Shown here: one piece after another, positions 1-44,352 of the stretch | Layout: each line of letters begins with the position of its first letter | Position numbering within the stretch: the first letter of the stretch is position 1 | Assembly (NCBI GenBank): GCA_937870915.1 | Contig: CALMZQ010000178.1 | Location: 1-44,352 of the forward strand | From: an uncultured Ignavibacteria bacterium | GTDB taxonomy: Bacteria; Bacteroidota; Ignavibacteria; Kapaibacteriales; Kapaibacteriaceae | Direction: 5' to 3' | Length of the DNA stretch: 44,352 nt | The notes under the pieces: generated by a model | The model's database searches: none | What the model was told of the DNA's origin: nothing | Seen by the model: the letters and a program-made list of their open reading frames with translations, nothing else | Translations under genes and position numbers: made by a program

Positions 1-1394
1 GTGTATTGGGCTAGGTCATTTGTGCCGATGGATAGGAAGTCCACACGAGAGGCATAGACCGAGGCCATCAACGCAGCTGCGGGTGTCTCGATCATCACGC
101 CAAGGGGCATGGCTGGATCGAAATCAACACCTTGTTGTGAAAGTTTCGTCTTGCACGTTTCGATCACCGCCTTTGCCTGTTCCAGCTCTTCCAAGGTGGC
201 AATCATCGGTAACATGAGTCTTATGTTCCGGTGTACAGATGCCTGCAGAATGGCACAGATCTGACTTTCAAAGATATCCGGACGGTAGAGCAGGAATCGA
301 ATACCACGTAATCCAAGTGCCGGATTCTCTTCGTGATGTGGAATGCCTTCGCGAAACTTATCACTGCCAACATCAAAGGCACGGAAGGTTACTGACAGTG
401 GATAGGCTCGCTGTGCTATGTCACTATACCACTCTGTTTGCTCATCAGCGCTTGGATATCTCCCGCGCTGCACAAGCAACATTTCAGTTCGAACGAGTCC
501 TATTCCCTCACAGCCTGCCATGATCGCCGCATCTACCTGTTCGGGCGAATCAATGTTCGCCTTTAGGACAAGTTGCACACCGTCGGTTGTTATGGTTGGT
601 TTCCCAACGAGTCCACCAAGTCGATCTCTGTACTCCGTTGCTTGACGATGTTTCTTTATGTATTCATTAAGCGTGTCATTATCGGGGTCAACAATCACAA
701 TCCCCGCATAACCATCAACTATGACGATGGCATCTGAGGTGATTACATCTGTTGCATTGCGTATCCCTATCACGGCCGGTACACCAAAGTCGCGAGCAAG
801 GATGCACGAATGTGAGTTAATGCCGCCTACTTCAGACACATAGCCCAACGTTCGCAACTTCTTGAAGAACAACATGTCTTGGGGTGTGATCGAACCGGCA
901 ACAACAATGCTGTCTCCCGCCTGTTCGTGCGAGAGTGTTCTGTTTCGCAAAGCTGCGATCATCCGCTCCATCACATGTTCAAAATCCTGAACGCGTTCCC
1001 GTAGTAACGCATCACGAGCTCCATAGAGGACTGTTTTGTGGACGTCAAACTCTGTGAGGACTGCTGTTTCTGCGGGAGTGCCTGCCTTGATGCGATCAAC
1101 AATGGAACCCGTCATAACGGGGTCGCTTGCAATGAGGAGGTAGGACTCAATGATCGATTTCACCGTGCTCGATTCTTGACGTGCGAGCTCGATGGAATTG
1201 AGGAGCTCGGCGTTTGTTGCCTCTTGCGCAGTGAGAAACCGTGCAACTTCGTGGGGGATCTCATGTGGTTCGAGAACTTCCGGTTGTACACTCGGGCTTT
1301 CTATGCTTAGGACAAAAGCCTTGCCAACGGCAATTCCCGGCGATGCCGGAATACCCTTCAGAATGCGAGTGCCTGTTGGTGTGAACGTAGTCAT
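1..1394 (-). CDS. ptsI: PTS enzyme I (phosphoenolpyruvate-protein phosphotransferase), C-terminus cut by window edge
   Basis: Enzyme I takes phosphate from phosphoenolpyruvate and passes it to HPr in the cytoplasm. I translated the minus strand by hand because the frame runs off the window: about 464 residues are visible from the ATG at 1394-1392. The phospho-histidine loop GGINSHSCILAR is present with the histidine at about residue 195 (His189 in E. coli EI). The PEP-barrel signatures GIGLVRTEM, NPALGLRGIRFLL, GVMIETPAAALMA and SIGTNDLAQY follow in order. About 110 C-terminal residues, including the usual active-site cysteine, lie outside the window. The ATG overlaps the ptsH stop as ATGA, so translation is probably coupled to HPr. 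No sugar permease (EII) gene is visible. Family identity is very secure. Confidence 0.96.
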   Translation of the reverse strand, partial: MTTFTPTGTRILKGIPASPGIAVGKAFVLSIESPSVQPEVLEPHEIPHEVARFLTAQEATNAELLNSIELARQESSTVKSIIESYLLIASDPVMTGSIVDRIKAGTPAETAVLTEFDVHKTVLYGARDALLRERVQDFEHVMERMIAALRNRTLSHEQAGDSIVVAGSITPQDMLFFKKLRTLGYVSEVGGINSHSCILARDFGVPAVIGIRNATDVITSDAIVIVDGYAGIVIVDPDNDTLNEYIKKHRQATEYRDRLGGLVGKPTITTDGVQLVLKANIDSPEQVDAAIMAGCEGIGLVRTEMLLVQRGRYPSADEQTEWYSDIAQRAYPLSVTFRAFDVGSDKFREGIPHHEENPALGLRGIRFLLYRPDIFESQICAILQASVHRNIRLMLPMIATLEELEQAKAVIETCKTKLSQQGVDFDPAMPLGVMIETPAAALMASVYASRVDFLSIGTNDLAQY

Positions 1395-1660
1395 AGCTGT
1401 TCGCCAAATCCTCCAGAGAACAGGTCTTCCATGGCCTTGGCCGCAGCTACTTCATCGGGACCTTCCACATGAAGTCCGAGCTCGCAGCCTTGTTCGGCGG
1501 CCAACGTCATCACACCGATAATGCTCTTTGCATTGATATTGAATCCGTCTCGTATGAGGTACATCTCACTTTTGAACTGCGCAGCGACCTTCACCAACAT
1601 CGCTGCCGGCCTGGTGTGTAATCCGGCTCTGTTCATCACTCGCACAGTGGTTGTGATCAT
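1391..1660 (-). CDS. ptsH: Phosphocarrier protein HPr
   Basis: This 89-residue protein carries phosphate from enzyme I to downstream PTS acceptors. The active-site motif NRAGLHTRPAA places the catalytic histidine exactly at position 15. KSIIGVMTLA places the regulatory serine at position 46. Both are canonical, so the protein should be a substrate for enzyme I and, if an HPr kinase exists elsewhere, for Ser46 phosphorylation. Its ATG overlaps the stop of the upstream threonylcarbamoyl-AMP synthase gene as ATGA, and its own stop overlaps the ptsI start in the same way. The three genes therefore form one translationally coupled unit. Length matches the family (85-90 residues). Confidence 0.97.
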   Translation of the reverse strand: MITTTVRVMNRAGLHTRPAAMLVKVAAQFKSEMYLIRDGFNINAKSIIGVMTLAAEQGCELGLHVEGPDEVAAAKAMEDLFSGGFGEQL

Positions 1661-2631
1661 GTCCCTGAATCCTGCTCATTTCCATCTTGTGAAGCCTTCC
1701 GCAGCCTGTTCATCAGAGCTTCGTGGCATTGTACGGTCCCATCACAAAGTACCACAATGCGTTCAACATGCAAATCGTCGGCCCGCCGCAGTTCGGCATA
1801 AAGATCATGCTCTGTCAGTGATCCCACGATCTGTCCTTGGAATTCAGCATGGAGCTCTGGACGAGCGAGGAGCATGGCACGTGCATCGCCCCCTGCCAAA
1901 AAATTGAAGGCTTCACTGATTGAGTAGGTTAACACTACATGAGCGTTAGGTGCATAGTGACGATACCTTGTTCCGGGTGAACCATTGAGATCTTCCGCCG
2001 TTCCCGCATGATCAACTGGTAGACCGGTACGATCCCGGAGTTCCTGCATCGTAATAATGCCCGGACGCAGCACAATCAATTTGTCCGACATCACACGCAC
2101 TACGGTACTTTCCAACCCTACGCGGCATGGACCGCCATCAATGATACGTACCTCGGGTCCGAGGTCTGCTTCAACATGTTGGGCTGTTGTTGGACTTGGT
2201 CTGCCCGACTTGTTTGCGCTTGGAGCTGCTAAGGGGCTCCCACATTCATCAATAATCGATCGTGCAATGGGATGCTGGGGCATTCGGACAGCAACGGTGC
2301 TGAGTCCGGCTGTGATGATGGTGGACACAGTATCTGCCGCCGGAAAGACCAACGTCAGAGGTCCGGGCCAGAACAACCCGGCCACGCGTTCCAGCGAATC
2401 ATGCGCCAACGCAGAAACGAGTCCCCGTGCCTGCTCGATCGATGAAACATGTACGATCAGCGGATTGTCTGATGGACGCCCCTTAATGCGAAAGATCGTT
2501 TCGAGCGCTACTCTGTCAGTGATTCGTGCTGCCAATCCATAGACAGTTTCAGTTGGAATGGCGATCACACCACCACCGCGCAAGACATCGGCTGCAAGGG
2601 AGAGGTTTTCCACGGTTGGCAAAAGGATCAT
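1657..2631 (-). CDS. tsaC: L-threonylcarbamoyladenylate synthase (Sua5/YwlC type)
   Basis: This cytoplasmic enzyme makes threonylcarbamoyl-AMP from threonine, bicarbonate and ATP, the first step of t6A modification in ANN-decoding tRNAs. The YrdC domain covers roughly residues 1-190, with PTETVYGLAA (26-35), KGRPSDNPL (50-58), APSANKSGRPSPT (136-148) and GLESTVV (172-178). At 324 residues it also has the C-terminal Sua5 domain, so it is the long Sua5/YwlC type and not short TsaC. The ATG at 2631 has no Shine-Dalgarno, and a TATACTTG element ends only 4 nt upstream, suggesting a leaderless transcript. It is the first gene of the sua5-ptsH-ptsI unit and is divergent from the glucan phosphorylase. 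Confidence 0.95.
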   Translation of the reverse strand: MILLPTVENLSLAADVLRGGGVIAIPTETVYGLAARITDRVALETIFRIKGRPSDNPLIVHVSSIEQARGLVSALAHDSLERVAGLFWPGPLTLVFPAADTVSTIITAGLSTVAVRMPQHPIARSIIDECGSPLAAPSANKSGRPSPTTAQHVEADLGPEVRIIDGGPCRVGLESTVVRVMSDKLIVLRPGIITMQELRDRTGLPVDHAGTAEDLNGSPGTRYRHYAPNAHVVLTYSISEAFNFLAGGDARAMLLARPELHAEFQGQIVGSLTEHDLYAELRRADDLHVERIVVLCDGTVQCHEALMNRLRKASQDGNEQDSGT

Positions 2632-2635
2632 GCAA

Positions 2636-2643
2636 CAAGTATA
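2636..2643 (-). promoter_or_regulatory. Candidate -7 element for the tsaC-ptsH-ptsI unit
   Basis: TATACTTG on the minus strand differs at one position from the Bacteroidota -7 consensus TAnnTTTG. It ends 4 nt upstream of the tsaC ATG, which would place the transcript start at or next to the start codon. I see no matching -33 TTG, so support comes only from the element and its position. Confidence 0.35.
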
Positions 2644-2662
2644 GCGTACGGACGCCAGACCC

Positions 2663-2670
2663 TACCTTTG
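2663..2670 (+). promoter_or_regulatory. Candidate -7 element for glucan phosphorylase
   Basis: TACCTTTG is an exact match to the Bacteroidota -7 consensus TAnnTTTG in the short divergent gap, 34 nt upstream of the phosphorylase ATG. No clear -33 TTG lies at the expected spacing. The leader lacks a Shine-Dalgarno sequence. Confidence 0.4.
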
Positions 2671-2704
2671 TAGTTCACATCCAACTCACGACCCCAACCG
2701 ACTC

Positions 2705-5263
2705 ATGCGTCCAATTACAACATTTGTTGTCTCTCCATCTATCCCCACCGAGCTTCTGCCACTGAAGGAACTCGCCTATAACTACTGGTGGTGTTGGAAC
2801 TCCGAGGCTACAGAGCTCTTTCGGAGACTAGATGCGCAGCTATGGAATGAGGTACACCACAATCCCGTGCGGATGCTCGGTCAGCTCTCTCAAGAACGAC
2901 TCCAGCATCTCTCGAAACGTCCGGAGTATGTACAGGCGGCAGCTTCCGTCTTAGCGAGTTTCAGGTCGTATATGGATTCTCCCGGGTGGTATTCAACGTT
3001 AGAGGCTCACCCGGCATCCTACATCGCCTATTTCTGCGCCGAATTTGGCATTCATGAGAGTTTCTCCTCGTATTCGGGAGGATTGGGAGTACTCGCCGGC
3101 GACCATCTCAAGAGCGCTAGCGATCTTGGACTTCCACTCGTGGCCGTTGGCTTGTTGTATCAAGAAGGTTACTTCAGACAGTACCTCACGGAGAACGGCT
3201 GGCAAAATGAGCAGTATCAAGAAGTGGATTTCTTCTCCCTTCCGCTAACACTGGTTTCCAATGCAGATGGCTCGCCCCTTCTCATAAGTGTTGAGCTACC
3301 CCTAGGAACGTGTTACGCTCAGATCTGGAAGGTGAATGTTGGCCGCATTCCACTGTATATGCTCGATACGAATGTTCCGCAGAACACCGATGCAGCACTA
3401 AGGGATGTAACGGACAGACTCTATGGAGGGAGCATAGACACCCGCATAATGCAGGAAATGATGCTTGGCATTGGTGGTATGCGTGCTTTACGAGCCCTTG
3501 GGATCGATCCTAGCGTATGCCATGTTAATGAAGGTCACGCCGCATTCTTTATGCTGGAACGCACGCACCAATTCATGGAGCGGTTCGGCATCAATTTCAG
3601 AGAAGCATGGCGGATGACGCAAACGAGCAGTGTTTTCACTACCCATACACCTGTACCGGCCGGCAATGAGGTCTTCCAACACGCTACCCTGGAGCCGTAT
3701 TTCCGAAAATATGTAGAAGGTATGGGGCTCTCTTGGTCAGACTTCCTTGCGCTTGGTTCGATGAAAAAGGGGCAGACAGAGACCGGATTTTCCATGACCA
3801 TTCTTGGCATGCGCGGATCATCGTACCGAAATGGCGTGAGCGCTCTCCATGGTGAGGTTGCACGTCAGATGTGGCACGGCGTATGGGATGAGTTTTCTCT
3901 CGATGAAGTTCCAATCCAAGGCTTGGTGAATGGCGTACACACAACAACGTGGGTTGCACCGGAACTTGGAGAGATCTACGATCGGTATCTGGGCTCTGAT
4001 TGGCGCACCGAGCCATGGAAGGAGAGTTCCTGGGCAGATGTAGACTCCATTCCTAGCATTGAACTCTGGCGAATTCATCAGCATCGCCGAGACAGATTGG
4101 TTCTCGGCGCTCGTGAGCACATCCTTAGCAAGCACCATGCGTCACTAACGCAGGAGCAGATGTCTACGATCAACGAATGTCTTGATCCCGACATTCTCAC
4201 AATTGGATTTGCCAGACGTTTTGCGTCCTATAAGCGGGCAGACCTACTCATGCGAGATATGGAGCGATTGAGCAAGATCATTCTCAATGCAGACCGCCCT
4301 GTTCAGTTCATCCTTGCCGGCAAGGCACACCCGAAGGATACGCTGGGCAAGGAACTCATTCAGAACGTTCATGAGAAGATCAAAGAATTCCATCTTCAAA
4401 AGCGGATCGTTTTCCTAGAAGATTACGACATGGACACCGCTCGATTGATGGTACGTGGATGCGATGTATGGCTTAACACACCGCGCCGTCCGCACGAAGC
4501 TTCGGGCACATCCGGAATGAAGGCGGCCATTAATGGCGTGCTGCATTGCTCCATCCTCGATGGCTGGTGGGCAGAAGGATACGATGGGAAGAACGGCTGG
4601 GCCATTGGCCGCGGTGAGGTATTTGATCCCGAAGAGCAAGATCAAGCGGACAGCATCACACTTTATGATGTCCTTGAGCATGGCATCGTACCACTCTTCT
4701 ACGACATAGCAGGTAGCCGCGTCCCGGAACGCTGGGTTGCTATGATGAAGCACAACATCAAGACCAATGCCTGGAGGTTTGCTGCTCAGCGCATGGTTCG
4801 TGACTATACTCTTACGGCATATCTCCCAGCAATGGCTGGATACTCTGCCATCACAGCAAACGATGGTAAGCAGGCAAAGGAAATGGTGTCATACTTTGAT
4901 GGCATCGAAGCGAATTGGCCCGCAGTAAAGATATCGGACGTTACCATCCACGGAGCATCCCATGCACACGTGGGTAAGCGCATACATGTCACTGCACGGG
5001 TAGAACTCGGGGCCATCCCATCCGATGCCGTTATTGTTCAGACGGTCTATGGTCCGGTTGACTCCAAGGGTGAGATCCGGCCAACCGAGACAAAAGCAAT
5101 GACCTTTGCACGCAATGAGGGGCACATTTCTATTTTCGAGGGAGAATATGAATGTGGCCAGACAGGGATGAATGGTTGCACAGTGCGTGTAGTACCTGTC
5201 CACCCTGCGCTCCATTCTCTCGCAGACGCTCACCATGTGGCCTATCCGGCAATCCATGTGTGA
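2705..5263 (+). CDS. glgP: Alpha-glucan phosphorylase (DUF3417-type glycogen/maltodextrin phosphorylase)
   Basis: This enzyme phosphorolyses alpha-1,4-glucans (glycogen or maltodextrins) to glucose-1-phosphate using pyridoxal phosphate. The N-terminus, with LPLKELAYNYWWCWN near residues 19-33, is the DUF3417 domain typical of the bacterial and archaeal alpha-glucan phosphorylase family. AEFGIHESFSSYSGGLGVLAGDHLKSAS is split here as AEFGIHESFSSYSGG and LGVLAGDHLKSA. The PLP-lysine region is EASGTSGMKAAINGVL with the lysine at about residue 606. At 852 residues the protein has the normal length and looks intact. The ATG at 2705 is the first in frame and gives a family-typical start. The gene stands alone with no other glycogen genes in view. 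Confidence 0.95.
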   Translation: MRPITTFVVSPSIPTELLPLKELAYNYWWCWNSEATELFRRLDAQLWNEVHHNPVRMLGQLSQERLQHLSKRPEYVQAAASVLASFRSYMDSPGWYSTLEAHPASYIAYFCAEFGIHESFSSYSGGLGVLAGDHLKSASDLGLPLVAVGLLYQEGYFRQYLTENGWQNEQYQEVDFFSLPLTLVSNADGSPLLISVELPLGTCYAQIWKVNVGRIPLYMLDTNVPQNTDAALRDVTDRLYGGSIDTRIMQEMMLGIGGMRALRALGIDPSVCHVNEGHAAFFMLERTHQFMERFGINFREAWRMTQTSSVFTTHTPVPAGNEVFQHATLEPYFRKYVEGMGLSWSDFLALGSMKKGQTETGFSMTILGMRGSSYRNGVSALHGEVARQMWHGVWDEFSLDEVPIQGLVNGVHTTTWVAPELGEIYDRYLGSDWRTEPWKESSWADVDSIPSIELWRIHQHRRDRLVLGAREHILSKHHASLTQEQMSTINECLDPDILTIGFARRFASYKRADLLMRDMERLSKIILNADRPVQFILAGKAHPKDTLGKELIQNVHEKIKEFHLQKRIVFLEDYDMDTARLMVRGCDVWLNTPRRPHEASGTSGMKAAINGVLHCSILDGWWAEGYDGKNGWAIGRGEVFDPEEQDQADSITLYDVLEHGIVPLFYDIAGSRVPERWVAMMKHNIKTNAWRFAAQRMVRDYTLTAYLPAMAGYSAITANDGKQAKEMVSYFDGIEANWPAVKISDVTIHGASHAHVGKRIHVTARVELGAIPSDAVIVQTVYGPVDSKGEIRPTETKAMTFARNEGHISIFEGEYECGQTGMNGCTVRVVPVHPALHSLADAHHVAYPAIHV

Positions 5264-5272
5264 AACTTTATG

Positions 5273-5289
5273 GCTCAAATGAGCTTTTT
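5273..5289 (+). terminator. Weak candidate terminator after glgP
   Basis: A 4-bp stem (GCTC/GAGC) with an AAAT loop is followed directly by a run of five T. It lies 10 nt after the phosphorylase stop. The stem is short, so this may be chance. Confidence 0.25.
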
Positions 5290-5331
5290 ACCTTGAATAC
5301 AGTCACGTCAGTCGTATCCCCCGGAGCTTAC

Positions 5332-7107
5332 ATGTCGGTCCGCCTTCTTACAATCCTTTCTGTTCTGATTCTTGGAGGTATTCCAGGAGTAGCGCAGCTT
5401 TCATTGATTACGTTCCTGCACAACAGCCCGGAGCCTCAGCTTCGTGTTGTTGACCTGTACGTAACACAGGCCGGGTCGACAACAAAGATCGAGGACATCA
5501 ATTTCCAATCGGCGGACAACTTGAACTCCGTGGCCATTTTTGGTGACTTAGAAGTGACTTTCGCAGCCGCCCCGGGAAGCAGCATCGATGCTGGTGAAGC
5601 CTTTGTTGAGCATACCTTCACACCGGGTGCTGATAAGGGATATATGGCCATCCTAAGCGGAGTGAAGACCCCTGCATCCTACGTTGCCAACCCGAATGGC
5701 AAGGATATCGCATTATCGATCCTCACTTTTGAAGTTGAAGTAAGTGTTGCCGACCCAACTAAAACTGGCATCTACTTTGTAAATGGGGCAACAGATCTTG
5801 AGTCAGGTGATGTTTGGCTTCGTGGCGCAAGTAAGGCAGCTGTTGCAGGTATGGCGTACTCAGGCCGCAGTCTCACTCCCACCATCGCAGAGCGCAAACA
5901 AACAACGATCGATTTCACGAAGGCCGGAGACAAGACAAAGGTTATTGCTTCATTCGGCGTGGACTTCTCATCACTTGCCAGCTCCGTTGTGGTATGTGTT
6001 ATCAGTGGCTTCAAGACACCCGAGGAAAATGCAGGAAGCACAGACACACTTGCATTGATTTCTGTGCTTGAGGATGGTCGTGTGGTTAAGTCGCCCCTTA
6101 TCGCCGGCTCCCAAACAAGTCGCATTCAGCTTGTCCACAATGCTTCTGATCCGACTCTCGCAACGGTAGACATCTGGGTAAATGGCACAAAGACCTTCGA
6201 CAATGCTACCTATCGCAAGGCCACGCCGTTCTCGAACCTTCCTGCAAACACGCCCATTGTGATTGGTTTTGCGCCGGCCTCATCTACGAACTATCGCGAT
6301 ACGATCAGCACAGTAACGCTCGACCCACTTCGTCCGGGAAGAATCTATACGTTGATCGCAACGGGCGTTGCCGATACATCGAAGTTCATGCATAACCCGG
6401 ACGGACGTCCTTTCGGCCTCACTGTTGCCGTACTCGAGAATGCGCTTGAGCAATCGTCTGAAGCCGGGAAGACCTCTGTTCGTGTTGGCCATTATTCAAC
6501 GGACACTCCTAGGATCACGTTTGCAAGCGCAACCACTTCTTTTGCCTCAAACCTTGGATATGGAGATGCAGCCCCGGAATACACAAATGTCACCCCGGCA
6601 ATCGACACGATCTGGGTGCGAGACACTGCAGACAAAAAGGTGAAGGGATATATTTGTGACCTTCGTGGCATGAACAAGGCTTTCCTTCTTCTTTCTTCCG
6701 GCTTTAACCAACCGGATTCGAATCAGAACGGCCCTGCATTTAAGCTATTCCTCATCGACGCTAACGGGTCGGTAAATGCCAACCTTGCCGAAGTATCTCC
6801 TGGCACTGTATCTGTGAATGACGAACAAGACGACGCTACCGAGTCCTGGTCCGTTGGCCCAAATCCTACGCGCGATATACTCAACATCTCCATCCCTGCA
6901 ACGTCCGGCACTGTCACAGAGGCCTGCACAGCCCAGCTCGTGAACTCCGCCGGAACGATCGTTTACACCGGTGCCATGTCTGCAAACGGCATTTCTTTGA
7001 CCACGTCACTCTCTGTAAGCTCATTGCCTAACGGAGCTTACCAGCTCCAAGTAGTCTCCGCCTCCGGAGTTGTTCTTGGCTCTAAGGGGCTGGTGGTAAC
7101 AAGATGA
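5332..7107 (+). CDS. Secreted DUF4397 surface protein with T9SS type A sorting domain
   Basis: I start this at the ATG at 5332, which gives a clean signal peptide (MSVRLLTILSVLILGGIPG..) and has GGAG about 7 nt upstream; the longer frame from 5152 overlaps glgP. The 591-residue product has repeated DUF4397-like modules: one after the signal peptide (VVDLYVTQAG), one near IQLVHNASDPTLATVDIWVNG, and a weaker third starting SVRVGHYSTD. From about residue 506 (WSVGPNPTRDILNISIP) to the end (SLPNGAYQLQVVSASGVVL) it carries a typical T9SS C-terminal sorting domain. It is therefore predicted to cross the outer membrane by T9SS and be displayed on the surface or released. DUF4397 has no fixed function; an adhesive or structural role is only a guess. 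Confidence 0.85.
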   Translation: MSVRLLTILSVLILGGIPGVAQLSLITFLHNSPEPQLRVVDLYVTQAGSTTKIEDINFQSADNLNSVAIFGDLEVTFAAAPGSSIDAGEAFVEHTFTPGADKGYMAILSGVKTPASYVANPNGKDIALSILTFEVEVSVADPTKTGIYFVNGATDLESGDVWLRGASKAAVAGMAYSGRSLTPTIAERKQTTIDFTKAGDKTKVIASFGVDFSSLASSVVVCVISGFKTPEENAGSTDTLALISVLEDGRVVKSPLIAGSQTSRIQLVHNASDPTLATVDIWVNGTKTFDNATYRKATPFSNLPANTPIVIGFAPASSTNYRDTISTVTLDPLRPGRIYTLIATGVADTSKFMHNPDGRPFGLTVAVLENALEQSSEAGKTSVRVGHYSTDTPRITFASATTSFASNLGYGDAAPEYTNVTPAIDTIWVRDTADKKVKGYICDLRGMNKAFLLLSSGFNQPDSNQNGPAFKLFLIDANGSVNANLAEVSPGTVSVNDEQDDATESWSVGPNPTRDILNISIPATSGTVTEACTAQLVNSAGTIVYTGAMSANGISLTTSLSVSSLPNGAYQLQVVSASGVVLGSKGLVVTR

Positions 7108-7111
7108 TTCG

Positions 7112-7119
7112 TATATTTG
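7112..7119 (+). promoter_or_regulatory. Candidate -7 element for ffh
   Basis: TATATTTG is an exact TAnnTTTG match in the 31-bp gap before ffh, 19 nt upstream of its ATG. It is followed immediately by a palindrome. No convincing -33 TTG is seen. Confidence 0.4.
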
Positions 7120-7137
7120 CGGTTCTCTGAGAACTGC
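7119..7137 (+). promoter_or_regulatory. Palindrome abutting the ffh start codon
   Basis: GTTCTC-T-GAGAAC is a perfect 6-bp inverted repeat, extended by flanking GC pairs. It fills the space between the candidate -7 element and the ffh ATG at 7139. It contains the only Shine-Dalgarno-like bases (GAG) and could act as an operator or as an RNA hairpin masking translation initiation. Confidence 0.4.
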
Positions 7138-7138
7138 A

Positions 7139-8485
7139 ATGTTTGAATCCTTAAGCGACAAACTCGACTACGCCCTCAAGGCCATTCGCGGTCAGAATAA
7201 ACTGACTGAAGACAACGTGAATGAAGCCTTGGCAGAGGTGCGCCGTGCCCTGCTCGACGCCGATGTTAACTTCAACGTAACAAAGAAGTTTATCGACGAC
7301 GTAAAGGAAAAATCTCTTGGCCTCGAAGTCAAGGGTAACCTCCTACCCGGCCAACTCATGATCAAACTCATCCATGATGAGCTTGTAGCTCTCATGGGTG
7401 CGTCAAAGTCAGATCTGGTCATGGCGCCTCAGGCTCCTACGATCATCATGGTTGCCGGACTTCAGGGTTCCGGTAAAACAACCTTCTGCGGAAAGCTTGC
7501 CAACAGCCTCAAAAAGAAGGGTCGTCAGCCCCTTCTCGTGGCCTGCGACATCTACCGTCCTGCCGCTATCGATCAGCTCCGTTCACTCGGAGCCCAGATC
7601 TCACTACCGGTGTTTTCTAAAGAGGATGCAAAGCCGGCGGAGATCGCAGCAGATGCCTTGGTCTATGCAAAGAAGTATGGGCGCGATGTTGTCATTGTTG
7701 ACACGGCAGGCCGATTGACGATTGACGAAGAGATGATGCAAGAAGTAGCAGACCTCAAGTCTCTGCTCAAACCTCACGAGATTCTGTTTGTTTGCGATGC
7801 CATGACGGGGCAGGACGCCGTGAATACGGCCCAAGCCTTCCATGAGCGCCTGGAGCTCACAGGCGTAGTTCTCACAAAGCTCGATGGCGACACTCGCGGT
7901 GGAGCAGCTCTGTCAATCCGTTCCGTTGTTGGCAAGCCGATCAAGTTCGTTGGTGTTGGTGAGAAGATCGACGCACTCGAACCGTTCTATCCTGAGCGCA
8001 TTGCTTCGCGTATTCTTGGCATGGGCGATATCGTAACGCTCGTAGAAAAGGCGCAGGCTCAGATTGATGACAAAGAAGCAGAACGACTCGAAGAAAAACT
8101 CAAGAAGAATCAGTTCACATTCGAAGACTTTCTCGATCAGATGAAACTCATCAAGAAGATGGGTTCATTGCGCGATTTGCTTGGCATGATCCCGGGAGTG
8201 GACAAGGCTATGCGTGATGTGCAGATCGATGACAAGGCCTTTGGGCGCGTGGAAGCAATAATCCTGTCTATGACCAAGGATGAGCGCGTAAACCCACGAG
8301 TTCTCAATGGAAGCCGTCGCAAGCGCATTGCCGCCGGAAGCGGTACTTCCATCCAAGATGTGAACAGGCTCATCAAACAATTCGAAGACATGCAGAAGAT
8401 GATGCGAAACATGACGAAGGGAAAGATGGCAAACATGATGGGTAACCGTCAGCCACAGTCCCCACTCGGTATGCGACGCAATTAA
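7139..8485 (+). CDS. ffh: Signal recognition particle GTPase Ffh (SRP54)
   Basis: Ffh binds signal sequences of nascent membrane and secretory proteins and, with SRP RNA and FtsY, targets ribosomes to the Sec translocon. The N domain covers about residues 1-100. The G domain contains the P-loop GLQGSGKTT (107-115), VDTAGR and TKLDGD. The methionine-rich M domain follows from about residue 300, with GSGTSIQDVNRLIKQFEDM as the RNA-binding signature and several Met near the C-terminus. Length (448) is normal. It is followed after 52 bp by rpsP, a common bacterial arrangement. Confidence 0.98.
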   Translation: MFESLSDKLDYALKAIRGQNKLTEDNVNEALAEVRRALLDADVNFNVTKKFIDDVKEKSLGLEVKGNLLPGQLMIKLIHDELVALMGASKSDLVMAPQAPTIIMVAGLQGSGKTTFCGKLANSLKKKGRQPLLVACDIYRPAAIDQLRSLGAQISLPVFSKEDAKPAEIAADALVYAKKYGRDVVIVDTAGRLTIDEEMMQEVADLKSLLKPHEILFVCDAMTGQDAVNTAQAFHERLELTGVVLTKLDGDTRGGAALSIRSVVGKPIKFVGVGEKIDALEPFYPERIASRILGMGDIVTLVEKAQAQIDDKEAERLEEKLKKNQFTFEDFLDQMKLIKKMGSLRDLLGMIPGVDKAMRDVQIDDKAFGRVEAIILSMTKDERVNPRVLNGSRRKRIAAGSGTSIQDVNRLIKQFEDMQKMMRNMTKGKMANMMGNRQPQSPLGMRRN

Positions 8486-8537
8486 GTACGAAGGCAATTC
8501 CTTTTTCTCACACCACTACGTCCCCTAAGGAGACATC

Positions 8538-9098
8538 ATGGTAAAACTCCGCTTGCGTCGCCGCGGTCGTAAGAAGCATCCCTTCTATGACATCGTTGCG
8601 ATCGACGGACGCGCTCGTCGCGACGGCGCTTCGATCGAACGGGTCGGCTATATCGACCCAATGACAACCCCAAAGAACATTGTTCTTGATGCATCACGCG
8701 CGCTCTACTGGCTAAGCGTTGGTGCTCAGCCAACGGACATCGTTCACCAGATCCTCAGCCGCGAAGGCGTTCTCCTTCGCCGTCACCTTGGTTTCAAGGG
8801 TAAGACGGAAGAAGAGATCGAAGCCGCCGTTGCTCAACACAAGTCGGTTGCTCAGGCACGTTACGATCGCCTTAAGAAGCGTCGTGCAGACCGCGACAAG
8901 GCACGCGCTGAAGCCGCAAAGGCACCCGTGGCTGAAGTAGCGCCTGCAGCAGTGGCTGAAGTAGTGGCTGAAGTAGTGGCTGAGGCAGCACCTGTAGCAG
9001 CACCTGTAGCAGTGGCTGAAGCAGCGCCTGAAGCAGCGCCTGAAGCAGCGCCTGAGGCAGCACCTGAAGCTGCACCAGAGGCACCCGCAGCTGAGTAA
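8538..9098 (+). CDS. rpsP: 30S ribosomal protein S16 with long Ala/Glu/Pro tail
   Basis: S16 is a primary 16S rRNA-binding protein of the small subunit. The first ~85 residues are a standard S16 (MVKLRLRRRGRKKHPFYDIV, then ERVGYIDPM and the DIVHQILSREGV segment). A charged helix follows (about 90-135), then a ~50-residue low-complexity tail of AEV, APV and APE repeats. The total is 186 residues, against about 80-90 for most bacteria; long S16 tails are known in Bacteroidota. A good Shine-Dalgarno (AAGGAG, 6 nt spacing) precedes the ATG. The usual rimM-trmD-rplS genes do not follow; a strong terminator does. Confidence 0.97.
   Translation: MVKLRLRRRGRKKHPFYDIVAIDGRARRDGASIERVGYIDPMTTPKNIVLDASRALYWLSVGAQPTDIVHQILSREGVLLRRHLGFKGKTEEEIEAAVAQHKSVAQARYDRLKKRRADRDKARAEAAKAPVAEVAPAAVAEVVAEVVAEAAPVAAPVAVAEAAPEAAPEAAPEAAPEAAPEAPAAE
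9017..9076 (+). repeat. 12-bp tandem repeat inside rpsP
   Basis: Five consecutive 12-nt units, TGAAGCAGCGCC three times and then two diverged copies, encode the repeated Ala-Pro-Glu-Ala tail of S16. A related unit (GTGGCTGAAGTA) repeats just upstream from about 8928. The array is in frame, so copy-number change would alter tail length without breaking the gene. Confidence 0.85.
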
Positions 9099-9122
9099 GA
9101 TCCCGTATAGACATTGAATGTG

Positions 9123-9164
9123 GAGCGCGTTCATCAACGGATGGACGCGCTCTTTCTTTATTTT
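9123..9164 (+). terminator. Rho-independent terminator after rpsP
   Basis: A 13-bp stem (GAGCGCGTTCATC against GATGGACGCGCTC, one G-U pair) with loop AACG is followed by a T-rich tract TTTCTTTATTTT. It ends the ffh-rpsP transcription unit and is the clearest terminator in the window. Confidence 0.9.
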
Positions 9165-9169
9165 CAACA

Positions 9170-9595
9170 ATGCTACACTCATCAATATCTGAACGATACA
9201 TTCAACACCGTGCATTATATGCTCGATTGTTGCGCATTGCCTTTACTCTAGCCGGACTCTACTGGTTTGTGATCTACATGTTGCCACTTGAGCGACATAT
9301 GGCATTGCGAGCCGGGCAGTCGATGATCTATTTTATCCTTATGACCCTGTGGGGACTGGACTATATGCGTGAACAACGCCGCCTTACGGTTATCATACAG
9401 GCCGCTAATGCGAAAGGGGTGCCCCCTGACCAGATCACATTCAACGATGTGTCACAACACGAGTCCCTGTTCTCGATGTTCGTTCCGCGACGTGGTTTCT
9501 GGGGTGTAGTTGTTCCGATGATCTTCACTCTTGGTCTCCCGGCCGCCCTTATCCTGGTGGTACTCCAATATGTCCGTGTTTTTGTTGCCCTATAA
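9170..9595 (+). CDS. Small membrane protein of unknown function
   Basis: I do not recognise this 141-residue protein. It has about three hydrophobic segments: roughly residues 20-40 (LLRIAFTLAGLYWFVIYMLP), 48-66 (QSMIYFILMTLWGL) and 112-138 (FWGVVVPMIFTLGLPAALIL). A soluble stretch lies between the second and third, so it is predicted to be an inner-membrane protein. The ATG at 9170 starts only 5 nt after the rpsP terminator T-tract. I see no good Shine-Dalgarno and no clear promoter. It has no obvious functional link to its neighbours. Coding potential looks real because the frame is uninterrupted and fills the gap, but function is unknown. Confidence 0.6.
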   Translation: MLHSSISERYIQHRALYARLLRIAFTLAGLYWFVIYMLPLERHMALRAGQSMIYFILMTLWGLDYMREQRRLTVIIQAANAKGVPPDQITFNDVSQHESLFSMFVPRRGFWGVVVPMIFTLGLPAALILVVLQYVRVFVAL

Positions 9596-9661
9596 CAGGC
9601 AGCAAAACCAACGAACGATCCTACCTGCTATCTTTCAGCTTCTCTTCCATGAGGTTGAACG

Positions 9662-12600
9662 ATGCGCTACTGTCCTTCACTCCTGATCATTACTGGCCTT
9701 GTTGTCCTTTTATGTTCCGAGGCGTCAGCCCGCATAGATACGGTTCGACGAGACAACGGAATAGCCGGCCCAACAAACACCGTGCGGGCGCAATGGGAAG
9801 AGTCCGTCATCCTCAGTCCCGGACGCCCATGTATCGTAAAAAAAGTGCTGGTCTATTATGGTGCCGGAACAGGAACGGATGAGATACGCATCACCGGCGA
9901 TGCCTCCGAGGGTACCATCCCACCATCACAATATTGCTTCTCTTATAACACGCTCGTAGCTCAGACCGTAAACGTTTCATCCTCGGGCTGGATTGAGGTT
10001 GACGTAAGCGCACACGGTCTGGTGATCGGAGGTTTCGACCGCATTGTTGTTCAACATCTCATGAAATCCGGTGGACCAGTTTGGGCGCAGGACAATAATG
10101 GCATGACGGCAGTAACCTCATTCCTCTACGATCCCATCTCGCCCAATCCGAACTTCTTCAACATCCCCGGTATTTATTATCGAGCAACAGGCGACTACCT
10201 TGTACGACTTGTTGTTGAAGACGTTCATGAGTTTCGTCCGGCTCCGCAATTCAAAGACGTAACAGCGACAATGGGGCTTACCAATACCGACGGATCCCCA
10301 ATTCGCTCCGATCAGGCCAGTGTTGTGGACTGGGATAACGACGGCTTTGATGATGTCTGCATCGGCCAAACGTACTTCCGCAATGACAGTGGTGTTCGTT
10401 TCATCCGGACACCTCTCCCAATGACTGGCGGACCTACTTCGTGGGGAGACGTGGACAATGATGGAGACATGGACTGTTTTGTTGCCGGTGGCAATACGAA
10501 CGACAAACTGTGGCGCAACGATGGCAACGGCAGCTTTGTTGACGTTACTGCTGTGTCTACAATCACAAACGATGCACCAACGATCACTGCGTTGTGGTTT
10601 GATATGGATCACGATGGAGATCTCGATCTCTTTCTTGCCAATGGTCGCCGAGAAGTGAATGGTCAGGAGACATACTACCAAGACAAACTCTGGCGCAATG
10701 ATGGGGCAATGGTGTTCTCCGATGTCACAACATCCTCACAACTTGCACTTGGAGAGCCGAGCCCCTTCTATGACACATGGGGTGCTTCTTTATGCGATTA
10801 CAACAGTGATGGCTGGACGGACATCTTTGTTGCTACCTATCGTTTGTCTCCAGACAGACTCTATCGCAACAACAAGAACGGCACATTCGCAGAGGTTTCG
10901 CAACAGACTGGCACAATTGGAATCCCAACAACGCAGCCGCTGTTGTTTGGTCACGGCATGGGTAGCGATTGGGCTGATATCGATAATGACGGCGACCTCG
11001 ATCTAGCCGTTGGCAATCTCGGTCACCCGGACTCTCGCGCTCAGTACTCCAACCCATCGCTCATCCTTCGCAATACAGGTACCAACACCAATCCAACCTT
11101 CTCTAACTGGTACAACACAGATCCACAAGGCATCCTTCGTTGGCATGGTGTGAAATTCCGCGAAATGAATGCCGGCATGTGTTTTGGAGATCTTGATCAC
11201 GATGGCAGCGTGGATCTCTGGCATGGACAGATCTCCTATGAAGCCTATGGCGCTGGTGCCGATCGCCCGTCACACCTCTATTTTGGCTCAACCATACCAA
11301 ACACGCAATTCGTTGACAAGGCCTGGGAGCTTGGCCTCTTCATTCATGGGGCATGGACAGCTGTTCGCCTTGATGTAGACCGAGATGGAGACTTGGATCT
11401 TCTCTGTTCCAGTGGTACAGAGAACATCAAACTCTTTCGTAATGATCTAGAAAAACGTGGCAACAGTGTTACTCTTCGGCTTCGCGATGTTTCTGCATCA
11501 TCTCATCGCAACGCATATGGGGCCCATGCAACGGTCTTTGCAGGGGGCAAGCAGTTTCACCGATGGATGCCTGGCACCGTATCTGGTGGACGTATGGCAC
11601 AAATGACGCATGACCTGCATGTTGGTTTGGGTGATGCTCAAGTTGACAGTACTGTAGTTGTATGGTCTAATGGATCTCGTTCGCACTATACATCGGCAAC
11701 AGAAAACAATGCCTGGATCATAGCCAGTGATGGAACAGTGACTCTACTCTCTCAACCTCGGGCACTACAGGTCTCTCCCGCAACCGGGTCCATAGACCAT
11801 ACATCACCTGTTACGCTTCAGTGGGCCGGACCTCGCGGCTCACGGTATGATGTTCGTATCGGCCTTACGCCAGACTTTTTCCAGCCTCTTCGTGATGTGA
11901 TGGGCCATGAGAGTGACACATTGATCTTGGCGAACGGCACTCCGGGCACCACATACTTCTGGCAGGTTCGACTCAGTGGACAACAATGGTCACCTGTTTG
12001 GAATTTCACAGTTGGACGTCCAGCGGCACTTCCGGTGAAACTCGAAACGCCTGCACATCAAGCCATCAATGTCCCCACTAATGTTGCGCTCACGTGGCGC
12101 AAGTCATCCTACGCCGGCACGCTGGCATTGCCTGTAACGTACACTGTTGAAATCGCCTCCGACCCAAACTTCTCTGAACAACTACAGAGGCTTGTTGGCG
12201 TGCCCGACACGTCGGTCACAACTACAGGTATTGGCGCTGCCTCTGTTGCGTATTGGCGTGTACGTGCAGACAACACATGGCAGAATGGCGCGTGGTCTGA
12301 AGTGCGGAAATTCACAACCTATGACGTGCCCGCAAGCATCACCCTCGTCTTCCCTGCAAACAACGCAACCAACGTCATGATAAGACCGCGATTTGTATGG
12401 GACCGCATGCAGCATGTAGACCGAGGCTACGAAGTGGAAGTAGACACAAATGACACGTTCTCCACAGCAACAAAACGGAAGGCCGGCGATACATCACTTG
12501 CCATTACGCCCCCTCTCAAACCTTCAAAGACCTATTATTGGCATGTACGCGGCTTGAACTACGCCGGCAATGGCGAGTATAGTCCCACCTTCACGTTCAG

Positions 12601-12811
12601 CACAGCCAGCACAACTTCTGTTCAAGAAGGGGCTGATGTTGCTGCCCACGTTGCATCCTCGATAGAATTCTACGATGTGTTTGGAAGGCTTATCTCATCC
12701 GGACCAGTGGCTGATTGTTCGCCACTTCGGGACGGTGCAACGGGACTTGTGTTTTGCATCGAGCGTTCAGCATCGGGGTTTGTTGTTCGGACATATACGA
12801 CGTGGCGGTAA
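9662..12811 (+). CDS. Secreted VCBS/FG-GAP protein with ASPIC/UnbV and fibronectin-III-like domains
   Basis: This is a 1049-residue exported protein with signal peptide MRYCPSLLIITGLVVLLC..EASA. After an N-terminal beta-sandwich-like region, several Ca-binding FG-GAP/VCBS blades follow from about residue 210, each with a DxDxDG-type loop (WDNDGFDD, VDNDGDMD, MDHDGDLD, IDNDGDLD, VDRDGDLD). Next comes an ASPIC/UnbV domain at about 600-680 (VTLRLRDVSASSHRNAYGA). Two or three fibronectin-III-like modules follow at about 700-1000, each ending in a YFWQVR- or YYWHVRGLN-type strand. The C-terminus (IEFYDVFGRLISSG) resembles a shortened T9SS sorting domain without its PNP start. It is probably a large surface or secreted protein; its ligand is unknown. 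Confidence 0.85.
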   Translation: MRYCPSLLIITGLVVLLCSEASARIDTVRRDNGIAGPTNTVRAQWEESVILSPGRPCIVKKVLVYYGAGTGTDEIRITGDASEGTIPPSQYCFSYNTLVAQTVNVSSSGWIEVDVSAHGLVIGGFDRIVVQHLMKSGGPVWAQDNNGMTAVTSFLYDPISPNPNFFNIPGIYYRATGDYLVRLVVEDVHEFRPAPQFKDVTATMGLTNTDGSPIRSDQASVVDWDNDGFDDVCIGQTYFRNDSGVRFIRTPLPMTGGPTSWGDVDNDGDMDCFVAGGNTNDKLWRNDGNGSFVDVTAVSTITNDAPTITALWFDMDHDGDLDLFLANGRREVNGQETYYQDKLWRNDGAMVFSDVTTSSQLALGEPSPFYDTWGASLCDYNSDGWTDIFVATYRLSPDRLYRNNKNGTFAEVSQQTGTIGIPTTQPLLFGHGMGSDWADIDNDGDLDLAVGNLGHPDSRAQYSNPSLILRNTGTNTNPTFSNWYNTDPQGILRWHGVKFREMNAGMCFGDLDHDGSVDLWHGQISYEAYGAGADRPSHLYFGSTIPNTQFVDKAWELGLFIHGAWTAVRLDVDRDGDLDLLCSSGTENIKLFRNDLEKRGNSVTLRLRDVSASSHRNAYGAHATVFAGGKQFHRWMPGTVSGGRMAQMTHDLHVGLGDAQVDSTVVVWSNGSRSHYTSATENNAWIIASDGTVTLLSQPRALQVSPATGSIDHTSPVTLQWAGPRGSRYDVRIGLTPDFFQPLRDVMGHESDTLILANGTPGTTYFWQVRLSGQQWSPVWNFTVGRPAALPVKLETPAHQAINVPTNVALTWRKSSYAGTLALPVTYTVEIASDPNFSEQLQRLVGVPDTSVTTTGIGAASVAYWRVRADNTWQNGAWSEVRKFTTYDVPASITLVFPANNATNVMIRPRFVWDRMQHVDRGYEVEVDTNDTFSTATKRKAGDTSLAITPPLKPSKTYYWHVRGLNYAGNGEYSPTFTFSTASTTSVQEGADVAAHVASSIEFYDVFGRLISSGPVADCSPLRDGATGLVFCIERSASGFVVRTYTTWR

Positions 12812-12816
12812 CTGCG

Positions 12817-12824
12817 TAACTTCG
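12817..12824 (+). promoter_or_regulatory. Candidate -7 element for the CDF transporter
   Basis: TAACTTCG (one change from TAnnTTTG) ends 5 nt upstream of the ATG at 12830. There is no Shine-Dalgarno between them. It fits a leaderless start like those proposed for murA and the SET gene. Confidence 0.3.
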
Positions 12825-12829
12825 CGTAC

Positions 12830-13831
12830 ATGTTTAACGCGCTCGGTACAGCTCGACACATAATACGTCCGCTTCTGCGGCGCGATGCCCCCGAATACGC
12901 ATCGATGATCTCCCTCATCGCCTGTATTGTGATGGCTGCGGTATCGCTTGTTATCGGCTTGGTGCAACGGTCGCTGATCGTTCAGACCAATGGCTATATC
13001 ACATTGATCGACATCGGGAACTCGCTTTTGTTCCTTGCGGCCGTCCAGCGGTCGATGCGCGACCCGGACATGACGTTTAACTATGGCTACGGCAAATACG
13101 AGAGTCTGGCGATTCTGGTGAGTGCAAACTTGCTGATTGTCCTCACAGTGTTCACATTGAGCGAGGCAGTGATCATCTTCCAGACGCCCCCGGTGAATCA
13201 GAATACGTATCTCTTACTCACCTGGAGCGCTGCATCTTTTTTTGTAATGCGCTTCACCGGCAGACTCCTAAACACCTACGCTCATCGATTCCACATGCCG
13301 ATGTTGAAGTATGATGCCGAGTTGTGGCGTGTTGATTCATGGATTGAGATCGGCGTCTTTGCTAGTCTTATCGTTAGTGGCATTCTTCAATATCTCGGTC
13401 AATATTCGGTCGGCGCCATACTCGATGGTATCGTTTCCATCGGAATGCTTGTGGTTGCGATACAGGTTCCTCTAAAACATGGTAGCGAAGCATTCAGGCA
13501 ACTACTCGATAGAACGTTGCCAGATGAAATGCAGTACGAGATCCTGGCCGTGATCGCTGAAAATCACGACCGGATGTGTGAGTTCAAGAGCGTCCATACA
13601 CGTCAGTCCGGCAAGGACATCTTCATTGAGATCGACCTCGTAATGCCCTATGACTACACTTTGGAACACCTTTACCAACTCGAGGCAGATATTCTGAAGG
13701 GGCTCCATCAGAAGTTTCCAACGGCCATCCCACGTGTGTATGTAACACCGTGCGATCACCAATGCGAACACGCCGGAGCAACAACCTGTCCGGTAAAGAG
13801 GGCCATTAAGCCCCCTACTTCCCTCGCTTAA
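12830..13831 (+). CDS. CDF-family cation efflux-like transporter with altered metal sites
   Basis: This 333-residue protein has the cation diffusion facilitator layout: six hydrophobic segments (about 27-290 nt-equivalents of residues 27-212) and a C-terminal cytoplasmic domain (about 213-320). Family landmarks are FNYGYGKYES after TM2, LLDRTLPDE after TM6 and RQSGKDIFIEIDLVM in the tail. CDF proteins normally export Zn, Fe or Mn by proton antiport through a site formed by D/HxxxD in TM2 and HxxxD in TM5. Here these read ITLID (57-61) and LWRVD (165-169), so the first ligand of each pair is hydrophobic. A Cys/His cluster (CDHQCEH) sits near the C-terminus. Metal and activity are uncertain. 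The 3' end overlaps the convergent OmpA gene by 17 nt. Confidence 0.8.
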   Translation: MFNALGTARHIIRPLLRRDAPEYASMISLIACIVMAAVSLVIGLVQRSLIVQTNGYITLIDIGNSLLFLAAVQRSMRDPDMTFNYGYGKYESLAILVSANLLIVLTVFTLSEAVIIFQTPPVNQNTYLLLTWSAASFFVMRFTGRLLNTYAHRFHMPMLKYDAELWRVDSWIEIGVFASLIVSGILQYLGQYSVGAILDGIVSIGMLVVAIQVPLKHGSEAFRQLLDRTLPDEMQYEILAVIAENHDRMCEFKSVHTRQSGKDIFIEIDLVMPYDYTLEHLYQLEADILKGLHQKFPTAIPRVYVTPCDHQCEHAGATTCPVKRAIKPPTSLA

Positions 13832-15953
13832 CCTCGATCTGAACGGTGCGGCTTAGGAACCGCTCTTCCGGTGTGGCGTATGATTCGATCCCTGGCGGGA
13901 ATCGGTCCGTACGGATCTCGTTACATGCCAGGTCCACGCGTTTCTTTAGATGCTTTTTAATGGTGGCGCATACTGCGTCTGCCCGTTTCTGCGAAAGCTT
14001 TCTGTTGAACTCGGCGTTACCGAGCATGTCGGCATAACCACGAACAACTACCGTTGAACCCGCGGGAACATTTTCAATGAAGGTTTTGATCTGTTCCTCA
14101 GCAATCGGCGTGATCTCATCGCTGGCTACGTCGAAGAGTGTAAGTGTTAATCGCTCTAGCTCGATCTTTGTAGTGTCCTTCCGAACGGCAAGCTGTGTAG
14201 TAGCACTTGCAGATACTCCACGAATGGCGTTCACCTTCAGTTTCACCTCAACCGGTTTGCCATCCTGCATCAAGTCTGCTGTTGCCGGTGTTAGCACTTG
14301 CGTGATTTGACCGGGCACACCCTTGCCGGATTGCGAGAACACAACTGTAGACCCTGACGTTGCTTCGAGTGACCAATCCGTTAGGTATTGCTGACTTGTT
14401 CCATGCGGATCAAACATGATCTTAGGTGGATCCACTGTCTGCGCTTCATTGAATCTGCGTTTGGCAACGGAAGCAAGTAAAGCAAGGTCATTCGTGAGAA
14501 TTTCAACGCGTCTATTCTCCGAGTAGCCCTCTTCTGATTGCTGCCGTGTTGCACGTTCCGGTGCGCATGAGCCACCTCCTGATTCAACAGCAATCCTATC
14601 TGCACTCACTCCCCATACTCGCACGAGGTAGTCTTTCACAGCCGACGCGCGCTTCCGGGCTAGGTCACAATCCGCCCCTTCCGTTGTTGGGTCAGAAGTG
14701 CCCCGTAGACGGATGGATGTGGTTGGCATATCCCTCATACGTTCACCAACGATATTGAGGATCTCTCGATGCACTGCCGTTGTGCGAGGTGCAATATTGG
14801 CTGCGTTGTATTCCTTGGAATCTGCAACCTGGTGATACCGGAAGGACAACGATATCGATTGTGCTTCAAAAAAGACAACCGGCAGTATTGGAAGTGCCTC
14901 GGTGATGAACTGCGTTGAAACATTGATCGTGAAGACATCCTTGAGAACACCTGATGCTTCTACAGCACGAGCTGCGATCTTGGCTGTGACAATCGGAGGG
15001 GGCGGACTAAAGACCGTGTCTGTACGGTATGCACGATCCGTGATCGTTACGAGTTCCGTTGTTACCACGGTGTCTGTTACAATTCGCTCCGAGCCCGCAA
15101 CCCGTCTGCGTTCTGCATCCGGTGCAATATCTACAATCACCGAGTCCACAAATTCTTCTCGCCTACGCTCAACCGGTGTGGGTGGCTCTGGGGCGTTAAG
15201 TGACAACGCAATACTTGCCCCAACTCGCAGCATGTTGGCCTTCCAATCTTGTCCTTCAACGATATCACTCAGGCCAATGGTATAGAGAACCTCTGGCGTT
15301 AGGATCACGGAGTGATTCTCCGTGAGAGGGATATCATAACCAAGGCCGATCACAGCACCAAGCTGTGGAGATGTTAGCCCCGTCATTTCTGCATTCACAG
15401 TTTCGTTACGAACGCGACGTCCATTTTCAAATGTACCCGTACCAGGAACGATCAATGTTTCTTCCTGTGTGAACGTTGGCTGCGTCATAGTACCGGCAGA
15501 GATGCCAAGCATTAGACGCATCGGGTTGAACAGGCGAACATCAACCAAGAATTCACCTCCAAGCCAAGACATTCGCGCATCGAGTGTGTGGCGTGTAACG
15601 CCCTCAGTAGCACCCGATACAAAAATGTTCTCGTCAGTCTCAAACGTCCCGCTATAGGGGGCAAATGTTCCTCGCAACGTGAGTCGAAACGTCTTGGTCA
15701 CCTCTTGGCGAATAAAAGCCGAGATCGCCGGCCCAAAACTTTGAGCAGATGTATAGCCAACGCAACAGGTGGGAGCCTGCGGCAGAACAAAGTCTCCGCT
15801 ATGCATCACCATGTTGAGGTCTGCGCTCATGCCAACCTGAAAGAGCCAAACATCTTCTGGTCGAGTAACTTTCCACCATTGCGCAGCAGCCACAAGCGGG
15901 AGAAACATCAGACTAAGAGCAACAAGAAGCTGACGGAGTAGAGAGTGCTTCAT
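13815..15953 (-). CDS. Outer-membrane protein with two OmpA-like peptidoglycan-binding domains
   Basis: This 712-residue protein starts with a signal peptide (MKHSLLRQLLVALSLMFLP..AAAQ). Residues about 25-255 look like an outer-membrane beta-barrel. A linker with repeated TDTV-type segments follows. The first OmpA-C-like domain begins near LPVVFFEAQSISLSF and contains LARKRASAVKDYLV with YSENRRVEI. A middle beta region is followed by a second OmpA-C-like domain (VVVRGYADMLGNAEFNRKLS, then QKRADAVCATIKKHL) at the C-terminus. OmpA-C domains bind peptidoglycan, so the protein probably links the outer membrane to the wall. Its ATG overlaps the stop of the upstream WD40 gene (ATGA), implying co-translation and perhaps a shared complex. 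Confidence 0.88.
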   Translation of the reverse strand: MKHSLLRQLLVALSLMFLPLVAAAQWWKVTRPEDVWLFQVGMSADLNMVMHSGDFVLPQAPTCCVGYTSAQSFGPAISAFIRQEVTKTFRLTLRGTFAPYSGTFETDENIFVSGATEGVTRHTLDARMSWLGGEFLVDVRLFNPMRLMLGISAGTMTQPTFTQEETLIVPGTGTFENGRRVRNETVNAEMTGLTSPQLGAVIGLGYDIPLTENHSVILTPEVLYTIGLSDIVEGQDWKANMLRVGASIALSLNAPEPPTPVERRREEFVDSVIVDIAPDAERRRVAGSERIVTDTVVTTELVTITDRAYRTDTVFSPPPPIVTAKIAARAVEASGVLKDVFTINVSTQFITEALPILPVVFFEAQSISLSFRYHQVADSKEYNAANIAPRTTAVHREILNIVGERMRDMPTTSIRLRGTSDPTTEGADCDLARKRASAVKDYLVRVWGVSADRIAVESGGGSCAPERATRQQSEEGYSENRRVEILTNDLALLASVAKRRFNEAQTVDPPKIMFDPHGTSQQYLTDWSLEATSGSTVVFSQSGKGVPGQITQVLTPATADLMQDGKPVEVKLKVNAIRGVSASATTQLAVRKDTTKIELERLTLTLFDVASDEITPIAEEQIKTFIENVPAGSTVVVRGYADMLGNAEFNRKLSQKRADAVCATIKKHLKKRVDLACNEIRTDRFPPGIESYATPEERFLSRTVQIEVKRGK

Positions 15954-18034
15954 CGGGCTCCTTCCAAGACAAGAGCGCCGGTGCTCTGCGTGGACGTAAC
16001 AACACTCAGAATGGCCATGCCACTCACAACGTTGAACGGGATGATCCGATCTACCTGACGCGACAACTCTTCTTCAACCGTAGCTCTGCCGCGCCACACA
16101 CAGCCCCCTTGAAGGTCATAGAGTGCCAGATCGGTGGGTCCGGACTCGGCAAGGAGTACGCGGAAATGTAGTCCTTCTGCAGCAGGGAGTGATTGTATTT
16201 CCAGTGGCGTACCAACAGAGGTGTAGAGTCTGGCATCACCACCTTCTCTACAGATTCCACGAACCAGAATCGGCTCTGCTCGTGATTCAACACGCATACC
16301 GGGGCCTTTGCCTATCTGATCCACGCGCGTTACGGATAGTGCGGAGACGCTGTCTTGGCCAAGCGTTCCTTGGAAGCTTACGGTGAAAAGATTTGCGTCC
16401 GATGTTGGCAACGGGATAGTCACTTCAAAGTATTGTCTGCTTCTTCGAACTCCGTTTGTATCCGTAACAACATCTTCAAAGACATTCTCCAGTGGAATCG
16501 ACGATCCGACCCGGAAGAGCATGGACGGGTCAAAGGCCATGTGCAGTCGCACACTGTCGATCTGCGCAAGCTCTAGAAACTGTGCACCCTCGAGTGCAAC
16601 AGTTATCGTTGTATTGCCGCGTATTTCAATCGTATCGCCCGTTGATGTGAACCGTGCAAAGGCAGGAGGGGGCGGTGCGATGGTGAATGTACCACTTGTA
16701 TCAGACTGCAGGACGATCTCGCGGATCTGCCAGATGCGTGCCGTACCATCTCTTGATGTCGTAAGGAGTCTGTCTCCGGCAGAATTCCAACGAACAACAC
16801 TCACATCATCATTATGCTGAAGATTATGAATTGTGGTGTTGGTGGAAAGATCATGGATGCGTGCAAAGTTATCGTCGGACGCCCCTGCAAGAAGTGATCC
16901 ATCCGGAGAGAATGCCACCATTCGGATTGCACCTGAATACCCTCCAAAGGTTGTCCTCCGTTGGCCTGTGGCCACATCCCACACCGAAATGGTTGAGTCC
17001 GTCATACCAACTGCTACCAGCAGCCCATCAGGAGAGAACACCACACTGCGCACCCCTTCCTTAGGGTCATTCACATTCCAAGCTTCCACTCCGGTTGTTG
17101 CATTCCATAGACGTATGGTTGCATCGCCCCCTACTGTGCAGACTGAAGTTCCATCAGGACTCCATGCACCAGAGATAACGCCAACATCATGTCCGCTGAA
17201 GGCAAGGGGCAGGCCAACAGCTCTGCCATAGACTCGGGCTTCATTGGCACAAAGGAGAACACGAAGTCCCTGATAGTTGAGCACCATGTCTTCGAGTGTA
17301 GACCCAGCCGAATGTGTGGCGCGGGCAACACCATTGGGGAGATTGTAGACACGGACTCGATTGTCATCAGCCTTCGTAAAGAGCCAAAGGCCGGTAGAAT
17401 CGAGCTCCACCCTGGTAACAACATCGGGGTGCGTGATGGACTGCGTAATGGTATTTGACGGCACATCCACAACAACTGCTTTGTTATCGTCGGACCCCGT
17501 AACGATCTTCATGCTATCGGCACTCCAGCGTACACTATAATACGTAGCTCTTGGAGCAGGTAGCGTTACGAGTGGCACTGAGGAACTTTGTTGTGCATCC
17601 CAAATATGTGCTTCTGCGGCTACGCTTACAACACGATCGAATGATGGCGACCACCAAGCGTCGGCAACGGGGCTACTGTGCCCGCTGTAGGTGATATTGT
17701 CTTGTGCTCCGGGCGGACGCAATTGAGAGACACGAACTTGATAGGACGCAGATGTGTTGGTACCCTTGATGTTCCATAGGTACGATCCACCCTTGGCACT
17801 ATCAGCGATCACACTCCAAACTCGCCCGTTGTCTACTGTGTAGTCCAACCGAACAGCTACCGTATCCTCTACGCCACTCCAGCGAATGTCAACCGTGGTG
17901 TCTCGTGTTGTGTAGAATATCTCGCCCCCTACCGGAGACGATAATGTCAACGTAGTGTCCTGTGCGCAGACATTCGTCGCCGCGATCATGGCCGTAAGAA
18001 CGATCCCCACCGTCCAGACGTACGTGTTCCTCAC
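15950..18034 (-). CDS. Secreted WD40 beta-propeller protein with cohesin-like and sorting-like C-terminus
   Basis: This 694-residue exported protein uses a GTG start at 18034 with AAGGGG about 8 nt upstream; the signal peptide ends near TNVCAQ. An N-terminal SPVGGEIFYTTRDTTVDIRW module resembles Ser-Thr-rich wall-protein domains. About eight WD40 repeats then follow, for example GAWSPDGTSVCTVGGDATIR, VVFSPDGLLVAVGMTDSTIS and VRWNSAGDRLLTTSRDGTAR. After the propeller, about residues 470-600 look cohesin-like (IDSVRLHMAFDPSMLF). The last ~80 residues (LALYDLQGGCVWRG, SGMAILSVVTS) resemble a T9SS sorting domain. Beta-propellers of this kind mediate protein binding. Coupling to the OmpA gene suggests a joint envelope role. 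Confidence 0.87.
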   Translation of the reverse strand: MRNTYVWTVGIVLTAMIAATNVCAQDTTLTLSSPVGGEIFYTTRDTTVDIRWSGVEDTVAVRLDYTVDNGRVWSVIADSAKGGSYLWNIKGTNTSASYQVRVSQLRPPGAQDNITYSGHSSPVADAWWSPSFDRVVSVAAEAHIWDAQQSSSVPLVTLPAPRATYYSVRWSADSMKIVTGSDDNKAVVVDVPSNTITQSITHPDVVTRVELDSTGLWLFTKADDNRVRVYNLPNGVARATHSAGSTLEDMVLNYQGLRVLLCANEARVYGRAVGLPLAFSGHDVGVISGAWSPDGTSVCTVGGDATIRLWNATTGVEAWNVNDPKEGVRSVVFSPDGLLVAVGMTDSTISVWDVATGQRRTTFGGYSGAIRMVAFSPDGSLLAGASDDNFARIHDLSTNTTIHNLQHNDDVSVVRWNSAGDRLLTTSRDGTARIWQIREIVLQSDTSGTFTIAPPPPAFARFTSTGDTIEIRGNTTITVALEGAQFLELAQIDSVRLHMAFDPSMLFRVGSSIPLENVFEDVVTDTNGVRRSRQYFEVTIPLPTSDANLFTVSFQGTLGQDSVSALSVTRVDQIGKGPGMRVESRAEPILVRGICREGGDARLYTSVGTPLEIQSLPAAEGLHFRVLLAESGPTDLALYDLQGGCVWRGRATVEEELSRQVDRIIPFNVVSGMAILSVVTSTQSTGALVLEGAR

Positions 18035-18096
18035 AATACGTTCCCCTTGTTTGTTCGGGGTAATCTACAACCTAGGCAACCAAACCACAACGCAGG

Positions 18097-19557
18097 TTAG
18101 AACGGCGATTCTCCCTGAGGCAACATTCCCGTCTCCGGAGACACGTCAAACGCATCACGGTGGAAGGTAAGATCGTGGAATGCGGCAAGTTCCTTTTGAT
18201 AGAAGAGCCGTACATCGCCTGTAGGACCATTTCGTTGTTTACCAACAATGATCTCTGCAACGTTTTCTGTGGACCGACCGTCCTCGAAGGTGGTGATCTT
18301 GTAATACTCAGGACGGTGGATGAACATCACAACGTCTGCGTCCTGCTCAATTGATCCGGATTCTCGAAGGTCTGAAAGCATTGGACGTTTATCTGCACGG
18401 GCTTCAAGTGTCCGATTTAGCTGAGACAAGGCAATGATCGGGATTTGAAGTTCCTTTGCTACGGCCTTTAGCGTATGCGAGATCATCGAAATCTCTCGCT
18501 CCCTACTCTCGGCCTTAGGGGCGTGCATGAGCTGGAGGTAGTCCACGATCACAACATCAATCTTATGCTCGATCTTCATACGCCTACACTTGGCTCGGAA
18601 TTCAACTGGAGTAAGTCCTGCCGAATCATCGATGTAGATCTGCGCATTCATCAGGCTATCTACTCGCGTAACGATTTCATGCATTTCCGTGGAGGAGAGT
18701 CGGCCACTGCGGAGCGCTTGTAGTCCTACTTGAGCATCGGCAGAAATGAGACGCAACACTAACTGTTGGGCCGACATTTCGAGCGAAAAGATCCCTACGG
18801 ACTTTCCTCTGCGCGAAGCTTCTCGAGCTACAGATAGGGCAAAGGCCGTCTTCCCCATGGACGGACGAGCTGCTACAATGATCAAGTCCGATGGCTGGAG
18901 TCCACTCAACATTGTATCCAGCTGTGTGAATCCCGTTGGTACCCCAGTAACACCATCGCCATCACCATTTGCAATGGCAAAAATCTTTTCAATGGCTTCC
19001 TTCGTGAGCTTCTTCATTCCTGAATAGGAACGGCGCAGGCGTTTTTCAGCAACTTCAAAGATCCGTTGTTCGGCTCTATCTACCTCATCGAGGGCGTCGG
19101 TGGTATCATCATAACAATCGCCAATAATATCACCCGCCACCTTGATGAGCTGACGTTTGAGATACCGTTCAAGGACAATACGTGCATGGTGCTCAACATT
19201 TGCGGCAGATACGGTACGAACGTTGATCTCCGTAAGCGCGAACATTCCACCTACGCGGTCAAGCGTTCCATCTCGCTGCAACTGATCGGTGAGCGACACG
19301 AGATCGATTGTGACGCCACGCTCAAACATTGCCAACATTGCCTTGAAGATCAGTACGTGTTTATCATGATAGAAACACTCTGCATCGAGCACTTCTACCA
19401 CCTTTGGCACTGAGTCTTTATCGATCAGCATAGCTCCAAGAACTGCCACTTCCGCATCCGTTGAATGGGGCGGAATATTGCCGATTACGTCGTCAATAGG
19501 AAGTACTTGGGTACGAGTCTGGGAGGAGCGCTGCTCTCTCTGTGGGGTTGAGGACAT
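18097..19557 (-). CDS. dnaB: Replicative DNA helicase DnaB
   Basis: DnaB is the hexameric 5'-3' helicase that unwinds DNA at the replication fork and loads with primase. The N-terminal DnaB domain covers about residues 25-130 (PPHSTDAEVAVLGAMLIDKD). The RecA-like motor contains Walker A at about residues 228-236 (AARPSMGKTAFAL), Walker B VDVVIVDYLQLMH, and SDLRESGSIEQDADVVMFIH. Length (486) is normal and there is no intein. The ATG at 19557 has no Shine-Dalgarno. A weak TAGATTGC element ends 4 nt upstream. The gene follows an octamer repeat and precedes the WD40 gene by 62 bp. Confidence 0.98.
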   Translation of the reverse strand: MSSTPQREQRSSQTRTQVLPIDDVIGNIPPHSTDAEVAVLGAMLIDKDSVPKVVEVLDAECFYHDKHVLIFKAMLAMFERGVTIDLVSLTDQLQRDGTLDRVGGMFALTEINVRTVSAANVEHHARIVLERYLKRQLIKVAGDIIGDCYDDTTDALDEVDRAEQRIFEVAEKRLRRSYSGMKKLTKEAIEKIFAIANGDGDGVTGVPTGFTQLDTMLSGLQPSDLIIVAARPSMGKTAFALSVAREASRRGKSVGIFSLEMSAQQLVLRLISADAQVGLQALRSGRLSSTEMHEIVTRVDSLMNAQIYIDDSAGLTPVEFRAKCRRMKIEHKIDVVIVDYLQLMHAPKAESREREISMISHTLKAVAKELQIPIIALSQLNRTLEARADKRPMLSDLRESGSIEQDADVVMFIHRPEYYKITTFEDGRSTENVAEIIVGKQRNGPTGDVRLFYQKELAAFHDLTFHRDAFDVSPETGMLPQGESPF

Positions 19558-19611
19558 TTGCGCAATCTAGGAAACAGCGGAGAGCTGTTTTCCCCTTGGT
19601 TATCCCCATGT

Positions 19612-19667
19612 TAGAGTGTTAGAATGCTAGAGTGCTAGAATGCTAGAATGCTAGAGTGCTAGAGTAC
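19612..19667. repeat. Octamer tandem repeat (TAGARTGC)n between dnaB and the Gfo/Idh gene
   Basis: Seven consecutive 8-nt units (TAGAGTGT, TAGAATGC, TAGAGTGC, TAGAATGC, TAGAATGC, TAGAGTGC, TAGAGTAC) follow each other without spacers. A degenerate remnant (AATGTGC-TAATCA) continues to the stop codon of the neighbouring gene. Units differ mainly at one A/G position. Each unit can pair partly with others through the CTAG junctions. It lies in the 120-bp gap on the 5' side of dnaB. Function is unknown. Confidence 0.85.
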
Positions 19668-19677
19668 AATGTGCTAA

Positions 19678-20679
19678 TCAAGGGATGACGATTTCTCGTT
19701 TGAGTTCGGCGCTGGCGTAGAGTGCCTCTACCACCTTCATGCGTTCTAGGGCTTCGTCGATTGTAGAGATCATTGGGACGAGGCCACGGACAGCGTTCAC
19801 GAAGTGCTTCAATTCCGATTCGTAGCTCTTCTTGTAGATTTCGAGTTGGGTCTTCTTTTGTGGGGGTGTAGAAGAGCTGGAGATACTCGTACCGGTTTTC
19901 CGGACCAGTCGGTACGGGTTGATATAGGCGCTGCCCTTTTTCCCAAAAACATTGCAATAGTATAGGTCTTCGGCGCGGACAAGGGACCAGCTCGTTTCTA
20001 TCGTTGCAACTGCCCCATTTTCAAACTGGAGCATAGCAACTACCACATCTTCAACGGTCTTTGTTTCATGGTGGAACGTAGAAGCCGTTACGCTGCGAAC
20101 CCTGCCGAAATCGAAGACATGCAAGATCATGTCGAGAACGGCTATACCTAGGTCCACCAGAACGCCCCCTCCGGACATATCGGCATTGGCAAGCCAGCGA
20201 GCGTCTGTAGAACGTTGCTTCACCCAACCGGCCTTGACGTAGTACACGTTACCTATCTCTCCACGGTCAACGGCGTTTTTCATGTTCACAACGTCCGGGC
20301 GGAATCGATGGTTCATGCCCACCATCACGTGAACGCCGTGTTTCTCAGCAAGGGTCTTGATCTCCATTGTTTCTTGCAGGGTCCTAGCTGCCGGACGCTC
20401 CACAAAGACATGTTTTCCTGCCGCTATGGCCTGCTTGGCCACCGCTGCATGGGCATCTGTACTCGTGGTTACAAACACCGCGTCAACATCAGGAAGACTC
20501 AGCGCTTCATCAAGAGTTCGGAAGGCATGGGGCACCTTGTACTTTTCTGCAAGGATACGGGCTTTTGAGATCTGCCTGTCGCAGATAGCCACGATACGAA
20601 CACCGCTTGCTGCTGTGAGAAGCGGTAGATGAATGCCTTGGGCAATGTTGCCGGCGCCAACGAGTACAATTCCGATCAT
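19678..20679 (-). CDS. Gfo/Idh/MocA-family oxidoreductase-like protein with altered catalytic motifs
   Basis: This is a 333-residue cytoplasmic protein with an N-terminal Rossmann fold (IVLVGAGNIAQGIHLPLL) and a C-terminal alpha/beta domain, the layout of NAD(P)-dependent sugar or inositol dehydrogenases. Two signature positions differ. The EKP motif reads ERPAAR, and the D-x-G-x-H-xx-D motif reads DLGIAVLD, so the usual catalytic lysine and histidine are Arg and Ala. It may bind a nucleotide without ordinary dehydrogenase chemistry, or use another mechanism. A Shine-Dalgarno (AGGAA) precedes the ATG. It lies 27 bp after the heptosyltransferase gene, so it is probably in the same operon and may act in surface-sugar metabolism. 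Confidence 0.85.
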   Translation of the reverse strand: MIGIVLVGAGNIAQGIHLPLLTAASGVRIVAICDRQISKARILAEKYKVPHAFRTLDEALSLPDVDAVFVTTSTDAHAAVAKQAIAAGKHVFVERPAARTLQETMEIKTLAEKHGVHVMVGMNHRFRPDVVNMKNAVDRGEIGNVYYVKAGWVKQRSTDARWLANADMSGGGVLVDLGIAVLDMILHVFDFGRVRSVTASTFHHETKTVEDVVVAMLQFENGAVATIETSWSLVRAEDLYYCNVFGKKGSAYINPYRLVRKTGTSISSSSTPPQKKTQLEIYKKSYESELKHFVNAVRGLVPMISTIDEALERMKVVEALYASAELKREIVIP

Positions 20680-20706
20680 TCGATTTCCTAAGCAACAATC
20701 GTGCCG

Positions 20707-21732
20707 TCAGAGAAGTTCATTTAGTGCAGACAGTACTCGTTCTACACCTATCCCATTCATACACGCGAAGTGCCCCTTAGGACATGATGCCCTGCCAATA
20801 TGAGAGCAGGGCCTACATGCTACGTCGTGCTCTACTACCCTCGAAGGAACGGCGTAGGGGGCAAATCCAAGATCCCGCACCGTAGACCCAAAGATTGCTA
20901 CCACGGGAATTTGTCGGGCCGAAGCAAGATGCATTACACCGGAATCATTTGTAATGATGGCCTGACACGTATCGAGCACTCGCACCGTTGCCTCGATGGA
21001 CACTGATCCGTCTGCCCTTATCACCTCCACACCGGACGCTTCGGCAACAGCCGTACAGATCTCAACATCTGCCGGACCTCCCACAAGAACAACACTCTTG
21101 CTGTGTTTCTGAGTGAGATCGTGCGCAAGTTGAGCATACCGCACAACCGGCCAACGCTTGGTAGCATGGTGCGCGCCGGGTGCAATCGCTATTCGGTGTG
21201 AGCTACCCCGAGACGGCTGAGCACTTAGGTACACCCCCTGTTCTCGTTCCTCTGGGAGCCACACCTCGCAGCCATTAGTATCCAATGCGAGAGGAAGGTG
21301 TTCGAGGGGGCTTCTGTAGCGTGCAACGATCGGAGTGATCACGGCCGGGCGTTTCTTGAGCCACACAAGAGCAAGTTTTTCTAGTCGGTGTTTTGGCGCT
21401 CGAACAACAACCGATCCAAGTCCATGACGTAGAGATGCCGATCGAAGGTTGTTTTGCAGGTCAACGATCAGGTCATATGATCCGTCAATATCCGACAGCG
21501 ATTCCACGATCTTGATCTTTGCCTCATCGTTTTCGGGGTCTGCCGAACTGGTAGACGCAATTGGCCATATGTGAGTAACGCGTGGATTGTCCTTCCACAC
21601 ATCGGCGAATCGTTCTGCTACAGCAACATCAATGCGGGCATGCGGATAAGTGCGGTGGAGCTGACGCACAAGGGGTGTGGCAAGGATTACATCGCCCAAT
21701 GATGAGAGTCTAATGACAAGGATGGAACGCAT
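20707..21732 (-). CDS. Glycosyltransferase family 9 (heptosyltransferase-like)
   Basis: GT9 enzymes such as WaaF/WaaC transfer ADP-heptose to the inner core of lipopolysaccharide at the inner face of the cytoplasmic membrane. The start MRSILVIRLSSLGDVILATP is the classic GT9 N-terminus. I therefore use the ATG at 21732 and not the GTG at 21771, which would almost touch the divergent gene. The C-terminal domain contains AIAPGAHHATKRWP, NDSGVMHLASA and PVVAIFGST. The C-terminus has the cysteine pattern seen in heptosyltransferase II (CRPCSHIGRASCPKGHFACM). Donor and acceptor are not fixed by sequence. The gene probably leads the operon containing the Gfo/Idh gene. Confidence 0.88.
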   Translation of the reverse strand: MRSILVIRLSSLGDVILATPLVRQLHRTYPHARIDVAVAERFADVWKDNPRVTHIWPIASTSSADPENDEAKIKIVESLSDIDGSYDLIVDLQNNLRSASLRHGLGSVVVRAPKHRLEKLALVWLKKRPAVITPIVARYRSPLEHLPLALDTNGCEVWLPEEREQGVYLSAQPSRGSSHRIAIAPGAHHATKRWPVVRYAQLAHDLTQKHSKSVVLVGGPADVEICTAVAEASGVEVIRADGSVSIEATVRVLDTCQAIITNDSGVMHLASARQIPVVAIFGSTVRDLGFAPYAVPSRVVEHDVACRPCSHIGRASCPKGHFACMNGIGVERVLSALNELL

Positions 21733-21785
21733 TGGCTCGAAGTTTACGATCTTTGTGTCATCCACAATCACTCTGCCTCAAGAAC

Positions 21786-22127
21786 ATGCGATTTTCAGTA
21801 GAACAAGACGACGAACTGGTTGTCTTCACGATCAAAGAACCGATGCTTGACGGGACAAATGCCCCGGAGGTGAAGAGCGAACTTCTCATTCTTTGCCAGC
21901 CATCGGTAAAAGCACTCGTTGTAGACCTCTCCATGGTCCACTTCTGTGACTCACAAGGACTGTCTTCCCTTCTCCTCGCACATCGCCAGATGAAGGACCA
22001 TGAAGGTTTTGTTATCCTCGTTGGCGTGCAGGAGCAGGTACGGAATCTCTTCCGCATCTCCCAGATTGAATACCTTTTCGAGTTCCAGCCGAATGTGGCT
22101 GACGCGATAGCCTGGCTTCAGTCTTAA
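21786..22127 (+). CDS. STAS-domain anti-sigma factor antagonist
   Basis: This 113-residue protein is a lone STAS domain of the SpoIIAA/RsbV type. These proteins bind anti-sigma factor kinases in a phosphorylation-dependent partner switch. The signature ALVVDLSMVHFCDSQGLSSL contains the phosphorylatable serine at residue 56, followed by the usual GL. I start at the ATG at 21786, giving MRFSVEQDDELVVFTIKE, because the longer frame to 21732 would overlap the divergent heptosyltransferase. No anti-sigma kinase or phosphatase lies nearby, so its partners must be elsewhere. Its last 4 nt overlap the end of the convergent nuoC-like gene. Confidence 0.85.
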   Translation: MRFSVEQDDELVVFTIKEPMLDGTNAPEVKSELLILCQPSVKALVVDLSMVHFCDSQGLSSLLLAHRQMKDHEGFVILVGVQEQVRNLFRISQIEYLFEFQPNVADAIAWLQS

Positions 22128-22630
22128 TCTTTTTCCGGCAATGGAAGTGATCCCGGGATGCCCATAAGTGGGAAGTCCTTGCGGAGCGGATACAGCTGAG
22201 TACCGGAATCGTCCATAAAATCTTCCGGCATGTAGAACCGGCGTAGATCCGGATGCCCGTCAAAGATGATGCCGTACATATCGTACGTTTCACGCTCGTA
22301 CCAATTAGCGGACTCATAGACGTCCACTGCCGTAGGCACGTGTGGGGCGTCTTCTCGTACACCGATCTTTAGGCGCAACCGTGTCTTGTGTCGGATCGAG
22401 TAAAGGAAGTACACTACTTCGAATCGATCTCCCGGACGAGCCCAATCGATAGCTGTAACATCTACAAGCTGATCAAAGGCCATGTTCGGATTATCCTTGA
22501 GCTCGTGCAGCACGTCAAGCAGATCTGCCGACTTTACAACAAGTGTGAGGTCTCCGTGATGCTCAATGGTCTGCACATCTGCAGCCACGGCCTTTACAAC
22601 GTTTACGATCTCGGTAGTGGTCAGTGCCAT
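22124..22630 (-). CDS. nuoC: NADH-quinone oxidoreductase subunit C (NuoC), isolated copy
   Basis: NuoC is a 30-kDa-type subunit of the peripheral arm of respiratory complex I. The signature YERETYDMYGIIFDGHPDL, followed by RRFYMPEDF, is unmistakable. I start at the ATG at 22630 (MALTTTEIVNVVKAV), giving 168 residues, normal for a stand-alone NuoC. The longer frame to 22720 overlaps the upstream gene. None of the other nuo genes, which normally flank it, is present on either side. It lies 11 nt downstream of the fatty-acid-hydroxylase-like gene, so it is likely co-transcribed with it. It could be the only copy, relocated, or a duplicate. Confidence 0.92.
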   Translation of the reverse strand: MALTTTEIVNVVKAVAADVQTIEHHGDLTLVVKSADLLDVLHELKDNPNMAFDQLVDVTAIDWARPGDRFEVVYFLYSIRHKTRLRLKIGVREDAPHVPTAVDVYESANWYERETYDMYGIIFDGHPDLRRFYMPEDFMDDSGTQLYPLRKDFPLMGIPGSLPLPEKD

Positions 22631-22641
22631 AGTGTGATTCC

Positions 22642-23292
22642 TCAAGATTTCGGTGTGGCCGCTGGGGCTTTGCCACGTCGGCGTGCCCACTCCGGAACCG
22701 TGTTGAAGACATAGTCCCAAAGTGGATTGCTCACGCCATAGGCAGTATGGTCATCCACAAAGTGGTGCTTCATATGATATTCTTTTAAAAACCGTCCGAA
22801 TCTATTGGTCATCGGGAAATGGTGTGTTGCATAGTGAATGCTATCATAGGCAACATAGCCAAAGAGAAAGCCCGCATACAGCGAATGATGATGGGGCGAG
22901 AAAGCCCCCTTAAATGCCCAGAAAAAAATGACGGCCAAGGGCACGCTCACTAGGAGTGGCATCACAAGGCGCGTTGAATCACGCGGGTAGTCGTGATGAA
23001 TACCATGAACAAGGAAGTGCACCTTCTTTCCAAGTTTTGTAGTTGGGTGGATATGGAAGGCAAAGCGATGGATGGTATACTCAGTGAGGGTCCACGCTAG
23101 AATCCCAACGAGGAAGAACACGATAGTTGACCATAAAGGTACTTCTCCAAAACTGAGGACCATCATCCAAACGATCACGGGCACAAATACAATCACCGGA
23201 GTGATGGGATGTATATGTGAGAAATATTCAAGAACCGGGTTCTTGAATAGAGGGATCGTCTCGTCCTTGTTCGACACGAACATTGCACACAT
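22642..23292 (-). CDS. Sterol desaturase/fatty acid hydroxylase-family membrane protein (fatty acid 2-hydroxylase-like)
   Basis: This 216-residue integral membrane protein belongs to the di-iron fatty acid hydroxylase superfamily. It has about four hydrophobic helices and the expected histidine clusters in order: EYTIHRFAFH, FLVHGIHHDYP, IHYATHHF and YHMKHHFVDDH. The WTLTEYTIHRFAFHIHP context and overall order match FA2H/Scs7 proteins without a cytochrome b5 domain. Those enzymes add a 2-hydroxyl to acyl chains, often of sphingolipids. Substrate here is inferred, not shown. The ATG at 23292 is preceded by AAGGG and by a TATTTTTG -7-like element. It is followed by nuoC after 11 nt. Confidence 0.87.
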   Translation of the reverse strand: MCAMFVSNKDETIPLFKNPVLEYFSHIHPITPVIVFVPVIVWMMVLSFGEVPLWSTIVFFLVGILAWTLTEYTIHRFAFHIHPTTKLGKKVHFLVHGIHHDYPRDSTRLVMPLLVSVPLAVIFFWAFKGAFSPHHHSLYAGFLFGYVAYDSIHYATHHFPMTNRFGRFLKEYHMKHHFVDDHTAYGVSNPLWDYVFNTVPEWARRRGKAPAATPKS

Positions 23293-23323
23293 ACTTGGGG
23301 TACCCTTTGAGATCGTTCAGCTT

Positions 23324-23331
23324 CAAAAATA
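23324..23331 (-). promoter_or_regulatory. Candidate -7 element for the hydroxylase-nuoC pair
   Basis: TATTTTTG on the minus strand matches TAnnTTTG and lies 31 nt upstream of the hydroxylase ATG. No good -33 TTG is present, so this rests on the single element and its position. Confidence 0.35.
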
Positions 23332-23342
23332 CGCCAAGGAGG

Positions 23343-23843
23343 TCATTCTAGACCTAGAGCCCTGTGCATATCGTCGCCATAATCTGTTAGGATCTCCTCA
23401 CCCGCCTTAATGCGCTTTGTGGCAACAATCCAGATCCGACCGCCAAAATTGACGTATTCGGCATTGGGTTTCTTACCGGAGCCGTGATAGTCACAAGCAT
23501 ACCGCGCCACCCCACTACTGGTCTTACGGGCATCAATGACGTATTTCTCGGACAGTTGGATACCATACGAGCCCATGTTGTCCTTGTCATACCTACGGTC
23601 ATATTGATCCGTGGTGAGCTTCTCACCGGAATATTCTACGATCCGCTCGTCTGCCACAAATGTCCGAATCGCAAACATCCCCAAGCCAGCCTTGGGGATA
23701 TTGCTCTTTTGGATCGTTATTCCCAGATGCTCCCGGGTATGCTGACCGCAGAACGGGTGGGTTATGGTGGTCATGCGCTTACAACGGCCGTTATCGCCAA
23801 CATGAGCACAACGGCGTGTGACGTTCACTGAGTGTCGTTTCAT
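23343..23843 (-). CDS. SET-domain protein with zinc-binding-like N-terminus
   Basis: SET domains transfer methyl groups from S-adenosylmethionine to protein lysines. They are common in eukaryotes and patchy in bacteria. Here residues about 40-160 form the SET core, starting with IPKAGLGMFAIRTF and ending with AGEEILTDYGDD. The usual NHS-type cofactor/knot motif between them is not recognisable: the region reads ARYACDYHGSGKKPNAEYV. The N-terminus holds Cys12, Cys21, Cys32 and His35 (C-x8-C-x10-C-x2-H), a likely zinc knuckle resembling eukaryotic C3H-type motifs. The ATG at 23843 has no Shine-Dalgarno, and a TATATTCG element ends 6 nt upstream. The substrate is unknown. Acquisition by transfer is possible. 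Confidence 0.82.
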   Translation of the reverse strand: MKRHSVNVTRRCAHVGDNGRCKRMTTITHPFCGQHTREHLGITIQKSNIPKAGLGMFAIRTFVADERIVEYSGEKLTTDQYDRRYDKDNMGSYGIQLSEKYVIDARKTSSGVARYACDYHGSGKKPNAEYVNFGGRIWIVATKRIKAGEEILTDYGDDMHRALGLE

Positions 23844-23849
23844 AGGGTG

Positions 23850-23857
23850 CGAATATA
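23850..23857 (-). promoter_or_regulatory. Candidate -7 element for the SET-domain gene
   Basis: TATATTCG ends 6 nt upstream of the start codon. The 11-nt string TATATTCGCAC here also occurs at the proposed promoter of the TPP riboswitch (26347-26357), which supports both as true elements. Confidence 0.4.
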
Positions 23858-23885
23858 GCCGTTCTCAACGGTGCTGTCTCTATGG

Positions 23886-26210
23886 TCAGAACCGAATGTC
23901 TAGCATCACCACAAAATTCCTGGTCGCTTGCACAAAATAGGTGGGTACAAGTACGCCTTCTGCCATAGCCGACCCACCATTTGTGACTACAAAGGCATTG
24001 AAGAGGTTATTGGCCATCACTCCCACTCTATGCTTGCCAGCAACGTTCCACCACAGCCGTGCATCCACCTGCGTAAAGGATGGGATAACAACGGAGGGGG
24101 CGTTAGTGAGGTCTGCGTAGGACTCGCCTACATACCGTGCTGCAAGATGAATCTCTAGCGGCTCTATGGGACGGAATCGCAGGGTTGCGTTAGTCTGGAG
24201 ACTCGGCGTGAGGACGGGACGAACGTTGGTATAGACTGTGTCGAAGCCAAGATTCTCCGGTTGGTATTCATCAACCGTGGCCTGCATCACCGTTCCATTC
24301 AGGTCGAACCATAGCCGGTCAGCGATCAACAGGACCGACCCTTCGATCTCTATTCCACGTCTACTGCTCGTGGGAACATTCTTCCTTAGTTGCACAAACT
24401 GCTGATCAATGTATGGTCCAATGGGAGCGATCTCGTCTGTGAAGAACATCGCAAAGGCATTCACATCGAGGTAACCATAGGATGCCTGGAATCTTGCTCC
24501 AAGTTCTATGTCGTTTACAAACTCCGGACGTACCGTTCCCGGATTCTGGACCACAGCCAAGTTTGCTTGGTTGATCTGTGTTGAGCCCAGCAGGTCAAAT
24601 CGTGTAGGTTCACGGCCCGTACGCCCAAATGATGCATAAACATTGGCATTTGTGGCCACATCATATCGCAATCCCAAACGAGGGTTGATGAAGAACCAGG
24701 TACTATTGGGGATCTCAACTCCAGAACCAATACTTCGTTCATCGGGAGTGAACATCATGGAGATCGAACGCACCTGGACATCTGCGAATGCCTCCCACGA
24801 TTCACCGTGGTACTTCACTCGCAGAGTCCCGCTTAGCTCGTTCTTCGTTGTACGATCATCATAGTACGGCCGAGCCGATTCTGGGCTAACGTATTCCCAG
24901 TTTCTTCGCTCGAATGTGTAGGCGTGAACTCCAACCGATGCGTCGAGACCGGTAAGGACGTCCTCTATCTCCAGCGCCGACATCACGCCGAGGTGATTAT
25001 TCTGCAAGGGATAATTGATCTGAACGAGCGTACTGTTTTCGTCGCGATATCCAGAGAAGAAATCTCCTCCTGCCCTACCGTAATAGATGGAGGTGGTGAG
25101 CGTACTACCAGGAGAGAATGCGTGACTGTGTTGCAATTGCAGTAACTGTTGACCAAAATCATCAGCGTCCGTGCTGTCATTGAGATTGGTTCTCGGGTCA
25201 CTATCGGCAAGGGGCTTTGGCACCGGATAATACCCCAGTTCATTTTGTGAAGAGCCCCATACATACGAGAGCTTGATCACGTCATGTACACCGAACCATG
25301 CTGCAGAGGCATAGAGAGAGTTTGATGTTGACCCGGTGTGATAGCGATATCCGTCCGTGCGCAACGTTGTGAATCGAGCATAGACGCTCACGTCATTCTC
25401 CATACGTCCGGTAGACACGGCTGCGCTACCCCGTATGAGATTGAACGACCCTGCTGTAAGCTGCATCTCTGCCGAGGGGTCGGCGTTTGTGAGCGTTACT
25501 CCATCAAAATTCACCGAACCAGCATACGAGGCCGTGCCATTGCTACTCATCCCTGTACCGCGTTGCACCTGGATCGATCGCATGCCATTCGACAGGTCAC
25601 TCATGTTGGAAAAGAACACACCTTGGTCGATCATGTCATTGATCGGTGTTCCATCTAGCGTAACGTTCACGCGCGTTTGATCTATGCCACGCATGCGAAA
25701 CGTTCCGTAGTTCGCAACGGCCGTGCCCGACTCCGAATACGATATCACGGAAGGAACAGCACGTTCAAGGATGTACTGCGGATCTTGGCCAATGTAGAGT
25801 TGGTCCATCATCTCCCGCGTTACTGTTGTTTGCGTTACAGGATCTTGCTCTCCCGCACGGAAACTCGTAACAACGATACCTTGCGCGAGAACGGACGACT
25901 CCTCAAGGACGATAGCGAAATCCTGCGCAGAGTCCTTTGCAACGAATGTGCGTTGCTGCGGCTCATAGCCAACACATGTGATCAAAAGGCGTACAGAATC
26001 GCCCCCTGGAATATCGATTCGAAACCAGCCGCGAGCATCAGTATATGCCCCTCGTTGGGTTCCCAAGAGCTGGATCGTTGCTCGAACGATAGGTTGAGAT
26101 CGAGTATCGCGCACCGAACCCGAAAGCGTAACAGATCGCTGGGCCATGGTGGGCCCAGACGTAACCAGACACAGCAGTGTCAGGCAAAAGAAAGAAATGA
26201 ACGTCTGCAC
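23886..26210 (-). CDS. TonB-dependent outer-membrane receptor, predicted thiamine transporter
   Basis: This 774-residue receptor imports a substrate across the outer membrane using TonB energy. A signal peptide (cleavage near PTMAQ) is followed by a carboxypeptidase-regulatory-like domain (about 27-110; VTLSGSVRDTRSQPIVRATI), the plug (about 115-240; TFRMRGIDQTRVNVTLDGTP) and a 22-strand-type barrel ending in an aromatic (VVMLDIRF). The start is GTG at 26210, with GAGG 7 nt upstream. The ATG at 26223 is out of frame. A complete TPP riboswitch aptamer precedes it, so thiamine or a thiamine precursor is the predicted substrate and the gene should be repressed when TPP is abundant. Similar TPP-controlled TonB receptors are known in Bacteroidota. 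Confidence 0.92.
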   Translation of the reverse strand: MQTFISFFCLTLLCLVTSGPTMAQRSVTLSGSVRDTRSQPIVRATIQLLGTQRGAYTDARGWFRIDIPGGDSVRLLITCVGYEPQQRTFVAKDSAQDFAIVLEESSVLAQGIVVTSFRAGEQDPVTQTTVTREMMDQLYIGQDPQYILERAVPSVISYSESGTAVANYGTFRMRGIDQTRVNVTLDGTPINDMIDQGVFFSNMSDLSNGMRSIQVQRGTGMSSNGTASYAGSVNFDGVTLTNADPSAEMQLTAGSFNLIRGSAAVSTGRMENDVSVYARFTTLRTDGYRYHTGSTSNSLYASAAWFGVHDVIKLSYVWGSSQNELGYYPVPKPLADSDPRTNLNDSTDADDFGQQLLQLQHSHAFSPGSTLTTSIYYGRAGGDFFSGYRDENSTLVQINYPLQNNHLGVMSALEIEDVLTGLDASVGVHAYTFERRNWEYVSPESARPYYDDRTTKNELSGTLRVKYHGESWEAFADVQVRSISMMFTPDERSIGSGVEIPNSTWFFINPRLGLRYDVATNANVYASFGRTGREPTRFDLLGSTQINQANLAVVQNPGTVRPEFVNDIELGARFQASYGYLDVNAFAMFFTDEIAPIGPYIDQQFVQLRKNVPTSSRRGIEIEGSVLLIADRLWFDLNGTVMQATVDEYQPENLGFDTVYTNVRPVLTPSLQTNATLRFRPIEPLEIHLAARYVGESYADLTNAPSVVIPSFTQVDARLWWNVAGKHRVGVMANNLFNAFVVTNGGSAMAEGVLVPTYFVQATRNFVVMLDIRF

Positions 26211-26262
26211 AGACGCACCTCATGTTGGTAGAACATAAAGAGACGTCCGTTGGAGGAGAGAA

Positions 26263-26343
26263 CCGTTTTCCTGCGCCGGCATTATCCGGATCAGGTTCCA
26301 AGAGTTTGATCTCAGCCGTCGAACTCGACAGCACCTCTAACGG
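26263..26343 (-). ncRNA. TPP (THI-box) riboswitch
   Basis: The minus strand carries the conserved core of the thiamine pyrophosphate aptamer in order: GAGGTGC, GGCTGAGAT (26309-26317), then GGAACCTGATCCGGATAAT and GCCGGCGCAGGAAA. The ends CCGTT and AACGG form the closing P1 helix. It lies 52 nt upstream of the TonB receptor GTG start. I see no intrinsic terminator between them. A CCTCC run (26252-26256) could pair with the GAGG Shine-Dalgarno (26218-26221), and a small ATGTT/AACAT hairpin (26222-26236) abuts it, so control is more likely at translation initiation. This last point is inference. Confidence 0.95.
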
Positions 26344-26349
26344 GGAGTG

Positions 26350-26357
26350 CGAATATA
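26350..26357 (-). promoter_or_regulatory. Candidate -7 element for the riboswitch-receptor transcript
   Basis: TATATTCG ends 6 nt before the first base of the riboswitch P1 helix, the right distance for a transcript start at the aptamer. It is one change from TAnnTTTG and is shared with the SET-gene promoter. Confidence 0.45.
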
Positions 26358-26388
26358 CAACCATGAACTACGATGCTACCCTGACTCC

Positions 26389-26396
26389 TATCTTTG
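26389..26396 (+). promoter_or_regulatory. Candidate -7 element for murA
   Basis: TATCTTTG is an exact TAnnTTTG match that ends 3 nt upstream of the murA ATG. There is no Shine-Dalgarno, so a leaderless mRNA is expected if the element is used. Confidence 0.4.
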
Positions 26397-26399
26397 CCG

Positions 26400-27662
26400 A
26401 TGGATAAATTCATCGTTGAAGGGGGCGTCCGCCTCCAAGGGAATGTTGCAATCAGTGGTGCAAAGAATGCCTCACTTGCACTGATGCCGGCGTGCTTGTT
26501 AGCGCCTGGCACGTTCACATTGCATAACACGCCGAATAACCGAGACTTGTGGACGATGAGCGGACTGCTCGGAAGCATGGGTGTTCACACAGAACTCGTG
26601 GGTGATTCTCTTACGCTTGATGCGTCGAATCTTACGAGCCACGAAGCCCCATACGACTATGTGAAGCAGATGCGGGCATCGATCTATGTGCTTGGACCAC
26701 TTGTTGCCCGATACGGCGAAGCACGCGTCTCCCTGCCCGGTGGATGCAATTTTGGTCCACGTCCGGTTGATCTGCATTTGAAGGGCCTGGAAAAGCTTGG
26801 CGCAGAGATAGAAGTTGAAGGGGGCTATATCATCGCCAAGTGCCCACGTCTACAGGGTGCCCACTTTCACTTTGATGTTTCAAGCGTTGGCGCATCCGTA
26901 AATGTGTTGATGGCCGCCGTGCTCGCAAAGGGCCACACAACCCTTACGAATGTTGCCCTTGAACCTGAAGTGACGTCGGTGATTCACATGCTGGTGAAGA
27001 TGGGCGCAAAGATTGAAGGCATCGGAACAACAACACTAGAGATCGATGGTGTTGACGAACTCCATGCTGTTGAAGAAACAACAATTCCCGACCGTATCGA
27101 GGCAGCAACATTTCTGATAGCAGCTGCCATGACGAAGGGTGATGTAACACTCACCAAGGTCGTTCCCGAACATCTCACAGCCGTGGTCGGCCGCATGGAA
27201 GATGCCGGATGTGAACTTGAGATCGGCACAGACACGATCCGTGTAGTGATGAACGATCGGCCGGAAGCAGTGGATATTACCGCCACCACCTATCCGGGCT
27301 ATCCAACAGACTCACAGGCGCAATGGGCGGCCTTTATGCTCACGTCGAAAGGGGCTTCTCGGATTAAAGACACTATCTATCCAACGCGTTTTGGGTATGT
27401 GCCTGAGCTGCAACGTTTGGGTGCAAACATAGAAACAGGTGAAGGGTATTGTGTGGTAAAGGGCGGAGCGCACCTCTCGGGTGCTACGGTGATGTCGAGC
27501 GACCTGCGTGCAAGTGCAAGCCTCGTTATGGCTGCCCTGGTAGCCGAGGGTCATACTGAGATCCTGCGAGTGTATCATCTCGACCGTGGATATGAGGCTC
27601 TTGAAAAGAAGCTTGGTTCGCTTGGTGCGGTGATCCGTAGGGAACACACGGAAGAGTTCTGA
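26400..27662 (+). CDS. murA: UDP-N-acetylglucosamine 1-carboxyvinyltransferase
   Basis: MurA transfers enolpyruvate from PEP to UDP-GlcNAc, the first committed step of peptidoglycan synthesis in the cytoplasm. The ATG at 26400 gives MDKFIVEGG; a TTG two codons upstream is less likely. The catalytic cysteine is present at residue 116 in LPGGCNFGPRPVDLH, so the enzyme is of the fosfomycin-sensitive Cys type. ISGAKNASL, QMRASIYVLGP and YPGYPTDSQAQ supply the other conserved substrate-binding residues. At 420 residues its length is standard. The next gene, encoding an EnvC-like protein, appears to begin at a CTG that overlaps the murA stop codon, linking wall synthesis with wall remodelling. Confidence 0.97.
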   Translation: MDKFIVEGGVRLQGNVAISGAKNASLALMPACLLAPGTFTLHNTPNNRDLWTMSGLLGSMGVHTELVGDSLTLDASNLTSHEAPYDYVKQMRASIYVLGPLVARYGEARVSLPGGCNFGPRPVDLHLKGLEKLGAEIEVEGGYIIAKCPRLQGAHFHFDVSSVGASVNVLMAAVLAKGHTTLTNVALEPEVTSVIHMLVKMGAKIEGIGTTTLEIDGVDELHAVEETTIPDRIEAATFLIAAAMTKGDVTLTKVVPEHLTAVVGRMEDAGCELEIGTDTIRVVMNDRPEAVDITATTYPGYPTDSQAQWAAFMLTSKGASRIKDTIYPTRFGYVPELQRLGANIETGEGYCVVKGGAHLSGATVMSSDLRASASLVMAALVAEGHTEILRVYHLDRGYEALEKKLGSLGAVIRREHTEEF

Positions 27663-28867
27663 GAACCTTCGCAACGATCCTAGTTGGTTTACTTTGCTGG
27701 ACGGTGATCCTGCCGTGTCAAACATCGATCTCTTCTACAAGGGACGAGCTCGCACGTCTTCGCCGGTCCATTGAGCAGACACGTCAGCGTATCGACGCAC
27801 TGAACAGACGCGAGTCTACGGCCATGCGTTCGTTGAGCTCGTATCAACGTCAGCGTCATAACCTCACGGTCTTCATTGCCTCTCTCGAGGCTGACCTCGT
27901 ACGCTTGCAGGACACAGCCAAGGTTGTGGAGCAACGCATCTCTGCTACGCAGTCTTCGTTATCGCGCGCCGAAGCTTCGTGGCGCGACGCGTCTCAACGT
28001 ATGCTTACGTATCGCACTGAGCATCAAGGATTGCCCCCTACCTCATTGCGCAATGATGCTGTGTACAGGTCGATCACCTCATCACTTGCGTCGTACCGAC
28101 GGCAGATGTTGAATCTGAAGGACTCGTTGGCATCTCAGAAACAGTTGCTCGACGATGTTTCAACAACACAGCAACAGATCATCTCGGCAAAAGAACGGGA
28201 ACGCAACTCACTCACGGCTACAATCACCAAGAGTCAGCAAGAGTTGATACGACTCCGTTCGAATAAAAAGACGTTGCAAGAGGAACTGCAGAAGAAGCAG
28301 CAGAGCGCACGTCGCGTTCGCACGTTGATCAATGACCTCGTTGCAAAGGAACGCGCACGTGATGCCGAACGAAAGAGGCGCGAAGAAGCGCAGAGATCAA
28401 AAAGATCGCGTATGGGCACGTCACCCAGTTCACGTGAAGATGACGTTCGCACTGGTCCTACCCCACAGCGTGATGGTTTCCGCACCAACTCCTTACCGTG
28501 GCCAACACCAACTACCGCGCTCTTACATGGCTATGGCACGTATCGCAATCCGGAGACAGGGACCACACTAGAGAATCCGGGGATAGACATTAAGGCAGCC
28601 ATGGGTACACGGGTGACGTGTGTGGCAAAGGGCGACGTATCCTCTGTTACCTGGCTCCCCGGCTACGGATCTCTGGTGATCATCGATCACGGTAACGGCT
28701 TCCGCACGGTCTACGCCAATCTTGCCACTGTTGCAGTAAAGAGTGGCAGCAAGGTTCAATCGGGAACGTTGGTTGGAACAAGTGGAGAGAACATCGACGG
28801 GAAGCTCGTCCACTTTGAAGTGTGGTACGGCCGTGAGCGGCAGAACCCGCTTACTTACTTGCGTTGA
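27659..28867 (+). CDS. EnvC-like murein hydrolase activator (coiled coil + degenerate LytM/M23 domain)
   Basis: A long coiled coil (about residues 30-235) is followed by a basic linker and a C-terminal M23/LytM domain (about 290-402). The LytM metal ligands are degenerate: HxxxD reads NPGID and the final HxH reads VHF. Like EnvC, it should therefore activate cell-separation amidases without cutting the wall itself. I extended the start to a CTG at 27659 because only this adds a signal peptide (RTFATILVGLLCWTVIL) and forms a CTGA overlap with the murA stop, with GGAAGAG just upstream. The nearest standard start is GTG at 27704, which would remove export. The gene end overlaps the convergent LCP gene by 17 nt. 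Confidence 0.85.
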   Translation: MRTFATILVGLLCWTVILPCQTSISSTRDELARLRRSIEQTRQRIDALNRRESTAMRSLSSYQRQRHNLTVFIASLEADLVRLQDTAKVVEQRISATQSSLSRAEASWRDASQRMLTYRTEHQGLPPTSLRNDAVYRSITSSLASYRRQMLNLKDSLASQKQLLDDVSTTQQQIISAKERERNSLTATITKSQQELIRLRSNKKTLQEELQKKQQSARRVRTLINDLVAKERARDAERKRREEAQRSKRSRMGTSPSSREDDVRTGPTPQRDGFRTNSLPWPTPTTALLHGYGTYRNPETGTTLENPGIDIKAAMGTRVTCVAKGDVSSVTWLPGYGSLVIIDHGNGFRTVYANLATVAVKSGSKVQSGTLVGTSGENIDGKLVHFEVWYGRERQNPLTYLR

Positions 28868-30065
28868 CCTTGTTATCGAGAGTGATGTACTCTTCGATAC
28901 GAAGTGCAGCATCATGATTTTTAACACGTCGGTACGATGTAACGAGCATCGTACACATGCGATCTCGATACGTTCTACGTTTTGCTAGGTCAGGCACCTG
29001 AAGCCAAGCTCTTTGCTCGTATGGCCTACGAAGGAGACGAATAACACTACCTGGCGAACGTGCTGAGTCGAGCGCTGCCTTATCAATGAGTTTGGCAAGT
29101 CTCCGCTCATACGTTTCTTGATTGATCGGAATACTGTCCAGCCCCATACGGCCGATCTTTTGGGAAATCTGCTTGTTGATCTCACCAACATTTGCGGAAT
29201 CGAAAGAATAGACCTTGAGCTTCGTGATGAGCGCTGGTTTGAGTCGCACCCAAATGCGTGTAGGGTCCTCTGATGAGAAGCCATGACTACGCAGTTCATC
29301 GAGGATCTGTTCACATGCATCATACGTCATGTTTGTTTCTACAAGGGCAAGAGCTGCCCTCAAGCCGAGTTCACCAACGAAGTCATCCGTGTTGTCAAAT
29401 GCGCGAAGCATCACTTGACGCATGAACTGACCCTGGTTGTAAACGCGCTGAAAGTCTCCAGAACTATATGCTTGACGTGAGCGGAGAACCCGCAATGTTG
29501 ACGAGGCATTTTCCTTGTATCCCATAAGCTCAAGCAGACCGATGGCCTGCGAGAAGCCGAACTCCACCCAATAGTCTACGCGAGATACACCGGCAATCTC
29601 ACAGATAGCTTTCAAATAGGAATTGCGCCCACGGTTAGCCCGCACGTTTGTGAGCTTATTGAGATTTGTTGTGTCATCGAATCCGGCATCGAAATATGTA
29701 TCACGAGGGATCGAGATGATTTCCACGCAACCGGAATCGAGAAAGAATCGAACGAGGTGATTTGCGTCTGCATGACCCATTGGGTCGCCAAGGCGCGAAT
29801 CCACGCCCGTGACCATCACATTTACAACACGTCCGGCTGGCTGCGGAAATCCACTAGCGCGCAGCGTAACGGTAGAGTCAGTCACATGGAATGTAACGGT
29901 GTCGATGCCATCTATATTCGTCCGTGCGGCAGCCTTTGCACTCCCGGCAACCGCCGTGGAGTCTCCACCGCCATCAACCTCTGATGGTGAGTCATCTGCT
30001 TTTTTTGAGCAACTTATTACTGAAAGGCAAACGCTTGCCAACACGAACATGCGTAGGTACTTCAA
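28851..30065 (-). CDS. LytR-CpsA-Psr (LCP) family lipoprotein
   Basis: LCP proteins attach lipid-linked polymers to cell-wall or surface acceptors. This 404-residue product has the LCP core from about residue 80: NVMVTGVDSRLGD, then IISIPRDTYFD, LNKLTNVRANRG and LRSRQAYSSGDFQRVYNQG, matching the family order. Unusually, the N-terminus is a lipoprotein signal (MKYLRMFVLASVCLSVISC) and not a transmembrane anchor. The RSD motif reads HAD. The start is TTG at 30065, overlapping the mazG stop as TTGA; the ATG five codons later would lose the positive charges of the signal peptide. Its polymer substrate is unknown, and activity is not certain. Confidence 0.82.
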   Translation of the reverse strand: MKYLRMFVLASVCLSVISCSKKADDSPSEVDGGGDSTAVAGSAKAAARTNIDGIDTVTFHVTDSTVTLRASGFPQPAGRVVNVMVTGVDSRLGDPMGHADANHLVRFFLDSGCVEIISIPRDTYFDAGFDDTTNLNKLTNVRANRGRNSYLKAICEIAGVSRVDYWVEFGFSQAIGLLELMGYKENASSTLRVLRSRQAYSSGDFQRVYNQGQFMRQVMLRAFDNTDDFVGELGLRAALALVETNMTYDACEQILDELRSHGFSSEDPTRIWVRLKPALITKLKVYSFDSANVGEINKQISQKIGRMGLDSIPINQETYERRLAKLIDKAALDSARSPGSVIRLLRRPYEQRAWLQVPDLAKRRTYRDRMCTMLVTSYRRVKNHDAALRIEEYITLDNKVNASK

Positions 30066-30862
30066 AGCCCCTTACCTTTCGCTTCGTCCCAATAGGCATC
30101 CATTTCTTCGAGGGTCATTGTATGAAGGTCCTTGCCGGCTTCGCGTGAGCGGGCTTCTATGTGCTGAAACCGACGCATAAAGGCATTTGTGGTCCCGTGT
30201 AGAGACTCTTCAGCGACAACACCTTCGTGTCGTGCTGCGTTGACAAGTGCAAAGAAAACGTCTCCAAACTCGCGCCGAGTACCATCGATATCATTGTTTT
30301 CGATTTCTACCTTGAGTTCGGCGAGTTCTTCGTCCACCTTTGCCCACACATCCTTGCGATCCTTCCAGTCGAAGCCCACGTTGGCTGCCTTTTCTTGAAC
30401 ACGTTGGGCGCGTAATGCGGCCGGAAGAGTACGAGGGACGCCATCCAACACGGAAGTACGTCCCTCATTCATCTTCAATCGTTCCCAGTTCTGCAACACG
30501 GCATCTTCGGTATCGGCCGTAACATCACCGAAGATATGCGGATGGCGGTTAACAAGTTTCTGGAACTCATTATCGATCACCTTGCGAAGATCAAATGCCC
30601 CGCGTTGTTCAGCCATCACACTATGCATCACAACATGCAGGAGGAGATCACCGAGTTCCTTGCTGAGCTCATGATCGTCCTTTGCCTCGATCGCATCAAC
30701 CGTTTCATACGCCTCCTCTATGAGGAGATGTGAAATTGATGCATGCGTTTGCTTCATGTCCCAGGGGCATTGCTCACGAAGGATTCGCACAAGTCTAATG
30801 AACGCTTCGAGGTAAGAGAGCGTGTCAGCAGGATCTTTGGGCAAAGGAACCGGTGTTGACAT
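30062..30862 (-). CDS. mazG: Nucleoside triphosphate pyrophosphohydrolase MazG
   Basis: MazG hydrolyses (d)NTPs to NMP and pyrophosphate and is thought to clean nucleotide pools and lower ppGpp. This 266-residue protein has the double-domain MazG layout. The N-terminal catalytic motif is LLIEEAYETVDAIE with KELGDLLLHVVMH downstream, and a second EELAELKVEIE/REFGDVFFALVN copy lies in the C-terminal half. CPWDMKQTH is the typical N-terminal family signature. The start is ATG at 30862, only 5 nt after the upstream beta-barrel gene. The stop overlaps the TTG start of the LCP gene. Confidence 0.95.
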   Translation of the reverse strand: MSTPVPLPKDPADTLSYLEAFIRLVRILREQCPWDMKQTHASISHLLIEEAYETVDAIEAKDDHELSKELGDLLLHVVMHSVMAEQRGAFDLRKVIDNEFQKLVNRHPHIFGDVTADTEDAVLQNWERLKMNEGRTSVLDGVPRTLPAALRAQRVQEKAANVGFDWKDRKDVWAKVDEELAELKVEIENNDIDGTRREFGDVFFALVNAARHEGVVAEESLHGTTNAFMRRFQHIEARSREAGKDLHTMTLEEMDAYWDEAKGKGL

Positions 30863-30867
30863 TCTTG

Positions 30868-31488
30868 TTAATTACCGAACGTGAAACCGGCGTTAATGCT
30901 CCAGAACGTTAGACTATTCTCGGATGCACCATACAGAGCCTGACCCGATGGGAGGGCGTAGCTGAATCGTGCCGAGAGATCCATCATAGAGTTGTAGCTC
31001 ATTGGAATAAGCAATCCAACACTTGGTGCTACGCCGACGTGCCAGTTGGTTTCTTGGAAGCGCACGAGTGATACGTCAATCACCTGACTTGATGTTATCG
31101 TACCTGCTGCAAGACCAACAAAGGGGCGTACATCACGTGAGCCGCCAAAAAGGTACCGCCCACCAAGCATCATCGTGAATGAGTTCATGGTGTGAACCTG
31201 GGTGCCATTGATTGCACCGGCGAGTTCGTTGTATTGGAATTGCTGCGTTACACCACGATAGACATCTGACCAAAGGTTGTAACCGAGAACAAGTCCACCG
31301 CTGATGTGATCGCTTGCCCACCATTGAACGTCAACTCCAAACCCGGCTACCGACGTCTCGTTCACGAATGAACGGAATTGTCCGGTAGGTGTGGCCACGG
31401 ACCAATAGATACTGCCATAATAGTCTTGTGCGGATGCACCAGAGATCATCGTTGCCATTACAGCTAGAACAAGGAGAAATTGTTTCAT
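30868..31488 (-). CDS. Small outer-membrane beta-barrel protein
   Basis: A 206-residue protein with signal peptide MKQFLLVLAVMATMISGASA. Alternating hydrophobic strands rich in Gly, Tyr and Trp follow (YYGSIYWSVATPTGQF, ISGGLVLGYNLWSDVY, SMMDLSARFSYALPSG), ending SINAGFTFGN. This is the pattern of an 8-strand OmpW/OprF-like barrel. No specific family is recognisable, so only localisation is predicted. The ATG overlaps the stop of the DUF4136 lipoprotein gene (ATGA), suggesting that the two outer-membrane proteins are made together. Confidence 0.75.
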   Translation of the reverse strand: MKQFLLVLAVMATMISGASAQDYYGSIYWSVATPTGQFRSFVNETSVAGFGVDVQWWASDHISGGLVLGYNLWSDVYRGVTQQFQYNELAGAINGTQVHTMNSFTMMLGGRYLFGGSRDVRPFVGLAAGTITSSQVIDVSLVRFQETNWHVGVAPSVGLLIPMSYNSMMDLSARFSYALPSGQALYGASENSLTFWSINAGFTFGN

Positions 31489-32123
31489 GGGAGTTCTCCT
31501 GTTTCGAGATAGGGCGACTGAATGAACATCTGATTGATCTTGTTGGCGAGATAGGTATTCGAAACACCACCACCAACAAGACCGCTTAAGCTTGCGCCCC
31601 AGACAATACCGCCGTTGTTGCCACCAATGCTTATAGTACGGTCTACCATATCAACGGCCAAAGCTCCAACATCCCATGTTGTAGTGCCATACACTGGATA
31701 GCCGCCATAGTACGGAGGATAATACCCACCATACCACCCCCAATAGCCACCCCAATAGCCACCGTAATACGTTTCAAAGGTTGTTGCGGTAGCAGCAACA
31801 TAGATGCGAACGTCGGGATTCTGCGCAACAGTATCCGTAGTACGTACATAGCCCATATTTGCCAGGTTGGTAGCAATGGTGCTAAGAATAAGAGCATCGT
31901 ACTTACGCGAGATGATCGTTGACGTTTCTACGTCTACGTGCACGATCGTATCCTGCATAAAGTAGGTCTTATACTTGGTGAATGTGGTTGAGGGATGATA
32001 ACCTGTGATTACAGTATCATAGTCCTCAACTGATAGCCCATGAGATGGATAACAACCCACGGCTACCAATGCCGTGATGCAGAAAACTGCACCCCAAGCC
32101 ATGGCCCGTTGATATGCGTTCAT
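31485..32123 (-). CDS. DUF4136-family lipoprotein with Gly/Tyr-rich segment
   Basis: This 212-residue protein has a lipoprotein signal ending in VAVGC. It then shows the DUF4136 pattern: a YDT..FTKYKTYFM segment near the N-terminus, an ILSTIATNLANMGYVRT helix and a PDVRIYVAAT strand. It continues with a Gly/Tyr/Trp-rich insert at about residues 120-145 (YYGGYWGGYWGWYGGYYPPY). DUF4136 proteins are common outer-membrane lipoproteins of Bacteroidota without a defined function. A TAACTTTG -7 element overlaps the stop codon of the upstream MgtC gene, so a new transcript may begin here. Confidence 0.8.
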   Translation of the reverse strand: MNAYQRAMAWGAVFCITALVAVGCYPSHGLSVEDYDTVITGYHPSTTFTKYKTYFMQDTIVHVDVETSTIISRKYDALILSTIATNLANMGYVRTTDTVAQNPDVRIYVAATATTFETYYGGYWGGYWGWYGGYYPPYYGGYPVYGTTTWDVGALAVDMVDRTISIGGNNGGIVWGASLSGLVGGGVSNTYLANKINQMFIQSPYLETGELP

Positions 32124-32151
32124 TTGCCGACTCCGTAAGTGAGATTGACGG

Positions 32152-32159
32152 CAAAGTTA
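32152..32159 (-). promoter_or_regulatory. Candidate -7 element for the DUF4136-barrel-mazG-LCP unit
   Basis: TAACTTTG matches TAnnTTTG exactly. It lies 28 nt upstream of the DUF4136 ATG and overlaps the stop codon of the preceding gene. It marks a possible internal break in the long minus-strand gene run. Confidence 0.4.
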
Positions 32160-33407
32160 CAATAGGAGGCCCAATGCAGCTGCTGCGAACATTACGGCAA
32201 ATGAGAAGAGCATACGAATAAAGAATTGGAAGGACCCGCTAGTAGCGGCCAGAATCGATTTAACGATCATATTGGAGCCAACGGCAATAACTAACACGAT
32301 CTGACCCGCTTGGAGATCCATTATACCCGCACCGACTCGGTCTGCGGCGTTTAGCGCAATAGCGTCAACATCCAGAATTGCTCCAATAGCACTGGTCAGA
32401 TAGAGTCCGCCATCCCCAAGTACATCATACAGAACTGCCCCAACAATGGACACCCCTGCCATATATACGGCGAACTGCAGAGCGGGCCAGAGCCGCAGCG
32501 GATTCTGGAGTGGAGGTTTTGCATCTCCTACGGTAACCGGACCATGACCGATGATCGCACTCATGATGAGTCCGGCAGCGAACGCCGGCAAAAGTGCTAC
32601 AACGGTCATTTGTGCAAGGCCGGGTGCGGTGACCAACAGCAAAATCAACAGTCGCGGGAATTGAATACTATTGGATAAAGTGGCTGCTTGCCAGGCGATG
32701 CGAAGTCTATCAGGATTTGCTGCGGCCTGTTTTGCAAATGTTTGCGTCATTACAGTTGTGGAGACCATTCCGCCGAGAACTGCTACTAGCCACGTTCCGA
32801 GTTTCAAACCCAAGAACTTTTCGAGGAAATAGCCAACAAAAGATACCCCTGTGACCAAGATCACGGCAACCCATAAGGTGCGAGGGGAGAAGAATTCGTA
32901 GGGACCGAACCTTCCATCCGGAAGCAACGGTAAGATGATGAAGATGATCGCAAGGAAACGAATTGCATCCGCCACTTCCTTTTCGGTAATCACTTCCTTG
33001 AATACGCGCTTCACAGTGGATTTTGCATCGAGCAACAATGCTAGGGCTATTGACAATGCAACGATGAGCACAACGAGTGAGGCCTCGCGCGTAAGACCCA
33101 GAGCATACGACATCAGGAATACCGATATAACGGCAAATTCCGTTGTTACGCCAATGTGCGATTCTGTTCTCGGGCGATGCACGATCATCAACGCAACAAT
33201 CCCCAACATCACCGCGATGCCGATAAGGGGCTCATCCAATCTCCCCGTTATCCAGCCCATTGCCGACGTGAGAACGATGTCTCGCAGTCCAAGCGCTGCA
33301 TGCGCCCTAGCCGTTTCTCGCTCTGCTCCAACGATAACTCCAATGAGCAACGCAATACCCAGCGTCACCCAGGGAAACAGATCAGTAACGGTAAGGAGCG
33401 ATGGCAT
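32157..33407 (-). CDS. MgtC/SapB + DUF4010 membrane protein
   Basis: A 416-residue polytopic membrane protein. The N-terminal ~130 residues are MgtC/SapB-like: LGIALLIGVIVGAERE matches the family's GxERE signature and is followed by LGLRDIVLTSAMGW. The rest is the DUF4010 domain, with many helices and the TWLVAVLGGMVSTTVMTQTF segment. MgtC proteins are linked to Mg limitation and acid stress, but the MgtC-DUF4010 fusion is uncharacterised. The ATG at 33407 overlaps the stop of the PaaA gene by one base (TAATG), so it is translationally coupled to PaaA. The longer frame to 33464 lies inside PaaA and is not needed. Confidence 0.88.
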   Translation of the reverse strand: MPSLLTVTDLFPWVTLGIALLIGVIVGAERETARAHAALGLRDIVLTSAMGWITGRLDEPLIGIAVMLGIVALMIVHRPRTESHIGVTTEFAVISVFLMSYALGLTREASLVVLIVALSIALALLLDAKSTVKRVFKEVITEKEVADAIRFLAIIFIILPLLPDGRFGPYEFFSPRTLWVAVILVTGVSFVGYFLEKFLGLKLGTWLVAVLGGMVSTTVMTQTFAKQAAANPDRLRIAWQAATLSNSIQFPRLLILLLVTAPGLAQMTVVALLPAFAAGLIMSAIIGHGPVTVGDAKPPLQNPLRLWPALQFAVYMAGVSIVGAVLYDVLGDGGLYLTSAIGAILDVDAIALNAADRVGAGIMDLQAGQIVLVIAVGSNMIVKSILAATSGSFQFFIRMLFSFAVMFAAAALGLLL

Positions 33408-34390
33408 TATGCCAGTGGCACTACATAACCATCGGTAGGACGGGCAAGTGCTTGGCGTACCCAACGTCCGTGTTCTTCTGCCATGCGTCGTACTGCGAGA
33501 CGTTCCTTGTTACAAGGACCATCACCGTTGATCACGCGCTTGAACTCTGCCCAATCCGGATCTCCATACGTCCACTTCCCTGTTACTGGATCCTTTACGA
33601 GTTCCTTATCCGGCAAGGTTAATCCAAGTTCCCAGATCTTCGGCACGTATTGATTGAAGAACTGCTGACGCATGTCATCGTTGGTTGCCATCTTCACCTT
33701 CCACTTCATAAGCTTCTCCGTGTGTTGGCTGGCAACATCGGGAGGTCCAAAGAAGTGCATGATCGGACGCCACCATCTATTGAGTGCCTCTTGCACCATC
33801 TCGCGCTGCGTTGGTGTGCCGGTGGCTAGAGCAACAACATTGTCGTAGCCGTACTTAAGGTGGAATGATTCTTCCTGACAAATACGTTCAAGAGCTCTGC
33901 AATAAGGTGCATACGAGCCCTTTGAGTTTGCAACTTGATTGATGATCGCCGATGCATCGATGAGCCAGGCGATTACTGCCGTATCAGCCCACGTAGGTGC
34001 CGGGTAGTTGAAAACGTTCGAATATTTGGACTTACCGGTAAGAAGATCGTCGATCATCTTCTCGCGCGGTTTACCCAGCGTTTCTGCAGCGCTGTAGAGA
34101 AGCTGTGCGTGACCAACTTCGTCCTGCACCTTTGCCATGAGAGCCATCTTCCGCTTGAATCCCGGCGCGCGCGTGATCCACGTTCCTTCCGGCAATGCGC
34201 CTATGATCTCGGAATGAGCATGCTGCTCGATCATGCGTATGAGCTGTCGGCGATACTCAGCAGGCATCCAATCATGAGGCTCGATCTTTTCACCACGGGC
34301 GATCTTTTCCTCGAACTCCGCAAGTTTTTGTGGGTCATCGGCTACCTGATCGGTTGCTGGACCTTCTACAATGCTAATGTTTCCGTACAT
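33407..34390 (-). CDS. paaA: Phenylacetyl-CoA epoxidase subunit A (PaaA), orphan copy
   Basis: PaaA is the di-iron catalytic subunit of the multicomponent phenylacetyl-CoA 1,2-epoxidase. This 327-residue protein has the ferritin-like fold signatures with both metal-binding ExxH motifs: [20 protein letters not shown] and [13 protein letters not shown]. It also has the early helix glutamate in [16 protein letters not shown] Shine-Dalgarno (AGGAGA) overlaps the stop of the upstream gene. None of paaB, paaC, paaD or paaE is in view. PaaA normally needs PaaC as structural partner and PaaE as reductase. Either they are elsewhere or this PaaA serves another oxidation. It is co-translated with the MgtC/DUF4010 gene. 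Confidence 0.92.
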
Positions 34391-34399
34391 GATGTTCTC

Positions 34400-35029
34400 C
34401 TATTGGCCAAGTTGTGCATAGCGGAAATGATAGTACCCGAGAGGGGTTTCCTGCGTTGGTACTGCAGGAGCCCCTTCATAGATGCTTGTGAACTGGAACT
34501 TCACGAGCCGACCCTTTGGAGTCTTGATCGCAATGAGCTTGTCTGGACTTGGTTGGATTGTATGATTGGGGATTCCTTGGTACAAAAAGATCGCCTCCGA
34601 ACCTATCACTTGCGATGGTATGATCCACGAAAGTGTGTCTTCATTCCGAAGAACCGAGGATGGGGGTAGCGAGGTGATATTCTCGAACCTGCTTTTTACG
34701 ATGACGCCCTGTGTAGTACCGATACCAACGTTACCGGAATTAAGCTGGATCTTGATGGAACGCGTGTTTCCGCAACAAAGGAGATAGGCCATACGAATGT
34801 CCCACTCAGCCGTGGCGGACTTCGTTGGTGGTACAACGGAGTCTCCATCGATAGAATAATACAACCAACCGGTTGCACTGTCTGGATGCATATTCTGTTT
34901 TACGATCACGGTTGTATCCACCGGTGTCGATGGTGTAACAGGATCATCCCCGCACGCTGACACAATCATCATGACGGTCGAGATCACAACAGCGCCGATT
35001 ACCGATCTCATCATTACTACGCTTCCCAT
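34400..35029 (-). CDS. HmuY-like lipoprotein
   Basis: A 209-residue lipoprotein with signal ending IVSAC. The middle contains ATAEWDIRMAYLL and SIKIQLNSGNVGIGT, and the C-terminus contains KLIAIKTPKGRLVKFQFTSI with GYYHFRYAQL. These elements resemble HmuY-family heme-binding lipoproteins of Bacteroidota (a tryptophan-aspartate strand, then a Gly-Lys-Phe strand and a terminal aromatic FRY). HmuY binds heme extracellularly in Porphyromonas, and relatives bind other ligands. I cannot identify heme ligands here. The ATG overlaps the stop of the haloperoxidase-like gene (TAATG), and PaaA follows after 9 nt. Confidence 0.6.
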   Translation of the reverse strand: MGSVVMMRSVIGAVVISTVMMIVSACGDDPVTPSTPVDTTVIVKQNMHPDSATGWLYYSIDGDSVVPPTKSATAEWDIRMAYLLCCGNTRSIKIQLNSGNVGIGTTQGVIVKSRFENITSLPPSSVLRNEDTLSWIIPSQVIGSEAIFLYQGIPNHTIQPSPDKLIAIKTPKGRLVKFQFTSIYEGAPAVPTQETPLGYYHFRYAQLGQ

Positions 35030-36330
35030 TACTTCGTGCGAACCTGAACACGTTGAACAACTGCTTTGCCAATCTTGGTTCCATGTTCGTTCCCGGCATC
35101 ACAACCTCTACGGTAGTGAATGCCTCCATAGAGACGGCTTACGGATGCCTCAAGAGCAGCATCGCGGAAACTTGCAAACGTCCGCGGAGCCCAACCAAAT
35201 GGTACTTCCGTGCTATCAACAAATGCTACATCTCCGAAGTTCGCAGTGAGGACCTCTGCAGCAGCAGCCGTGATCGTTGAGTGCCCACTGGCATGTTCAG
35301 GAAACGGAGGTGTTTGCAGCATTGGCTCCCACCGAGTATCGATGTATTTGTTGACGTAGGTTACTGGACGGATTAAATTTCCGCGATACTTCTCAGCCCA
35401 GCATGCAGTGAAGCCGTCAAACAATGCGAATGCAGTCATCGAGTATACTTCCATTGAACGCACCATGCTCGCACCTTTGTCTCGCAACACCCTCTCGGCA
35501 ATACTCATCCAATGCCCACCTGGAGATATCTGACGGGAGTTAAAGATGAAATGACCGTGGTAGTTGGTGAGCACCGGATTGTCGTTCCAGAAATTGGCGA
35601 TCTGCCGCTGTTCTTCCGTTAGCGATTTTGAAATCTCGATCACTTCCAGTGCAGCTGCGTAGAATGGCGACCCCTTAACAGTGTTGAAAGGAATACTTGC
35701 AGGTACCGGGAACTCATTGGGATCAGACAGAACAATGGTCCGCACTCTCCCGCAATAGGGAGAAAGGGGCTTGGCAAAATTTGGTGGTGTTGGTATCCAA
35801 CATGAATCGCATCGTGGCCACTCATAGTCCGGTAATCCCTGTGTACGAGCATATCCATCACCTTTTGCATAGGCGTTGATAGCCTTGCCAACTTCAATAC
35901 CATAGTCCTTGGAACGTGTGAACACGTCGGCAGACACATCCTTTGAAAGCCGATCGAAATGCACCTTCGCAAGACTGTCAGAGATACCTGTACGGTAGAG
36001 CAGCTTGCTGCAGGCCACTTGATAGGCAGCAACAGCACTTACCCGCCAATCGTAGCTATGGTCCGTCTTGGGCTCCGGGCAAGTAGCAAAACCGTTAAGC
36101 ATTCCCACCATTGATGTATACCCGGGTTCAGCGCGAAATGCTGCCTGATATCCGGCAAGGTTGGCGTAAGCGTGGATGCGTGCTGCGATCGGTGGACCAA
36201 AACCGTCCTCCATGATCACCTCAATGACACATCGGTTCCATTGATGGGCGATCTCTTCGCCCGTAAGTGTCTGTGCATCAAGTGGGCGCACAAAGGCTAC
36301 GATCACGAGGAGCAATAGGAGTCGTTTCAT
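35029..36330 (-). CDS. Vanadium-dependent haloperoxidase/PAP2-like secreted phosphatase
   Basis: A 433-residue exported protein; I start at the ATG at 36330, which opens a good signal peptide (MKRLLLLLVIVAFVRPLDAQ). The C-terminal half holds the PAP2/haloperoxidase triad: EKYRGNLIRPVTYV, then PPFPEHASGHSTI, then VSRLYGGIHYRRGCDAGNE. These supply the Lys/Arg, Ser-Gly-His and Arg..His residues that bind vanadate or phosphate. Length and layout fit bacterial vanadium-dependent haloperoxidase homologs. Sequence alone cannot separate halide oxidation from phosphatase action. A TATTTTTA element ends 5 nt upstream. It follows the VCBS/ASPIC gene by 41 bp and is coupled to the HmuY-like gene. Confidence 0.85.
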   Translation of the reverse strand: MKRLLLLLVIVAFVRPLDAQTLTGEEIAHQWNRCVIEVIMEDGFGPPIAARIHAYANLAGYQAAFRAEPGYTSMVGMLNGFATCPEPKTDHSYDWRVSAVAAYQVACSKLLYRTGISDSLAKVHFDRLSKDVSADVFTRSKDYGIEVGKAINAYAKGDGYARTQGLPDYEWPRCDSCWIPTPPNFAKPLSPYCGRVRTIVLSDPNEFPVPASIPFNTVKGSPFYAAALEVIEISKSLTEEQRQIANFWNDNPVLTNYHGHFIFNSRQISPGGHWMSIAERVLRDKGASMVRSMEVYSMTAFALFDGFTACWAEKYRGNLIRPVTYVNKYIDTRWEPMLQTPPFPEHASGHSTITAAAAEVLTANFGDVAFVDSTEVPFGWAPRTFASFRDAALEASVSRLYGGIHYRRGCDAGNEHGTKIGKAVVQRVQVRTK

Positions 36331-36371
36331 GGGCTTAAAAATACGGCGGTTTGCGGACTTCTCCGTCCTAA

Positions 36372-39300
36372 TTAGCGACCGGGAGTGGATAATGGAGCTG
36401 CGGGGGGCAGATGAAAGAGTCTCGGCGTTCTGTTGTTTACGGACACACAAAGCAGATCAGACGCTCCCGGCACGGGAAGTATTGCCATTCGCCGGACTTC
36501 GTGAGGTGCATTAAATCCACTTTCGCGAGCCTTGAGCGTGGTATAACGTCCATTGCCGTCATTCAGGATCACCAAGCCAATACCTGCGTCAAAGGCAATA
36601 TTGTCACTGTCCGCGGTCTTTGTATTCCCTGCAACGATCAGATCGAGGTCTCCATCTCGATCCATATCACGCGAAAGTATGGCCATGATGGGTGATATCT
36701 GCGCCATGTCAGGGAGTGGTCGCGAAACAAATCGCCCCTTATCATTTACAAACACTGTTGAGGCAAACTCGCGCACAGTAAGCTTCTGCGCTGTATCCTG
36801 TTGTGTTGGGTTAAGTACGTCGTTGATATCGGCTCTTGCGTATTGGTCATAGGTATTAAACGTGCGGGTAAGAGTAGGCATGTGCTGTATGAGTGTCATC
36901 CGTCCACGTGTTGGGACTCTCCTACCATCGATGATCTGCGTAACGATTGGGTCAATCGAACCGTTTTCATCAAAATCACCAACAAAACAGATAAGGGGCT
37001 TATCGGGCTCGGGTGTTACTCTGCAGTTTAAGCCAACATTGCCGGCGATGAGGTCCATATCGCCGTCGCTATCGATGTCTGCTGCGTGAATGGCGGACCA
37101 CAGTCCTTCATGACCATCGAGGCCCATCTCGGAGCTGACGTCTGAGAATCGACCCTTATCGTTACGCCAAACACGGGGCGTCATCCAATCCCCTACAACA
37201 ACAAGGTCGCTGTCCTTGTCGTTATCGATATCGGCCCACGTAGCTCTCGTGGTCATCCCCACATGCGAGAGTCCGGGAGCGATTGAGTCAGTGACATCAT
37301 AAAAGACCCCCTTGATATTCCGGTATAGAACACTTCGGGCTATGCGGGGGAATTTGCCGGGAACCACCCTTCCACCAATGAACAGATCTACATCGCCATC
37401 GCCATCAAAATCGATGGGGGCCACACATGAACCTGATTCAAATCCGCCCGGCAGTCCGTTCTGTATCTGACTGAAAACTCCTTTACCATCGTTACGGTAG
37501 AGTCGGTCTTCAAGTTCCGGATCACCTTCGTCAAATTCATTGCCTCCGGTTACAATCACTAGGTCGAGATCATGATCGCCATCGATATCGATCAATGCGG
37601 CATCAACATCTTCTGCAGCTACATAATCCAATCCGCACGGCCAAGCAATCATCCGCTCATCGGGATATTGAAGGAAACATTGCGTGGACTGGTACTTGGG
37701 ACCGGTGAGGATCACATCTGCGAATCCGTCTCCATTAACATCTCCAACGGCAAGACCCGGACCCTCCTTTGAAAGTCGGTATGGAAGTAAACGCTCACGC
37801 TTGAAGTCGTCGTACGAATTCTCATTGTGATAGAATGGTATCGTTGCCTTCCGCAGCTTCCCCATCAAGGTTGGTTTAGGGACAGGAGCAGACCATTGTG
37901 GAGCTGATGGAGGCAGCTCTACAACTCTGTAAGAATTGATTGGAATATTCTTTTCAGTGCTTACCTCACCTGTCGGCCAACGCACAATGACAGAATCGAT
38001 TCGCGTTGCTGATCCCAATCCAAAAATCGGTCGCGTATCGGATGTTGAAAGAAATCCTCGCGTCGCAAAGACTTCCTTCATGTACGTAGCCCCGGGAACG
38101 AACACCGTGATACGTGCGCCTATCGCCGTTTGATTAGATGGAGAGCCCTTGAGAGTGAATCCAACCCAGTGCTTGTCCGCACGTGCCGGCTCAACGCTCG
38201 TATTCACGAGGAGGGTTGCCAGTGCGTCGGTATTGTTGACAACGATCTCCAGATCGCCATCATTATCTAGGTCGCCATAGGCGGATCCATTCGAGACTTC
38301 GGGTTGAGCAAGACCTTCAGTTTGTCCGGCATTTATAAACCGAAATCCGCCGGTGTTTCTAAAGAAGTAATCTTTCAGTTTTGACTGAGGCATACGTTTG
38401 TAGGCATCAGCTCGTGCCAAACTGTCGCCAGCAAAGAGATTGTTGGTAAAGTCTTGATCTCCAATGTCACGCTTTGTACCGTTTGTCACGTACAGATCCA
38501 CCAAACCGTCAAGATCAAAGTCTTGCGCAAGTACACTCCAACTCCAGTCCGTTGCGGCTATACCGGCTATGTAGCAGACGTTTGAGAACCGGCCGTTCCC
38601 TCTATTGATGTGGAGTGCGTTGTGAACGCGCTGCACAGAATCAAAGAACGGACCGTAGATAGACATGCCACCAATCTGCGTCTGCCTGCGGTAGTTATCT
38701 CGAGGCAACATGTCCACCGTAACCACATCGAGGAGGCCATCACCATTGATGTCTGCTACATCACTTCCCATGGATGCCCACGACATATTCGCCATGGCCT
38801 TTGCGGAAGAATCAGCAAAGGTGCCGTTCCTTTGATTGATCCAGATCTTGTCTCGTTCTTCAAAGTCATTGGTGACAAAGATGTCAGGCCAGCCGTCATT
38901 GTTCAGATCACCGATACTTGCACTGAGACCATACCCTTTGTCTATGATCCCTGCACGTGGCGTTACATCAGTGAACCGGCCGCCCCCTTCATTTTCAAAG
39001 AGTCGATCATTGACGCCCGGATTTAAATAGCCTTGACGACGGGGTTCGCCACTATTAACGAGGAAAACGTCGAGATCGCCATCTCGATCATAATCGAAGG
39101 CATTGGCACTGGTAGAAAAGGCAGCGATTGATAATGCCGACCCTTCTGATCTGTCGGTAAAGGTTCCGTTGCCATTATTGACAAAGAAACGATTCGGCAG
39201 ATATCGCCTGCACAGATAGACATCGGGGTAACCATCGCCCGTGAGGTCTGCGATCAAAACGCCGGTGTTCACACCTTTGTCATCGATACGTAGTCCGCAG

Positions 39301-39593
39301 CTAGCAGTAACATCTTCGAACTTCAGGTTCCCGTTGTTTCGGAAGGCCGCAACTCCGTTTGATGTGCTGGTGAACAGCACGTCCAGGAGCTCATCACCGT
39401 TGAGATCGGCGATGCCAACTCCTCCCCCATTATAGGCGTAGAAATCAGCCAACACATTAAACGTGTCCGATTCAACAATGTCGTTCCGAAACGTGAGCCC
39501 TGATTCCTTCGACGTTCGTTGCTCAAATGTTTGCGCATGCGCATACACCGATGCCGTGATCACGATGATCAGCATCACTCCTGCAGACTTCAA
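36372..39593 (-). CDS. Secreted VCBS/FG-GAP protein with ASPIC/UnbV domain (CRTAC1-like)
   Basis: This 1073-residue protein uses a TTG start at 39593 with AGGGG about 7 nt upstream, giving signal peptide MKSAGVMLIIVITASVYAHAQ. Many Ca-binding blades carry DxNxDG or DxDxDG loops, such as IADLNGDELLDV, FDYDRDGDLDVF, IGDLNNDGWPDI, VADINGDGLLDV and ALIDIDGDHDLDLV. An ASPIC/UnbV domain lies near the middle (about 480-560; HWVGFTLKGSPSNQTAIGAR), and further blades follow. There is no clear T9SS sorting domain. Paralogy with the protein at 9662-12811 is evident from the shared domains, but the fibronectin-like modules are absent here. It is exported; its ligand is unknown. The downstream neighbour is the haloperoxidase-like gene. 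Confidence 0.87.
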   Translation of the reverse strand: MKSAGVMLIIVITASVYAHAQTFEQRTSKESGLTFRNDIVESDTFNVLADFYAYNGGGVGIADLNGDELLDVLFTSTSNGVAAFRNNGNLKFEDVTASCGLRIDDKGVNTGVLIADLTGDGYPDVYLCRRYLPNRFFVNNGNGTFTDRSEGSALSIAAFSTSANAFDYDRDGDLDVFLVNSGEPRRQGYLNPGVNDRLFENEGGGRFTDVTPRAGIIDKGYGLSASIGDLNNDGWPDIFVTNDFEERDKIWINQRNGTFADSSAKAMANMSWASMGSDVADINGDGLLDVVTVDMLPRDNYRRQTQIGGMSIYGPFFDSVQRVHNALHINRGNGRFSNVCYIAGIAATDWSWSVLAQDFDLDGLVDLYVTNGTKRDIGDQDFTNNLFAGDSLARADAYKRMPQSKLKDYFFRNTGGFRFINAGQTEGLAQPEVSNGSAYGDLDNDGDLEIVVNNTDALATLLVNTSVEPARADKHWVGFTLKGSPSNQTAIGARITVFVPGATYMKEVFATRGFLSTSDTRPIFGLGSATRIDSVIVRWPTGEVSTEKNIPINSYRVVELPPSAPQWSAPVPKPTLMGKLRKATIPFYHNENSYDDFKRERLLPYRLSKEGPGLAVGDVNGDGFADVILTGPKYQSTQCFLQYPDERMIAWPCGLDYVAAEDVDAALIDIDGDHDLDLVIVTGGNEFDEGDPELEDRLYRNDGKGVFSQIQNGLPGGFESGSCVAPIDFDGDGDVDLFIGGRVVPGKFPRIARSVLYRNIKGVFYDVTDSIAPGLSHVGMTTRATWADIDNDKDSDLVVVGDWMTPRVWRNDKGRFSDVSSEMGLDGHEGLWSAIHAADIDSDGDMDLIAGNVGLNCRVTPEPDKPLICFVGDFDENGSIDPIVTQIIDGRRVPTRGRMTLIQHMPTLTRTFNTYDQYARADINDVLNPTQQDTAQKLTVREFASTVFVNDKGRFVSRPLPDMAQISPIMAILSRDMDRDGDLDLIVAGNTKTADSDNIAFDAGIGLVILNDGNGRYTTLKARESGFNAPHEVRRMAILPVPGASDLLCVSVNNRTPRLFHLPPAAPLSTPGR

Positions 39594-39628
39594 TGTTTAC
39601 CCCTGCCGACGTGTTTACTCAGAGAATA

Positions 39629-40711
39629 TCAAGCCCGGGTCCTAGCCAAAAGCACTAGCCCGATCATAAGAAATATGCCGTTCGCACCCCATCCAACTAC
39701 TTCAACCGGAAGATCCATGGCTACACCTGCAGCTTGACTGATCTTGGTGAACGCAATGTACGTAATAGCGATGACCATTGCCGCCGCGATATTTACGGCC
39801 ATTCCCCCCCTGCGCCTCACGGAAGCAAATGGAACGGATATCAGAACAACGATAAGATTTACGAATGGGAACGCCCACTGTCCCGATAGATCGATCTCTT
39901 GACGGCGGGTGTCCTTGCCCCCTTTTTCTAAAGTCCCGATATAGTCATCCATCTCCGGAAACGTCATTTCCTCGGGATTGAGTTGCAGTTTGGCGATCTG
40001 GTCCGGTCGAATGGCAAAGGGGGCTCTATACTGCGTGATCGTTTCTATTGCAACACTATCTGGATAAAACGTGCGCCGGGTTGCCTTTGGCAACGTCCAC
40101 GATGCGGACGTAGAGTCCCACGCCATAGAATCGGCATCGATCCGCCATTGCTGACGAGGGGAACGGGCAGAACCGAATTCTTCAAAAGACACGGACGTAC
40201 CCACTCGATGTTCTGCATCATAGCGTCTGAGCGAGACGTTCATCGTGGGGCTTTCGCGGAAGTACAGATCTTGAAGTGATGTTGGACTATTATTGCTCGC
40301 CAGAGCCATCCGTTCAATCGTAAGCCGTTCTGTAGCAGCCCTCGGAGCAACCCACCCATTGAAATATACCTGAGCTATGCTCATGAAAAATGCAAATACG
40401 AGGATCGGGAGCAGAAAGCGAATCGGGCCCTGGCCGCCGGAACGCATTGCCGTGATTTCATTGTTATTGCTCAGTCGACCCACGGAAAAGAGCCCGGCTA
40501 ACATCAGCGCTACGGGATTGACCAGCTCTAGAGAATATGGGAGAAACGCCACGTAGAATACGAGCACCGTCTCTATTGGGGTTTTGTTGTCAATAAACTT
40601 ATCGAGCCGTTCGAAGAGATCGATAACAATGAAGATCGAGCACAGTGCCACGATAGCAAACACAAACGTCAACACGAACTGCCGAAGCACATAGCGATCT
40701 AGGATGTTCAT
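39629..40711 (-). CDS. LptF/LptG-family permease (LPS export)
   Basis: LptF and LptG form the inner-membrane part of the LptBFG ABC transporter that extracts lipopolysaccharide and feeds it to the Lpt bridge. This 360-residue protein has three N-terminal TM helices (MNILDRYVLRQFVLTFVFAI; IDLFERLDKF; VNPVALMLAGLFSVGRLS), a periplasmic jellyroll-like domain (about 125-265), and three C-terminal helices. IDLFERLDKF is typical of the YjgP/YjgQ family. Only one such gene is visible, so a partner LptF/G and LptB must be elsewhere. The ATG at 40711 overlaps the ftsX stop (ATGA). Confidence 0.9.
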   Translation of the reverse strand: MNILDRYVLRQFVLTFVFAIVALCSIFIVIDLFERLDKFIDNKTPIETVLVFYVAFLPYSLELVNPVALMLAGLFSVGRLSNNNEITAMRSGGQGPIRFLLPILVFAFFMSIAQVYFNGWVAPRAATERLTIERMALASNNSPTSLQDLYFRESPTMNVSLRRYDAEHRVGTSVSFEEFGSARSPRQQWRIDADSMAWDSTSASWTLPKATRRTFYPDSVAIETITQYRAPFAIRPDQIAKLQLNPEEMTFPEMDDYIGTLEKGGKDTRRQEIDLSGQWAFPFVNLIVVLISVPFASVRRRGGMAVNIAAAMVIAITYIAFTKISQAAGVAMDLPVEVVGWGANGIFLMIGLVLLARTRA

Positions 40712-41583
40712 GGTTTGCGCGCAGCCCCTTTCACGGTGATAATGGACTGCCACCAACTCAACCCCATTCCGATCACCACCACAAAAGAGGTCCAGATGAA
40801 GATCTCATCGACGCGAACAGTCTGCAACCACACTGCATGATGTATGGCGTATGGCCTGGCAATAAGGATGGAGCCCACACCTAACACCAACCCCACAGCG
40901 CCAGCTACAAGGCTCACGATGAGATGCGGTGCAGCAATCCAGGAGGCTGTAGCACCGAGCAACGATGCAACACGCAGATCAGAACCGGCTCTATGGATCT
41001 CTGCTCGGAATGCATACATCACGGAAAGGAAGAACAAGATCAAACTCAGGAACCCGGCAACCCCACCGAGCACGATCACATCCCTCCGCCCGGCATCAAG
41101 CATCTCTACATAGGGGCGTGGCCATACAATGCTGGCTGTTGCCTCCGGATACATATCGTGTAACGAGCGAACAAATCTATCCGTAGCATCAATCGAGACC
41201 ATGTTTGGTCGAAGATTGAGTCGTAGGATCGTTGGCACCGATGCGATCTCTCGCAGATCATCCGCGCCGAGCTTCATCTCCTGCGCAAACTCACGCCATA
41301 CTGCATCGTCACTCATGAGGCGTACGGCCGCAATGGAGGGGCGCTTGCGCATGTCGGCAGCCATGGCTTTGATGGCGGTGTTTGTGCTGTCTGCCGGACC
41401 AATCACATCAACCGACATCTCCTGAGCTCGACGATCAAGATCCCGCCATACGCCAACGCCCCAAATCGCACCGGAAAGACACCATACCGTTCCGATGAGG
41501 GCAACGAAGACCATTCTGATCACCGGTCCTTTGCGGCGTGTGAGGAGCCGACCAGCCCCCTGCAAATGAAACCACATGCTCAT
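40708..41583 (-). CDS. ftsX: Cell-division ABC transporter permease FtsX
   Basis: FtsX with the ATPase FtsE controls peptidoglycan hydrolases at the septum, typically through EnvC or similar activators. This 291-residue protein has a short cytoplasmic N-terminus, TM1 (about 23-45) and a periplasmic domain (about 50-165) with PSIAAVRLMSDDAVWREFAQ, the family's typical strand-helix. Three TM helices follow (about 168-190, 210-235, 258-280). No ftsE is adjacent. It overlaps both neighbours by ATGA: the flippase before it and the LptF/G-type gene after it. An EnvC-like protein is encoded elsewhere in this window (27659-28867), a plausible partner. Confidence 0.85.
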   Translation of the reverse strand: MSMWFHLQGAGRLLTRRKGPVIRMVFVALIGTVWCLSGAIWGVGVWRDLDRRAQEMSVDVIGPADSTNTAIKAMAADMRKRPSIAAVRLMSDDAVWREFAQEMKLGADDLREIASVPTILRLNLRPNMVSIDATDRFVRSLHDMYPEATASIVWPRPYVEMLDAGRRDVIVLGGVAGFLSLILFFLSVMYAFRAEIHRAGSDLRVASLLGATASWIAAPHLIVSLVAGAVGLVLGVGSILIARPYAIHHAVWLQTVRVDEIFIWTSFVVVIGMGLSWWQSIITVKGAARKP

Positions 41584-42881
41584 GCTGGATCCTTCCGCCG
41601 ACCTATGGCACTTCGAACGTCTCCAAACGCCCTACCTAGGGCACTCAGTGGGAAATGAAGCTCTCGGCGCACGTGCATCGTACACAGGATGCCTACCACG
41701 ATGGTATTGGCAACAAGTCCCAGTCCAACAAGAAGGGGCTGTCCCAACTCACCAACAACAAAGAGCACACCACCGGCAACTAGCAGGCCCACCGCTGAAT
41801 ACCGCACAATTGCCGTGCTTCGCCCCATTGCAGCGATAATGCTGCTCATGAGCACAAAAGGCATTCCGAGTGCTGCAATCGAAAGCACATTAAAATGGTC
41901 TACAGCCGCCGCGTATTTGTCGCCGAGGATCGGGATGATCATTCTGCTCAGTCCAAGCTCCAACACAACTACCGCTATGATCGTTGGGATGAGCGTAATG
42001 CTGATGGCCTTGGTAATCAAGATCTGCAGGTCCTCCATACGATGCTGCGTGTACATTCTCACGGCTGCTGGGTAGAGCAATGTTGTAACGGCATCAAAGG
42101 CCTGTTCGAAGAATCGATAAAGATTCTTAGCCGGATTGTACACACCCACTACGCCAACACCAAAGTAGGCAGCGATCACATAGACATCAAGCTGACGTGG
42201 TGCGGAGTTCAACGCAGTGGCCATGGCAAGGGGCACACCATATCGCAGATAGGTCCCGAAAGAAATAGAGCCCGACCAACCAAAAACCAGGTCTTTGCGC
42301 GTAAGTGCCATTGTTGCCAGCGAACTTGCAGCCATACCGGCAAAATCAATGAGCACGATGTCGTTTAAGGATGTAAGTGAATCATTGGCGATAAACCAAA
42401 ACGTCATGGCCGTTCGCACACCGAACCAGATGGCATCGGCGATAAAGAGATCCTTCATCCGCATCTCGCGGTAGATGATCTTGAGGCAGAACATCCTCGG
42501 TAGGGTGAGCAAACAATACAACGGAAGGAGGGTAGCAACCACTCCGAATTGTCCTACCCGAAAGACGTGAACAAGCGGCTCTCGTAGCAGATAGATCCCC
42601 AGCGCAGCAATACCAACCACCACGCTATGGATCACCAGTGCCATAAGATTCACACGCTTGCGTTCGGCTGGATCCACTCCATATTGAATGATACCAGCCA
42701 GAGCGGAGCCGTCGGATACGATCATGATCCATGTATTGAGCGCAACAAGGAGCGTAAACACACCATATACGTCGGCCGGAAGAGCTGCGATTTGCACGAA
42801 TTGCACCAGGCCATAGGCCACATACAGGACCTTGTCCGCCAGCGACCACGTGATCTTACCGAGATGAGCCGTTAACTTCAT
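41580..42881 (-). CDS. Polysaccharide/lipid-linked oligosaccharide flippase (Wzx-like, MOP superfamily)
   Basis: A 433-residue integral membrane protein with about 12 hydrophobic helices, starting MKLTAHLGKITWSLADKVLY. Conserved-looking landmarks are NSAPRQLDVYVIAAYFGVG around the middle and FVLMSSIIAAMGRSTAIVRY later. These match the polysaccharide biosynthesis (Wzx/RfbX) branch of the MOP flippases, which move undecaprenyl-linked sugars across the inner membrane. The substrate is not identifiable. It is co-translated with the heparinase-like gene upstream and ftsX downstream through ATGA overlaps. Confidence 0.85.
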   Translation of the reverse strand: MKLTAHLGKITWSLADKVLYVAYGLVQFVQIAALPADVYGVFTLLVALNTWIMIVSDGSALAGIIQYGVDPAERKRVNLMALVIHSVVVGIAALGIYLLREPLVHVFRVGQFGVVATLLPLYCLLTLPRMFCLKIIYREMRMKDLFIADAIWFGVRTAMTFWFIANDSLTSLNDIVLIDFAGMAASSLATMALTRKDLVFGWSGSISFGTYLRYGVPLAMATALNSAPRQLDVYVIAAYFGVGVVGVYNPAKNLYRFFEQAFDAVTTLLYPAAVRMYTQHRMEDLQILITKAISITLIPTIIAVVVLELGLSRMIIPILGDKYAAAVDHFNVLSIAALGMPFVLMSSIIAAMGRSTAIVRYSAVGLLVAGGVLFVVGELGQPLLVGLGLVANTIVVGILCTMHVRRELHFPLSALGRAFGDVRSAIGRRKDPA

Positions 42882-44352
42882 TCTGCGAAGTTAGCGATTT
42901 GGTATCGCGAGAGAGACCAGGTGAGCGCGTTTGTACGGATACGCAAACACAACGTTGTACATGCCCGAGCAAAGCTGGGAGCGATGATCATTTTTTCTGC
43001 TACGAGGGTTCCGTTGTCCCATATGAGTAGGGCCGACGCTGTTCGACCACGCAACACTGCCCTTCCCGCATCGAGTTCGATCTCGATGCCCTCTGCAAGC
43101 GGGAGCACCCATTCGGCCGTTTCATGGCTCTCCGGTGTTCCAGTGTATACATCACGCACGGATAGTTGGTCCGGATGAAGGGTAACGTGACGTTCATGCC
43201 TGCCACCGTTCTGCGATTCCACTACGCCATGCCATACGGTTTCGGTGTTCGCCACAACCTCCGTTTCAAGTTCATCATCGAGCAGCCAGAACAGTCCATC
43301 TTCTCCCGGTGGGATAAATGCTTGTTCTGATGATGGATGCCACATTGTAGCATGATCATGCACGGATCGCTCGCGATCTCTACGTTGAGGATCAGAGGTG
43401 TAGCATGATGTTCCGGGATCCACAATGAATGGCTCGCCCCCTATCGTAAGGGTCATTGAATTCTGATCGTTATGTGCATGCCCACCTTTGCCGAATTGGC
43501 CCACGTGCCCATTCCGCAGTGAAGTAACAAACGAGCCATGATGGCGAATGGTCAAACCAAGATCGGGAGCTACAAGGTCTGCACCACTCTGTTGTTCAAC
43601 GCCGCACAACCGCTCACCCACATCGTACATATAATCGAGATGAGGAGTGAGGCCAGTGAGCTTCATTGCAAGACCGTCATCATTGTCGCCGATAAGGGGC
43701 ATTCCAAACCGCTCAAGAGTCCGACACCGGTATACTGCCAGCGCGACCTTGCTGAGTTCATGCGTTGTAAACACACCAAACGACGCAGCCTGTACAAAGA
43801 GGTCCGTTACTTGCCGGTGATACCCCGTACTTCCCTCATTTGCCATGCCATCGGGGAGGATCTGTCGATGTAGTTCTTTCCGAAGTTCCGCAACGGCCAT
43901 TGCTCTCCAGCTATTGGCCGCAGGTTCCCCGATGAGATATGCTCCAGCAGCGAGAATTCCGAGGAGGTTTGCTGCATAGTGTGACGTAGATAGTCCGCCA
44001 CGCGATTCTCGTCTGGCTACAACACTGAGTGCATGGTCTACGGCATATGCTGCAACGTGATGATCACCAATTGCATGTGTCCATCCACTACGTCGCGCCC
44101 AATCCCAAGCAACAAGCATGGAGTGAAGTCGGATGCCGGTTCCCATAGGGAACTGCCAATGGACACCTACTTCTGCAGGTGTTCCGTGCATAAAGGTTGT
44201 GATCTCATCGAACAGGGTCTCACACCATTCGTCTCTGTGGGTGCGATCGATATGTGCGGCTAGGGCGTATGCACACCAATGGTGCATGCGACTGAGTTCG
44301 TGTACTGAACGGATATCTACATCTGTCGGATCTGGACCGCCAACACTCCAGG
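42878..44352 (-). CDS. Heparinase II/III-family protein, N-terminus cut by window edge
   Basis: These polysaccharide lyases cleave uronic-acid glycans. The frame has no stop up to the window edge, so the ATG at 44287 is internal; upstream codons read WSVGGPDPTDVDIRSVHELS, which continues the family pattern. About 490 residues are visible. The alpha-toroid part is followed by the C-terminal beta-sandwich signature: FGKGGHAHNDQNSMTLTI, then GEPFIVDPGTSCYTSD. The HAHND segment and a following Tyr are expected at the active site. Coupled to a flippase by ATGA, it more probably acts in making or trimming the cell's own surface polysaccharide than in feeding. The 5' part, including any signal peptide, is not visible. 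Confidence 0.87.
   Translation of the reverse strand, partial: WSVGGPDPTDVDIRSVHELSRMHHWCAYALAAHIDRTHRDEWCETLFDEITTFMHGTPAEVGVHWQFPMGTGIRLHSMLVAWDWARRSGWTHAIGDHHVAAYAVDHALSVVARRESRGGLSTSHYAANLLGILAAGAYLIGEPAANSWRAMAVAELRKELHRQILPDGMANEGSTGYHRQVTDLFVQAASFGVFTTHELSKVALAVYRCRTLERFGMPLIGDNDDGLAMKLTGLTPHLDYMYDVGERLCGVEQQSGADLVAPDLGLTIRHHGSFVTSLRNGHVGQFGKGGHAHNDQNSMTLTIGGEPFIVDPGTSCYTSDPQRRDRERSVHDHATMWHPSSEQAFIPPGEDGLFWLLDDELETEVVANTETVWHGVVESQNGGRHERHVTLHPDQLSVRDVYTGTPESHETAEWVLPLAEGIEIELDAGRAVLRGRTASALLIWDNGTLVAEKMIIAPSFARACTTLCLRIRTNALTWSLSRYQIANFAE

Follow-up and report, generated by a model that had tools for sequence, protein, structure and literature searches.

Is a small SET-domain protein with a cysteine-rich N-terminal module a resident gene of the bacteria that encode it, where did its parts come from, and what might it do? 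The question is raised by a gene in a 44,352-nucleotide stretch of DNA (the window), which is one contig of a 3.3-Mb draft genome of a Kapaibacterium-like member of the Bacteroidota. An initial annotation had described the product as a SET-domain protein with a zinc-knuckle N-terminus and a divergent NHS motif, and considered this architecture possibly unusual for bacteria. The exact C-x8-C-x10-C-x2-H (CCCH) spacing, the replaced NHS segment, and the match to the SET profile PF00856 bear out that description, except for the term zinc knuckle. Zinc knuckles have the pattern C-x2-C-x4-H-x4-C (CCHC), and this label was rejected because the spacing differs. Coordinates of the gene, its motifs, and its neighbors are given in Table 1.

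Table 1. The CCCH-SET gene, its motifs, and neighboring genes in the window
Feature	Position	Strand	Description or basis
CCCH-SET protein gene	23343..23843	minus	166 aa, ATG at 23843, stop codon included; ORF call, homologues
Putative zinc module C12-x8-C21-x10-C32-x2-H35	23739..23810	minus	Ligands invariant in 21/21 of alignment and 26/26 of module set; resembles bacterial DUF5763-like tails
SET core, residues 42-156	23376..23720	minus	PF00856 over 53-156; fold match MLL3 SET
SET motif I G53-L-G55	23679..23687	minus	21/21 members
SET motif II Y71-S-G73 (YxG)	23625..23633	minus	21/21 members
Replaced SET motif III RYACDYHGSGKKPN, residues 114-127	23463..23504	minus	R114, C117, G121, S122, N127 in 21/21; alignment with ANDAxG SETs
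SET motif IV E150-I-L-T-D-Y155	23379..23396	minus	E150, D154, Y155 in 21/21; position 153 is the Phe/Tyr switch
Upstream neighbor, TonB-dependent receptor	23886..26210	minus	PF00593
Downstream neighbor, fatty acid hydroxylase-like protein	22642..23292	minus	PF04116
Further neighbor, NADH dehydrogenase 30 kDa subunit (NuoC type)	22124..22720	minus	PF00329

The called NuoC-type ORF overlaps the hydroxylase gene, so its true start is probably internal. No likely substrate of the SET protein was seen among the Pfam assignments of the window neighbors. Compared with the five relatives tried, the CCCH-SET gene had dN values of 0.10-0.19; dS was not computable and was read as saturated.

Distribution and gene order of the CCCH-SET family

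Across the order, 32 of 123 genomes matched at E 0.001 or better. The CCCH-SET gene was found in 21 of 23 genomes of the family to which the window belongs (f1) and in all eight genomes seen of a second family of the same order (f3). In two f1 genomes (G016 and G020), contig ends divide the gene. Neither of the two f1 misses shows gene loss, since neither genome has an intact locus: in G002 the contig ends inside the upstream TonB gene, before the SET site, and G022, which is 80% complete, had no close match to that TonB gene. A search for the hydroxylase gene, run without a positive control, gave no match in either of these genomes. The other matching genomes of the order (G051, G079, and G110) encode SETs without the module (L046, L065, and L064, respectively).

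Phylum-wide, a SET match was present in 56 of 395 genomes, 15 of which belong to f1 or f3; the other 41 matches begin at profile position 28 or later and thus do not cover the first two cysteines. None of 22 distinct SET frames that lie outside the family, taken from the order, the phylum, one phage, and two plasmids, had the CCCH pattern. Within the genomes searched, the CCCH-SET architecture is confined to two families of one order. Searches of the open-licence literature returned no description of this architecture, nothing joining 'Kapabacteria' with 'SET domain', and no mention of DUF5763. The family therefore represents, as far as that literature goes, a known domain in an undescribed combination, conserved and with its own variant of motif III. 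These data support in part the suggestion of an unusual architecture, but not as regards the SET domain itself, which is frequent; the accompanying view that SET methyltransferases are mostly eukaryotic is outdated, given the number of phylum genomes with a match.

CCCH-SET genes are present in one copy per genome. The window genome has a single SET gene, and two f3 genomes (G033 and G044) carry additional SET genes of other kinds. Of the 14 f1 loci counted, 13 have a TonB receptor gene immediately upstream of the SET gene, and 13 have the hydroxylase gene at most three genes downstream. In f3, the gene directly upstream encodes an 8-oxoguanine glycosylase-like protein (5/5 loci). These counts leave out two of 21 loci (L099 and L108), in which the SET gene is present (L022 and L043). 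Single copy number, near-universal presence, and a gene order that is fixed within each family fit a resident, chromosomal gene.

The closest named records were metagenome genomes titled Candidatus Kapaibacterium, Ignavibacteria, Bacteroidetes, or Melioribacter roseus, and NCBI taxonomy places Kapaibacterium within Bacteroidota. One record titled Bradyrhizobiaceae (JAGFIZ010000089.1, L010) encodes the same SET protein as the f1 genome G019 and is probably mislabelled.

A conserved SET core with a replaced motif III

The window protein matched PF00856 with 56.3 bits (cut-off, 22.4; E 4.9e-15), and the profile was matched in all 21 aligned family members, an alignment that spans homologues down to 45% identity. 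Among solved structures, the best matches of the SET core were KMT2 and EZH2 domains, with KMT2C as a PDB profile match at E 3.7e-15. AlphaFold predicted a SET fold, with a mean pLDDT of 64.4 in a first model and 65.5 in a second; over residues 41-150 of the second, ten-residue means ranged from 66 to 94. VIA-align superposed the first model on the MLL3 SET domain with Z 13.3 and rmsd 2.2 (111 residues aligned), and a Foldseek search with the model of the window protein returned 372 chains at E 0.001 or better. The PRDM PR domain profile (PF21549) remained below its cut-off of 27 bits (18.4 for the window protein; best seen, 21.1), and the PRDM2 PR domain was matched below cut-off in 17 of 21 members. 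A PHROGs search with the window protein gave a single match, at E 0.22.

The available text of PMC3585878 describes four SET motifs, I (GxG), II (YxG), III (RFINHxCxPN), and IV (ELxFDY), of which I, III, and IV contact S-adenosylmethionine (SAM). All residues listed as invariant in Table 1, as well as Gly156, were identical in the 21 aligned members, and six of six further f3 members (L040-L045) kept the CCCH ligands, the cysteine at position 117, and the D-Y-G of motif IV. The canonical motif III is not matched by RYACDYHGSGKKPN, which retains of it the R, the Y/F, and the final N (mostly PN) alone. The NHS segment of the window protein reads CDYHGSGKKPN, in which Cys117 occupies the site of the NHS asparagine. 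Cysteine was found there in 27 of 27 members checked (as CDY, CSY, or CTY), and asparagine was retained in 22 of 22 bacterial or phage SETs from outside the family, as judged by eye. The window protein is still filed as a SET by fold and profile because other SETs also depart from motif III. Yeast SET3, for instance, has RRSCQPN instead of NHSCDPN and is without methyltransferase activity, according to the text available from PMC2474616.

The Phe/Tyr switch of motif IV is occupied by threonine in 16 members, alanine in two, serine in two, and glycine in one. In yeast Set1 the corresponding residue is Tyr1052, and F, A, or V at that position led to more H3K4 trimethylation (PMC3585878, available text). 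Because motifs I, II, and IV are intact and the switch is T, A, S, or G, we infer that the CCCH-SET protein may be catalytically active and may transfer more than one methyl group. Against this reading, a motif that contacts SAM is without its asparagine and histidine, and by analogy with the inactive yeast SET3 this could mean a loss of activity.

Relatives and ancestry of the SET core

Outside the family, the highest-scoring relatives were Bacteroidota SETs with the signature ARYANDAxG...NNAEY (hhalign E 4.5e-29 over residues 42-163). These ANDAxG SETs (class B; L047-L054, a phage record, and 11 viral contigs) share with the family the SET core, a lengthened loop after motif III, and Y-G in motif IV, but they keep the asparagine (ANDA) where the family has cysteine, and none of the nine read has the CCCH pattern. 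Canonical NHS-type bacterial SETs (class A; L046, L056, L058, L063, and others) are also small and come from the same phylum or order or from Burkholderia-group plasmids; they differ from the family in having NH in motif III and no CCCH pattern.

A tree was computed from 45 rows, comprising 22 family members (from 29 genomes having the gene), eight class B, 11 class A, and four eukaryotic SETs. Class A and class B rows were the better-scoring order and phylum matches, plus one phage and two plasmid rows; one of nine class B rows (L050) and the class A rows L060, L062, and L065 were left out. The CCCH-SET family formed one clade (100/98) that adjoined the ANDAxG SETs, a placement that is not firm (84/78). 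A branch supported at 98/90 parted the family side from 10 of the 11 canonical-type bacterial SETs and the four eukaryotic SETs; the eleventh, L055, which has a very long branch, fell on the family side. Phylogeny had been proposed as a check for eukaryotic transfer, and a clade of the CCCH-SET family with the four eukaryotic SETs was rejected (p-AU 0.0145), a result that bears on those four sequences, the eukaryotic sampling being thin.

Mobile elements were considered as sources and rejected. For phages, no close relative was confirmed in viral contigs (three stretches fit a pattern, none confirmed), and one phage record matched, at 29.7% identity. For plasmids, 28 records matched, all at less than 60% identity. 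SETs of the ANDAxG class occur in a 642-kb uncultured phage record (L126, LR756502.1 206871-210218) and in the 11 viral contigs (L169-L179). On a Burkholderia savannae plasmid (L128, NZ_CP013419.1 47320-50781), the annotated gene before the SET gene belongs to the H-NS family.

The N-terminal CCCH module

The four ligands lie within the first 40 residues of the window protein, and their spacing is exactly that given in the initial annotation. The pattern C-x8,9-C-x10-C-x2-H appeared in 10 of 200,000 shuffles of the window protein, and among the 34 ORFs of the window it is present in the SET ORF only. The f3 members seen have C-x9-C spacing, except L045, which has C-x8-C. From its four conserved ligands the module is predicted to bind zinc. 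Its pLDDT was below 50 at residues 1-18 and 23-31 of the first AlphaFold model and at residues 1-32 of the second; because it is modelled so poorly, its fold and contacts are not visible, and the SET fold matches say little about it. A PDB search with the module alone gave no matches at E up to 10.

With a profile built from 26 modules, E values of 2.9e-10 or better were reached at 29 places in f1 and f3 genomes. G029 came next (4.0e-5), followed by G022 and G018 (near 0.005, amid weak and mostly chance-like places). All three are CCCH tails (...RQCSAITTKGTRCKRMTSNVSGLCWQHER and ...CRAFTQKGPQCKRMTKNTSGYCWQHER) at the C-termini of secreted- or membrane-looking proteins, and the two tails match DUF5763 (PF19067) below its cut-off. 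DUF5763 was present in nine of 198 phylum genomes. Aligned by hhalign with eight bacterial tails, the SET module gave 95.7% and a score of 37.2 (36.5 in a rerun), compared with a maximum of 21.1 and a mean of 12.0 for 40 control tail sets in which C and H were fixed and the other columns shuffled. The result is favored by the choice of tails, since two of the eight had been found with the module profile; the other six came from the DUF5763 search. The CCCH module thus appears, at the sequence level, to resemble a portable bacterial tail module beyond its C/H frame. The closest tails share C-x9-C-x10-C-x2-H and CKRMT...C..H with the SET module. They belong to proteins without a SET domain, in many of which they form the C-terminus, whereas the SET module is N-terminal, and the THP before the third cysteine, invariant in the CCCH-SET family, is missing from the eight tails.

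The likeness to eukaryotic zinc motifs that had been proposed for the module found no support, as the best profile match obtained was to these C-terminal tails of unrelated bacterial proteins, and the eukaryotic WRC and SCA7 domains stayed below cut-off. WRC (PF08879, plant-type) was matched below cut-off in nine of 21 members (best, 20.0 bits against 28.6, for the L024 module alone), and SCA7 in one member. Searched alone against Pfam, the window module had no match, including to DUF5763 and WRC, and the L029 module matched DUF5763 (9.7 bits; cut-off, 26.3), DUF5061 (14.8), and SCA7 (14.7; cut-off, 23), all below cut-off. These weak matches to eukaryotic WRC and SCA7 speak against a bacterial label for the module and show how difficult it is to distinguish CCCH modules of such small size.

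Four related, secreted-looking f1 proteins of ~270 aa (L129, G018:C10:51500-53500; L130; L165; and L168) carry a CCCH tail (CxRxT...C.QH), as does a membrane-type protein unrelated to them (L131).

Candidate targets

The available text of PMC3980110, a review, describes prokaryotic SETs that act on nucleoid proteins of their own cells, chlamydial cpnSET on Hc1 and archaeal Go1-SET on MC1-alpha. Their likeness to the CCCH-SET protein is one of description; the word zinc is absent from that review, and the CCCH-SET protein has a putative zinc module. Of 122 genomes searched in the order, 53 have Hc1, including the eight f3 genomes seen, but none of the 53 is an f1 genome. It was rejected as a target shared by f1 and f3, since a protein missing from f1 cannot be their common target. 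Hc1 (histone H1-like) is present in most families of the order and in no f1 genome, as if lost there.

HU-family proteins were found in 30 of 30 genomes searched. All 17 f1 HU sequences read, out of 18 f1 loci retrieved, have a terminal tail rich in lysine and alanine, and the HU of the window genome has a K/A/P-rich tail end, KKAAPKKAAPKKAAAKKKK. Lysine-rich HU tails also occur in f4, f7, and f10, whose listed members have no SET match. Since genomes with such tails may or may not carry a SET gene, HU cannot be taken for more than a candidate. The initial annotation named no target for the protein, and we agree; as a guess, nucleoid proteins with lysine-rich tails, HU among them, would be the first to consider. 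HU proteins with long K/A/P-rich tails were seen in several families of the order (L147, L149, L153, and others). Such tails are reminiscent of eukaryotic H1 or mycobacterial HupB.

Proposed function and alternative explanations

We favor, with moderate confidence, the interpretation that the CCCH-SET protein is a resident, not an injected, protein-lysine methyltransferase with its own docking module. Its SET core would bind SAM and a target lysine, and the N-terminal C3H module would bind one zinc ion and dock the enzyme on its target, which may be a protein or a nucleic acid. The change in motif III, asparagine to cysteine with a longer loop, would reflect remodelling of the SAM pocket, the active site being intact in other respects. 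A bolder version, in which the protein is a family-wide, zinc-guided methyl-lysine writer on the cell's own nucleoid, for example on the HU tail, with the SAM pocket rebuilt around the invariant cysteine, strikes us as rather unlikely. As to ancestry, the simplest reading is a fusion of two bacterial parts, a portable C3H module and a SET core; it would have taken place either in the common ancestor of f1 and f3 or within one of these families, from which the other then received it.

The protein might instead be a SET fold that is no longer catalytic, in which the changes to motif III have done away with SAM binding and a zinc-assisted binding scaffold remains. The cysteine found at the NHS site in every member checked, where the other bacterial or phage SETs have asparagine, and the precedent of inactive yeast SET3 (PMC2474616, available text) speak for such a scaffold. 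The invariance of GxG, YxG, E150, D154, and Y155 in all aligned members is hard to explain without catalysis, however, and the remainder of motif III varies already among the closest bacterial SETs; we regard the scaffold as doubtful.

The protein could also be a secreted effector that, in the manner of known nucleomodulins, methylates histones in a eukaryotic host or prey organism; this is suggested by the KMT2 and EZH2 matches of the core and by a weak match to the NCBIfam equivalog model for injected SET effectors of the AnkI/LegAS4 type, whose cut-off was not reached (33.3 bits against 550). Since the same solved structures are also matched by bacterial SETs of the ANDAxG class, such matches are typical of SETs in general, and presence in nearly all f1 and all f3 genomes seen, at a fixed place in the gene order, is unlike an accessory effector. 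We consider this very unlikely. A eukaryotic origin, with the SET gene and its zinc module acquired as one, could draw on the sub-cut-off matches to WRC, SCA7, and the PRDM2 PR domain. The tree, with its four eukaryotic rows, and the module comparison both disfavor such a transfer: the family is a single clade beside class B, if not firmly so, grouping with those four eukaryotic sequences was rejected, and the likeness of the module to bacterial tails extends past the C/H ligands. Eukaryotic acquisition therefore appears very unlikely, with some room left for donors from other eukaryotic lineages.

Implications

A SET protein of 166 residues that is kept in nearly every genome of a family could show what roles SET methyltransferases have for bacteria themselves, rather than for pathogens. 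The presence of a CCCH module beside a SET core need not mean transfer from eukaryotes. The CCCH-SET family is also a natural setting in which to ask if a SET enzyme can work when the NHS asparagine is missing and, if so, by what means. If a methyl-lysine writer acting on the nucleoid proved true, it would be a home-grown bacterial counterpart of histone methylation.
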